Both the position numbers and the translations under genes were made by a program. From positions 1 to 40,297 of the IMG/VR virus record IMGVR_UViG_3300020407_000009: DNA of 40,297 bases. One strand, written 5' to 3'. This DNA comes from a virus. Positions 1 through 40,297 of the stretch are shown here, piece after piece; the stretch's first letter is position 1; each line of letters starts with the position of its first letter. A model generated the notes under the pieces. That model searched no databases. It saw only the letters and a list, made by a program, of their open reading frames with translations, and had not been told where the DNA came from.

Positions 1-4
1 TTCA

Positions 5-81
5 GCGGCTGTAGCTCAGTTGGATAGAGTACTTGGCTACGAACCAAGGGGTCGTGGGTTCGAATCCTGCCAGCCGCACCA
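5..81 (+). tRNA. tRNA-Arg (anticodon ACG)
   Basis: The 77-nt sequence folds as a full cloverleaf. The acceptor stem GCGGCTG (5-11) pairs with CAGCCGC (71-77) and CCA is encoded at 79-81. The D arm starts with GCTC at 14-17. The anticodon stem CTTGG/CCAAG (32-36 and 44-48) encloses a loop with anticodon ACG at 39-41, and the T loop is TTCGAAT at 59-65. The prophage entered this gene. Everything from base 35 on is supplied by the attachment repeat, so integration keeps a functional tRNA at the left end and leaves only a 3' fragment at the right end. Confidence 0.97.
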
Positions 82-137
82 GAACATCGTTCTGAATCAA
101 CGCCTTAGACGGTCAAACGTCTAAGGCGTTTTTCTTT
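35..137 (+). repeat. attL: attL: left copy of the 103-bp attachment repeat
   Basis: This block is identical to 40045-40147, at a constant offset of 40,010. It starts in the 5' strand of the anticodon stem (G35) and covers the anticodon loop, the T arm, the acceptor 3' strand, CCA, and the tRNA terminator through TTTCTTT. Tyrosine integrases commonly use the anticodon or T-loop region of tRNA genes as crossover site. The exact crossover within the 103 bp cannot be placed because the two copies do not differ. Confidence 0.97.
99..137 (+). terminator. Rho-independent terminator of the tRNA gene
   Basis: A 12-bp perfect stem, AACGCCTTAGAC (99-110) with GTCTAAGGCGTT (119-130), surrounds an 8-nt loop and is followed by TTTCTTT. 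It lies inside the attachment repeat, so the phage carries its own copy. The tRNA therefore keeps its terminator after integration, and host tRNA transcription is stopped before it enters the prophage. Confidence 0.93.
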
Positions 138-169
138 TGCGTGACTCGCTGCGTGAGTTCTCCGGCCCT

Positions 170-1360
170 TCAGCCGTTGACCACCCGCAGCAGCGTCGTC
201 CGGTCGATGGTCTGCGCCACCTGGTTGGCGGCTTCGACCAGGCGAGCGACGGTAGCCGAAGCGTAGTGCTGCGGCATCCCGTCGATCACGTGGCCGAGCA
301 GCAGCGCCCGGTCTTCTTCACTCACGCCGGCGTCACGCAGCCGCTGGCCGAAGGTGTGCCGCAGGTCGTGCACACGCACCTTGGCCAGGCCGGCCGCCTC
401 GCGCGCGGTCTGAAAAGCCGTGTTGTTCATCGTCTGCACACGCCTGTAGGGCATCACCGGCTCCTCGTGGGTGTTGGTGACCCGCTCCCGGCGGTAGACG
501 AAAACAAAGTCATCGTGCTGGCCACGGCACTGCTCCACGATCCGCCAAGCCGCGTCATTCAGGATCAAGACGTGCGCACGCTTGCTCTTGAACTCGGCGG
601 CTGGGATGACGAAGACGCTGCGCCCCACCTCCGGCACCGGCCGTTCCCACGCCCACCGCAGGCCGCACACGTTCTCGTCGCGCGCGCCTGTGTTCAGGGC
701 GAAGATGACCATGCGCTGCAGGTGCGGCGGCAGCTGCTTCACCAGCTCGGCCTGCTGCGACCAGGTGATCGGGTACGGCTGCCGCTTCGTGGCCTTCTCG
801 TCCAGCATCTCGATCAGCGGTGACGCGCCCAGCCAGGGCCGCCCCTCCGACGTGCGCCACACCCGCGCCGCCCTGTTGAGGATGGTGCGGGCCACTTCGA
901 GCGAGCGATTCACCGTCGTCGGCGACACACCGCCGGCGGGCCGGGCCTTGTCGCCCTGGCCACGCATCGCCGGCGTGCCGTCCGGGTTGCGCCCGGCCAG
1001 GCGGTCGGCCTTGAACGCGGCAAAGCTGTCGTTGCACACGCTGCCCAGCGGCACCGTGCCGACCCAGCGGTTGAGCAGCACCACGTGCCCGCTGATGGTG
1101 TCCAGCGTGCGCACGTCGGCTTGGGCCGCCAGCTCGGTCAGGTACTTTCTTGCAGCGCTTGCGAACAGCTGAGCATCGCCTGCTCGTACGGCGTCAGCTT
1201 GCCGGGCGTCGATCTCGGACTGCCGTGCTCGCAGCCACGCTTCCGCCTCATCTTGGGAGGCATGGCCGAGCCGCTCGAAGATCCGCTCACCGCGGTGTTG
1301 CTTGTCGACGAGGCGTTCCCCGCTGTCGAGCAGCTGGATGCCTTTCGTCCTGGTTCGCAT
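170..1360 (-). CDS. int: Tyrosine-family site-specific integrase
   Basis: This 396-residue integrase catalyses recombination between phage attP and the tRNA-Arg attB, and excision with a helper. The C-terminal catalytic domain shows the tyrosine recombinase residues: Arg227 in TGARDENV, His331 and Arg334 in HDLRHTFG, His357 in LLGH, and the nucleophile Tyr366 in QHYA. The N-terminal part resembles the usual arm-binding and SAM-like core-binding domains. I chose ATG at 1360 because AAAGGAG lies 7 bases upstream; a longer frame to 1423 lacks such a site. The gene ends 32 bp from attL and faces it. Its first 222 nt are also read in another frame by the upstream excisionase-like gene. Confidence 0.96.
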   Translation of the reverse strand: MRTRTKGIQLLDSGERLVDKQHRGERIFERLGHASQDEAEAWLRARQSEIDARQADAVRAGDAQLFASAARKYLTELAAQADVRTLDTISGHVVLLNRWVGTVPLGSVCNDSFAAFKADRLAGRNPDGTPAMRGQGDKARPAGGVSPTTVNRSLEVARTILNRAARVWRTSEGRPWLGASPLIEMLDEKATKRQPYPITWSQQAELVKQLPPHLQRMVIFALNTGARDENVCGLRWAWERPVPEVGRSVFVIPAAEFKSKRAHVLILNDAAWRIVEQCRGQHDDFVFVYRRERVTNTHEEPVMPYRRVQTMNNTAFQTAREAAGLAKVRVHDLRHTFGQRLRDAGVSEEDRALLLGHVIDGMPQHYASATVARLVEAANQVAQTIDRTTLLRVVNG

Positions 1361-1575
1361 GGTTGGGCTCCTTTCTTGTTGCGACCAGGGCGCCCACGCG
1401 CGGCAATATACGCGTCGGCCCATGCGTCGAGCTCAAGGCGATCGAAGGCCAGGCCGCGATCGCCGATGGGGATTTCGGTGAGGCTGGGCCGCACCTCCGC
1501 GTCGAAGCGGTTGGGGTCCATCCCCAGGTAGGCCGGCGCATCGCGCTTGCGGATGAGGCGGGGCAGGGGGATCAC
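1138..1575 (-). CDS. Excisionase-like small DNA-binding protein, overlapping int
   Basis: A 145-residue frame starts at GTG 1575, sharing GTGA with the methylase stop (1572-1574). The first 60 or so residues (LIRKRDAPAYLGMDPNRF, then GLAFDRLELDAWADAY) look like the winged-helix excisionase/AlpA-type fold. The position directly before the integrase fits a recombination directionality role. The first in-frame stop lies at 1138, so any product must run 222 nt into int; its last 70 or so residues are Ser-rich and basic and probably unstructured. Function is inferred from size, fold impression and position. It could also be a transcriptional regulator. Confidence 0.7.
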   Translation of the reverse strand: MIPLPRLIRKRDAPAYLGMDPNRFDAEVRPSLTEIPIGDRGLAFDRLELDAWADAYIAARGRPGRNKKGAQPCEPGRKASSCSTAGNASSTSNTAVSGSSSGSAMPPKMRRKRGCEHGSPRSTPGKLTPYEQAMLSCSQALQEST

Positions 1576-2444
1576 GGCCGCTGCGCAAACAGGTCGCCGC
1601 GCGCGCTGGCCAGCGCGGCGCGGCAGGCAGGGTTGATCCAGGCCACCTCGGTGCGCAGTGAGGTGCCGCGGCCGCCGCTGATGCGGGCCGTGGTCTCGTG
1701 GCGCTGCCAGCCGGGCAGGCCCTCGTCGTAGAGCGGGTGGGGGTAGCCGCATAGCACCACCATGCCGTCGACGGCCTGCAGCGCCTGCAGCAGCCGGCGG
1801 TGGCCGTCGTCGTCCAGCTCGTGGCGGTAGCCGCCCTTGTTGCGCATGTGCCGGGTCTCGTGCACGTAGGGCGGGTCCACGAAAAACAGCGTGTCGTGGC
1901 CGTCGTGCGACTGGATCACCTCGATCGCGTCACGGTGCTCGATCAGCACGCCGGTGAAGCGCTCGCCGATGCTGGCCAGCGCCTCGGGGTAGTCGGCCCA
2001 GTTGTGCTGGGCCGTGCCGTACTTGCGGCGCGTGTCGGTGCGAAAGCCCGTGGTGGCCTTGGTGGCGCCTGCGCTGCCGAAGCCCATGGCCGCCCGCACG
2101 CAGGTGCGGCGCGCGCGCTCCAGCGGGTCGTCGGTGGGCTCATACGCCAAGTCGAACTCATCGCGGGCGTAGGGTGTCAGCCGGCAGGCGTGGATCAGGT
2201 CCTGGCGCAGCACCGGGTCGCGCAGCACGCGGAAAAAGTTGACGACCTCTGCGTCGAGGTCGTTATAGACCTCGGCGTACACGCGCGGCTTGCGCAGCAG
2301 CACGCCGGCCGCACCGCCAAACGGCTCCACGTAGCAGCCGTGGGGCGGGAAGAACTGCATGAGCCACGGGGCCAGCCGGAACTTTCCACCGTGATAGCGA
2401 AGCGCAGGCCTGCAAATGGAGCTGGCGGTGCTCGGTTCAGCCAT
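1572..2444 (-). CDS. Dam-type (D12 class) DNA N6-adenine methyltransferase
   Basis: The 290-residue product should transfer a methyl group from S-adenosylmethionine to adenine in duplex DNA. It has the D12-class order: an RYHGGK entry motif (about residue 16), the cofactor motif EPFGG (40-44), and the catalytic DPPY (190-193). The start at 2444 overlaps the upstream stop by 8 bases (ATGGCTGA) with AAGGA upstream; a longer frame to 2522 runs into the previous gene. GATC is the commonest target of this family, but the target here is not shown by sequence. No cognate restriction enzyme is next to it, so it is an orphan methylase, perhaps protecting phage DNA or affecting host gene expression. 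Confidence 0.92.
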   Translation of the reverse strand: MAEPSTASSICRPALRYHGGKFRLAPWLMQFFPPHGCYVEPFGGAAGVLLRKPRVYAEVYNDLDAEVVNFFRVLRDPVLRQDLIHACRLTPYARDEFDLAYEPTDDPLERARRTCVRAAMGFGSAGATKATTGFRTDTRRKYGTAQHNWADYPEALASIGERFTGVLIEHRDAIEVIQSHDGHDTLFFVDPPYVHETRHMRNKGGYRHELDDDGHRRLLQALQAVDGMVVLCGYPHPLYDEGLPGWQRHETTARISGGRGTSLRTEVAWINPACRAALASARGDLFAQRP

Positions 2445-3117
2445 GGCCCGCATCCTTGGCCTCGCTGGGGCCGATCGGATCGAGGCCTTTGCCCGCGCGC
2501 CACTCACGCACGCTGCTGTCACCGTCCAGCACCACGCGCGCGGCCATCACGGCTGTCTGCACCCCTTCCTTGCGCACGTTGGCCGCGGGCTCGTCCAGCA
2601 CGGCCTTGCACAGCTCGCCGAATTCTTCGGCCAGGGCGATGGTGGTGATGCGGTCGCCAGGGAACTTCGCCCGGGCGCGGACCAGCTCAGCCCGCACGTC
2701 GTCGAGGAAGGCTTCTACGTCCGGCGCCGCGGCAAGCTGAGTGCGATTGACGATCGGGCTGTCTGCCTTGCCCTTGGTTTTCACCGCAGCCACGCCGTTG
2801 GTGGGCACGTCAGCCGGGCGCCAGATGTGGCCGCAGCCGTGGCATTTGTGGCTTCGGTGGGGAGGGTTGTCCCAAGATTTGTACCTGGGACTGAAATGGG
2901 TCGCGCCGATTGCGTAGGCCATCGGCAGGGTTTCCGGAGCATCGATGTGCTGCAGGCCGCAGGCCGTGCAGTGCAGCACCATGTCCACCGGCGACGTCGC
3001 CATTGCGTCCCGCGCCGCGCACCAGGCCGCGAAAGCGATGCCCTTCCAACCGTTCTCATACCCGGCCAGCGTGGCAGCCGGCGTGGCGAACCATGCTTCA
3101 AATTCGGGGTTGCTCAT
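2437..3117 (-). CDS. Zinc-ribbon and MazG-like domain protein
   Basis: The 226-residue protein has a Cys4 zinc-ribbon signature in its first half (CTACG, then CHGCGHIWRPADVPTNG), a segment I associate with phage early proteins. The second half looks MazG-like, with LAEEFGELCKAVLDE containing the EExxE type of metal-binding helix, followed by a second acidic helix ending VVLDGD. MazG relatives hydrolyse nucleoside triphosphates to monophosphates, so a role in nucleotide pools or alarmone control is possible. It overlaps its upstream neighbour by ATGA and the methylase by 8 bases, so it is translated within the leftward operon. Activity is inferred only from the motif. Confidence 0.7.
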   Translation of the reverse strand: MSNPEFEAWFATPAATLAGYENGWKGIAFAAWCAARDAMATSPVDMVLHCTACGLQHIDAPETLPMAYAIGATHFSPRYKSWDNPPHRSHKCHGCGHIWRPADVPTNGVAAVKTKGKADSPIVNRTQLAAAPDVEAFLDDVRAELVRARAKFPGDRITTIALAEEFGELCKAVLDEPAANVRKEGVQTAVMAARVVLDGDSSVREWRAGKGLDPIGPSEAKDAGHG

Positions 3118-3338
3118 GCTGTTCCAACCTCATTCAGTTGCGCCACCGGCACCCGCGCTGTCGATGCGCAGTCTTCGCACACGAACAGGCGGGCCGGCTG
3201 GCCGTGGAGGGGCCGGCAGATGCCGGCGGTGGTGCCCATGCGGGTGACTGTCAACTGCCAGAACAGCGGCAGGCCCGTGTGCATCAGCGGGCGCCGGCAC
3301 AGGCCGCAGGGCGTGGGGTCGTGGGGCTGCGTGGCCAT
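3114..3338 (-). CDS. Small Cys-rich protein, probable zinc binder
   Basis: The 74-residue frame has two Cys pairs, CGLC near residue 11 and CEDC near residue 54, spaced like a treble-clef or zinc-ribbon knuckle. No further domain is recognised. Its stop shares ATGA with the start of the zinc-ribbon/MazG gene, and it follows the preceding gene after 3 bases, which supports real translation in the operon. Early-phage zinc proteins often bind host nucleic acid machinery, but nothing here shows a target. Confidence 0.6.
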   Translation of the reverse strand: MATQPHDPTPCGLCRRPLMHTGLPLFWQLTVTRMGTTAGICRPLHGQPARLFVCEDCASTARVPVAQLNEVGTA

Positions 3339-3341
3339 CGG

Positions 3342-3830
3342 TCAGCGGTCGTCCGATGGCCCTTGGTCCGTGGACGTGGCGGGCTCCAGTGCGGCCGCTG
3401 GCGCCGGCGTGTCGTCGGCGGCCCATGAGGCAGTGGCGCCGGCGCCGGCGTAGTCGCCACCGCCGCCGCTGACGAAGGGCAGGCCTGTGGCAGGGTGCCG
3501 CGGCTCGGGCGGGTCGGCCGGCGTGTGCACACGGCGCAAAAAAAGCGGCGGCACGGGCAGGCCCTCGTCGCGCACCACGTCGGCCGCGGTGTACTGCCGC
3601 GGGGCGGCCGGGCTGGCCAGGCCGGTGCGCGGCCGCGGGGGCATCGCGCGCAGCGCAGGCCGCGGGGCCGACACCTGGGCATCGGGCTCGGGTGGCCGCA
3701 CCGGGCGCACCGCCGGGGTGACCAAGCTCTTCAGCGGCATTTCGACGGTGCGCACCCACGGCCGCCACGGCCAGCTGAAAAGGCGTTCGCGCCAGCTGCG
3801 GGTGAGGGTGACGTACAGCACGCGGTTCAT
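3342..3830 (-). CDS. Hypothetical early protein, Pro/Ala-rich
   Basis: A 162-residue frame starts with a basic, Trp-rich N-terminus (MNRVLYVTLTRSWRERLFSW) and continues as Pro/Ala-rich, probably disordered sequence. It lies 3 bases after the ParB-like gene stop and 3 bases before the next gene, as expected for a member of the operon. Other frames across this GC-rich stretch are also open, so the call rests on operon spacing and on the N-terminus. No function is proposed. Confidence 0.55.
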   Translation of the reverse strand: MNRVLYVTLTRSWRERLFSWPWRPWVRTVEMPLKSLVTPAVRPVRPPEPDAQVSAPRPALRAMPPRPRTGLASPAAPRQYTAADVVRDEGLPVPPLFLRRVHTPADPPEPRHPATGLPFVSGGGGDYAGAGATASWAADDTPAPAAALEPATSTDQGPSDDR

Positions 3831-3833
3831 GGC

Positions 3834-5813
3834 TCAGCCCTCCTGCCCGTCGGTGGTCCTGGTGGTGTCGAAGTCGGCCAGGGTCTTGCCGTCTTCCAGC
3901 GCGGCCTTGAGCCACTTCGGCTGCAGGCCGCGGCCCGACCACGTTTCGCCGGTGGCAGGGTTGCGGTAGCGCACGCCGGGCTTGCGGGTGCTGGGGCTGG
4001 CGGCCTGGTTGGCATGGGTGGCCATGAATACTTCGGTGGCGTCGGCCGGCTTCGGCTCGGGGGCACCGCGCTTGCGCTGCTCGGCTTTCAGTGCGATGTC
4101 GGCTTCGACTTCGGCTTGCTCGCGCACGGCGTCGAGGTCGATGCCGTAGTGCTCGGCCAGCACCAGGCCATCGTGTCGCCCGGCGAGGCCCTGTTCCAGC
4201 GGGTCACGGTCTGTCAGCGGCTCAGCGATCACCAGTTCGATCAGCAGCTGGCCCAGCATGCGCGCGTCGTCCGGGTTGTCGGGGTCGCTGTTGTTGATGC
4301 GATCCATCAGCCCTTCCAGCTTGGGATGACCAGCGGCGTCTTTGCACTCGGGGTCATGCGTCAGCAGCACCAGTTTGATGGCCTCGTAGCTGGCGTTGTC
4401 GTAGGCGATCTGCGCCGCCATCTTCAGGCCGATGACGGGCAGTTCGCCCTGCGACAGGCAGGCGTGCAGCTGCTGGAAGGCCAGGCGGCCGATGGCCGCA
4501 TCGCGGACCGTGGACAGGAACTGCACGCTCTGCTGGTCAGTCAGGGGCTTCAGCTTGGCTTCGGGCGACGCCTTTCGCGCACTGCCACCTACCGCGCTGT
4601 CATCGTCATCGCCGCTGTCTTGCACCTGGCCATGTAGCAGCCCCAGCTTGCGCAGCTCAGCCTCTACCAGCTCCCGGCTCACCAGCTCGTGCAGCTTGCC
4701 GTCGCGCTCCACCACGTGCACGTCGGCCGCGGTGAACGTGATGATCTCGCGCAGCGGCCGCTTGTCCGGTGTCATGGTGATCGCCGGCCGGTCGAGGTTG
4801 CGCCAGTCGCCGTACACATAGTCGGCATACGGCATCACCTTCCGCCCCTGCTCTTCATCCAGCACCTGCTTGCCATCCGCCCGCGCCTTGTCGATGGCCA
4901 GCTGCAGGTGCTCGGCCTTCTTCGCCGCAAAGCACTCGCGGTCCTGGCACTGATCGCTGACCGCCACCTGGTCATCGAACAGGCTGGCCGTGCCAGCGCC
5001 GGTGCGCTTCGGGCAGCTGGTGCACGCACCGGCCACCGTGTACACCGCGCGGATGTCGAAGGGCGCGCTAGCCAGGTCCAGCATGAATTCCTTGTGCAGC
5101 ATCTGCACCGTCTGCCGGTAGCTCAGCGCCTCACCGCCCCAGCCCTGCAGCACCAGGGCCAGCGCCTGGCGCTGCAGCTCGTGGTGGGGCAGGGTGGCCA
5201 GCGCCATGGCCACGCTGGCGCTGATCTTGTCGTCGTAGCAGGCGGTGCGGGCTTCCTGGCACAGCGCGCACAGCTTCAAGCGGTTGTAGACGTAGCGGCG
5301 GCTCTTGCCGATGCGGGCCGCGATCTCGTCCGCGTTCGCGTAGCCCTGCAGGCCGTTCTCCTTGCGCAGCAGGGCCTCATAGCCCTCGGCCTCTTCCAGC
5401 GGGTGCAGGCCTTCGCGCTGCAGGTTCTCGATGAGCTGCACTTCCAGCACTTCGAGGTCGGTCATGGCCTTGACGATCACGGCCACGTACTCCATCGCGG
5501 GCAGGGTGCGGTCTTCCTCGCCATCGACGGCCAGGCGCAGCTCGCCGCTGGCCAGCCACCGGCGCTCACCGGCCACGATCTCGTAAGGGGGCACGCCATT
5601 GGTGGGCGTGTGGGCCGGGTGCGGCCGCACGTTGATGGGCGCCAGCTGGCCGTGGGCGCGCATGCTGGTGCCCAGGTCGAACAGGCCGGCGGGCGTGAAG
5701 CGCGCGCGGCGCATGGCCTGGGCCGGCGTGCTGCTGGGCGCCAGCAGATTGCGCGGCACGACCATGGCGCCGTCGATCGCGGCCCGCTGGGGGATATCGG
5801 AAAGGTCGGACAT
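3834..5813 (-). CDS. ParB-like nuclease/partition protein with C-terminal H-NS-type DNA-binding domain
   Basis: The 659-residue protein opens with a ParB/Srx-type domain: GERRWLA near residue 83, then box II LIENLQREGLHPLEEAEGYE. A helix-turn-helix follows (ADEIAARIGKSRRYVYNRLK). A Cys cluster (ACTSCPKR and CQDREC) precedes a long middle region. The last 40 or so residues (615-648) read RYRNPATGETWSGRGLQPKW and onward, the consensus of the H-NS C-terminal AT-hook-like domain with its GRG motif. ATG 5813 has GGAGA upstream; an alternative ATG at 5834 would add 7 residues. No parA or plasmid features are present, so a role in early phage DNA handling or host regulation is more likely than plasmid partition. 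Confidence 0.9.
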   Translation of the reverse strand: MSDLSDIPQRAAIDGAMVVPRNLLAPSSTPAQAMRRARFTPAGLFDLGTSMRAHGQLAPINVRPHPAHTPTNGVPPYEIVAGERRWLASGELRLAVDGEEDRTLPAMEYVAVIVKAMTDLEVLEVQLIENLQREGLHPLEEAEGYEALLRKENGLQGYANADEIAARIGKSRRYVYNRLKLCALCQEARTACYDDKISASVAMALATLPHHELQRQALALVLQGWGGEALSYRQTVQMLHKEFMLDLASAPFDIRAVYTVAGACTSCPKRTGAGTASLFDDQVAVSDQCQDRECFAAKKAEHLQLAIDKARADGKQVLDEEQGRKVMPYADYVYGDWRNLDRPAITMTPDKRPLREIITFTAADVHVVERDGKLHELVSRELVEAELRKLGLLHGQVQDSGDDDDSAVGGSARKASPEAKLKPLTDQQSVQFLSTVRDAAIGRLAFQQLHACLSQGELPVIGLKMAAQIAYDNASYEAIKLVLLTHDPECKDAAGHPKLEGLMDRINNSDPDNPDDARMLGQLLIELVIAEPLTDRDPLEQGLAGRHDGLVLAEHYGIDLDAVREQAEVEADIALKAEQRKRGAPEPKPADATEVFMATHANQAASPSTRKPGVRYRNPATGETWSGRGLQPKWLKAALEDGKTLADFDTTRTTDGQEG

Positions 5814-5833
5814 GGGGGATCTCCGGCCGGCCA

Positions 5834-6142
5834 TCAGTCGTCGTCACGGTCGCCGCTGGCCAGGCGTTTGCGGTCGACCGTGGGTGCCGCGGGCGGGGCC
5901 GGCGGCGGGTAGTGGTGGGCGCGCGCCGGCGGGGGCTCGGGGCGCGTGACGGGGGTGCGGCGCACCAGGCGCGCCGCGGTGCCGATGACGTGGCCGCGCG
6001 ACTGCAGCCAGGCCACCGTGTGCACCAGGCGGCAGCGCACGGGGTCGGTCAGCGTGTCGGCCAGCGTCTCGGGCCAGCCGGGGCGGCGGATGGCCAGCCA
6101 CGCGGCCTGCAGCTGCTCGGGCGTGGGATCGGGGCGGGCCAT
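5834..6142 (-). CDS. Hypothetical early phage protein
   Basis: A 102-residue frame. The first 60 residues (TPEQLQAAWLAIRRPGWPETLADTL and onward) look helical and folded, while the C-terminus is Pro/Ala-rich and ends in an acidic tail. It lies 4 bases after the preceding gene, and its stop shares an A with a possible upstream ATG of the ParB-like gene (TGATG). The strict spacing supports coding. Function unknown. Confidence 0.6.
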   Translation of the reverse strand: MARPDPTPEQLQAAWLAIRRPGWPETLADTLTDPVRCRLVHTVAWLQSRGHVIGTAARLVRRTPVTRPEPPPARAHHYPPPAPPAAPTVDRKRLASGDRDDD

Positions 6143-6146
6143 GGGC

Positions 6147-6416
6147 TCAGCCGGTCAGGCCGGGAAAGGCCAGCCGCTCGGCCTCGGGGCCGCAGTGGCC
6201 ACCGCGGGCGCGCGCCAGGTGCAGCGGCACGATGCGCACGGTGCGGTGGCCCGGCTCTACATACGCGCAGCCCTCGGCCGGGCCGCCCATGGTGTGGGCG
6301 CGGTGCGTGCACAGGTCGCAAGCGCGGTAAGGCAGCGGCCGCTGCTCGAACCACGGCAGCGCGGGAGCGCTGGCGGCCGGCATCGGCAGCTTGGTGGGGG
6401 TGGAAGCGCCCAGCAT
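6147..6416 (-). CDS. Small Cys-containing hypothetical protein
   Basis: An 89-residue protein begins at ATG 6416, which overlaps the stop of the membrane microprotein gene (TGATG). It contains RACDLCTHRAHT, then single Cys residues near positions 50 and 75, which could bind a metal. An open frame extends upstream to 6611, but that part is the out-of-frame shadow of two small overlapping genes. No family is recognised. Confidence 0.55.
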   Translation of the reverse strand: MLGASTPTKLPMPAASAPALPWFEQRPLPYRACDLCTHRAHTMGGPAEGCAYVEPGHRTVRIVPLHLARARGGHCGPEAERLAFPGLTG

Positions 6417-6538
6417 CACAGCGGGGGCGCGATGGCGCCGCACAGGCCGATGCCGGCCAGGATGGCCAGCATCAGCAGCGGATAGCGGCGGCCCGGGTTG
6501 CGGTCGCACCACCGTTCGATGAAGCGCCAGCGGCTCAC
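6416..6538 (-). CDS. Membrane microprotein (40 aa)
   Basis: GTG at 6538 shares GTGA with the stop of the lipoprotein gene, and the stop TGA (6418-6416) shares its A with the next ATG. The 40-residue product has a basic head (VSRWRFIERWCDRNPGRRYP) and one hydrophobic segment, LLMLAILAGIGLCGAIAPPL, so it is probably a single-span inner-membrane protein. The perfect chaining of stops and starts on both sides is the main evidence. Function unknown. Small early membrane proteins of phages can act in exclusion or in modulating host membranes, but that is inference. Confidence 0.6.
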   Translation of the reverse strand: MSRWRFIERWCDRNPGRRYPLLMLAILAGIGLCGAIAPPL

Positions 6539-6705
6539 CGGCACAGCTCCGGCCGGGCCTTGCAGTCCAGCGGCTGCACCGTCGCTTGCGGCTCTTGATC
6601 GTCGTCGCCACCGCCGCAGCCGGCCAGCAGTGCGCCGGCCAGGGCCAGCGCCAGCTGCAGCACGCCCAGCTGCAGCAGGCGGTACAGGATGAGGGCGGCG
6701 CGCAT
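6535..6705 (-). CDS. Small putative lipoprotein
   Basis: The 56-residue product starts at ATG 6705, which overlaps the previous stop (TGATG) and has GGGGAGG about 8 bases upstream. It has an N-terminal Arg, a hydrophobic run, and the lipobox LLAGC followed by GGGDDD; the Asp residues are at +5 to +7 after Cys, not +2. The mature part is only about 25 residues and has two more Cys. Export and lipidation are inferred from the signal. It is followed, with a 4-base overlap, by the membrane microprotein, so the pair may act together at the envelope. Confidence 0.7.
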   Translation of the reverse strand: MRAALILYRLLQLGVLQLALALAGALLAGCGGGDDDQEPQATVQPLDCKARPELCR

Positions 6706-7343
6706 CAGTGCCTCCCCCACTGTTCCCAGGCGGCCGCGCGGCCGTCGATGACCCAGTCGTTGGCGGTCAGCGGGTCAGCGAACACCAGCCAGCCGCCGGT
6801 GGGGCCCAGCGCGTACCAGGCGATGCCCTGGTGCATGCGCTGGATCAGCGTCCAGCGGCCGGCGGTGTACGCGCGCACCGGGGCCATCTGGCCATCGAAG
6901 TAGCCGCCCATGGCCACGTGCAGCGGCGCGCGGTACAGAAAACCCGTGGCGCCGTTGTCCTGGTCGACCTGAATTTCACTGCTGCCCAGCGGCTGCAGTA
7001 CCGCGCGCTGGCTGTCCGCGGCACCGGCGGCGCGGCGGTCCTGGCGCTCTACCTCGGCCTGCAGCAGGGCCTGGGCCTTGATGAGCATGCGGCGCGGGCC
7101 GGCCGGCTTCCAACAGATCTTGTCCCACGGCCAGCCCTCGGGCGGCTTGCCGTTGGTGGGCTGTGCAGACAGCGCGGCGGCGGCGTAGCACCGGGCGGCC
7201 AGCACCAGGCTGCCATCGACGTGTGCGTCGTCATGCTCGGCCGTGTAGCCTTCGACCGTCTGCTGCCGCTGCCGCTCCATGGCGACATCGAAGGCCGCCT
7301 GGCTGATGCGGTGGAACGGGTGGGGGATCAGCGGTGTGGTCAT
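6705..7343 (-). CDS. Conserved-type phage early protein with EHDDxH motif
   Basis: The 212-residue protein begins with a helical region containing AMERQRQQTVEGYTAEHDDA, then WPWDKICWKP and a further helix of Arg/Glu/Lys residues (ending AEVERQDR). This N-terminal arrangement recurs in phage early proteins of unknown function and has a faint resemblance to all-alpha nucleotide pyrophosphohydrolases, because of the acidic EHDD helix. The C-terminal 90 residues form an apparently separate beta-rich domain (GRWTLIQRMHQGIAWYALGP). It overlaps its upstream gene by ATGA. Enzymatic function is not established. Confidence 0.65.
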   Translation of the reverse strand: MTTPLIPHPFHRISQAAFDVAMERQRQQTVEGYTAEHDDAHVDGSLVLAARCYAAAALSAQPTNGKPPEGWPWDKICWKPAGPRRMLIKAQALLQAEVERQDRRAAGAADSQRAVLQPLGSSEIQVDQDNGATGFLYRAPLHVAMGGYFDGQMAPVRAYTAGRWTLIQRMHQGIAWYALGPTGGWLVFADPLTANDWVIDGRAAAWEQWGRH

Positions 7344-8002
7344 GCCGGCACCTCACCGAGCGCACGGCGTGCGTCATCGACCAGCGAGGCCAGCATGCCG
7401 GCGCCGATCTCGCCCGCATCGCGGTTGAGCCGCGCCACGCGGCGGGCCAGGGCTTCGAGCGATGCAGCCTCGCGCTTCACCTCGCTCGGTTTCGGACCGT
7501 GCACACAGTCCTGCAGGGCGGCCAGCAGCGCGCAGGCCTGGGCATGGGTGACGCACAGCGGCTCTTCGCCAGCCACGTGCAGCTCGAACAGCGGCACGCT
7601 GCGGCGCGCGTCGTGGCCGATGCGGATCAGGTGGCCACGCTCGGCGTGGTGCTCGATCTCGGCGGTGAGGGGCTCGGGAATGAGGTGGGAGCGGACCGGC
7701 TGGGCCGCTGACGGGTACTGCAGCTGCAAGTAGGTCTGCCAAGCCTCATCGAAGTCGCAGGTCTCGTGCGTGTCATCCCTGAAGCTGAAGCCGAATGCAA
7801 AGGCGTCTGGTGCCTTCACCAGTTGGCCGAACTCGTTAGGCAGCGCCCTTTCCATCACGATGATGGGGTCGTAGGGCGGCGCGACGTTGTGGAAGAAGAC
7901 CGAGTAGCAAGCCAGTCGGTGATCGTGGATCACGGTCGATTGCTTGCCGGGCGGCAGGGTCAGGGGAGCCGCTGAACCGGGCTCGGGGTGAGTGGCGTGC
8001 AT
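7340..8002 (-). CDS. Hypothetical protein, first gene of the leftward operon
   Basis: The 220-residue frame starts at ATG 8002 with GGAGG about 5 bases upstream, and lies about 20 bases downstream of the predicted transcription start, so it is the promoter-proximal gene of the leftward operon. The N-terminal half is mixed alpha/beta, and the C-terminal third is a long charged helix (KPSEVKREAASLEALARRVA). No known domain is recognised. Its end overlaps the next gene by 4 bases. Confidence 0.65.
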   Translation of the reverse strand: MHATHPEPGSAAPLTLPPGKQSTVIHDHRLACYSVFFHNVAPPYDPIIVMERALPNEFGQLVKAPDAFAFGFSFRDDTHETCDFDEAWQTYLQLQYPSAAQPVRSHLIPEPLTAEIEHHAERGHLIRIGHDARRSVPLFELHVAGEEPLCVTHAQACALLAALQDCVHGPKPSEVKREAASLEALARRVARLNRDAGEIGAGMLASLVDDARRALGEVPA

Positions 8003-8028
8003 GTGGCCTCCGTCGTGATGACGGAGGC

Positions 8029-8057
8029 ACTATGCGACATCGCATTAATCAAGTCAA
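8029..8057 (-). promoter_or_regulatory. Leftward early promoter (PL-like)
   Basis: On the minus strand TTGACT (8057-8052) and CATAGT (8034-8029) are separated by exactly 17 bp. The -35 matches the sigma-70 consensus at 5 of 6 positions and the -10 at 4 of 6. A start at about 8022 gives a short leader with GGAGG before the first gene of the leftward operon. A perfect operator palindrome occupies the spacer, so repression by the phage repressor or Cro is expected. Confidence 0.7.
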
Positions 8058-8069
8058 TCGATATCGCAT
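8032..8069. promoter_or_regulatory. Operator pair ATGCG-N4-CGCAT in the leftward promoter
   Basis: Site 1 at 8032-8045 is ATGCGACATCGCAT, with perfect arms and a 4-bp centre. Site 2 at 8056-8069 is AATCGATATCGCAT, with one perfect and one degenerate arm. The centres are 24 bp apart, and a further half site, ATGCG, starts at 8088. The same perfect site occurs at 9188-9201 in front of the cro-like gene, which points to a shared regulator binding both promoters. Site 1 lies between the -10 and -35 elements, and site 2 overlaps the -35. Confidence 0.65.
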
Positions 8070-8079
8070 AGATAGACGT

Positions 8080-8496
8080 TTACTTGGATGCGACGTAACG
8101 TTTGAAGTCCAAGATCAGCCGGTATGGGTTGTCTCCACACAAGGGAGTCTGGCCGCAAGAGGGCGTGAGCCAGATCCTTTCCTTGGCGCCTTCGAGCGGT
8201 TCCCTCCGCGCGGTGTAAGCCCAGACGGTGCTGTAGCTAAGCGCATTGAAGGTCGAAATCTGCATCTCGGTGGCCGTCTGTACCTTCATGCCACTGTTGC
8301 CGATGATCCATGCCTGAGCACGCCGCCAGTACTTCGCGCAGGTCACAGGATCGTCGCAGATCAGCGGTGCAAGTGCCGCTTGGCGTTCCTCAGGCGTCAG
8401 CTCAGCAAGTCGCTCTTGCAGGGTGGGGCCGGTGGCGCACGCAACTAGCGTTAGCGCAAGCGCGCAGGGTGTGAACAGTCGGGTAGTTATGGACAT
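8080..8496 (-). CDS. Putative lipoprotein cargo gene
   Basis: The 138-residue product has a lipoprotein signal (MSITTRLFTPCALALTLVAC, lipobox LVAC) followed by a soluble domain of about 115 residues with four or five Cys. The conspicuous middle stretch runs KYWRRAQAWIIGNSGMKVQT. It sits alone between the leftward promoter and the repressor gene and is transcribed in the same direction as the repressor, so it may be expressed in the lysogen. Lysogen-expressed envelope lipoproteins of prophages often block superinfection. That role is inference from place and signal only. Its terminal bases carry operator half sites. Confidence 0.7.
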   Translation of the reverse strand: MSITTRLFTPCALALTLVACATGPTLQERLAELTPEERQAALAPLICDDPVTCAKYWRRAQAWIIGNSGMKVQTATEMQISTFNALSYSTVWAYTARREPLEGAKERIWLTPSCGQTPLCGDNPYRLILDFKRYVASK

Positions 8497-8654
8497 GGCT
8501 GGTCCCTAAGTGGCTGGTACATGACATTGGCCACAGCCCGCTGGGCCGGTGGCGCAAGCACTCCACCACATACATCCCCGCTCATGCGATGGTGAATAGT
8601 TTCCTTGTCGGTTGACGACGACGAGTGCACGCTTTGAAGCTTGGCGTGACTTAT

Positions 8655-9140
8655 TCACGCGAGCCGCGGTTTGGCTGTCCTCAAAACGTTGCGAACGTGC
8701 TCACAGACTTCGTCCACGTTGTCAGGCTCATCAACTAGAGATGCTAAGAACACCATCACACCGCGCCGTGCCGTGAGGTTCACCTCTCCAAGTAGGCGCG
8801 CAAGCTGCCGGACCACCTCGTCTGAGTTGGCCGGAACCTTCGGCGATGCGGCGCGCGGGGCGATCCTGTTGACCATTGAGGGCCTGACTAGACCGATGCC
8901 CAAGCCATGCGCTTTGGCCGTCTGCTCAGCGATGTCTGGGTCATAAAACGCCTCAACGCTGATGCCGTAGTGCTCGGCAAGCGGCATCAGGGTGGGTCTG
9001 CGCGGCTCCTTCGCTTTGCCCGTCAGGAACTTGTGAATCTGAGGCTGCGACGGGCCGTCCTTGCCCATCTTCTTTGCTAGCGAAGAGGGGTTGTCGCCAT
9101 CTCGCGCCATGAGCGCGGACAAAAGGGTTCTGCCGTCCAT
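8655..9140 (-). CDS. Short HTH (XRE-type) phage repressor
   Basis: The 161-residue product has an N-terminal helix-turn-helix (NPSSLAKKMGKDGPSQPQIH then KFLTGKAKEPRRPTLMPLAE), of the XRE/lambda-repressor type. The C-terminal half (SDEVVRQLARLLGEVNLTAR and onward) is short, and I see no Ser/Lys S24 peptidase motif. It is divergent from the cro-like gene, the classical immunity arrangement. ATG 9140 has no Shine-Dalgarno sequence and is 7 bases below a CATAGT -10 element, so the mRNA may be leaderless; ATG 9155 would add five residues. A GCGTGA-N5-TCACGC hairpin spans the stop codon. Confidence 0.85.
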   Translation of the reverse strand: MDGRTLLSALMARDGDNPSSLAKKMGKDGPSQPQIHKFLTGKAKEPRRPTLMPLAEHYGISVEAFYDPDIAEQTAKAHGLGIGLVRPSMVNRIAPRAASPKVPANSDEVVRQLARLLGEVNLTARRGVMVFLASLVDEPDNVDEVCEHVRNVLRTAKPRLA

Positions 9141-9146
9141 CGCGGG

Positions 9147-9206
9147 ACTATGCATTCTCGAATAATTCGGAAAGGCATTGAATGCCAATGCGATTCCGCA
9201 TAAAGT
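9147..9206. promoter_or_regulatory. Divergent repressor/cro promoter region with three palindromes
   Basis: Rightward: TTGAAT (9178-9183), 17 bp, TAAAGT (9201-9206), directed to the cro-like ATG at 9214. Leftward: CATAGT (9152-9147) with a poor -35, as expected for a maintenance promoter that needs activation. Three palindromes lie between them: CGAATAATTCG (9159-9169), GGCATTGAATGCC (9174-9186) and ATGCGATTCCGCAT (9188-9201). The last fills the rightward spacer and matches the operator at 8032-8045. Confidence 0.65.
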
Positions 9207-9213
9207 GCGGCGC

Positions 9214-9426
9214 ATGTCGCCGACCCTCACCCTCATCAAACGCCTGCGCGCCAGCGGCCTGAGCCAGTCGGAGATTGCTCGGCGCACGGGCATCCCGCAG
9301 CCGCGGCTGTCGCGGTGGGAGCGGGGTGACGTTCCTGCTGGCGCTGATGACGCGCTGAAGTTGCATGAGCTGGCGGCGGGGCTTCAGCCTCCGGCGCAAG
9401 CGGGGGAGGCACCCCATGCCGCATAA
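9214..9426 (+). CDS. Cro-like HTH regulator
   Basis: The 70-residue protein is a single XRE-type helix-turn-helix domain: GLSQSEIARRTGIPQPRLSR then WERGDVPAGADDALKLHELA. Its place, divergent from the repressor, makes it the Cro counterpart that turns down repressor synthesis and early transcription. ATG 9214 is preferred over an upstream start at 9178 because the upstream part lies in the promoter. There is no Shine-Dalgarno sequence, and the predicted transcription start falls on or beside the ATG. Confidence 0.85.
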   Translation: MSPTLTLIKRLRASGLSQSEIARRTGIPQPRLSRWERGDVPAGADDALKLHELAAGLQPPAQAGEAPHAA

Positions 9427-9439
9427 CAGGCCAGCCCAG

Positions 9440-9970
9440 TCAAATGCGGCCCGGCGGGCGTCGTATCGCCATTGGCAGCGGCGCGTATTGCAGGGGTGGT
9501 TTGGAGTGAAGCGCCACGTGATGCGACGCCTCGCGCACGCACCGGTAATGGGGATGCGCGTTGACCTTCGCTGGCACCAGCTGCAGAACCGTCTTGACGC
9601 CATCGTCATAGCAGGCCTGGCAAAGATAGTGCGGCGGGGTGTTCGCCCCGTCTTCCACTGGCTGGTACGCGTACACAAAGACTCCCGTATCCACCTCTGT
9701 AAGCACGTAGCGTTCTCGCTCACGCATCCGCTGCTCAAGTTCAGCGTGGCGACTACGAAGCTTTGCGTGCTCATCCTGCAACGCGGCGAGCGTCGTCGCG
9801 AGCGCCGTCGCCTGCGTGACGCTTTCCAGCGCCATGAGTGAGGTCTCGGTGAACCTCTTCTGCAGCGCCTCCGTGGCGGAGGCGATCTTTTTGGCGTCTC
9901 GTGCATCGACAGCCAGGTTGAGCATGTCGAGGGCCGTCTTGGCTCCTGACAGCGCTGCGAATAGATCCAT
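9440..9970 (-). CDS. Coiled-coil and zinc-ribbon phage protein, antisense to the right early transcript
   Basis: The 176-residue protein starts at ATG 9970 with GGAGGG upstream. The N-terminal half is helical (MDLFAALSGAKTALDMLNLA, then a Glu/Arg-rich coiled coil from about 70 to 95). The C-terminal half has two CxxC or single-Cys sites (YLCQACYDDG and HYRCVR), like a rubredoxin-type zinc ribbon. It is convergent with the cro-like gene (13 bp between stops) and lies alone, so it is probably expressed from its own promoter. I find only weak promoter candidates upstream. Function unknown; cargo gene or immunity-linked regulator are both possible. Confidence 0.75.
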   Translation of the reverse strand: MDLFAALSGAKTALDMLNLAVDARDAKKIASATEALQKRFTETSLMALESVTQATALATTLAALQDEHAKLRSRHAELEQRMRERERYVLTEVDTGVFVYAYQPVEDGANTPPHYLCQACYDDGVKTVLQLVPAKVNAHPHYRCVREASHHVALHSKPPLQYAPLPMAIRRPPGRI

Positions 9971-10150
9971 GGGCGCCCTCCTTGGGCTGGAAGTCGTGGG
10001 GACGACCAGCGTAGTCGAGGCAGGGCGCCCGCCCCATCCCGCGGCCACTTATTGCACCCACGGCACCGCCCGGCAACGAATCGGCGGCGTGTGCACACGC
10101 GCGCGCCGCGCCCGAGGTGTCTCCTCCCGGCCGCCAGTGGCGGCCCTTGC

Positions 10151-10179
10151 GCCCCGGGGCTTCGGCCTCGGGGCTTTTT
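10151..10179 (+). terminator. Rightward intrinsic terminator before the replication operon
   Basis: GCCCCGGGGC (10151-10160), a TTCG tetraloop, then GCCTCGGGGC (10165-10174) and TTTTT. This is a 10-bp stem with one G-T pair and an ideal loop. It works on the plus strand only. It stands between the cro-like gene and the CII-like gene, in the position of lambda tR1, so rightward transcription from the cro promoter must be antiterminated or leak, unless a local promoter drives the replication genes. Confidence 0.85.
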
Positions 10180-10258
10180 CCTTGCGCGTGTGGTTGTCCA
10201 TGCCCGGCAGTTTGGGCATCCGGTACACGCCGCGCCATTAGCAGATCGGAGGCAAATG

Positions 10259-10786
10259 ATGATGGACAGCGTGGCCATGGCATGGCCCATGGATGAGCTG
10301 CGCCGCGTGGCGCAGGCCTACCCCGGTGGTCAGCCGGCGCTGGCGTTGCGCATGTGCAAGCGGCCCGCCTCGCTGCGCGCGGAGCTGTTGCCCCCGGTGG
10401 GAAGCACCGCCAAGCTCGGGCTGCTGGATGCGGTCGAGATCATGGCGCTGGCCCAGTCCGCCGGCGTGCCGCAGGCCCTGCAGCCGCTGGACGTGATCGA
10501 AGCGCAGTTCGGCCGCATGGCCGTGCCGCTGCCCTCGGCCGACACCATGCCCATCGGCGGCCTGCCTGAGCGGGTGACGCGCATGATTTCCGAGTTCGCC
10601 GACGTGCTCACCGAGATCACGTCGGCCAGCTCGGACGGCCGCGTCACGGCCAATGAGCTGAAGAAGGTGCGCCGCGAGGTGGCCGAGCACATCGCGGCGC
10701 TGCAGGCCACCGTGGCCTACATGCAGCAGCTGCACGAAGGTGGCAAGCCGGCGCATGAGCGCAGCGCGAAGCGGGGTGCCCGGTGA
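10259..10786 (+). CDS. Phage regulatory protein CII (CP76 family)
   Basis: The 175-residue protein matches the layout of the CP76/CII family: MDELRRVAQAYPGGQPALAL, then RAELLPP, TAKLGLLDAVEIM, followed by a C-terminal helical region. Members of this family are transcription regulators of the lysis-lysogeny decision in temperate phages. Three consecutive ATG codons occur at 10256, 10259 and 10262. GGAGG ends at 10252, so 10259 (6-base spacing) is preferred, with 10262 also possible. It is the first gene after the 10151 terminator and is coupled to the next gene by GTGA. Confidence 0.85.
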   Translation: MMDSVAMAWPMDELRRVAQAYPGGQPALALRMCKRPASLRAELLPPVGSTAKLGLLDAVEIMALAQSAGVPQALQPLDVIEAQFGRMAVPLPSADTMPIGGLPERVTRMISEFADVLTEITSASSDGRVTANELKKVRREVAEHIAALQATVAYMQQLHEGGKPAHERSAKRGAR

Positions 10787-11010
10787 TCGAGCGCGATGAG
10801 CCCGAGCGGCTGAGCGCCGACGACATGGCCACCAGCACCGAAGCGGAATTCCTGGCCAGCGCACTCGCGCGCCAGGCGCAGCAGGGCGGCCAGCAGCACA
10901 CGCCAGGCACCTGTGCCAACTGCGGCGCGCGCTGCCTGCCGCTGGCCAAGTACTGCGACCGCGAGTGCCGTGAAGACCACGAATGGCGCATCAATGCAGG
11001 AAGGGGATGA
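10783..11010 (+). CDS. Small zinc-finger protein
   Basis: The 75-residue product has a Cys4 finger CANCGARCLPLAKYCDRECR in its C-terminal half, preceded by a short helical part. It resembles small phage zinc ribbons and, loosely, DksA/TraR-type fingers, which can act on RNA polymerase. It starts at GTG 10783, overlapping the CII-like stop (GTGA), and ends overlapping the next start (ATGA). Target unknown. Confidence 0.7.
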   Translation: MIERDEPERLSADDMATSTEAEFLASALARQAQQGGQQHTPGTCANCGARCLPLAKYCDRECREDHEWRINAGRG

Positions 11011-11195
11011 GCATGGCCACCGATCAATGCGGCGTGACCGTGGTGGTGAAGTGGGCCTGGTGGTGGCCGCTGTACATCCACGGCCTGGCCACCGTGTGCG
11101 CCATCACCGGTGGCCAGCCCGACTGGGCGAAAGTGCAGCGCGTGTGTCAGCGCGCGATGCGTGTGCACCTGGTGCCCGCGCCGCCCGCCGCATGA
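11007..11195 (+). CDS. Short conserved-type phage protein, Trp-rich
   Basis: A 62-residue product with VVVKWAWWWPLYIHGLATVC then ITGGQPDWAKVQRVCQRAM. The same pattern, with an aromatic hydrophobic segment followed by a G-x-x-PD helix, is common in small proteins of phage replication operons, where its function is unknown. ATG 11007 overlaps the previous stop; ATG 11013 has better spacing to AAGGGG and would remove two residues. The hydrophobic stretch could insert in a membrane or form a compact core. Confidence 0.65.
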   Translation: MSMATDQCGVTVVVKWAWWWPLYIHGLATVCAITGGQPDWAKVQRVCQRAMRVHLVPAPPAA

Positions 11196-11260
11196 CCCCG
11201 ATGCATCCACAGCACGCCCGGGCACAGGCCCCGGCGCGGCAGCGCAGTTTGTTGGGGTAA
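11192..11260 (+). CDS. Possible 22-residue micro-ORF
   Basis: ATG 11192 overlaps the previous stop (ATGA), and the frame ends with TAA at 11258-11260, four bases before the GTG of the primase gene. The product is short, basic and rich in Ala, Gln and Arg. It may only keep ribosomes moving from one gene to the next. No other evidence supports a functional peptide. Confidence 0.3.
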   Translation: MTPMHPQHARAQAPARQRSLLG

Positions 11261-11264
11261 GGCA

Positions 11265-13850
11265 GTGGCCAAGGATCTATCCGACGTCATTCGGCAGATG
11301 GCGGCGCGGGGCATTCACGTGCCCGCGTCGGTCGATCTGCAGGGCGCCTTCACCAAGTACGTTCGCTTCAGGCCCGATGGTGAGAAGCGGGCGAAGAAGA
11401 CCGCGTGGGTGCGGCTGTTCGAGTTCAAGACCGCGAGCGGCGCCGTGTACATCACCGGCGCCTTCGGCGTGCGTGGCGACACCTACGACGTCGAGGCCAC
11501 GCACACCGACTGGTCACCGGCCGAGCGCGCCGACTACCTGGAAAAGCGCAAGGCCGCCCAGCGGGCCGAGCAGGCCGAGCGGGCGCAGGCCGCGGAGTCG
11601 GCGGCACAGAAGGCCGCGCGCATGTGGAAGAGCGGGCGCGACTTCGGCCCCGACATGCAGCACCCCTACCTTGAGACCAAACGGGTAGGGGCCTTCGGCG
11701 TGCGGCTGGGCTTCAACCAGCAGCTGCTGGTGCCGCTGCGCGACGTGGTGGGCGAGCTGAAAGGCCTGCAGTACATCGGGCCCGCTGGTGACAAGATCTT
11801 CGGCACCGGCACGGCCAAGGAAGGGCATTCGCACCTGGTCGGCCAGATCACCGACAAGCATCCGATCGCTTTCGGTGAGGGCTACGCCACCTGCGCCAGT
11901 GCACACATGGCCACGGGCTGGCCGGTGGTCACCTGCTTCGACGCTGGCAACCTGGCGCCGGTGATGGCGGCCTACCGACGGCTGTACCCCGATCACCCGA
12001 TGCTGGTGCTGGCCGACGATGACCGGCACCTGCTGCAGCGGCTGTCTGAGCGGCTGGCCAAGCTCAGCATCGTGTGCACACCGGCCGACCTGCGCGAAAG
12101 CATGTCGCGGCAGTGGCAGATCCCCGATGGCCCCAGCGTGGAGCTCGAAGCCGGCTGGAAGGGCGACGGCGCCGGCGTGATGCGCATCGAAGGCACGCTG
12201 ACGGTCGATGGCCAGGAACAGGCGCTGCTGATCGAGAACGCTGGCCAGGCCAAAGCCCATGCTGCCGCGAAGAAGCACAAGGCGAAGGTGCTCACGCCCT
12301 TCTTCGTCGACCGCGAGTCGAAGCACACGGACTGGAACGACTTGCACGTGAGTGCGGGCCTGGACAGTGTGCGCGAGCAGCTGCTGACGGGGCTGGATGC
12401 GCCCCCTGAGAAGCCGCAGGCCGTGGCCCGCAAGGAAGAGGCCAAAGGCAAGGGCAAGGGCCCCAGTGCGCCGCGCGACGATGGGCCGCCTTTCTTGGAG
12501 CGCTACACGCTGATCTACGGCACCACCACCGTATGGGATGACCACGAAAAGGTGATCATCCGGCTCGAAAGCCTGAAAGTCGCCTACGGCAAGCTGGTGG
12601 ACTGGTGGCTGCAGCACGAAGACCGCCGCATGGTGCCCGAGCGCAACGTGGTCTTCGACCCCACGGGGCGCGCCAGGCCGCCGGAGTTCGTCAACCTCTT
12701 CGACCGGCTGCCGATCGAGCCGATGCCTTATGCCGAGTCGAAGTGCTCGGCCATCCTGGGCCACCTGTGGAACCTGTGCGATGACAACGCCGAGCTGTGC
12801 CACTGGCTGACGGCCTGGCTGGCCTACCCACTGCAGCGGCCCGGCGCCAAGATGCGCACGGCGCTGGTGCTGCACGGCCGCACCGAGGGCACGGGCAAGA
12901 GCAAGCTCGGCGAGATCATGCGGCGAATCTATGGCCGCTACTGCACCAGCGTCGGCCAGGCCGAGCTGCAGCGCGACTTCAACGACTGGATCAGCGCCAA
13001 GCTGTTCATCATCGCCGAAGAGGTGGTGAGCCGACAGGACCGCGCGCACCACCAGGGCATGCTGCAGGCGCTGATCACGCAGCCCACGGTGCAGATCAAC
13101 ACCAAGAACATGCCCATCCGTGAAGAGGCTAACCACGCCAACTTCATGTTCTTGAGCAACAGCCAGATCCCGATGTTGCTGAACCCGCGTGACCGCCGCT
13201 ACACGGTGGTCCGCGTCGAGCGGCAGCACCCGGCGGCCTACTTTCAGGCCATCGATGCCGAGCTGGACAACGGCGGCGCCGAAGCGTTCCTGGATTACCT
13301 GCTGCGCTACGACCTGAAGGGTTTCAACGAGTTCACCAGGCCGTACGAAAACAAGGACCGCATGCACCTGATCACGCTGGGCATGCAGGTCGACCAGCGC
13401 TTCTTCGCGTACTGGCACAAGGGGCACGCCGGCGTGCCGTTCTGCTGCTGCCCGGCCAGCGACCTGTACGAAGCCTTCAAGGCCTGGTGCAGGCTTAACG
13501 GCGAGCGCTACGTGCCCAACGGCACCGCCTTCGGCCGCACCATGGCCGAAGAGCTGGAACGCCTGGGCGCGCCGCCGAAGGCGACCAAGCGCTATCTGGG
13601 CTACAGCGACAAGCAGATCGCCGATGCCGACTTCAAGGATGACCCGCAAAAGCGCCAGGGCGTCGTGTACCTGGTGCCGCCGGAGCATGAGCTGCGCCGC
13701 GCGCGGGTGCTCGATGACGAAGCGCCGGCCGAGCCGCCGCCCGATGAGCCGCTGCCCGAACTGGCGGACATGGCCTACGTCAACGGCTGCATCAAGCGTT
13801 TCCAGGTCGGTCTGGCCGAGCTGCGGGCCAGCGCGCGGAGGGGCATGTGA
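11265..13850 (+). CDS. TOPRIM primase / SF3-type replicative helicase
   Basis: The 861-residue protein is the phage replication initiator. Residues 200-260 form a TOPRIM-like domain (PIAFGEGYATCASAHMATGW, later VLADDD), so it can probably synthesise primers. The C-terminal half has an SF3/D5-type ATPase: Walker A GRTEGTGKSKL near residue 540, Walker B KLFIIAEEV, sensor FLSNSQIP and arginine finger NPRDRRYTVVRVE. This part resembles the NrS-1/D5-like helicase family. The start is GTG 11265 with AAGG upstream. The middle 340-470 linker is charged. It is followed by a large dyad that may be its origin. Confidence 0.92.
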   Translation: MAKDLSDVIRQMAARGIHVPASVDLQGAFTKYVRFRPDGEKRAKKTAWVRLFEFKTASGAVYITGAFGVRGDTYDVEATHTDWSPAERADYLEKRKAAQRAEQAERAQAAESAAQKAARMWKSGRDFGPDMQHPYLETKRVGAFGVRLGFNQQLLVPLRDVVGELKGLQYIGPAGDKIFGTGTAKEGHSHLVGQITDKHPIAFGEGYATCASAHMATGWPVVTCFDAGNLAPVMAAYRRLYPDHPMLVLADDDRHLLQRLSERLAKLSIVCTPADLRESMSRQWQIPDGPSVELEAGWKGDGAGVMRIEGTLTVDGQEQALLIENAGQAKAHAAAKKHKAKVLTPFFVDRESKHTDWNDLHVSAGLDSVREQLLTGLDAPPEKPQAVARKEEAKGKGKGPSAPRDDGPPFLERYTLIYGTTTVWDDHEKVIIRLESLKVAYGKLVDWWLQHEDRRMVPERNVVFDPTGRARPPEFVNLFDRLPIEPMPYAESKCSAILGHLWNLCDDNAELCHWLTAWLAYPLQRPGAKMRTALVLHGRTEGTGKSKLGEIMRRIYGRYCTSVGQAELQRDFNDWISAKLFIIAEEVVSRQDRAHHQGMLQALITQPTVQINTKNMPIREEANHANFMFLSNSQIPMLLNPRDRRYTVVRVERQHPAAYFQAIDAELDNGGAEAFLDYLLRYDLKGFNEFTRPYENKDRMHLITLGMQVDQRFFAYWHKGHAGVPFCCCPASDLYEAFKAWCRLNGERYVPNGTAFGRTMAEELERLGAPPKATKRYLGYSDKQIADADFKDDPQKRQGVVYLVPPEHELRRARVLDDEAPAEPPPDEPLPELADMAYVNGCIKRFQVGLAELRASARRGM

Positions 13851-13861
13851 TGCGCCGCCTC

Positions 13862-14172
13862 TGTGAAGGGCTGCGAAGGCTCGTTTGCACAACCCATACC
13901 GCTGCAAGCCGCGCCAGTGCTTGCTTTGCGGCCGGTGTGATGGGTGTGAAGGGTTGCGTAAAGGCTAATGCGCGCGAGGCAGCTACGGGGGCTCATGTAC
14001 GGCAGGCAACGCAGGGCGTGTGCACGCACCTGTGCGGCGCCACTGCGCGGATGGATCGCGGGGAGAACATTCAATTCAAACCCTTCACACTCATCACACC
14101 AGCTGCAAAGCCAATGTTTATGCGGCTTCCAGCGGTATGGGTTTGTCGAAAGTGCCTTCACCACCCATCACA
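13862..14172. repeat. 311-bp imperfect dyad with four iteron-like copies; candidate replication origin
   Basis: Two arms of about 100 bp are arranged as inverted repeats about a common centre near 14017, with no indels between matched blocks. Blocks: TGTGAAGGGCTGCGAAGGC (13862-13880) against 14154-14172; AACCCATACCGCTGCAAGCC (13891-13910) against 14124-14143, one mismatch; TGTGATGGGTGTGAAGGG (13936-13953) against 14081-14098, one mismatch. The TGTGATGGG-GTGAAGG unit thus occurs four times, two per arm. No convincing gene lies in 13851-14184. Its place directly after the primase/helicase gene suggests an origin; a structured RNA or a mobile inverted-repeat element are alternatives. Confidence 0.75.
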
Positions 14173-14184
14173 GCGGGGTCAGTC

Positions 14185-14436
14185 ATGAGGCCCAGGGGTG
14201 AAGTGGCTGAAGCGCTGCTGAAAGCGGCCCAGCAAGGGCCTGCCACGGTGCGTGAGCTGTGCGAGCGCGCGAGGGTGGCCTACGGGGCAGGGCGGTACAC
14301 GGCCAGCCGCCTGGTGGCGCGTCGTGATCTGGTGGCCCAGGGCGAGGGCCGACCTGCGGTGCTGGCCCTGCCACAGCCCGGCGCGGTGGCACCGCTGACG
14401 CTGGCGATGATGGGGAGGCTGCACGATGGCACGTGA
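14185..14436 (+). CDS. Small winged-helix-like protein
   Basis: The 83-residue product reads as a compact helix-turn-helix: EVAEALLKAAQQGPATVREL then CERARVAYGAGRYTASRLVA and a short beta wing with VLALPQP. It is probably DNA-binding. ATG 14185 follows the dyad directly, and the stop overlaps the next gene by 11 bases. The Shine-Dalgarno sequence is weak. It could bind the adjoining repeat region or assist the late regulator; neither is shown. Confidence 0.65.
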   Translation: MRPRGEVAEALLKAAQQGPATVRELCERARVAYGAGRYTASRLVARRDLVAQGEGRPAVLALPQPGAVAPLTLAMMGRLHDGT

Positions 14437-14809
14437 CGCGCGTATCGAGCACCGGCTGCAGCGCTGGGCTCAATGGATCACCATCGGCGACGGCAGCGGG
14501 TATGCAGCACGCAGCGTGCTGCACCCGGAGTGGTCACCGCCCACCAAGGGCAGCACGCCGACCCTCAAGGTGGGCGCGGCCAGCGACGTGCGCGAGACCC
14601 ATCGCGCTGTGGGCCGGCTGAGCATGCGCCAGGCCAACACGGTGGTGGTGCACTACGTGATGCGGCTGCCGATCGCGGAGCAGGCGCTGCGGCTGGAATG
14701 TGCCGAGCGCACGGTGTTCGAGCGCATCGACGATGCCCATCGACGCCTGGCAGCGATGCTGTATGACCGCGATGAAGAAGAGTTTTGCAACATGCAGTCG
14801 GAGGGGTAG
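14426..14809 (+). CDS. Putative late-gene regulator (antiterminator Q-like)
   Basis: The 127-residue protein contains a C-terminal helix-turn-helix resembling sigma region 4: PIAEQALRLECAERTVFERI then DDAHRRLAAML. The N-terminal part has IEHRLQRWAQWITIGDGSGY, a segment I associate with small regulators placed just before phage late operons. Position supports a late regulator: it is the last early gene and is followed by a hairpin pair and a terminator, then all late genes. Whether it works as an antiterminator or as a transcription activator cannot be decided here. Confidence 0.6.
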   Translation: MARDARIEHRLQRWAQWITIGDGSGYAARSVLHPEWSPPTKGSTPTLKVGAASDVRETHRAVGRLSMRQANTVVVHYVMRLPIAEQALRLECAERTVFERIDDAHRRLAAMLYDRDEEEFCNMQSEG

Positions 14810-14823
14810 AGTCAGGCAAAGTC

Positions 14824-14896
14824 GGCGCTCGGTGTCTCTCAACACCAAGCGCCATTCAAGCCCCGGCTGCAGCGATGCAGACCGGGGCTTTTCTTT
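14824..14896 (+). terminator. Tandem hairpins ending in a strong intrinsic terminator at the head of the late operon
   Basis: Hairpin 1 (14824-14853): GGCGCT and GGTGT pair with ACACC and AGCGCC around a 6-nt loop, with one internal mismatch. Hairpin 2 (14859-14889): AGCCCCGGCTGCA pairs with TGCAG-A-CCGGGGCT around GCGA, followed by TTTCTTT. Hairpin 2 is a typical terminator. Because it separates the Q-like gene from the late genes, it is a good candidate for the site where the late regulator acts. Hairpin 1 might be an RNA element for antitermination. Confidence 0.85.
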
Positions 14897-14902
14897 GCTG
14901 CC

Positions 14903-15682
14903 ATGAAGCTTGACGTCAAGTCCAACATTGCCCAGGTGCTGCGGCAGCATGACAGCGTGCGCCGCGACGTGGTGGACAAGGCCGTGCCTCGCGCCCTCAA
15001 TCGCTGTGGCGACATGGCCGTGACCCAGACCAGCCGCATCATTCGGGAAGAGGGCTATGCCTTCAAGGCTGGCGAGATCAAGGCCGCCATCCGGCTCACC
15101 AAGGCGCGTGCTGGCCTGCGCACCGTCGTCATCCGCACGCGGCGCAACACCAAGAGCCTGATCGAGTTCAGCGCACGTGAGACCAAGGCCGGCGTGATGG
15201 TCAAGGTGCACGGCGCTGCCAAGCTCATCAAGGGCGCGTTCATCGCCCAACGGCAGAACGGTGTGACGGGCGTGTACGTCGAAGACAAGAGCGCCGGCAA
15301 GATCATCATCAGGCGCCAGAAGGAATACAAGCGCGGCAGCAAGGGCGGCTGGCATGCCTACCCCGCCCGCAAGCTGTACGGCCCCAGCGTGGGCGGTGTG
15401 TCTGCATCGCCTCGGGTCGAAGAGCTGCTGCAGGCCTTTGTGCTTGAGACCTTCGCCAAGCGGCTGGACCACGAGATCCGCTTACCTGTCCCGCTGAGCC
15501 GCCGCTGTATGGACGGCGTCCATAGTGTTTCGCTGGCGTCAAACCGATCTGCAACTCATGACCGAAAAAAACCGAGCATGGCAAAGGCCCGCGGAAAATT
15601 TTGGGTCCTTCCTGCGCGGTTTGAACGCGGCGGCCACGACCCCGATTTCTGCCTACTCCTAGCCTTTGCTGGGGGGCCATAA
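14903..15682 (+). CDS. Minor tail protein Z (gpZ)-like protein with C-terminal extension
   Basis: The 259-residue product begins MKLDVKSNIAQ and has the conserved look of the phage minor tail protein Z family: basic helices near 30-70 (VTQTSRIIREEGYAFKAGEI), a beta-rich middle and a helical end (RVEELLQAFVLETFAKRLDH). Family members are usually about 190-200 residues. Here no stop occurs until 15682, which adds about 65 unusual residues encoded by the putative cos region. gpZ-like proteins help complete the tail for DNA injection. The gene lies before the terminase genes, away from the other tail genes. Confidence 0.75.
   Translation: MKLDVKSNIAQVLRQHDSVRRDVVDKAVPRALNRCGDMAVTQTSRIIREEGYAFKAGEIKAAIRLTKARAGLRTVVIRTRRNTKSLIEFSARETKAGVMVKVHGAAKLIKGAFIAQRQNGVTGVYVEDKSAGKIIIRRQKEYKRGSKGGWHAYPARKLYGPSVGGVSASPRVEELLQAFVLETFAKRLDHEIRLPVPLSRRCMDGVHSVSLASNRSATHDRKKPSMAKARGKFWVLPARFERGGHDPDFCLLLAFAGGP
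15508..15650. other. Candidate cos / terminase-binding region
   Basis: Directly upstream of the small terminase gene are a hairpin TATGGAC-GGC-GTCCATA (15508-15524), an A-tract near 15564, and an AT-rich palindrome within GAAAATTTTGGGTCCTTCC (15594-15612), followed by GC-rich sequence. In lambda-like phages cos lies next to the small terminase gene and carries bends and protein sites. The exact nick positions cannot be read. This is a positional proposal only. Confidence 0.4.
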
Positions 15683-15706
15683 ACATAGCCTCCCTGTCTG
15701 CACACC

Positions 15707-16285
15707 ATGCCCACGCAAGTCGAGATCGGCGCCCACCTGGATCTGAGCCAGGGCGAGGTCAGCCGCTGGCTGCATGAAGCAGGCATCGAGTGGAAAGAGA
15801 CCCCGCTCGACACCATCCGCATCGCCTACATCCGCAAGCTGCGATCGGCAGCCGCCGGCCACAAGAGCGCCGATGGCGGCATGGACCTGACCAGCGAACG
15901 GGTGCTGACCGAGCGTGTGGACCGCGAGCTGAAGCAGTACGAACTGGCCGAGAAAAAGAAGCAGCTGGTGCGCGTCGATCAGCTCGAAGTCGAGCTGAGC
16001 CGCATGGTCGGCGCCTTCCGCACTGAGCTGCTGGCCCGCGACGACAAGCTGCGCTCCGAGATCGAAGCGCTCTACGGCATCGACATCGACCCCCAGCTGC
16101 TGGAAGACCACACCCGTGCTGCCCTCGCTCAGCTCGCTCGATACGACCCCGACAGCGCGGGCGCTGGTGAAGCGCCTGGCGATGCAGGTGGCACCGACGG
16201 CCAAGATGACGACGACGGAATGGGCGCGTCAGCACCGTCGCATGTCCGCGAAGAGCGCGGCGAAGCCGGGGACCTACAACCCTGA
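15707..16285 (+). CDS. Terminase small subunit (Nu1-like)
   Basis: The 192-residue protein has an N-terminal winged helix-turn-helix (PTQVEIGAHLDLSQGEVSRW), which binds cos DNA in this family, then a charged helical region (RELKQYELAEKKKQLVRVDQ) and a segment that would contact the large subunit. The last 40 or so residues are Gly/Asp-rich and lie in the region that overlaps the large-subunit gene in another frame. The partner gene follows at once, as expected for a lambda-type packaging pair. A weak ribosome site precedes ATG 15707. Confidence 0.88.
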   Translation: MPTQVEIGAHLDLSQGEVSRWLHEAGIEWKETPLDTIRIAYIRKLRSAAAGHKSADGGMDLTSERVLTERVDRELKQYELAEKKKQLVRVDQLEVELSRMVGAFRTELLARDDKLRSEIEALYGIDIDPQLLEDHTRAALAQLARYDPDSAGAGEAPGDAGGTDGQDDDDGMGASAPSHVREERGEAGDLQP

Positions 16286-18278
16286 CATCACGCCCTGGGT
16301 GGCCGGCATGCATGCAGCGCTGGATGACCCGAACGTGCACCAGGTGGTGGCCCTCAAGAGCGCTCAGATTGCCTGGACCGACGGCGTGCTGCTCAACTAC
16401 ATCGGCCGACGCATCGACATGGATCCCATTCCCATGATCGTGATGTTCGCCAAAGAGGCTGATGCCAAGGCGTTCGAGCGCGAGAAGTTGGTGCCCATGG
16501 TCGAGGTGACACCGCGCCTGGCCGACAAGGTGCCGGTGGGCCGCACGCGCAATGCCACCTGGGACTACAAGCCGTTCCCCGGTGGCTTCATCAAGTTGGT
16601 GGGCTCGAACAGCCCGGGCTCGGTCAAGTCCACACCGGCCCCTTTCGTGGCCGTGGAAGAGCCCGACGACAGCAACGCCAACGTCAAGGGGCAGGGCGAC
16701 ACCATTGCGCTGGTGCGCGAGCGCACGAAGACCTTCGCCCGCCGCAAGCTGGTGTTCGGCGGCACGCCGACCGTCGAAGGCGTCAGCAAGATCGAAGAGG
16801 CGTACAAGGGCAGCGACAAGCGCCAGTTCTGGGTGCCGTGCCCGCACTGCGAAGAGCGCCAGGTGCTGGTGTGGACCCAGGTGAAGTGGAACGAAGACCC
16901 CACCCAGCCCGCGCATGAGGTGTATGGCCATGCGGTGCTGGACTCGGCCCGCTACTGCTGCGTGCACTGCGGCGCCCTGTGGACCAACGGCGAGAAGATC
17001 CGCGCCGTGCGCCAGGCTGAGTGGCGCGCTTCGGCGCCGTTCCATGGCATCGCGGGCTTCAGCATCAATGAGCTGTACAGCCCGTTCCCCGGCTCGCAGC
17101 TGCGCCACCTGGTGGCCAAGTACCTGGAAGCCGAGCACGCGCTGCGGCAGGGCGACGACACCAAAAAGCGTGCCTTCGTGAACAACACCGAGGGCCGGGC
17201 CTACGCCTACAAGACCAGCGTGCCCGACAAGGATGCGCTGCGCGAGCGCTGCGAGGCCTATCCGATGCTCACCGTGCCGTGGGGCGGCGTGGTGCTCACC
17301 GCAGGCGTGGACGTGCAGCACGATCGGCTGGCCGTCGTCATCCGCGCCTGGGGCCGCGACGAAGAAAGCTGGCTGGTGTGGTGGGGCGAGCTCTACGGCC
17401 GCACGCTGGTGGTCAAGTGGAACGACGACGGCAGCATCGACCGCGAGCGCTCGGGCGCCTGGGGCGACCTGGACCAGCTGCTGACCAGCACCTTCCCGCA
17501 TGCCAACGGCGCGCCCCTGCGCATCCGCGCCGGCAGCATCGACTCATCGGACGGGCAGACCCAGGATGCGGTCTACAGCTATGTGCGCCGCCGCACCGGC
17601 ATGGGCCTGCTGGCGATCAAGGGCGACTCGCACGACCCCAAGCGCGAGATCTTCGTGCCGCCCAAGATGGCCGTGGACACCAACGGCAAGCACCGCCCGC
17701 ACCCCACTGGCGTGCGGCCCTACCTGGTGGGCACCCAGGTCGCGAAAGACCTGATCCTGGGCTCCGACGACAAGGCCGGCCGCATCAAGCTGCTGGGCCA
17801 CGGGCCCGGCCGCATGCACTGGTACCGCGATGAGCTGCGCGCCGACTACTTCGACCAGCTGACGTCGGAGGTCAAGGTGCCGCACAAGACGATCCGCGGC
17901 CGCCTGGTGTGGATGAAGCAGTCCGGCCGTCGCAACGAAGCCTTGGATTGCGAGGTGTACGCCCTGCATGCCGCCCGCAGCCTGAAGCTCAACTTGTGGC
18001 GCGGCGAGCGCTGGCAGCAGGAAGAGGCGGCGCTGCAGCAGCCGGCCCTGTTCGGCGATGTCGTCAAGCCGGTGGTGCTGCCGCCTGCCGCCAGCGGTGT
18101 GCAGACGTCTGCACAAACCGCGCAGGAGGCGCCGCAGGCCCATGCCGCAGCCCTGGCTTCACCCGAGCCCGAAGAAGCGCCCGTGGCTCGGCCCAGCACG
18201 CCCGCCGCGCCTGCCGCGAAGTCCTCCCAGCCTATCAACCCCCTGCGCCGCGGCGGATGGTCCGCCAAGCGCTGGTAA
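16116..18278 (+). CDS. Terminase large subunit (GpA family)
   Basis: This 720-residue motor and nuclease packages DNA and cuts cos. The ATPase part has LKSAQIAWTDG near residue 87 (the position of the Walker A loop, here without the usual Gly) and VEEPDD as Walker B-like. A zinc-type motif (CPHCE and CCVHCG) follows. The nuclease part contains TAGVDVQHDRLAVVIRAWG, IDSSDGQTQDAV and LDCEVYALHAA with acidic residues. The C-terminal 90 residues are Ala/Pro-rich. GTG 16116 with GGAAGA upstream keeps the conserved N-terminus and overlaps the small-subunit gene by 170 bp; ATG 16182 or 16206 are alternatives. Confidence 0.93.
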   Translation: MLPSLSSLDTTPTARALVKRLAMQVAPTAKMTTTEWARQHRRMSAKSAAKPGTYNPDITPWVAGMHAALDDPNVHQVVALKSAQIAWTDGVLLNYIGRRIDMDPIPMIVMFAKEADAKAFEREKLVPMVEVTPRLADKVPVGRTRNATWDYKPFPGGFIKLVGSNSPGSVKSTPAPFVAVEEPDDSNANVKGQGDTIALVRERTKTFARRKLVFGGTPTVEGVSKIEEAYKGSDKRQFWVPCPHCEERQVLVWTQVKWNEDPTQPAHEVYGHAVLDSARYCCVHCGALWTNGEKIRAVRQAEWRASAPFHGIAGFSINELYSPFPGSQLRHLVAKYLEAEHALRQGDDTKKRAFVNNTEGRAYAYKTSVPDKDALRERCEAYPMLTVPWGGVVLTAGVDVQHDRLAVVIRAWGRDEESWLVWWGELYGRTLVVKWNDDGSIDRERSGAWGDLDQLLTSTFPHANGAPLRIRAGSIDSSDGQTQDAVYSYVRRRTGMGLLAIKGDSHDPKREIFVPPKMAVDTNGKHRPHPTGVRPYLVGTQVAKDLILGSDDKAGRIKLLGHGPGRMHWYRDELRADYFDQLTSEVKVPHKTIRGRLVWMKQSGRRNEALDCEVYALHAARSLKLNLWRGERWQQEEAALQQPALFGDVVKPVVLPPAASGVQTSAQTAQEAPQAHAAALASPEPEEAPVARPSTPAAPAAKSSQPINPLRRGGWSAKRW

Positions 18279-18290
18279 CCCACCCCCAAC

Positions 18291-18869
18291 ATGAACATCC
18301 CCGCCACCCTCGTGCAGGGTGATACGGCGTCGTGGGCCGATGACGCGATCGTGCTGGCCGATGGTCGCACCGCCACGTCGTCGGCCTGGACGCTGCGCTA
18401 TGCCTTGCGCGGGCCCACGGGCCTGGACATCGATGCGGTGGCCGAAGGCACCGGCTGGCGCGCCAGCATCGGCCTGGCCGCCAGCGCCGCGCTGGCGCCC
18501 GGCCTGTACACCTGGGCCGCCTTCGTCACCCGCGGCACCGTCGAGCGTGAGACCGTGGCCAGGGGTCAGCTGACGGTGCAGCCCGACCTGGCCCAGCTGG
18601 CCACCGCCAGCGCTTACGACGGCCGCAGCCAGGCGCAGCGCGCCCTGGCCGACTGCGAAGCGGCGCTGGCCAAGTTCACCGCGACCGGCGGCAAGGTCAA
18701 GCGCTACGACATCGCGGGCCGCTCGATGGAGTTCGCCAGCATCGGCGAGCTGCTGCAGCTGCAGACGTTCTGGCGTTCGAAGGTGTACGCCGAGCAGGGC
18801 GCCGCGCAGACCGCCGCCGGCGCCGGCAACCCCCGCAACCTCTTCACGCGCTTCGTGCGCCCGCAGTGA
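18291..18869 (+). CDS. gpW-like head-tail joining protein with an N-terminal beta domain
   Basis: The 192-residue product lies between terminase and portal, the usual place of gpW. Its C-terminal 70 residues (KVKRYDIAGRSMEFASIGEL and the helix LLQLQTFWRSKV) resemble the gpW fold, which closes the filled head. The N-terminal 100 residues form a separate beta-rich domain (ATLVQGDTASWADDAIVLAD). So it may be a gpW fused to an additional immunoglobulin-like or decoration domain. It ends overlapping the portal start (TGATG). Confidence 0.6.
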   Translation: MNIPATLVQGDTASWADDAIVLADGRTATSSAWTLRYALRGPTGLDIDAVAEGTGWRASIGLAASAALAPGLYTWAAFVTRGTVERETVARGQLTVQPDLAQLATASAYDGRSQAQRALADCEAALAKFTATGGKVKRYDIAGRSMEFASIGELLQLQTFWRSKVYAEQGAAQTAAGAGNPRNLFTRFVRPQ

Positions 18870-20557
18870 TGAGCGCGCCCGTACGCCCCTGGTACGACGC
18901 TGAGCGGGTCACCGTGCCCAGCGGCAGCGTCACGCCCGACCTGACCATCAAGCGCAGCATCGTGCTGGACCGCTGGAACGCCCAGCGTGCTGCCGCCCGT
19001 GGCGCTGCCGTGCAGCGCGACCGGCTGCTGCAGCAGCAGCGCGCCTATGCCGGCGCCGACGTGAGCCGTCTGCACAGCGACTGGTCGGCCATGCAGACCA
19101 GCGCCGACAGCGAGATCCTGGTCAGCCTGCGCCTGCTGCGCGCCCGCAGCCGCGAGCTGGTGCGCGACAACCCGTATGCCAAGCATGTAGTGCGTCTGCT
19201 GGTCAACAACGTGATCGGCGGCGGCATGGGCATGCAGGCGGCCGTCACCAACAGCCGCGGCAAGCTGGAAGCGCGCATCAACGACTCGATCGAAGAAGCG
19301 TGGACCGAGTGGTGCGACCGCAAGACGTGCCACACCGCCGGCCTGCTGGCCTTTCCCGACATCGAGCGGCTGTTGATGGTGCAGCTGGTCACCGCCGGTG
19401 AAGCCATCGTGCGCAAGGTCCGCCAGCCCTTCGGCGGCGGCAACATCCCGCTGGCGCTGGAAGTCATCGAGGCCGATCGGCTGATCGACCAATGGCAGAC
19501 CGCCAAAGCCCCCAACGGCAACATCATCCGCATGGGCGTGGAACAGGACGAATGGGGCCGCCCCGTCGCGTACTGGTTCCACCCCAAGCACCCGGGCGAC
19601 TATCAGTTCACCAGCTTCCAGCCGGGCAAGTTCCTGCGCGTGCCGGCGGAAGACATCATTCACCTGTACCTGATCGAGCGCTGGCCGCAGAGCCGTGGCG
19701 AGCCGTGGATGCATGCGGCCCTGACCACGCTGCACATGAGCGGCGGCACCGAAGATGCGCTGGTGGTCAAGGCCCGCGCGGCGGCCAATGTCGTGGGCTT
19801 CATCCGCCAGCAAGAGCCCGATGCCGGCTCGGCCCGCAATGAGGCGGGCCAGGACCTGATCGACACCGAGCCCGGCACCTGGCGCCGGCTGCTGCCCGGT
19901 GAAGACGTTGCCGGCTTCGCGCCGGTGGTGGCCGACCCCAGTGTCGACCCGTTCTTGCGCTACCTGGTGCGCAAGGTGTCGGTGGGTGTCGGCATCAGCT
20001 ATGAGGCCGTGAGCCGCGACTACAGCTCGGCCACCTACAGCAGCGCCCGCATGGCCCTGCTGGATGACCGCGACCACTACCGCGCTCTGCAGGGCTTCAT
20101 CGGCCGCAACTTGCGGCTGGACATCCACCGCGAGTGGTGCGATGCCGCAGCGCTGGTCGGGGCCATCCGCGTCGGCACCGACTACTTCACGAACCCGCGC
20201 CGCTACCAGGCCATGCGCCTGCGGCCGCGTGGCTGGTCCTGGATCGACCCCACCAAGGAAGTCGCGGCCTACCGCGCCGCGGTGCGCGCGGGCTTCATGA
20301 GCACCGATGACGTGATCGCCCAGACCGGCGGCGGCGCCGACCGCGAAGACGTCTGGAAGCAGCGCGCGGCCGAGCTGGAAGAGGCCGAAGAACTGGGCCT
20401 GGTGTTCGACACCGATCCGGCCGAGGTCAATGACAAGGGCGTGGCGCAGCCGGGCGAAGTGCTGGAAGGCGGCCAGGCCGAGGGTGCAGACAAGGGCGCC
20501 GCCGGCGAGCTGCCGGAGGCGGAGGAAGGCGACAGCGAACAGGAGATCAAGGAATGA
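18869..20557 (+). CDS. Phage portal protein (lambda gpB family)
   Basis: The 562-residue protein forms the dodecameric ring through which DNA enters the head. It has the lambda-family features: an N-terminal DW...ADSEILVSLRLLRARSREL segment, ARELVRDNPYAKHVVRLLV-type helices, the GEAIVRK motif near residue 180, a tunnel-helix region and an acidic C-terminus. ATG 18869 overlaps the previous stop (TGATG); a GTG three bases upstream is also possible. The last bases overlap the next gene by ATGA. Confidence 0.94.
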   Translation: MSAPVRPWYDAERVTVPSGSVTPDLTIKRSIVLDRWNAQRAAARGAAVQRDRLLQQQRAYAGADVSRLHSDWSAMQTSADSEILVSLRLLRARSRELVRDNPYAKHVVRLLVNNVIGGGMGMQAAVTNSRGKLEARINDSIEEAWTEWCDRKTCHTAGLLAFPDIERLLMVQLVTAGEAIVRKVRQPFGGGNIPLALEVIEADRLIDQWQTAKAPNGNIIRMGVEQDEWGRPVAYWFHPKHPGDYQFTSFQPGKFLRVPAEDIIHLYLIERWPQSRGEPWMHAALTTLHMSGGTEDALVVKARAAANVVGFIRQQEPDAGSARNEAGQDLIDTEPGTWRRLLPGEDVAGFAPVVADPSVDPFLRYLVRKVSVGVGISYEAVSRDYSSATYSSARMALLDDRDHYRALQGFIGRNLRLDIHREWCDAAALVGAIRVGTDYFTNPRRYQAMRLRPRGWSWIDPTKEVAAYRAAVRAGFMSTDDVIAQTGGGADREDVWKQRAAELEEAEELGLVFDTDPAEVNDKGVAQPGEVLEGGQAEGADKGAAGELPEAEEGDSEQEIKE

Positions 20558-23379
20558 GCAAGCGGATCAACATCCGACCCGGCGCATCGGCTGGCCGCGG
20601 CTTCGGGCTGCCGCCAATGACGGCGGCAGGCAACCCCTGGACGGTGGAGGATGGGGTTGCTGATGAACTGGTGAATCGACAAGTTGCTGACCGTGAATTC
20701 AGCGTGGACGAGCGACCCATGTCTGTCTATGGGGTGTCCGACTGGGGTGACCTTTGGCGTGCGGTCAGCCAGATTGCGCAAGGCGATCGCGCCTTGCTCC
20801 GGTTCGATAAGGACATCGTGCTCGAGTCACCGCTCCCGGACGATGTTGAAACTTCGCGTGGTGTGCTGGACCTCAACTGGCACAGCCTTATCGGAGGCAA
20901 CATCGATCGCGATTGGAAGGCAATCAGAGCCACGTTCAATCCCGACCCGGCTGACTTCAACGGCTACAAGCGCTACGACTTTGCGCGGCCTTGGCTGATG
21001 AATGGTCGCATCCTCGGCCCTGGCCTGGGCGATATCAGCACCTGGGCCGCCAAGAAGATCAACGAGGGCAAGGGCAACTCAGCCGTCTACTTCGATGGCA
21101 TCTTGGACCCGGTGGCCAATCGCACGATCCGGCCAACCATGAAGCACGTGATCATCAGCGGCTGGAACCACTGCATCGATGGCCGCAAAGGCTTCTTCCT
21201 CGGAAGATTTGACCGCTGTATCGCCTACGACAGCGACGTAGCAGTGCGCCAGCGTCGTGGCATCGATGCGGGCGAGCTGTGCATCTTCGAGGGCCTGATC
21301 CAGCGTGTGCGTCTGGGGTACTTGCTGGAGGACAGCAGCAGCGAGTGGCACCACATCGGCTCCATGGACTATGTGATCCAGGGGGCCCGGCTGGCGCCAG
21401 GCACGAACGGCTGGGCTCGCCTGACCTTCAGCCCGGCAACTCACGAAGAAAGCCGCGGCGGCGAGAACGGGGACGACCCTGGCTGGTACGTCAGCAACGG
21501 CACCGGATCGGACGCGCGCTGCATCGACCCCATCTTCGACAGCTTCTTCGATGTGGCCGGCAACGCTGGTAGCGGCATCTTCTTCAACACCGGGGCCAGC
21601 CTGGACAACAACACCAACGGTGTGTTGAACCCGCCGAACACCGATCCCACGTGGGAATACGACCACATGATCCACCTGCGTGAAAAGAACACGTGGGCGG
21701 TACTGGATTCGGTGTCCCCCCAGTCCCTGGCCGGCAAATGGCACGTTCTCAAGCGGGGTCCCGGCGTCCTCAAGACCAACATCGTCGCGCCGGCATTCCC
21801 CAGCAACCTCACCCTGCCTGCCCGCAAGAGTGACCACCCGAACGACTGCCTGGCGGTCAGCCCGCAGATCGCCAACCTCTCTGCCGACTTGTGGACCATC
21901 ACCCACGACGGCAAAGAGATCACCGACCGTCACACCGGCCTGAACCTCCTGCTGGAGCGCGACACGGCGATCCAGCCTGGTGGCCAAGGTGACGGCACCA
22001 TCGGTGCCATCAGCGTCGGAGTGGATCCGGGCACCATCCTGTACGACGTTTGCGAGGCCATCGCCCCGATCGCTGGCAACAGCTGCGTGCTCAAAGATCC
22101 GTGGCCCGCCGCCACGGGCACCTACACGGCCACCTTCAGCAGTGGCGCTACGCGTAGCGTCACATTGACGCTCAACAGCACCGCGGCGAGCTGGAGTGGC
22201 GGCGGGGTGGTCGCTGATGCGCGCTTCGACGTAAAGAGCGCGGGCACGACGGCGGCCGACGGTGCCTATCGGCTGGTATTCCGTGATGCCACCACATTCG
22301 TCCTGCAACGCCCGAACTATGAGCAGATCGGGGTGGGCACGGTCGGCACGCAGTTCAATGGCGGCGGCCTCTCCTTCCTCGTCACCGCTGGCGCTACGCC
22401 CTTCGCGTCCTATGACTCGGTGACGATCACTGTGGCCAGCGGAGCGGCCACGGCCAGCGGCGCCGGCGTCACCTTCGCGGCAGCGCTTACCGCTGCCGCC
22501 AGTGGCACGCTGGTGTCTGCATGGAGCCGCACCACCGGCACCTATGACATCAAGTTCAGCGACGGGTCGTTCCGTCGTGTCAGCTTCACGAATGGCAGCA
22601 CCGCGGCGACGTGGACGGGCGCCGTGACCGCCACGGCCAGCGCCACGATCCATGGCATCCCTCTGAAGGCCAATGCGTGCTTGAAGGTGACCAAGACCGC
22701 CCAGACCGCCCTGACGTTCACTGCAGCGATTGCGGCTGCCTCAAGCGCGACCCTGGCGGCGGCGTGGGCTGGTGCCACCGGGGTGTACGCAGTGACCTTC
22801 AGCGACAGCTCTGTGCGCAGCGCCACTCTGACCAACGGCAGCACGGCAGTGACGTGGACGGGTGGCAACGTGACGGCAACGGCCAACGCCACGATCCGCA
22901 ACGACGCCAAATTCAGCATGGTGGTGGACATCGACAAAGGCAAGCTGTTCACCGCTGAGGTGCTGACCTATCTGTCGTCCAGCGATGGGCCCACGGGGCC
23001 GGTGGCCATCGCCTACAGGTTCGTGAAGAAGGGTGTCCCCAAGGTGGTGGCGCTCACGTCGTCCGCATCGGATGGCTCTCTGCGCGCTGGGCACAGCCAG
23101 GTGGTCCCAAGTTTCGGCGCGCCCGACACCGGCGCGTCTGGTGGCTTCGACCTGGGCTTCTCGCGGTCTGCAGCGGATGTTCGAAGCGTGACGCTCGACG
23201 CGTCGGCGGGCAACCTCGACAAGTGGGTGCCGTACAGGCTCACGATCGGCAACGCATCGTCGGCCACGGGCGAAATGGTCGTGCCGGAGTGGGCGGATGC
23301 CGTGCAGATCATCGGGGTCATGGACAACGCCGGCTCAGGCGCACTTCGGTTGTCCTGGGTCCAGCCGTTCGCTTGGTGA
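20554..23379 (+). CDS. Large beta-helix-like structural protein with C-terminal repeats, in the head operon
   Basis: The 941-residue protein starts at ATG 20554, overlapping the portal stop, with AAGGA upstream. Residues 60-420 look like a right-handed beta-helix (for example HVIISGWNHCIDGRKGFFLG, FDRCIAYDSDVAVRQRRGID, FEGLIQRVRLGYLLED), as in tailspikes. Residues 515-790 contain three copies of a short beta module (TGxYxxxFSDGSxR...NGSTAxTWTG). A C-terminal beta domain (VVPEWADAVQIIGVMDNAGS) follows. I see no catalytic motif. Such proteins usually bind or cut host polysaccharide, but one would expect them at the end of the tail genes. Here the position between portal and capsid protease suggests a head fibre, a decoration protein or an inserted spike gene. 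Its base composition looks less GC-rich than that of its neighbours. Confidence 0.75.
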   Translation: MSKRINIRPGASAGRGFGLPPMTAAGNPWTVEDGVADELVNRQVADREFSVDERPMSVYGVSDWGDLWRAVSQIAQGDRALLRFDKDIVLESPLPDDVETSRGVLDLNWHSLIGGNIDRDWKAIRATFNPDPADFNGYKRYDFARPWLMNGRILGPGLGDISTWAAKKINEGKGNSAVYFDGILDPVANRTIRPTMKHVIISGWNHCIDGRKGFFLGRFDRCIAYDSDVAVRQRRGIDAGELCIFEGLIQRVRLGYLLEDSSSEWHHIGSMDYVIQGARLAPGTNGWARLTFSPATHEESRGGENGDDPGWYVSNGTGSDARCIDPIFDSFFDVAGNAGSGIFFNTGASLDNNTNGVLNPPNTDPTWEYDHMIHLREKNTWAVLDSVSPQSLAGKWHVLKRGPGVLKTNIVAPAFPSNLTLPARKSDHPNDCLAVSPQIANLSADLWTITHDGKEITDRHTGLNLLLERDTAIQPGGQGDGTIGAISVGVDPGTILYDVCEAIAPIAGNSCVLKDPWPAATGTYTATFSSGATRSVTLTLNSTAASWSGGGVVADARFDVKSAGTTAADGAYRLVFRDATTFVLQRPNYEQIGVGTVGTQFNGGGLSFLVTAGATPFASYDSVTITVASGAATASGAGVTFAAALTAAASGTLVSAWSRTTGTYDIKFSDGSFRRVSFTNGSTAATWTGAVTATASATIHGIPLKANACLKVTKTAQTALTFTAAIAAASSATLAAAWAGATGVYAVTFSDSSVRSATLTNGSTAVTWTGGNVTATANATIRNDAKFSMVVDIDKGKLFTAEVLTYLSSSDGPTGPVAIAYRFVKKGVPKVVALTSSASDGSLRAGHSQVVPSFGAPDTGASGGFDLGFSRSAADVRSVTLDASAGNLDKWVPYRLTIGNASSATGEMVVPEWADAVQIIGVMDNAGSGALRLSWVQPFAW
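22465..22914 (+). repeat. Tandem coding repeat in the beta-helix-like protein
   Basis: Two nearly full copies encode a module of about 80 residues, VTFAAALTAAASGTLVSAW/TTGTYDIKFSDGSFRRVSF and LTFTAAIAAASSATLAAAW/ATGVYAVTFSDSSVRSATL, each followed by TNGSTAxTWTG and TATAxATI. A partial third copy begins at 22111. The DNA is also similar between copies, so recent duplication or recombination is likely. Confidence 0.8.
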
Positions 23380-23391
23380 GTGGAGGCACTA

Positions 23392-25455
23392 ATGAAGCAA
23401 CTCCCCAAGACGCTGGCCCCTCAGTGCCGCACGATCACCTTGCGCCTGCTGGCCACGGGCGAGCGCGCCGCGGCCGAGATCGATGCTGACGCCCGCACCG
23501 TCGAGCTGGCCTTCAGCAGTGAAGCGCCGGTGGACATGTGGTACGGCACCGAGATCCTCAGCCACGCACCGGGTGCGATGCGCACCGGCCAGCGGCAGCT
23601 GTCCATGCCGCTGCTCTTCAACCACTGCATGGGCGATCTGCTCGGCATCGTCGAACGGATCTGGATCGATGCCGATCGCATCGGCCGCGCGCTGGTGCGC
23701 TTCGGCCGCGATGAGCGTGGCGAGTGGGCCATGCAGCAAGTGCGTGACGGCGTGCTGGTGAACGTGTCGTTCATGTACCGCGTCTTCAAGTGGCTCGAAG
23801 ACCAGGAGGCCAACACCCTGACGGCCGTCGAGTGGGAGCCCTACGAGCTCTCGCTGGTCACCGTGCCTGCAGATCCCAGCGTCGGTGTCGGCCGCAGTGC
23901 CGATGCCGCTACCGAAAACAGCGTCGAGCTGATCCTGGCCCGCGCTGCAACCCCTGCGCCCGCGGCGCAATCACCCCAACTGGAGCAATCCGACATGAAG
24001 AAGAAATTCGCCCGTAGCCGCGTGCAGAACGCGGTCGATGAGCTGAACAACGGCGGCGGCAGCGGCGCCGGCGGTGTCACCGGCACCGTCATCACCCCCG
24101 GCGCCACGTCGCCCGAAGAAGCGGCCCGGCAGCAGCAGCAGCGTGGCGCGGAGGCCGAGCGCACCCGCATCGCCGAGATCGAGGCCATCTGCCGCAAGTA
24201 CTCGCTGCCCGATGAGCTGCGCACCGGCATGATCCAGAAGGGCGCCAGCGCCGAGCAAGCCCGCCTGGCCGCGGCCGACCACGTGCTGCTGCGTGCCAAG
24301 AGCGAGGCGAAGCCGTCCGCCGACTTCGGCGACACCCACAACCCCGACATGACCGAACGCGAGAAGGCGCGCTACAGCATGATCCGCGCGGTCAATGCCG
24401 CGCTGTCGGGCGACTGGAAGAAGGCCGGCTTCGAGCTCGAATGCCACAACGCCATTGGCCAGCGGCTGGGGCGTGGTCCGCAGAACGAGAAGGGCTTCTT
24501 CATCCCGACCAACATCCCCTTCGCCGCGCAGCGCGCGACCTACACCGTGGGCACCGTGGGCAGCGGCACTGCGGGTGGCACGCTGGTGGCCAACAACCTG
24601 CTGGCCGGCAGCTTCATCGAGGTCTTGCGCAACAAGGCCAAGGTGATGCAGCTGGGCGCCACCGTGCTCAGCGGCCTGGTGGGCGCGGTGACGATTCCGC
24701 GCCAGACCGGCCAGAGCTCCACCTACTGGACCGCGGAAGGTGTCAACACCACCCAGAGCGAAGCCACCTTCGACAGCGTCACGCTGAACATGAAGACGAT
24801 CGGCACGTTCTCCCAGATCACCCGCAACATGCTCATGCAGTCCACCCCGGACATCGACATGATCGCGCGGGCCGATCTGCTGGCGGCCATCGCGCTGGGC
24901 GTCGACCTGGCCGCGCTGTCGGGCACCGGCTCGGGTGGCCAGCCGCTGGGCATCGGCAACACCGCCGGCGTCGGCTCGGTCATCGCTGGCACCAACGGCG
25001 CAGCGGTCTCCATCGATCACCTGATCGACATGGAAACCCAGGTGACCGCCGCCAATGCCCCCGAAGAAGCGCTGGCCTACCTGTGCAACGCCAAGACCGT
25101 CGGCAGCCTGAAGAAGCTGAAGTCCACCACCGGCCAGTACCTGTGGACCAACGCGCCCAACGGCCAGCGCACCGGCACGCCGGGTGAGATCAACGGCTAC
25201 CCGGTGGCGCGCAGCAACCAGGCGCGCAGCACGCTCACCAAGGGCACCAGCACCGGCGTCTGCAGCGAAGGCTTCTTCGGTGCGTGGCCCGAGCTGCTGG
25301 TGGGCGAATGGGGCGTGGTCGAGATCGTGCCCAACCCTTACGACCCGGCCGTCTACAAAAACGGCGGCGTGTTGTTGCGCGTGCTGCAGTCCATCGACAT
25401 CGGTGTGCGCCACGCGGCCAGCTTCTCCACCGTCAGCGACTGGCTCACCCCCTGA
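23392..25455 (+). CDS. Prohead protease fused to HK97-type major capsid protein
   Basis: The 687-residue polyprotein has an S78-type protease in residues 1-190 (nucleophile Ser in NVSFMYRV, catalytic His in LLFNHC, later YELSLVTVPADP). A linker, Gly-rich and then a charged coiled coil (about 200-310), looks like the scaffold/delta domain. The HK97 capsid fold follows from about residue 320 (GFFIPTNIPF, TVPRQ-like VTIPRQTGQSSTYW, then NMLMQSTPDIDMIARADLLA). Protease self-cleavage should release mature capsid subunits. ATG 23392 has GGAGG 6 bases upstream; the frame is open back to 23380. Confidence 0.95.
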   Translation: MKQLPKTLAPQCRTITLRLLATGERAAAEIDADARTVELAFSSEAPVDMWYGTEILSHAPGAMRTGQRQLSMPLLFNHCMGDLLGIVERIWIDADRIGRALVRFGRDERGEWAMQQVRDGVLVNVSFMYRVFKWLEDQEANTLTAVEWEPYELSLVTVPADPSVGVGRSADAATENSVELILARAATPAPAAQSPQLEQSDMKKKFARSRVQNAVDELNNGGGSGAGGVTGTVITPGATSPEEAARQQQQRGAEAERTRIAEIEAICRKYSLPDELRTGMIQKGASAEQARLAAADHVLLRAKSEAKPSADFGDTHNPDMTEREKARYSMIRAVNAALSGDWKKAGFELECHNAIGQRLGRGPQNEKGFFIPTNIPFAAQRATYTVGTVGSGTAGGTLVANNLLAGSFIEVLRNKAKVMQLGATVLSGLVGAVTIPRQTGQSSTYWTAEGVNTTQSEATFDSVTLNMKTIGTFSQITRNMLMQSTPDIDMIARADLLAAIALGVDLAALSGTGSGGQPLGIGNTAGVGSVIAGTNGAAVSIDHLIDMETQVTAANAPEEALAYLCNAKTVGSLKKLKSTTGQYLWTNAPNGQRTGTPGEINGYPVARSNQARSTLTKGTSTGVCSEGFFGAWPELLVGEWGVVEIVPNPYDPAVYKNGGVLLRVLQSIDIGVRHAASFSTVSDWLTP

Positions 25456-25478
25456 TAGCCCGCCACCCCTGACCCCTT

Positions 25479-25516
25479 CGGCCCGCGTGCCGCGCATCCA
25501 GCGCGGCCGCGGGCCG
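25479..25516 (+). other. Strong GC hairpin after the capsid gene
   Basis: CGGCCCGCG and CCGCGC pair with GCGCGG and CGCGGGCCG around a loop of about 5 nt, within the 87-bp gap that follows the capsid gene. No T-run follows, so it is not a clear intrinsic terminator. It may protect the 3' end of capsid mRNA or reduce transcription into the following genes. Confidence 0.5.
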
Positions 25517-25542
25517 AGTCACTTCCACCCCCGAGGATCAAC

Positions 25543-25860
25543 ATGGCCCACAAATACATCGTCCGCACTGGCTTCGTCGTCGTGCTCAAGTTGCAGAAGC
25601 CCGACGGCAGCACCTACGAACGCACCCACGAAGGCGGCGAAGAAGTCACCCTGGACGACGACCAGGCGCTGCTGCACCGTCACAAGCTCGAATTCGCATC
25701 GCAGAAAGACCGCGATGCCGCGCTGCAGGCCGAGCGTGAGGCTGACGTGGCGGCCGCGGCGCAGCTGGCACCGGTGCAGCTGGTGCAGCAGCTCACGGCC
25801 GCGCTGCAGGCCTCGCTGGCGGGCGCCGGCGTGGTCACCGCCCCCGCTGAAGGCGCTTGA
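25543..25860 (+). CDS. Small head-region protein
   Basis: The 105-residue product starts YIVRTGFVVVLKLQKPDGST, then GEEVTLDDDQALLHRHKLEF, and ends in an Ala/Gln-rich helix. Proteins of this size and N-terminal pattern lie just after the capsid gene in siphophages, where they may be decoration or capsid-stabilising proteins. The family function is not known to me. It has a GAGGA ribosome site upstream and overlaps the next start (TGATG). Confidence 0.65.
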   Translation: MAHKYIVRTGFVVVLKLQKPDGSTYERTHEGGEEVTLDDDQALLHRHKLEFASQKDRDAALQAEREADVAAAAQLAPVQLVQQLTAALQASLAGAGVVTAPAEGA

Positions 25861-26168
25861 TGTTCGAGGACGCGCCGGCCGACTTCCTGGTCGACTTCGG
25901 TACCGCCGTGCGCTGGTCACCCAGCGTCGGCGGCCCGGCGGTCGAGGGTCTCATGATCTTCGACACCCCCGACCAGGAGATCGGCAGCGGCGCCGCCCTC
26001 AGCACCGAGTACCAGGTCACCTTCGTCACCGCCGCCTGGCCGGGCCTCAAGCGCGATGAGCGCCTGCAGATCCCGGCGGGCACCGGCCCTCTCTACAAGC
26101 TGCGCACCCACCCGCAGCGCCAGGGCGACGGTGCCATGAGCACCGCCCACCTCACCCGCGAGGCCTGA
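25860..26168 (+). CDS. Head-tail joining protein (FII-like)
   Basis: A 102-residue product of mainly beta sequence with an N-terminal helix: DFGTAVRWSPSVGGPAVEGL, EYQVTFVTAAWPGLKRDERL, ending in a short Leu/Thr tail. Size, pattern and position after the capsid and before the tail terminator fit lambda FII, which joins the filled head to the tail. ATG 25860 shares an A with the previous stop. Identification rests on position and fold impression. Confidence 0.65.
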   Translation: MFEDAPADFLVDFGTAVRWSPSVGGPAVEGLMIFDTPDQEIGSGAALSTEYQVTFVTAAWPGLKRDERLQIPAGTGPLYKLRTHPQRQGDGAMSTAHLTREA

Positions 26169-26171
26169 CCC

Positions 26172-26588
26172 ATGGCCACCACCCTGGCCCAGGTGCTGCA
26201 GCGCCTGGATGCCGTGCTGCGTGCGTCTGCACCGGCCGGCACCACCATCTTCCGTGGCCGGGCCGATGCCCTGGCCCGCAGCGAAACGCCCAGCATCAAC
26301 GTCAAGCTGGGCAGCCACAGCGTCGAGCCGCAGGCCGGCGAGATGGACGTGCACACGGTGATGGTTGAGCTGCAGCTCAGCGTGCGCGACGACGATGTGC
26401 TGCTGGCCGCCGAAGCGCTGCATGAAGCGGTGCACCGCCCGGTGATGACCGATGCCCAGCTGCTGGCGCTGGTCGACAGCATCCGCCACGTCGATGCCGA
26501 CGGCGACCCTGAGCCCGCCGACGAAACCAGCCTGACGAAGGTGGCCCGGTACCGCCTCATCTATTCCCGCCTGAAGACCACCCTTTAA
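26172..26588 (+). CDS. Tail terminator / minor tail protein U-like
   Basis: The 138-residue protein alternates helices and strands: LAQVLQRLDAVLRASAPAGT, INVKLGSHSVEPQAGEMDVH, VMVELQLSVRDDDVLLAAEA and a C-terminal KVARYRLIYSRLKTTL. This matches the alpha/beta fold of tail terminators (gpU), which stop tube growth. It lies just before the tube protein gene. The next gene follows after 11 bases. Confidence 0.75.
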   Translation: MATTLAQVLQRLDAVLRASAPAGTTIFRGRADALARSETPSINVKLGSHSVEPQAGEMDVHTVMVELQLSVRDDDVLLAAEALHEAVHRPVMTDAQLLALVDSIRHVDADGDPEPADETSLTKVARYRLIYSRLKTTL

Positions 26589-26599
26589 GGAGGCACACC

Positions 26600-26788
26600 A
26601 TGCCCAAGTACGTCATTCAGCCCGGCCACACCTACCGCGTCGATGCGAACACGGTGAAGGGCCCGGGCGACACCATCGAGCTGGCCGACGACGTGGCCGC
26701 GCTCAACCCCAACAGCGTGCAGCTGCTGCCCGACGAAGCGCCCGATGCGGCGCCCACCGCGCTGCCCGCCGAGCTGCCGCAGGCCTGA
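26600..26788 (+). CDS. Small hypothetical protein between tail terminator and tube
   Basis: A 62-residue product, PKYVIQPGHTYRVDANTVKG followed by DTIELADDVAALNPNSVQLL and an Ala/Pro tail. AAGGAGG precedes ATG 26600 closely. Small beta proteins of this kind occur beside capsid or tube genes and may be decoration or chaperone proteins; no specific function is recognised. A 36-bp gap separates it from the tube gene. Confidence 0.65.
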   Translation: MPKYVIQPGHTYRVDANTVKGPGDTIELADDVAALNPNSVQLLPDEAPDAAPTALPAELPQA

Positions 26789-26824
26789 GCCCGCGCCCCG
26801 CCACTTCACCCGGAGATCCCTCCC

Positions 26825-27583
26825 ATGCCCACCAAGCAGAAATTCGGCGTCGGCGTGCTCATCGCCACCACGCGCACCGACTCCCAAGGCAACCTGCTGG
26901 CCACGCCCGTGCCGTATCGGCTCGGCATCCTGCAGGACGTGTCCACCGACTTCAGCTTCGAGGCCAAGAGCCTCTATGGCGCCAACCAGCTGCCGGTCGA
27001 TCGCGGCCGCGGCAAGGCCAAGCTGGCCTTCAGCGCCAAGACCGCCAACATCGATGCGGCCGCCCTGGCCGCGCTGCACTTCGGCGTCACGCCCAGCGTC
27101 GGCTTCAAGGGCCCGCTGATCGATGACCCGATCAACGTTCCCGCCAGCAGCCCGTACCAGGTCACCACCACCCCGCCCAACAGCGGCACGTTTGTGGCCG
27201 ACTTGGGCGTGCAAGACACCAGCGGCAACGCCTTCACGCGCGTGGCCAGCGCGCCCACGGCCGGGCAGTACACGCTGAGCGGCGGCACCTACACCTTCGC
27301 CGCGGCGGATGCAGGCAAGGCCCTGCTGCGCAGCTACGAGTACTCGGCCGCCAGCGGCGGCGTGGTGGTGCCGATGACCAACCAGCTGATGGGCTACAGC
27401 CCCAGCTTCAGCTGCATCCTGATCAACGACAGCAAGGGCGGCAAGTTGGTGGTCAAGCTCACCAACTGCCAATCCGACAAGCTGGCACTGCCCTTCAAGA
27501 ACGAAGACTTCGTCATCGCCGATTTCGGCTGGGAAGCCTTCGACGACGGCACCGGCTCGGCCGGCTACTGGAGCCAGACGTGA
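26825..27583 (+). CDS. Major tail tube protein
   Basis: The 252-residue protein has the tail-tube pattern: N-terminal beta segment with LQDVSTDFSFEAKSLYGANQ, KLAFSAKTANIDAAALAAL, a Gly/Thr-rich centre that reads as an immunoglobulin-like or SPOR-like insert (AGQYTLSGGTYTFAAADAGK), and FVIADFGWEAFDD near the end. It lies between the tail terminator and the chaperone pair, as in lambda (gpV). GGAGAT ribosome site upstream of ATG 26825. The stop overlaps the next GTG. Confidence 0.85.
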   Translation: MPTKQKFGVGVLIATTRTDSQGNLLATPVPYRLGILQDVSTDFSFEAKSLYGANQLPVDRGRGKAKLAFSAKTANIDAAALAALHFGVTPSVGFKGPLIDDPINVPASSPYQVTTTPPNSGTFVADLGVQDTSGNAFTRVASAPTAGQYTLSGGTYTFAAADAGKALLRSYEYSAASGGVVVPMTNQLMGYSPSFSCILINDSKGGKLVVKLTNCQSDKLALPFKNEDFVIADFGWEAFDDGTGSAGYWSQT

Positions 27584-27909
27584 ACCGCGGCGAGTTCGTC
27601 ACGCTGACGCTGGGCGATGAGCCCTGGACCTTCCGCGCGCTGGACTTCGATCAGCTGGAAGAGCTGGAACCGGAGTTCGCTGCCGTCAATTCGGCGGTGG
27701 CTGCGCGCAGCCTGATGAGCAAGGAAACGCGCGATGCGTTGGCCGTCATCGCCGCGGCCAGCCTCAAGCACCGGCACCCGGACATCACGCCCGAGCGCTG
27801 CCGCAAGCTCATCACGCTGGGCACCTGGCCCGACGTCATCAGCGCCGTCGCCGGCGTGAGCGGGCTGGAGCCCACGGGCGCATCGGGGGAGGCCCCGGCG
27901 GGGTCGTGA
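27580..27909 (+). CDS. Tail assembly chaperone (gpG-like)
   Basis: The 109-residue product begins MNRGEFVTLTLGDEPWTFRA then LDFDQLEELEPEFAAVNSA and is helical to the end. It lies between tube and tape measure, where the G protein of siphophages binds the tape measure and recruits tube subunits. GTG 27580 overlaps the tube stop. The second chaperone gene begins in the -1 frame at its 3' end, overlapping by GTGA. Confidence 0.75.
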   Translation: MNRGEFVTLTLGDEPWTFRALDFDQLEELEPEFAAVNSAVAARSLMSKETRDALAVIAAASLKHRHPDITPERCRKLITLGTWPDVISAVAGVSGLEPTGASGEAPAGS

Positions 27910-28262
27910 CCGGCTGGGCGGCCCTGCGCGCCTACGTCTGCCACAACACCGGCTGGACGTGGGATGAGGTGGGCCGCCTGACGATTCCCCGCCTGCGGGC
28001 GCTGCGGGCCGAGTGGCGCCAGCGCCCGCCGGTGCATTGGCTGGTGGCCAATTACCTGGGCTATGAGCCGCATGCCGATGCCGAGCCCGACATCGCTGAC
28101 GCTTTGAACGACACCGGCCCCCCGACCCCGCCTGCGTGGCTGGGCGGCGGCCGCGGCGTTCACGCCAGCGACGAACTGCGAGCCGCACAAACGCCTGAAG
28201 AGGCGCTGGCCGCGGCTGAACAACTCTTCTTCGGAGAGGTCCACACCTATGGCAGACGGTAA
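27906..28262 (+). CDS. Tail assembly chaperone T-like protein
   Basis: The 118-residue product contains WAALRAYVCHNTGWTWDEVG and RLRALRAEWRQRPPVHWLVA then NYLGYEP, which resembles the small GT/DUF4035-type proteins read after the G chaperone. It can start at GTG 27906, but its frame is open upstream across the end of the G-like gene. So it might be made as a G-T fusion by a -1 frameshift as in lambda. It ends 14 bases inside the tape measure gene. Confidence 0.65.
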   Translation: MTGWAALRAYVCHNTGWTWDEVGRLTIPRLRALRAEWRQRPPVHWLVANYLGYEPHADAEPDIADALNDTGPPTPPAWLGGGRGVHASDELRAAQTPEEALAAAEQLFFGEVHTYGRR

Positions 28263-30738
28263 GACCGAGTACCGCACCGAGATCACCGCCGACCCCTCGC
28301 AGTACGAAGCGGCCATGCGCCGCCTGGTCAGCAGCACCACGGGCGCGGCCGAGCAGATGAAGTCCAAGCTCGGCAACGTCGCCGAGCACTTCGAGAAGGT
28401 CACCAAGCAGCTGAACATCCTGGCGGGCGTGGTGGCTGGCGGGGCATTCTTCAAGGAAGCCATCAGCACCGCCAACAAGCTCAACGGGGAGGCGATGAAC
28501 CTCAGCAAGTCGCTGGGTCTCACGGGTGACGAAGCGGCCACGCTGCGCACGGCGCTGGGCGACATCTACACCGACACCGACACCTACGTCGGCGCCTTCC
28601 AAAAGTTCGCGGGCCAGCTGCGCAAGAACGAAGAAGGCATCAAGGCCATGGGCGTTCAGACCCGTGACAGCTCGGGCAACCTGCGGGACAGCAACACCCT
28701 GTTCCGCGAGGCTTTGGCCACGGTGGGTGAGTTCAAGCCTGGCCTGGACCAAACCACCGCAGCGATGGAGCTGTTCGGCAAGAGCGTGGACGATGTTCGC
28801 AAGCTGCAGAAGCTGAACAACGACGTGCTGGATGACGCAGCTGAGAAGAACAAGCAGCTCGGCATGACGGTCACGAAGGAAGGGGTTGCTGCCACCAAAG
28901 CCTACAAGGCGGCCATGAACGACGTGGGCGATGTCCTGGACGCGGTGATGAACACCGTGGGCAAGGCGGTGATGCCTGCTTTCACGGAGCTGGCGCAGTA
29001 CTTCGCGAGCACCGGCCCCTACGTGCTGAACGTTTTCAAGGTGGCACTGACGCCTGTGGTGCTTGCGTTCGATCTGCTCAAGGCGACTGTGCAGACAGCG
29101 GCGGGTGTGATCTTTGAGGCCTTCAGCACGCTGCTGGACGGCTCGAAGATCATCTCCGACGTCTTCGTGAAGATCTTTCAGGGCGACTTCTCTGGCGCGT
29201 TGCAGTCCGCCGCTGCCCTGGGTCAGCGCTTCAACCAGGCCTTCGTCAATGCCTTCCGCAACAGCGTCGGAGTGGGCAGCGACATGTGGCAGAGCATGAA
29301 GAAGAACATGGGCTCGCTGTGGGGTGAGGGCACCGCCATCGACGCGCCCAAGGGCGGCACCCGCACCATGGGTGAGTTCAAGGAAAAGGCCGACAAGAAA
29401 GACCCGGGCCGCGTGCCCCAGTGGGAAGCCGACCTGGCTGCGCGCAAGGCCGCGCTGCAGCGTCAGGGCCTGCTCGAAGACCAGTACCGCGAGATGAGCA
29501 AGGCCGACGAACTGGCCTACTGGCGCGAGATGGCGGCCCGCCGCGACTTGACCGAGAACGAAAAGATCGCGGTCACGCGCAAGTCGGCCGAGGTCGAGAT
29601 GGCCTTGATCAAGGAAGGCTTCGAGGTGCGCGTGGCCACGCTGCAGGCGGAGGCCGCCCAGTACAAGAGCAACACCGACGAACGGCTGCGCATCGAGCGC
29701 GAGATTCAGGCGCGCTACCAGCAGGGCACCAAGGAATACGAAGCCTCGCAAAAGCGCATCGTCGAGATCCAGCGCCAGGCCGCCGAGCAGCAGACCCAGA
29801 TCACGCAGATGCGGCTGCAGGCCGAGCGCGATGCCCGGCTGCAGACCATCGCGCTGGAAGAACAGACGGTGCAGACGGCGGCTGAGCTGGGCATCGTGCA
29901 GCAGGAAGAGGTGCTGGCCCGCCAGGCCGACTTCGAGGTGCGCCGCCAGGCCATCGCGATGCAGGCCCTGCAAGAACGCCTGCGTCTGGCCGAGCTGGAC
30001 CCCGACCGCAACCCGGTGGAGATCGAGCGCATCCACCGCGAGATGGAGCAGCTGGAACAGCAACACCAGCTGCGCATGGGTCAGATCCGCGGCGCCCAGG
30101 CCGTCGAGCAGACGCGCGACATCCGCAGTGGCATCCAGAGCCTGCAATCGAGCTGGGCCGGGCTGCTGCAGCAGCTGGCCATGGGCAGCATCACCATCGG
30201 CGGCTTCATCCGCGGCGTTTTCATGGCGGTGGGCCAGGCCGTGATCAGCACGCTGTCCAACATGGCCGCCCAGTGGGCGGTGAACATGCTGCTACAGAAG
30301 GTGATGGGCAAGCTCACGGCCATCAGCCAGATCACCGCCAACGCCGGCATCGCAGGCTCGGCCGCGGTGGCCAGCGCAGCGGCCATCCCGGGCTATGGCT
30401 GGGCCATCGCGCCGGCTGCTGGCGCTGAAGCGTTCGCCGCGGCCATGTCGTACCTGCCGGCCGCATCGGCCGCCGGCGGCTATGACATCCCCGGCACCAT
30501 CAACCCCATCGTGCAGGCCCACGCCAAGGAAATGATCCTGCCGGCCAAGCACGCCGACGTCATCCGCGACCTGGCCGACCAGCGTGATGCCGCAGGCTCC
30601 ATGGCCCAGCAGCAGGCCCAGCAGCGGCCCGTGGTGCTGCGCGGCGCCACCGCCGGCCAGTTCTTCATCGCGTACAAGGCCGACCTGGCCAAGGCCCTCA
30701 ACATCATCGACCGCGACAACGCGCGGACCAGCCGATGA
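28249..30738 (+). CDS. Tail tape measure protein
   Basis: The 829-residue protein sets tail length. It opens TEYRTEITADPSQYEAAMRR, has hydrophobic helical segments (near 60-80, 230-320 and 640-720), and a long charged coiled coil from about 400 to 640 (many Gln, Glu and Arg). The C-terminal part has Ala/Gly-rich hydrophobic stretches (GGFIRGVFMAVGQAVISTLS), which may insert in membrane during injection. By the usual ratio of about 1.5 angstrom per residue, the tail would be near 120 nm. The site GGAGAGG precedes ATG 28249. Confidence 0.92.
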   Translation: MADGKTEYRTEITADPSQYEAAMRRLVSSTTGAAEQMKSKLGNVAEHFEKVTKQLNILAGVVAGGAFFKEAISTANKLNGEAMNLSKSLGLTGDEAATLRTALGDIYTDTDTYVGAFQKFAGQLRKNEEGIKAMGVQTRDSSGNLRDSNTLFREALATVGEFKPGLDQTTAAMELFGKSVDDVRKLQKLNNDVLDDAAEKNKQLGMTVTKEGVAATKAYKAAMNDVGDVLDAVMNTVGKAVMPAFTELAQYFASTGPYVLNVFKVALTPVVLAFDLLKATVQTAAGVIFEAFSTLLDGSKIISDVFVKIFQGDFSGALQSAAALGQRFNQAFVNAFRNSVGVGSDMWQSMKKNMGSLWGEGTAIDAPKGGTRTMGEFKEKADKKDPGRVPQWEADLAARKAALQRQGLLEDQYREMSKADELAYWREMAARRDLTENEKIAVTRKSAEVEMALIKEGFEVRVATLQAEAAQYKSNTDERLRIEREIQARYQQGTKEYEASQKRIVEIQRQAAEQQTQITQMRLQAERDARLQTIALEEQTVQTAAELGIVQQEEVLARQADFEVRRQAIAMQALQERLRLAELDPDRNPVEIERIHREMEQLEQQHQLRMGQIRGAQAVEQTRDIRSGIQSLQSSWAGLLQQLAMGSITIGGFIRGVFMAVGQAVISTLSNMAAQWAVNMLLQKVMGKLTAISQITANAGIAGSAAVASAAAIPGYGWAIAPAAGAEAFAAAMSYLPAASAAGGYDIPGTINPIVQAHAKEMILPAKHADVIRDLADQRDAAGSMAQQQAQQRPVVLRGATAGQFFIAYKADLAKALNIIDRDNARTSR

Positions 30739-31334
30739 ACGGCAGCAATGAGGTGTTCCCCACGCTGCGTGGGGTGCAGATCAACGTCTTGCGCACGGTG
30801 CTGGCGCCACCCGTCATCACCAAGACCACGCCCAGCAGGCGCGAGTACCGCGCCCGCAACGCCACGCTGCCGCTGTACAGCTACAAGCTGGCCTTCGAGT
30901 TCCTGCGCGCCGGCGTGGCGCAAGAGCTGGAAACGGTGGTGGGCTTCTTCAACCGCCGCGGCGGCAGCTTCGAGTCCTTCCGCTTCACCGACCCGGCCGA
31001 CAACACGGCCGTGCAGCAGACCTTCGGCATCGGCAACGGCGTGGCCACCAGCTATCAGCTGGCGCGCAGCATGGGCGCGTACACCGAGCCCATCACCGAG
31101 CTGGCCGCGGCGCCGCAGATCTACCTGGGTGGCGCGCTGGTGGACCCTGGGGCCTACACCGTCACCAGCTTTGGCCGGGTCGACTTCTACGCCGGCCCGG
31201 TGGGCCTGCTCACCTGGTCGGGACCGTACTACCGCCGCGTGCGCTTCGTGCGCGACACCGCGGAGTTCGAGCGCTTCATGGCCGAGCTATGGACCCACAA
31301 GAGCTGCGAGCTCATCATGACGAGGGACGGCTGA
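30735..31334 (+). CDS. Distal tail protein (DUF2460 family)
   Basis: The 199-residue protein matches the DUF2460 type: VFPTLRGVQINVLRTV, an RxYRAxNATLPLYSYKLAFE strand pattern, FFNRRGGSFESFRFTDPAD and YYRRVRFVRDTAEFERF. In related phages and gene transfer agents this is the hub-proximal distal tail component. It overlaps the tape measure stop by ATGA and is followed by a DUF2163 gene, a common neighbour. Confidence 0.85.
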   Translation: MNGSNEVFPTLRGVQINVLRTVLAPPVITKTTPSRREYRARNATLPLYSYKLAFEFLRAGVAQELETVVGFFNRRGGSFESFRFTDPADNTAVQQTFGIGNGVATSYQLARSMGAYTEPITELAAAPQIYLGGALVDPGAYTVTSFGRVDFYAGPVGLLTWSGPYYRRVRFVRDTAEFERFMAELWTHKSCELIMTRDG

Positions 31335-32209
31335 TGCGTGTACCTACCTGGGAGACCAGCGCCGGCGCGCTGGCGGCTTTTCTCAACTCACGTGCGCCGC
31401 TGAGCCTGGCCGACCTGTACACGGTCACGCTGGCCAGCGGCCAGCGCTTTCAATGGACCAGCGGCGACGTGGCGGTGACCATCGGCAGCCGCACGTTCGG
31501 CCTGGGCCCGGGCATCACCCGCAGCGGCGTGCGCTTCGTGGTCGGGGTCGAGGTCACCAACCTCACGATGACGCTCACCGACATCGTGGGCACCACCGTC
31601 AACGGCACGCCGCTGCTGCCCTTCATCCGCGGCCGCGGCTTCTACGGCGCGCGCGTGCAGCTCGAAAAGCTGTTCTGCAGCGGCGTCGATGCCACGCCGG
31701 TTGGCGCCCTCATGTGGTTCACCGGCCGCGTCAGCGACTGCGAGGTCGATCGCGACGAAGGCAAGCTCACCGTGCGCAGTGACCTGGAGCTGCTCAACGT
31801 CAAGATCCCGAAAGAGGTCTATCAGCCCGGGTGCCTCAACACGCTGTACGACCCATCGTGCGGCCTGGCACGCGACAACTACCGCAACACCCTGCGGGCC
31901 ACCAGCAACAGCGATGCGCGGCGCATCAACTTCTCCTGCGCCTTCGACGTCTTCAGCCTGGGCGGCTATGCCCTGGGCGTCATTCGCGGCATGAGCGGCG
32001 CCAACGCCGGCGTGCGGCGCACCGTCAAGCAAGTGGGTGCCGGCGTCATCACCGTGCTGCAGCCCTGGCCGGCCGCGGTGGCCGTCGATGACACCTTCGA
32101 GATCTGGATGGGCTGCGACAAGACCTTGGCCACTTGCGGCGGCACCTTCAACAACCGCAGCCGCTTCCGCGGCCAGCCCTTCATCCCGGTCCCTGAGACC
32201 GTCATCTGA
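31334..32209 (+). CDS. Tail hub protein with Cys-rich C-terminus (DUF2163 / BR0599 type)
   Basis: The 291-residue protein starts at ATG 31334, sharing an A with the previous stop. Its N-terminal WETSAGALAAFLNSRAPLSL and FVVGVEVTNLTMTLTD fit DUF2163. The C-terminal half has four conserved-type Cys (QPGCL, DPSCG, GCDKT, ATCGG) and then FNNRSRFRGQPFIPVPE. In lambda the corresponding gpL carries an iron-sulfur cluster in the hub; a metal or iron-sulfur site is likely here by analogy. It precedes the gpK-like gene. Confidence 0.85.
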   Translation: MRVPTWETSAGALAAFLNSRAPLSLADLYTVTLASGQRFQWTSGDVAVTIGSRTFGLGPGITRSGVRFVVGVEVTNLTMTLTDIVGTTVNGTPLLPFIRGRGFYGARVQLEKLFCSGVDATPVGALMWFTGRVSDCEVDRDEGKLTVRSDLELLNVKIPKEVYQPGCLNTLYDPSCGLARDNYRNTLRATSNSDARRINFSCAFDVFSLGGYALGVIRGMSGANAGVRRTVKQVGAGVITVLQPWPAAVAVDDTFEIWMGCDKTLATCGGTFNNRSRFRGQPFIPVPETVI

Positions 32210-32218
32210 GGCACATCC

Positions 32219-32665
32219 ATGGGCGAGATCCTCAAGCGCGCCGAGATCGTGCGCGAAGCCCGGCGTTGGCTGAAAACCCCGTATCACCACCACGGCCGTG
32301 TGCACGGCGTGGGCGTCGATTGCGCCATGCTGCTCGTCGAGGTGTATGAGCGGGCCGAAGCGGTGCCGCACATCGACCCCGGTGCGTACCCGCACGACTG
32401 GCACCTGCACCGGAGCGAAGAGATGTTCGTGGCATGGCTCAAACGCGTGGGCGCGCAGCCTGTGCACACGCCTGCACCGGGCGATATCGGCTGCTGGCGC
32501 TTTGGCCGCACCTACAGCCATGGCGGCATCGTTGTGGGCGTGGTAGACGGCCTGCCGCTCGTGGTTCATGCCTACATCAACCGCGGCGTGATCCTGACGC
32601 GCACCGACGAAGAGCCGCTGGCCGGCCGCCCAGTCACCTGGTGGACCTTGTGGGGGCGGCACTGA
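32219..32665 (+). CDS. NlpC/P60-type tail peptidase (gpK-like)
   Basis: The 148-residue enzyme has the NlpC/P60 layout: Cys in GVDCAMLLVEVY (about residue 39) and His in YSHGGIVVGVVD (about 101), with PAPGDIGCWRFGR before the His. It probably cleaves peptide cross-links in peptidoglycan when the tail penetrates, or processes tail-tip proteins. It lies between the hub protein and the J-like protein. Its stop shares an A with the next ATG. Confidence 0.9.
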   Translation: MGEILKRAEIVREARRWLKTPYHHHGRVHGVGVDCAMLLVEVYERAEAVPHIDPGAYPHDWHLHRSEEMFVAWLKRVGAQPVHTPAPGDIGCWRFGRTYSHGGIVVGVVDGLPLVVHAYINRGVILTRTDEEPLAGRPVTWWTLWGRH

Positions 32666-35600
32666 TGGGCGGCCAGACGATCAGCACCAGCGAAACCCGC
32701 ATCGAGGCCTTCAAGGTCCAGAGCAGCGCCTATGGCGTCGTCATCCCGCTGGTGTTCGGGGTCACCCGCATCACCGGCAACCTGATCTGGTACGGCGGCT
32801 TCAAGGCCATTCCGCACACCACCAAGCAGGGCGGCAAGGGCGGCGGCGTCAAGACGCAGAACACCACCTACACCTACACCGCCAGCGTGGCCATGGGCCT
32901 GTGCCACGGCTCGGTGACCGACATCCCGCGCGTGTGGCGCGGCAAAAAGCTGTTCTCGGGCGGCACCGAGCCCAGCGGCGTGGCCACGGCCACCGAGACC
33001 TTCACCGCGCCCGCCAGCGGCCCGATGGAATACACGCTGGTGCATGCCAGCAGCTGGCTCAACATGGTGTCGGTCAGCGGCGTCACGCAGCGGCCGCCCA
33101 ACTACAGCGACAGCACGCAGCTGCTGAGCGAAGGGCGGGCCTACGTCTACGCCGATGGCAAGCTGACCATCCGCGATGAGCAGTGGCGCGAAAAGCCCGT
33201 CACTGTGCGCTATCAGTACGCTGCTGGCAGCACGTCCACCAGCGCGCTCGATCAGCTGGGGCTCACCTTCAAGCGCGGCGAGATCGGCCAGGCCGAGTGG
33301 AGCGCACTCAGCGCCTACCCCGCCCAGAACATCGCCTACAGCGGCCTGGCCTACGTGGGTGGCCAGGACTACGACCTGGGCAGCGGCGCGCAGATCGAGA
33401 ACCATTTGTTCGAGGTGGTGGGCCCACTGGCCTACAGCCTGGGCCCCACGGTGCCCGACGTCGACCCGTCGCTGATGCTGCGCCAGGTGCTGATCAACGA
33501 CCGGGCCGGCGCCAGCTTCCCGTCTGCACAGCTCGGCGATTGGCAGGCCTGGAGCGATTACGCGGTGGCGACCGGGCTGCTGGTGAGCCCCGCGCTCACC
33601 GAGCAGGCCACCGCGGCCGAGACCATCCGCATCACCGCCCAGCTGGGCAATGCCGGGCCGGTGTGGAGCGATGGCCAGCTGAAGATGGTGCCCTACGGCG
33701 ATGAGCCGGTGACCGGCAATGGCCGCACCTACACGCCCAGCACAGTGCCGGTGTATGAGCTGGACGATGAGTGCTACACGCCGGCCGATGAGGGCGAACC
33801 GCCGGTGAAGGTGCGGCTCAAGAGCCCGGCCGAACGCTACAACCACGTGCGCATCGAGTTTCTGAACCGGGCGCTGCAGTACAACACCGACATCGCCGAA
33901 GCCAAGGACCAGGCCGACATCGAAGACCAGGGCCTGCGCAGCAAGGACATCGTGCGCGCCCACTGGATCTGCGATGCGGCCGTGGCCCGCCAGGTCGCGC
34001 AGATCATGCTGCAGCGCAGCCTGTACGTGGCTGCCGAGTACGACTTCAGCTTGCCCTGGCACTACGCGCTGCTGGAGCCGATGGACCTGGTGACCCTGGC
34101 CGATGCGCGCCAGCAGATGGACGCGGTGCCCACCCGCGTGACGGTGATCGAAGAGGACGAAGAGGGCGGGCTGACCGTCACCGCTGAAGACTACCCGCCC
34201 GGCATCGCCAGCGCCGCGCTGTACGACAGCCAGCCCAGCGAGGGCTATGCGCACGACTACAACCTGGCGCCGGGCAACGTCAACACGCCCGTCATCTTCG
34301 AGGCGCCGGCGGCGCTCAGCTCCACCGGCCTGGAGGTGTACGCCGCGGTGCGCAGCGGCTCGGCCAGCTGGGGCGGCTGCCAGGTGTGGGTGAGCCTGGA
34401 CGGCACCAACTACAGGCAGGTGGGCATCGTGGCCGGCGCGGCCCGCATGGGCACCGTGGCCGCCACGGTGGGCGTGGGTGATGCCACCGTGCAGGTGCAG
34501 GGCCTGCTGGGCGAGCAGCTGCTCAATGCCACCGCGGCGGATGCAGCCGCGGCGCAGACGCTGTGCTGGCTGGGCAGCGCCGACCCGGAGTTCATCGCCT
34601 ACCAGGGCGCCGCGCTCACAGGTGCGGGCGCCTACACCCTTACCGGCGTGCAGCGCGCGCTGTACGCCACGCCCACCAGCGCGCATGCCAGCGGCGAGGC
34701 CTTCGTGCGGGTCGATGAGCGCATGGCCAAGAGCGGCGCGCTGGAGCTGGCCAACATCGGCAGGACGATTTACTTCAAATTCCCCAGCTTCAACATCCAC
34801 GGCTGGAGCCAGCAGACGCTGGCCGAAGTGCCAGCCTACACCTACCAGATCACCGGCCGCGAGCTGCGCCGGCAAAGCCGCAGCCTGGGCATCAAGATCA
34901 ACACCAGCAGCTTCGGCGGGGCGCCAGGCTCGAACTACAACGAAGCCTACATCCACGGCGTGGATGCCACGGGCGAGCCCATCGACCGGCCGGGGCAGAT
35001 CGTGCTCAACGGGAAGAACGTGTCTGTGCCCAATGGGCCGGTGTACTCGAACCGCCTGTTCCCCAAAGGGTGGATCATCTGGGACAGCACGGGCAGCGCG
35101 CGCTTCATCACCCTGAGCGGCAACACCCACTTCGCCATCGTCAAGCGCGAGGGTGGCAAGTGGATCTGGGATGCCGACACCGCGGGCTTCGGCGAGATGT
35201 CACTGCTGCCGACCGACTATGTGATCGGCACCATCGAGATCAACGACACCGATGACAACAACCCGCCCGGCATCAGCCGCGCCACGATGTTGGCCGTGGC
35301 CATGTCCCCCGAGGTGCTGGTGGGGCTGGGTGATACCGCGGTGTGGAACCAGATCGACGGGCGGCCTAAGACCTGGCGCGCGGTGTCGAGCGGCTACTTT
35401 GCTTCGGGTGGGCAAGCTCCGTGGCCGGGTGGCGTTTGGCTGACGGATACGCCGAGCGGCACGCTGGTAGCGCCTCAATGCCGCAGCTACACCCTGACCG
35501 TTATCCGCAAGTCTGACGACGCGGTCATCCACGTGCGCCTATATGACGTGTATGCGGAAGGCAACGATGCTGGAAACGTATTCGGCGGGTGGAGTGGGCC

Positions 35601-36789
35601 GTACCCCTACGGCTCTTCGGTACTCTCTGCGGACATCAACTATTTCTGCGACAACATGCCCAGCGCGGTGTGGATGTTGCTGACCACAGGCGACGAACCT
35701 TCTAGCAATCACCTTAACAATGGTCTGCCCGCTGCGATGAAGCGCATGGGCGCCACTCAGGCGACCATCGACAAGATCGCGGGGCATGGCTCTTACATGC
35801 TGCTGGGCCTTGCGAACTGCGGCCCAGGTGGTGCCATCTATGAGGGCGTGCGGGGTGTGCTGACTGGGCAGTCCGTCGGCCAGTCGTGGATCGATCTATC
35901 GTTCCAGACCTATAACGGCCAGATCCTGGGTGTCTCTGCCGCTGATGGCACTGTGAACGCGGCTCTGGCACTGGCGGTCAACGCGCAAGCTACCGCTGAC
36001 GGCAAGATCGCGGCGTTCTGGCAGAGCTCCCCGCCGCCCAGCGCCGACGACGGCGACCTGTGGTTCGACATCGATGACGGCAATAAGGTGTACACCTGGC
36101 AGTCAGGCAATTGGTACGTCGCAGCCGACACCCGCATTGCCGCCGCCATCAGCGCGGCGGCTGGCGCACAGGCCACGGCCGACGGCAAAGTCACCACGCA
36201 CTACAGCGTGTCTGCACCCACCGCTGGCGCCGTCGGCGACCTGTGGTTCAAGCTAGACACCGGCCGCTCCTACCGTTGGAACGGCGGCTCCTGGGTGCTG
36301 GTCACCACCGTCGGCGCCGGCGACATCACCACGCCGCTGCTGGACCCTTCAGCGGCCACCGATCCGCTCACGGCCACCTACAGCCAGGGCACGTGGACCA
36401 ACACCAGCGCCGGCATCCTGGCCAGCGTGGACTACACCAACAACACCGGTCGTACGGTCAAGGTGGAGGGGTTTTCCGCGGTGTCGGTTGGCTACGATTC
36501 ATACGCCAACAGCTACGTCAATGGCGTGGCATACCCGCCAGGGATCGTCGCCCAGATGCGGGCGCAACTCTTTTTCTCGGATGGCAGCCCTGATTACAGC
36601 CGCACCCGCACGCTGGGGCATCAGGAAGTGAAGGCGCCACTGGGCATGGACTTCGCGAAGGTGAGCCCGGTGTACTTTCTGGCGCCGGGTGAGCGAGTCA
36701 TCATCGATCTGGGCGTCTACCTCTCAGGCAGCACGGCCACCTACACCGCCAAAGACGCGGTGACCCGTGCCAACGTGATCAAGGCCTGA
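32665..36789 (+). CDS. Tail-tip host-specificity protein (gpJ-like) with an ILEI-type domain
   Basis: The 1374-residue protein begins MGGQTISTSETRIEAFKVQS, followed by a hub-like N-terminus (AYGVVIPLVFGVTRITGNLI). Residues 380-520 read as a phage tail domain (YNHVRIEFLNRALQYNTDIA, PLEPMDLVTLAD-like). Residues 690-760 carry a fibronectin-like stretch. Residues 900-1070 resemble the ILEI/PANDER (FAM3) fold (HVRLYDVYAEGNDAGN, then MKRMGATQATIDKIAGHGSY). Two repeats AQATADGK...GDLW follow at about 1110-1210, then a C-terminal beta domain. The tail end should bind the receptor. ATG 32665 overlaps the gpK-like stop; the frame is open upstream to 32434 but there it shadows the gpK-like gene. Confidence 0.9.
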   Translation: MGGQTISTSETRIEAFKVQSSAYGVVIPLVFGVTRITGNLIWYGGFKAIPHTTKQGGKGGGVKTQNTTYTYTASVAMGLCHGSVTDIPRVWRGKKLFSGGTEPSGVATATETFTAPASGPMEYTLVHASSWLNMVSVSGVTQRPPNYSDSTQLLSEGRAYVYADGKLTIRDEQWREKPVTVRYQYAAGSTSTSALDQLGLTFKRGEIGQAEWSALSAYPAQNIAYSGLAYVGGQDYDLGSGAQIENHLFEVVGPLAYSLGPTVPDVDPSLMLRQVLINDRAGASFPSAQLGDWQAWSDYAVATGLLVSPALTEQATAAETIRITAQLGNAGPVWSDGQLKMVPYGDEPVTGNGRTYTPSTVPVYELDDECYTPADEGEPPVKVRLKSPAERYNHVRIEFLNRALQYNTDIAEAKDQADIEDQGLRSKDIVRAHWICDAAVARQVAQIMLQRSLYVAAEYDFSLPWHYALLEPMDLVTLADARQQMDAVPTRVTVIEEDEEGGLTVTAEDYPPGIASAALYDSQPSEGYAHDYNLAPGNVNTPVIFEAPAALSSTGLEVYAAVRSGSASWGGCQVWVSLDGTNYRQVGIVAGAARMGTVAATVGVGDATVQVQGLLGEQLLNATAADAAAAQTLCWLGSADPEFIAYQGAALTGAGAYTLTGVQRALYATPTSAHASGEAFVRVDERMAKSGALELANIGRTIYFKFPSFNIHGWSQQTLAEVPAYTYQITGRELRRQSRSLGIKINTSSFGGAPGSNYNEAYIHGVDATGEPIDRPGQIVLNGKNVSVPNGPVYSNRLFPKGWIIWDSTGSARFITLSGNTHFAIVKREGGKWIWDADTAGFGEMSLLPTDYVIGTIEINDTDDNNPPGISRATMLAVAMSPEVLVGLGDTAVWNQIDGRPKTWRAVSSGYFASGGQAPWPGGVWLTDTPSGTLVAPQCRSYTLTVIRKSDDAVIHVRLYDVYAEGNDAGNVFGGWSGPYPYGSSVLSADINYFCDNMPSAVWMLLTTGDEPSSNHLNNGLPAAMKRMGATQATIDKIAGHGSYMLLGLANCGPGGAIYEGVRGVLTGQSVGQSWIDLSFQTYNGQILGVSAADGTVNAALALAVNAQATADGKIAAFWQSSPPPSADDGDLWFDIDDGNKVYTWQSGNWYVAADTRIAAAISAAAGAQATADGKVTTHYSVSAPTAGAVGDLWFKLDTGRSYRWNGGSWVLVTTVGAGDITTPLLDPSAATDPLTATYSQGTWTNTSAGILASVDYTNNTGRTVKVEGFSAVSVGYDSYANSYVNGVAYPPGIVAQMRAQLFFSDGSPDYSRTRTLGHQEVKAPLGMDFAKVSPVYFLAPGERVIIDLGVYLSGSTATYTAKDAVTRANVIKA

Positions 36790-36791
36790 CT

Positions 36792-37307
36792 ATGACCGGA
36801 CCCTACAGTTTCTTTGATCCGGTCACTGGGCGCTTTCACGGCATGGTGTTCAGCGGTCCCCAGATCGACACCCATCCGCTGGTGGAAGAGGGCTTCCGCG
36901 TGTACCTCGGCAGCGTGGATCATCTGCGCTACCGCGTCACGGAAGCCACCCGCGCCAGCGAAGCGCCGCAGCTCGAAGAGTTCGTGCCGCCGGCGCCGGC
37001 GGGCGATGAGTACACCGCCTGGCAGTGGGATGCATACGCCTGGCGCTGGCGTGCCACGCGCACGCTGGCCGGCCACAAGCGCGACCAGCTGCAGGGCGTG
37101 AACAATCTCATCGCCGAGCAAGAGGCCCGCCGCACCCGCCCCGCCAGCGAAGCCGCCATGGCGCTGGCCAGCGGTCAGCCGGTGCCACAAGCCGCGCTGG
37201 TGCCCCTGCAGCAGACCGAAGCGGCCCTGCAGCAGCTGCGCGCCGTGCGCCAGGCCATCGAGCTGGCCAGCAGCCAAGCCGAGCTGGACGCGATCACCTG
37301 GCCCTGA
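36792..37307 (+). CDS. Tail-fibre-associated / assembly-like protein
   Basis: A 171-residue product: SFFDPVTGRFHGMVFSGPQI and DHLRYRVTEATRASEAPQLE in a beta-rich N-terminal half, then a helical C-terminal half with repeated Ala/Gln/Leu (QQTEAALQQLRAVRQAIELA). It directly follows the J-like gene. Such genes often encode fibre chaperones or accessory fibre proteins. Identification rests on position only. ATG 36792 is three bases after the J-like stop. Confidence 0.55.
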   Translation: MTGPYSFFDPVTGRFHGMVFSGPQIDTHPLVEEGFRVYLGSVDHLRYRVTEATRASEAPQLEEFVPPAPAGDEYTAWQWDAYAWRWRATRTLAGHKRDQLQGVNNLIAEQEARRTRPASEAAMALASGQPVPQAALVPLQQTEAALQQLRAVRQAIELASSQAELDAITWP

Positions 37308-37346
37308 CGGCCACCCACCATCACCACCACCAGAGAGGAGATCGCC

Positions 37347-37595
37347 ATGCCCATGGCGGATGAAGACGCGCGCCCGCACGCGCTGACCGATGAGGACGTC
37401 GACCGCATCGTCGACCGCTTCGTGTGCCGCATCAGCGACAAGCGCACGGTCGAACAGATCACCGATGCATGGAGCGGCGTCGTAGACCGCGCCCTGGGCC
37501 GCGGCCTGCGCCGCCTGGCCATGTGGGTGCTCATGGCGGTGCTGCTGTGGGGCGGCATCAAGTTCGAGTTGATTAGACAACTGTTCAAGGGCTGA
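37347..37595 (+). CDS. Small membrane protein at the start of the lysis module
   Basis: The 82-residue product has a charged N-terminal half (ALTDEDVDRIVDRFVCRISD) and one C-terminal membrane segment, LAMWVLMAVLLWGGIKFEL. It has an AGGAG site before ATG 37347, and its stop is immediately followed by the holin/transglycosylase gene (overlap of one base). It could be a holin accessory or antiholin with one span; an inner tail-associated function cannot be excluded. Confidence 0.65.
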   Translation: MPMADEDARPHALTDEDVDRIVDRFVCRISDKRTVEQITDAWSGVVDRALGRGLRRLAMWVLMAVLLWGGIKFELIRQLFKG

Positions 37596-38536
37596 TGATC
37601 ATGCGCATCCGTTTCCGACACCTGTTCACGCTGGGCGGCACCGCGGTGGTGGGGGCTGCCCTGTACCTCACCGACCCCGACCATGGCCTGTCCACGGCCA
37701 TGCTGTTCCTCACGCTGGCCACGCCGCTCATCGCGGTGCTTTTCACTCACTGGTCGCGCAAGGCGCTGCACGACTACCCAGAGGCCAATGCCCGCGGCCT
37801 GTTTGCCGAGGCGCGCAAGCACCCCATCGGCGCCGGCCTGGCGCTGGTGGCGCTGGCCATCGTCACCAACGGGCTGCTGGGCCTGTTCGGCCGTGCGGCG
37901 CATGCCGCCGGTGTGCCGCCGCAGGCGCTGGCCCAGCTGCCGGTGCTCGCCGCTGAGATCGACCGCGGCTGGCCCGACGTGCCGCTGCGCGAGTACCTGC
38001 CGGGGCTGATCGAGCATGAAAGCTGCATCACGCTCACCCACCCCCGCTGCTGGTCACCCACCGCTAGGCTGCGCAGCGCGCGCGAAGAGGGGGCAGGCCT
38101 GGGCCAGCTCACGCGCGCCTGGCGGCCCGATGGCACGCTGCGCTTCGACGCGCTGGCCGAGCTGCGCCAGCAGCACCCGGCGCTGCGCGAGCTGGATTGG
38201 TCGACCATCTACGGCCGGCCCGATCTGCAGATGCGTGCACTGGTGCTGCAGTCGCGTGGCAACTACCGGGCGCTGGCCGGCGTGGCCAGCGCCATGGAGC
38301 GCCTGGCCATGGCCGATGCGGCCTACAACGGTGGCCTGGCCGGCCTGCAGCGCGAACGCCGGGCCTGCCAGCTCACCGCGGCGTGTGACCCGGGCCGATG
38401 GTGGGGCCACGTCGAGCGGCAGTGCCTGAAGAGCCGGGAGCCGCTCTACGCAGGCCGCAGTGCCTGCGACATCAACAGGCACCACGTGGTCGACGTGCTG
38501 CAGGTGAGGGCCCCCAAGTACGCGGGGCTGCTGTGA
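37595..38536 (+). CDS. Membrane-anchored lytic transglycosylase (holin-like domain fused to endolysin)
   Basis: The 313-residue protein has three predicted membrane helices in its first 100 residues (near 10-27, 33-50 and 78-97, for example HLFTLGGTAVVGAALYLTDP and STAMLFLTLATPLIAVLF). These look like a phage holin. From residue 105 a muralytic domain follows: LIEHESCITL with the likely catalytic Glu, EEGAGLGQLTRAW, and ADAAYNGGLAGLQ, the pattern of soluble lytic transglycosylases. Lysis would thus use one protein for membrane and wall functions. ATG 37595 overlaps the previous stop. It is coupled to the spanin gene by GTGA. Confidence 0.88.
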   Translation: MIMRIRFRHLFTLGGTAVVGAALYLTDPDHGLSTAMLFLTLATPLIAVLFTHWSRKALHDYPEANARGLFAEARKHPIGAGLALVALAIVTNGLLGLFGRAAHAAGVPPQALAQLPVLAAEIDRGWPDVPLREYLPGLIEHESCITLTHPRCWSPTARLRSAREEGAGLGQLTRAWRPDGTLRFDALAELRQQHPALRELDWSTIYGRPDLQMRALVLQSRGNYRALAGVASAMERLAMADAAYNGGLAGLQRERRACQLTAACDPGRWWGHVERQCLKSREPLYAGRSACDINRHHVVDVLQVRAPKYAGLL

Positions 38537-38898
38537 TCGGCGCCGGCCGCGCGGCCGCCGGCGCCATCGCCGCGGTGGCCATCCTGGCGGCCACCTATGC
38601 CGCTGGCCAGCGTGCCGGCGAGGCCGCGGCTGAATCCGCCGCGGCGCGTGAAGAACGCCTGGTGCGCGAAGCGCGCGAGGCCATGGAACAGACGGCCGGC
38701 ACGGCCATCAGCAAGATCGAGGTGCGCCATGTCACCATCCGCCAGCAGGCCGATACGGTCATCCGTGAGGTGCCTGTGTACAGCGATTGCCGCCATGACC
38801 CTCGCGTCCTGCGCAGCATCAACGAAGCCCGCACCGGAGATCCAGCCGCGGCCGCTGGTGCTGGCAGCCTGCCCGCCGCTGCAGCCGCTGACCGATGA
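38533..38898 (+). CDS. Rz-like i-spanin
   Basis: The 121-residue protein starts at GTG 38533 over the previous stop. It has an N-terminal membrane segment (AAGAIAAVAILAATYAAGQR), a charged coiled-coil middle (AAAREERLVREAREAMEQTA) and a C-terminal part VIREVPVYSDCRHDPRVLRS, typical of Rz. Rz spans from the inner membrane to an outer-membrane lipoprotein partner and fuses the two membranes in the last step of lysis. The partner gene is nested in the +1 frame. Confidence 0.85.
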   Translation: MIGAGRAAAGAIAAVAILAATYAAGQRAGEAAAESAAAREERLVREAREAMEQTAGTAISKIEVRHVTIRQQADTVIREVPVYSDCRHDPRVLRSINEARTGDPAAAAGAGSLPAAAAADR

Positions 38899-39004
38899 CA
38901 GCTTCGGCGCGACCGCGCAGGCGCTGATCGATACGTCGGTGCAGTACCGGAAGTGTGGGTGTGCGGCGGGCGTGCGAGCTCTGTGTTTTCTTTCTGGAGA
39001 TTGA
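38765..39004 (+). CDS. Rz1-like o-spanin lipoprotein, nested in the i-spanin gene
   Basis: A 79-residue frame beginning at GTG 38765 (or ATG 38795) lies largely inside the Rz gene in another frame. It has a short signal with lipobox LASC, then AAST and a Pro-rich stretch KPAPEIQPRPLVLAACPPLQ, the usual look of Rz1. Nested Rz/Rz1 is known in lambdoid phages. The last residues (YRKCGCAAGVRALCFLSGD) are Cys-rich and unlike the usual charged end, which may mark a recombination joint just before the cargo gene. Confidence 0.75.
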   Translation: MRCLCTAIAAMTLASCAASTKPAPEIQPRPLVLAACPPLQPLTDDSFGATAQALIDTSVQYRKCGCAAGVRALCFLSGD

Positions 39005-39039
39005 GCCGAGGTTGCAAATTTAACCAGCAGCGAAGCTAT

Positions 39040-39852
39040 TCAAGTTCGTTCTTCGTCCCACTTTAAGTCAAGTTTCTTTAAATCGTCAGGGTGCACAGGG
39101 GCGCCTCGAATGACTTCTCCGGTCTTAGATATGTGCACGGCCCGCGTTTCTATCCGTACGCCTGCTTCATAAGCGCTGCGACCACGGATGGGCGGAAATT
39201 TTGGCGCTTTCGCTATTAGTTTCTCGCGATGCCGAGTTCTCTCATCCTCGGATACCGTTGGCGGCAATCGTCCCCGCAAAATTTCGTTGATAATTCCTGC
39301 GGCGTGCATCATCCTGTACCGAAGGTCCGCGAGGCGATTGAGATCGAAATCAAGCGTCTGCTTAGTGTGGTTGTACCGGCCCGTGACTTGCATTTTGTGA
39401 GTTACGGTCTTGTCGTCTCTCACAAACATTGCAAAGTCTTGGTGTCCATGGACGAGAATGTTGCGCAGCTGCGCGAGTTCTTTCACCTCCGCAAGTGTTC
39501 CCTCCACAAGGCTGAGAACCTCGGGTTCCGCTGACCATAGTTTATTGGCGAGCGTCTGCGCAAGTTTCACCTTCTTGTCGAACTTGTTTGACGCAAGCAA
39601 TTCCGCCCCAGCGGGGTCGCCTGCCATGTCATTTAGCCAAGCGCCTAGAACCTGAAAGTTTCCATCTACGACGGACCAAGACAATACGATGGCTCCAACT
39701 GCAAAATAGTACTCGATCGTGAACTTTGGGACCTGGTATGGCAAGTCGGCCAACCTGGCTAGTTCTAGCGTCGGGAATCTGATGTTCTCAGCAGTGACCG
39801 GCTTCGCAAGATCTGCAGGCGTAGGTCGTGGGCGCTCGGAAGACGTATTCAT
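39040..39852 (-). CDS. Cargo gene with HEPN-type Rx4H motif; possible anti-phage RNase
   Basis: The 270-residue product is mainly helical. It contains ELAQLRNILVHGHQDFAMF with Arg130 and His135 four residues apart, the Rx4-6H signature of HEPN ribonucleases, next to an aromatic helix (FTIEYYFAVGAIVLSWSVVD). The gene runs against the lysis operon, adjoins attR, and its DNA is visibly richer in A and T than the phage genes, so it was probably acquired separately. ATG 39852 has GGAG five bases upstream; a longer open frame to 40110 reads through the tRNA fragment and is not used. HEPN proteins of prophages often abort infection or cut RNA. The C-terminal part may be regulatory. No toxin-antitoxin partner is adjacent. 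Confidence 0.75.
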   Translation of the reverse strand: MNTSSERPRPTPADLAKPVTAENIRFPTLELARLADLPYQVPKFTIEYYFAVGAIVLSWSVVDGNFQVLGAWLNDMAGDPAGAELLASNKFDKKVKLAQTLANKLWSAEPEVLSLVEGTLAEVKELAQLRNILVHGHQDFAMFVRDDKTVTHKMQVTGRYNHTKQTLDFDLNRLADLRYRMMHAAGIINEILRGRLPPTVSEDERTRHREKLIAKAPKFPPIRGRSAYEAGVRIETRAVHISKTGEVIRGAPVHPDDLKKLDLKWDEERT

Positions 39853-39874
39853 TCGGGCTCCAGTTGAGGCCCCC

Positions 39875-39904
39875 AGCATAAGTTGCATGTCCTTAGCGTC
39901 ACAA
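39875..39904 (-). promoter_or_regulatory. Possible promoter of the HEPN-like cargo gene
   Basis: On the minus strand TTGTGA (39904-39899) and TATGCT (39880-39875) are 18 bp apart, each with four consensus matches. A start near 39868 would give a 16-base leader that includes the GGAG site. It has no palindromic operator of the immunity-region type, so expression from the lysogen independent of the phage repressor is plausible. This is a weak match. Confidence 0.4.
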
Positions 39905-40044
39905 TCGTGCGCAGTCGATGCACATGCGTCACGTGCGTGAGTTCTGCGTAAGTTGTCTGTGCGCCTGCCGTGGCGTTGATGTACTTGGACGGTTGTGGGT
40001 GCCGCTAAGTCGTTGATTTTCCTGGGATCGTTGCAGGTGTCGCG

Positions 40045-40147
40045 GGCTACGAACCAAGGGGTCGTGGGTTCGAATCCTGCCAGCCGCACCAGAACATCGT
40101 TCTGAATCAACGCCTTAGACGGTCAAACGTCTAAGGCGTTTTTCTTT
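40045..40147 (+). repeat. attR: attR: right copy of the 103-bp attachment repeat, with tRNA-Arg 3' fragment and terminator
   Basis: This copy is identical to 35-137. It contains the last 47 nt of tRNA-Arg (40045-40091, from the anticodon stem to CCA) and the 12-bp-stem terminator (40109-40140). The tRNA fragment lacks the acceptor 5' strand and the D arm, so it is not a gene. The preceding bases CGCG are unrelated to the tRNA, which shows the joint. Confidence 0.97.
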
Positions 40148-40159
40148 GTCGCCGCGCTA

Positions 40160-40297
40160 TCAGCGGTCTGCCAGCGGCCGCACCACCAGTTCCTTGAATC
40201 CGGTGCCCGCATCCGGCGCTCGACCGAGTTGCCAGCCCGGCACGCCGCACACCAGCACTTCGGCCGTCGTCCGGATCACGCAGCCGTGGCCCAGATG
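40160..40297 (-). CDS. Host gene, C-terminal 45 residues (partial)
   Basis: A frame on the minus strand runs from the window edge to TGA at 40162-40160. It encodes 45 residues, including VIRTTAEVLVCGVPGWQLGR and ending GTGFKELVVRPLADR. It lies 12 bp beyond attR and is the only host protein sequence here. I do not recognise the family. The 5' end is outside the window. Confidence 0.6.
   Translation of the reverse strand, partial: HLGHGCVIRTTAEVLVCGVPGWQLGRAPDAGTGFKELVVRPLADR

Follow-up and report, generated by a model that had tools for sequence, protein, structure and literature searches.

An inverted array of short iterons directly behind a primase-helicase gene is very probably the replication origin of the phage studied here, an iteron origin that would be bound by the phage's own primase-helicase and is organised like PICI/SaPI and P4 origins. 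We read the site in this way because iteron dyads also stand behind related helicases, because the iterons co-vary with the helicase C-terminus and because P4, PICIs and Sfi21 provide precedents. The same lines of evidence, with arrays in most of 165 loci, support the original prediction of an iteron origin beside the initiator gene. On sequence evidence, this candidate origin of a full-size temperate phage is of PICI/P4 type and belongs to a family of phage origins that is widespread. No description of this family was found in the literature searched, which covered a minority of subscription journals.

The helicase gene and the dyad behind it

The DNA analyzed here (the window) is an IMG/VR virus record of 40,297 bases with a tRNA-Arg by the integrase, a CII-like regulator, the primase-helicase and genes for a large terminase and a tail protein. 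The terminase has gpA ATPase and nuclease domains, and the tail protein is GPZ-like. The tRNA-Arg (5-81) lies directly beside the phage integrase gene (170-1423), suggesting an attachment site, and a D12-class N6-adenine DNA methyltransferase is encoded nearby at 1572-2522 on the minus strand. A 666-aa protein encoded at 3834-5834, also on the minus strand, fuses ParB_N and HTH_ParB to a C-terminal H-NS DNA-binding domain; its ParB half has relatives in Acidovorax phage Aval and Variovorax phage VarioGold. GC skew along the window showed no turning point at 14 kb.

Pfam matches of the primase-helicase were to DUF5906 (3e-19) and Toprim_3 (1e-7). An AlphaFold model of residues 401-861 (mean pLDDT 87.6) found the C-terminal region of NrS-1 (6k9c, 2e-17) as the closest solved structure using Foldseek, as well as the SaPI5 primase-helicase (7ola, 2.5e-9) and poxvirus D5-type helicases. 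In the model, the helix-helix-strand-strand region at the C-terminus resembles a winged helix, a tentative assignment: Pfam Pox_D5 matched this region below the cutoff (E 0.012), and a Foldseek search with the C-terminal piece alone gave no match at E <1. The helicase stop at 13850 and the next plausible start at 14186 leave a gap of about 335 bp, in which the dyad begins 8 nt past the stop. A 138-aa frame overlapping this gap (14020-14436) had no match in Pfam or PHROGs.

The two arms of the dyad are 98 nt each, separated by 123 nt, and complementary without gaps at 75 of 98 positions (77%). Around a centre at 14017, 87 of 167 symmetric pairs match, compared with at most 56 in neighbouring registers, confirming the coordinates and the indel-free centre near 14017 of the original prediction. 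When all dyad centres of the 40-kb window were scanned, the runner-up reached 51/98 and the 99.9th percentile 48. The motif had been described as occurring in four copies; iterons are indeed present, but the unit is the 9-nt TGTGAWGGG, with six exact or one-mismatch copies plus degenerate and inverted ones. The features are as follows.

11265-13850, plus strand: primase-helicase, presumed initiator, with Toprim_3 (203-269), DUF5906/D5-type AAA+ helicase and a C-terminal winged-helix-like region (~729-802)
13858-13955, plus strand: left arm of the dyad, which pairs with the right arm at 75/98 positions without gaps
13862-13870, plus strand: iteron F1, TGTGAAGGG, offset -74 from the inner pair
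13872-13880, plus strand: degenerate iteron F2, TGCGAAGGC, two mismatches, offset -64, which is a modal right-arm offset of the family
13893-13901, minus strand: single inverted degenerate iteron, CGGTATGGG, offset -43, identical in both arms
13936-13944, plus strand: inner iteron F3, TGTGATGGG
13945-13953, plus strand: inner iteron F4, TGTGAAGGG, in 9-nt tandem with F3
13956-14078, no strand: spacer between the arms, presumed to be where melting and loading occur; includes the alternating purine-pyrimidine run GCGTGTGCACGCAC
14079-14176, minus strand: right arm of the dyad, complementary to the left arm
14081-14089, minus strand: inner iteron, TGTGAAGGG, mirroring F4
14090-14098, minus strand: inner iteron, TGTGATGAG, mirroring F3
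14133-14141, plus strand: single inverted iteron, CGGTATGGG, mirroring 13893-13901
14154-14162, minus strand: degenerate iteron, GGTGAAGGC, mirroring F2
14164-14172, minus strand: iteron, TGTGATGGG, mirroring F1

The exact or one-mismatch copies are those starting at 13862, 13936 and 13945 on the plus strand and at 14081, 14090 and 14164 on the minus strand; those at 13872 and 14154 are degenerate, and the single inverted ones occupy 13893-13901 and 14133-14141. Offsets from the inner pair are the same in both arms (forward -74, degenerate forward -64, inverted degenerate -43, forward 0 and +9). Exact TGTGNNGGG occurs 11 times in 40 kb, five of them inside the 311-bp dyad, and the unit forms 9-nt tandems nowhere in the window except in the two inner iteron pairs. 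Counting 9-mers within the window alone was rejected as a way to tell the dyad from background: the best 9-mer has seven copies at the dyad, which only ties the maximum among the 96 other 500-bp stretches, the window being GC-rich. In-window significance therefore comes from the dyad itself and from the occurrence of the motif in relatives, and family membership of the window rests on layout, motif and position.

Iteron arrays behind related helicases

DNA-level searches for the dyad gave no homologue in phages or plasmids, and a scan of IMG/VR with the dyad motif gave no match. A search of IMG/VR with CCCATACCGCTGNAAGCC returned six matches (L007-L012), which were near-identical DNA without the helicase and were rejected as chance. 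The window helicase as sole protein query found no close relative in IMG/VR or genomes, so alignment queries were needed; these collected 80 loci from IMG/VR and 80 from bacterial genomes. Using tblastn, the helicase matched phages S1, H4907, pAN, Turba, KT1 and Mcat6 at 29-40% identity, and short blastn matches to the dyad motif were located, in three phages, exactly in the gap behind the helicase. Read directly, the gaps of these phage relatives contain iterons in both orientations at steps of mostly 9 nt: TGTGTTGGG in pAN and Turba, TGTGCAGGG in Mcat6, GTGGTTAGGG-like in KT1 and TCAGACAGA-like in H4907. In Stenotrophomonas phage S1 (L013/L037), iterons at 2469-2740 overlap the start of the annotated gene gp2 (2454-2804), whose frame may be origin-shaped or a misannotation.

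For each locus, the 500 bp at the helicase stop and every other 500-bp stretch of that locus were scored by the copy number of their best 9-mer, allowing one mismatch and reading both strands. The original prediction had proposed seeking the repeat unit in relatives. Its DNA sequence is shared by none, but its layout recurs: the helicase-stop stretch tops every other stretch in 79 of 86 IMG/VR and phage loci and in 72 of 79 independent bacterial-genome (prophage) loci, although the loci are mutually related and these locus counts, including those of the spacer-run tests below, are not independent events. An iteron dyad is thus found behind the related helicase in most of the 165 loci, rather than being absent from relatives with the same helicase. 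Arrays mostly hold 9-12 copies of the best 9-mer, compared with mostly 3-4 in the roughly 3,000 stretches of background. In each set, seven loci stay within their own background. Behind the gene of four helicase relatives (L034, L050, L077 and L094) there is no array; these phages may be defective or may have their origin elsewhere.

The usual layout is +++ [-] ++ spacer --- [+] --, with steps of 9 or 12 nt, an outer-to-inner group distance of often 43-45 nt and a spacer of 52-138 bp. Iteron positions are mirrored for 64% of copies versus 41% in shuffled layouts. Arrays start a median of 15 nt after the helicase stop, whichever ORF comes next (57 clusters, crude ORF call). Extended complementarity as long as that of the window is rare (77/98 in L075 and 72/98 in L119); for most of 155 loci the best 98-nt arm match is about 42-52, which is chance level, though the iterons persist. 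The iterons, not a hairpin, therefore appear to be what is kept. Initiator and site lie side by side and would be co-inherited and diverge together, so that the iteron sequence varies between phages while the layout persists.

Across 36 representatives, iteron distance correlated with the distance of helicase residues 735-861 after removal of ATPase-core distance (partial Mantel r 0.385, p 0.001), and little with ATPase sub-regions (0.04-0.09). The same 9-mer count was applied to control loci. As a positive control, P4 crr behind alpha gave 9 copies versus a background of 7, and NrS-1 gave 13 copies behind its primase gene versus a background of 5. Four lytic phages with distant homologues, used as negative controls (M6, YSD1, Vibrio H1 and ZP6), gave 3-4 copies, within background. 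The annotated Sfi21 origin had a best count of 5, below its background maximum of 7, its copies forming weak ++|-- 8-nt pairs. The thirteen CTACACTTT-like 9-mers of NrS-1 (L180) occupy some 400 bp just after the primase stop (4269) and represent a candidate origin for this much-studied primase-polymerase.

Spacer, predicted initiation and other readings of the dyad

The spacer of the window is not clearly AT-rich (GC 0.62 vs 0.67), and the AT excess of spacers across the family is about 7 points, limited to the half away from the helicase. The window run GCGTGTGCACGCAC (~14016-14030) has a length reached by 1% of equal-length window stretches (p 0.01). In the spacers of 61 of 76 first-set loci, the alternating purine-pyrimidine run is longer than in 95% of stretches of equal size elsewhere in that locus. 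Such Z-DNA-prone runs recur in the spacers of most relatives, for example at ~5396-5420 in L015 and ~4494-4510 in L016.

A possible course of initiation can be proposed from this layout. The winged-helix-like C-terminal domain of the helicase would bind the iterons of each arm, with one hexamer assembling per arm. Since the arms are inverted, the two hexamers would load facing each other on the spacer. They could then melt it, the Toprim domain would prime, and replication would run both ways with recruitment of the host polymerase.

Several other functions could be imagined for such a site. The iterons could form an operator array at which a transcription regulator of the phage turns on the downstream late genes, as the array has early genes on one side and late genes on the other, some phages have small regulator-like ORFs after it and a weak Q-like match is encoded at 14426-14809. 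However, the arrays follow the helicase irrespective of the next gene, iterons and helicase C-terminus co-vary, the dyad gave no match to a sigma-70-type promoter or to a terminator, and the P4 array of the same type, crr, is an annotated replication element. We consider an operator improbable. A partition site (centromere) for the ParB-like protein of 3834-5834 would fit the ParB_N/HTH_ParB/H-NS fusion encoded in the window and the fact that some centromeres are iteron arrays, yet this ParB is 8 kb off, and arrays adjoin the helicase in phages whose inspected neighbourhoods show no ParB, making this function very improbable.

The dyad could also act as an RNA or cruciform element, its long hairpin serving as a terminator, a processing site or a structured RNA. 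Indeed, the single strand folds 8.6 sd better than shuffles, but such a fold follows from any DNA dyad. There is no U tract and no terminator match, an Rfam search of the window returned the tRNA alone and no family at the dyad, and the arms of most relatives lack the extended complementarity while keeping the iterons; we regard a hairpin function as highly unlikely. Finally, the original prediction offered as its alternative that the arms are an inverted duplicate of a small Cys-rich gene, both being readable as NPYR...CxxC. This gains no support from the substitutions: arm differences are spread 4/4/4 over codon positions, with 8 nonsynonymous and 0 synonymous codons. The left reading frame stops with the arm, and iterons of the same kind in relatives give other translations without the peptide. 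The CxxC peptide arises because TGT recurs every 9 nt, a step that keeps the reading frame, and the chance that a duplicated gene explains the arms seems negligible.

Comparison with known replication origins

The iterons of lambda-type origins sit inside gene O. The lambda-like comparison of the original prediction is off, as the window dyad lies after the helicase stop and the helicase is D5/DUF5906-type; P4 and PICIs are the right comparison. Nitratiruptor phage NrS-1, which has a primase-polymerase, differs in its array layout (++++-+---+---), and its N-terminus is, in line with PDB titles, a PrimPol where the window protein has Toprim. In Streptococcus phage Sfi21, the annotated origin (a 302-bp noncoding region) overlaps the end of, and follows, a putative primase gene; the host is Gram-positive and the primase shorter. 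The Sfi21 origin acts as an independent origin conferring phage-encoded resistance (PMC6356513).

P4 offers a close parallel in layout. Located 46 nt beyond the stop of alpha, its crr contains type I iterons that, like the iterons of the window, point both ways and follow 9-nt steps. The P4 ori order FFF-r-FF (-86, -76, -65, -43, 0, +10) fits one arm of L019/L131, the closest relatives of the window (-88, -77, -66, -47, 0, +9), and of L023 within about 4 nt, and the single inverted copy is at -43 in P4 ori, -43 in the window and -45 in L023. Among 360 permuted templates, the P4 order ranked 4th in the window, was best in L019/L131/L017/L023 and fell in the top 1% for 18 of 145 loci including the window. 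With a median rank of 152 of 360, the idea that every arm equals a P4 ori arm (10/11/22/43/10 steps) was rejected as a general rule and applies to a subset only. P4 differs in keeping 4.7 kb between ori and crr, the latter being a direct duplication, whereas the window has two inverted arms at one site. The type I repeat GGTGAACAG also differs from TGTGAWGGG; some relatives (L021 and L105) carry the P4-like TGAACAGT. Comparison of the window helicase with P4 alpha by hhalign gave a probability of 35% (E 4e-4) in an alignment that covers the helicase and ends where the C-terminal domain begins.

In PICIs and SaPIs, as in the window, the origin is directly 3' of the primase-helicase gene and two iteron sets flank a central region (PMC7581432, PMC6092414). 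The C-terminal domain of SaPI Rep recognises the iteron origin directly downstream of its own gene, and that of Cch2 binds the region downstream of its gene (PMC7581432). A rep-ori segment of an E. coli PICI drives plasmid replication (PMC6092414), and DUF5906 proteins have been grouped with mapped PICI origins (PMC10111431). The likeness extends to the helicase model, which resembles the SaPI5 primase-helicase. In this comparison of layout and protein there are also differences: the window comes from a full-size phage, encoding a large terminase and tail proteins, rather than from a satellite; an AT-rich central region would be expected, but the window spacer is not AT-rich; and the window has a long gap-free dyad.

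More speculatively, and with considerable doubt, these sites could form a widespread origin class in full-size temperate phages of beta- and gammaproteobacteria, in which two head-to-head P4-ori-like arms load two self-loading primase-helicase hexamers and opening is guided by a conserved Z-prone run in place of an AT-rich stretch; the origins of PICIs and P4 would then be its derivatives or halves. The predicted origin, together with the paired iteron and C-terminal-domain data set, may prove useful for phages that mostly have no annotated origin, and it becomes possible to test where the replicon of the satellites came from. This origin organisation has been described as exclusive to PICIs (PMC6092414), and the presence of an organisation of this kind behind a related initiator in about 150 phages and prophages suggests that this exclusivity needs revisiting.

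Follow-up and report, generated by a model that had tools for sequence, protein, structure and literature searches.

The prophage locus and its cargo gene

The window, i.e., the whole stretch of DNA that was analyzed, comprises 40,297 bases and corresponds to a prophage record in IMG/VR. It contains an exact 103-bp repeat: attL (35–137, plus strand) includes the 3' part of a tRNA-Arg(ACG) gene together with its terminator, and attR (40045–40147, plus strand) is identical over the 103 bp and carries the tRNA-Arg 3' remnant. The region between the att sites encodes an integrase, a ParB-like protein, a primase, a terminase, portal, capsid, and tail proteins, an endolysin-type protein, and embedded spanins. 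The ParB-like protein of 666 aa (3834–5834, minus strand; phrog_4715, E=6.5e-29) belongs to the early leftward region of the integrated prophage. At the right end, the endolysin-type lysis gene (37595–38536, plus strand; phrog_669, E=7.9e-9) is the last module ahead of the cargo gene and is followed by embedded inner and outer spanin genes of the Rz/Rz1 type (38533–39004, plus strand), which are convergent with the cargo gene. Both spanins were named from sequence features: the Rz-like inner spanin occupies 38533–38898, and the Rz1-like outer spanin frame, with the lipobox LVLAAC, lies within 38597–39004.

The sole gene between the spanins and attR is located at 39040–39852 on the minus strand and encodes a protein of 270 aa, termed P0001. 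It starts with the ATG at 39852, preceded at 5 nt by the Shine-Dalgarno sequence GGAG (39858–39861, minus strand); an in-frame TTG further upstream at 40110 was considered as an alternative start and is less likely, lying inside attR. The gene is antisense to the late genes, is the only minus-strand gene in its stretch, and has a G+C content of 52.8% compared with 67.2% for the whole window. No match to it was present in 50 viral records, many of them fragmentary, that share the terminase family of this prophage. Being lone, on the opposite strand, of distinct composition, and without a counterpart in those records, it is a prophage cargo ("moron") gene. An earlier reading of the sequence alone had described a single, leftward, AT-richer cargo gene between the spanins and attR, and the locus is as that reading had it, with the spanins and attR as its only neighbors. 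Its further statement that no antitoxin or nucleotidyltransferase is adjacent also holds, and there is neither a minimal nucleotidyltransferase (MNT) gene nor a small ORF partner beside P0001. The weak promoter that it had assigned to the gene was not recovered: a scan for sigma-70-like promoters found none above chance, and the best match (8/12) was equaled or beaten in 65% of shuffles, under rules that may not be those of the host.

The RN..VHG motif and its background frequency

The HEPN superfamily is known for metal-independent RNase activity that needs an arginine and a histidine, and an acidic residue close to its active site is also conserved, often as Ex3[KR] in helix 2. P0001 is laid out as a probable HEPN-like domain of approximately residues 45–196 and a C-terminal tail of approximately residues 200–270, which has no relatives. 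The sequence LRNILVHG, which had drawn attention to the protein for its Arg and His at the Rx4H spacing, is present at residues 129–136 with R130 and H135. The codons of the RN..VHG motif (R130-N-I-L-V-H135-G136; 39445–39465, minus strand) mark the candidate HEPN active site. A second block shared with the relatives described below, W..[LV][DE], is formed by W59-S-V-V-D63 (39664–39678, minus strand) in the first long helix of the structural model. D63, four residues past W59, is a conserved D/E position and a candidate acidic partner, and P0001 does not have the Ex3[KR] form there.

The background of the motif was taken from 1,091 related-phage ORFs with 338,841 residues in total. On this background, R....H is expected 0.83 times per 270 aa and occurs three times in P0001 (R130, R178, and R249), so that R....H alone is uninformative. 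The longer pattern is far rarer, with one occurrence of RN...HG and none of RN..[VIA]HG in the 338,841 residues. In HEPN proteins, the arginine is mostly followed by Asn, Asp, or His (PMC3710099), and P0001 shows the Rx4-6H arrangement with such a polar residue after the arginine, as R130-N131-I-L-V-H135.

Predicted structure

A single-sequence AlphaFold model of P0001 had a pLDDT of 45, and a PDB fold search on it was meaningless. A second model was built for core residues 36–200 from an alignment of nine window or viral sequences. It is all-helical, with a pLDDT of 70.3 and a pTM of 0.64, and consists (in model numbering) of a long helix at 11–42, a short one at 45–52, two more at 56–71 and 75–100, a low-confidence stretch, and a final long helix at 129–160. 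R130–H135 (R95–H100 of the model) end the helix at 75–100, ahead of the final long helix. The HEPN motif is expected at the end of helix 3 or the start of the loop to helix 4, and the model, at its moderate confidence, places RN..VHG in just this position. A Foldseek search of this moderately confident model against the PDB gave no HEPN structure among the matches listed, none of which was significant. Against the BFVD viral models, only A0A4Y5TZQ9, a viral protein of 159 aa, stood out (probability 1.00, E=0.02, TM 0.54, 18% identity). Of the structure prediction and fold search that had been proposed as the test of the HEPN assignment, the prediction favors it through the helix-end motif in an all-helical model, and the fold search against the PDB matched no HEPN structure.

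Profile and sequence searches

Searches of the Pfam, NCBIfam, and PADLOC profiles with P0001 gave no match, including none to the HEPN/DUF86 models of Pfam, and nothing significant was found in PHROG. The absence of a HEPN profile match is a weak test, as Tha-1, an experimentally demonstrated HEPN RNase, likewise finds no HEPN protein in the PDB by phmmer; failed sequence searches therefore say little. A confident match to a non-HEPN family, the result that would have spoken against the sequence-only reading, did not appear in Pfam, NCBIfam, PADLOC, PHROG, or Foldseek, nor, at the level of helix positions, did an Arg and His far from each other. The phmmer matches of P0001 in the PDB to the histone methyltransferase KMT5B (E about 0.01) are short and unrelated.

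Close relatives of P0001 were absent from the genome and viral contig collections within the reach of an 8-residue word scan. A query with tail protein J for related prophage right ends returned nothing, while a terminase query returned 75 related viral loci, the recovered ends of which are rearranged or partial and thus allow no clean comparison of the same locus.

Remote relatives of P0001

The P0001 core was compared by tblastn with plasmids and phages without requiring the motif, and the matches were near threshold (E about 1–2). Two of the proteins found in this way align across the whole core with the motif: a Pseudomonas syringae plasmid protein (RNIYVHG) and a Microcystis phage protein (RNLVVHG). 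Their spacing from the tryptophan to the motif is 68 and 72 residues, compared with 71 in P0001. Three other tblastn matches were rejected: a plasmid "ATP-binding protein" that is without the motif, P2-EC31 with a frame broken by stops, and TraI, a relaxase of known function.

In addition, gapped DNA scans of IMG/VR, which demanded W..[LV][DE] and, at a similar distance behind it, RN...HG, yielded eight more relatives (L091, L093, L117, L171, L172, L174, L183, and L192). L117 in turn had significant tblastn matches to plasmid proteins of Rhizobium, Agrobacterium, Shewanella, Pseudomonas, and Polaromonas, all of which keep R and HG, with N after the R except for H in L163. Whether from prophages, the Microcystis phage, or plasmids, the relatives have in common G....W..[LV][DE] approximately 70 residues ahead of RN..[VIA]HG, and all are annotated as "hypothetical" or not at all. 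Motif conservation in the relatives from the DNA scans is given by construction, so only the members found by tblastn count for it.

Against a profile built from the 15 members other than P0001, P0001 outscored every one of 3,000 shuffles and 2,073 real ORFs; with the motif residues masked, it no longer stands out. The masked pairwise score of P0001 with each tblastn relative was reached by 19 of 1,000 shuffles, for relatives that had been preselected from a large database. These masked scores are marginal, so that common descent with the relatives beyond the motif is plausible from sequence, not proven. Single relatives matched HEPN_Cthe2314 (E=0.11) and Abi_C (E=0.14) weakly. The match of the relative L100 to PADLOC HEC-01B (E=0.008) was set aside, being weak and spanning one helix only. 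Separately, an ORF of approximately 95 aa recurs in many metagenomic viral contigs (L103–L159, e.g., L153:13181–13465); it has the RN...HG DNA pattern at constant spacing and reaches only approximately 13–16 bits with the family profile.

Genomic settings of the relatives

Several relatives lie among tail genes. L091, L102, L204, L205, and L206 each stand alone on the strand opposite to tail genes: for L102 and L091 these are the neighboring genes; L204 and L205 occupy small islands flanked by a minor tail protein gene and a tail assembly gene; L206 adjoins a tape measure gene. Prophage cargo genes of this lone antisense kind are recognized as a source of defense systems (PMC11087260, PMC9122126, PMC9519451). 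The islands of the two prophages (L204:5095–8647 and L205:5395–7917), between lambda K-like minor tail and lambda I-like tail assembly genes, are variable and hold different extra genes beside the relative, one resembling a trypsin-like protease, and may represent a cargo hotspot.

Other relatives, L203 and L167, are found beside integrase or recombinase genes, while L163 is placed in an Agrobacterium defense island among AbiE, N-6 methylase, restriction endonuclease, and caspase genes. This defense-island-like region of the Agrobacterium plasmid pAtK224b (L163:1–7438) encodes an N-6 DNA methylase, an XRE regulator, AbiEi/AbiEii, a restriction endonuclease, the P0001 relative, an uncharacterized protein, a caspase-family protein, and a UvrD helicase. 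Further relatives adjoin plasmid ParAB genes or a dCMP deaminase gene, so that defense is not the only reading of these settings. The upstream genes of L160, L161, L163, and L167 are mutually unrelated, i.e., there is no conserved partner. On the Rhizobium plasmid pC5.7c (L160:4076–5639), the relative has beside it a protein whose RNQIFAH may be a second HEPN-type motif and another that resembles a nucleotidyltransferase; this may be a further toxin–antitoxin-like locus.

Comparison with known HEPN systems

Tha, the tail-activated HEPN anti-phage system of Staphylococcus phages 80alpha and phiNM2, is a single-gene HEPN RNase of 301 aa in S. aureus prophages that is triggered by phage tail proteins and carries the motif R265NSIMH270 (PMC11087260). 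Like P0001, it is single-gene prophage cargo without an adjacent antitoxin and is of similar size (301 and 270 aa), and R265NSIMHG of Tha-1 resembles R130NILVHG in the RN, the hydrophobic residues, and the HG. They differ in layout, as the HEPN domain of Tha is C-terminal (184–296) after an N-terminal region, whereas the motif domain of P0001 is central and followed by a C-terminal tail; they also differ in position, Tha adjoining xis/int and the P0001 gene lying between the spanins and attR. BLAST of P0001 against Tha gave 18.5 bits and E=0.16 in a single comparison, a score that 39 of 1,000 shuffles reach and that does not establish homology. The family profile scored 28.4 on the motif helix of Tha-1, over 21 columns only, above all 400 decoy ORFs (maximum 20.6); its scores on Tha-2 and RnlA were not above decoys.

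ApeA and other stand-alone HEPN proteins are used in phage defense (PMC10952713). The ApeA-type proteins (PF18735 HEPN_RiboL-PSP and related Pfam HEPN families) share the Rx4H motif class with P0001, which differs from them in matching none of their Pfam models. HEPN proteins are also the toxins of HEPN-MNT modules (PMC3710099, PMC7641770). HepT of these modules, like P0001, has Rx4H with a polar residue after the arginine (PMC3710099); HepT has a nucleotidyltransferase partner, whereas P0001 has no adjacent MNT gene.

Alternative explanations

The motif might be a coincidence in an unrelated helical protein, with relatives gathered largely through the motif itself. This is unlikely, although the profile match that vanishes on masking, the eight relatives from scans that demanded the motif, and a PDB fold search without a HEPN structure all speak for it. 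Against it stand the two relatives that were found without requiring the motif and carry RN..VHG at nearly the same distance from the tryptophan, the position of the motif, which in the model coincides exactly with the end of a helix, and a background rate of the full motif near zero. These three points support a HEPN-like domain in P0001; the Rx4H spacing, as evidence by itself, falls away.

A HEPN-like domain could also serve other ends than defense, in an active or inactive RNA-binding or regulatory protein for prophage maintenance or lysogen fitness, e.g., in RNA processing or the control of induction. The varied settings of the family, which include ParAB and dCMP deaminase neighbors and not defense islands alone, fit such a role; the occurrence as lone antisense genes within tail operons or at the end of a prophage, typical of cargo expressed in the lysogen, and the active-site residues retained in all relatives do not, and it is judged quite improbable. 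Still further from expectation, and very improbable, is a toxin whose antitoxin is not adjacent, being an antisense RNA or encoded at another site of the prophage. HEPN proteins do act as toxins in HEPN-MNT modules, but neither an MNT gene nor a small ORF adjoins P0001, and L160, L161, L163, and L167 have no conserved partner.

A probable divergent HEPN-like cargo family

The best reading is that P0001 and its relatives constitute a new divergent HEPN-like family of phage cargo, so far without a name. P0001 quite likely has a HEPN fold. The chances are about even that P0001 is a defensive RNase, and the specific proposal that the cargo gene encodes a divergent HEPN-like protein acting as a Tha-like abortive-infection RNase is an equally balanced one. 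P0001 probably works like Tha or ApeA, membership of either family not being established, and would most likely guard the infected cell against other viruses. The domain would dimerize, with R130 and H135 of two subunits forming a metal-independent RNase site. As no antitoxin is adjacent, P0001 would be kept inactive in the lysogen by itself or via its C-terminal tail. A signal from a superinfecting phage may then free it, and RNA cleavage would halt the infection together with the cell, as in abortive infection by Tha.

A broader proposal is more doubtful: the HEPN family marked by G....W..[LV][DE] approximately 65–73 residues before RN..[VIA]HG, a variable and partly beta-rich stretch, and a last helix could be a widespread anti-phage module of just one gene, present as a moron within tail operons, at prophage ends, and on plasmids of Proteobacteria and in a cyanophage, that senses infection without a partner protein. 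If confirmed, P0001 and its relatives would add a lone and unnamed HEPN effector family at prophage cargo sites that current defense catalogs have missed, and they would provide a simple way to test how an RNase encoded by one gene is silenced and triggered without an antitoxin.
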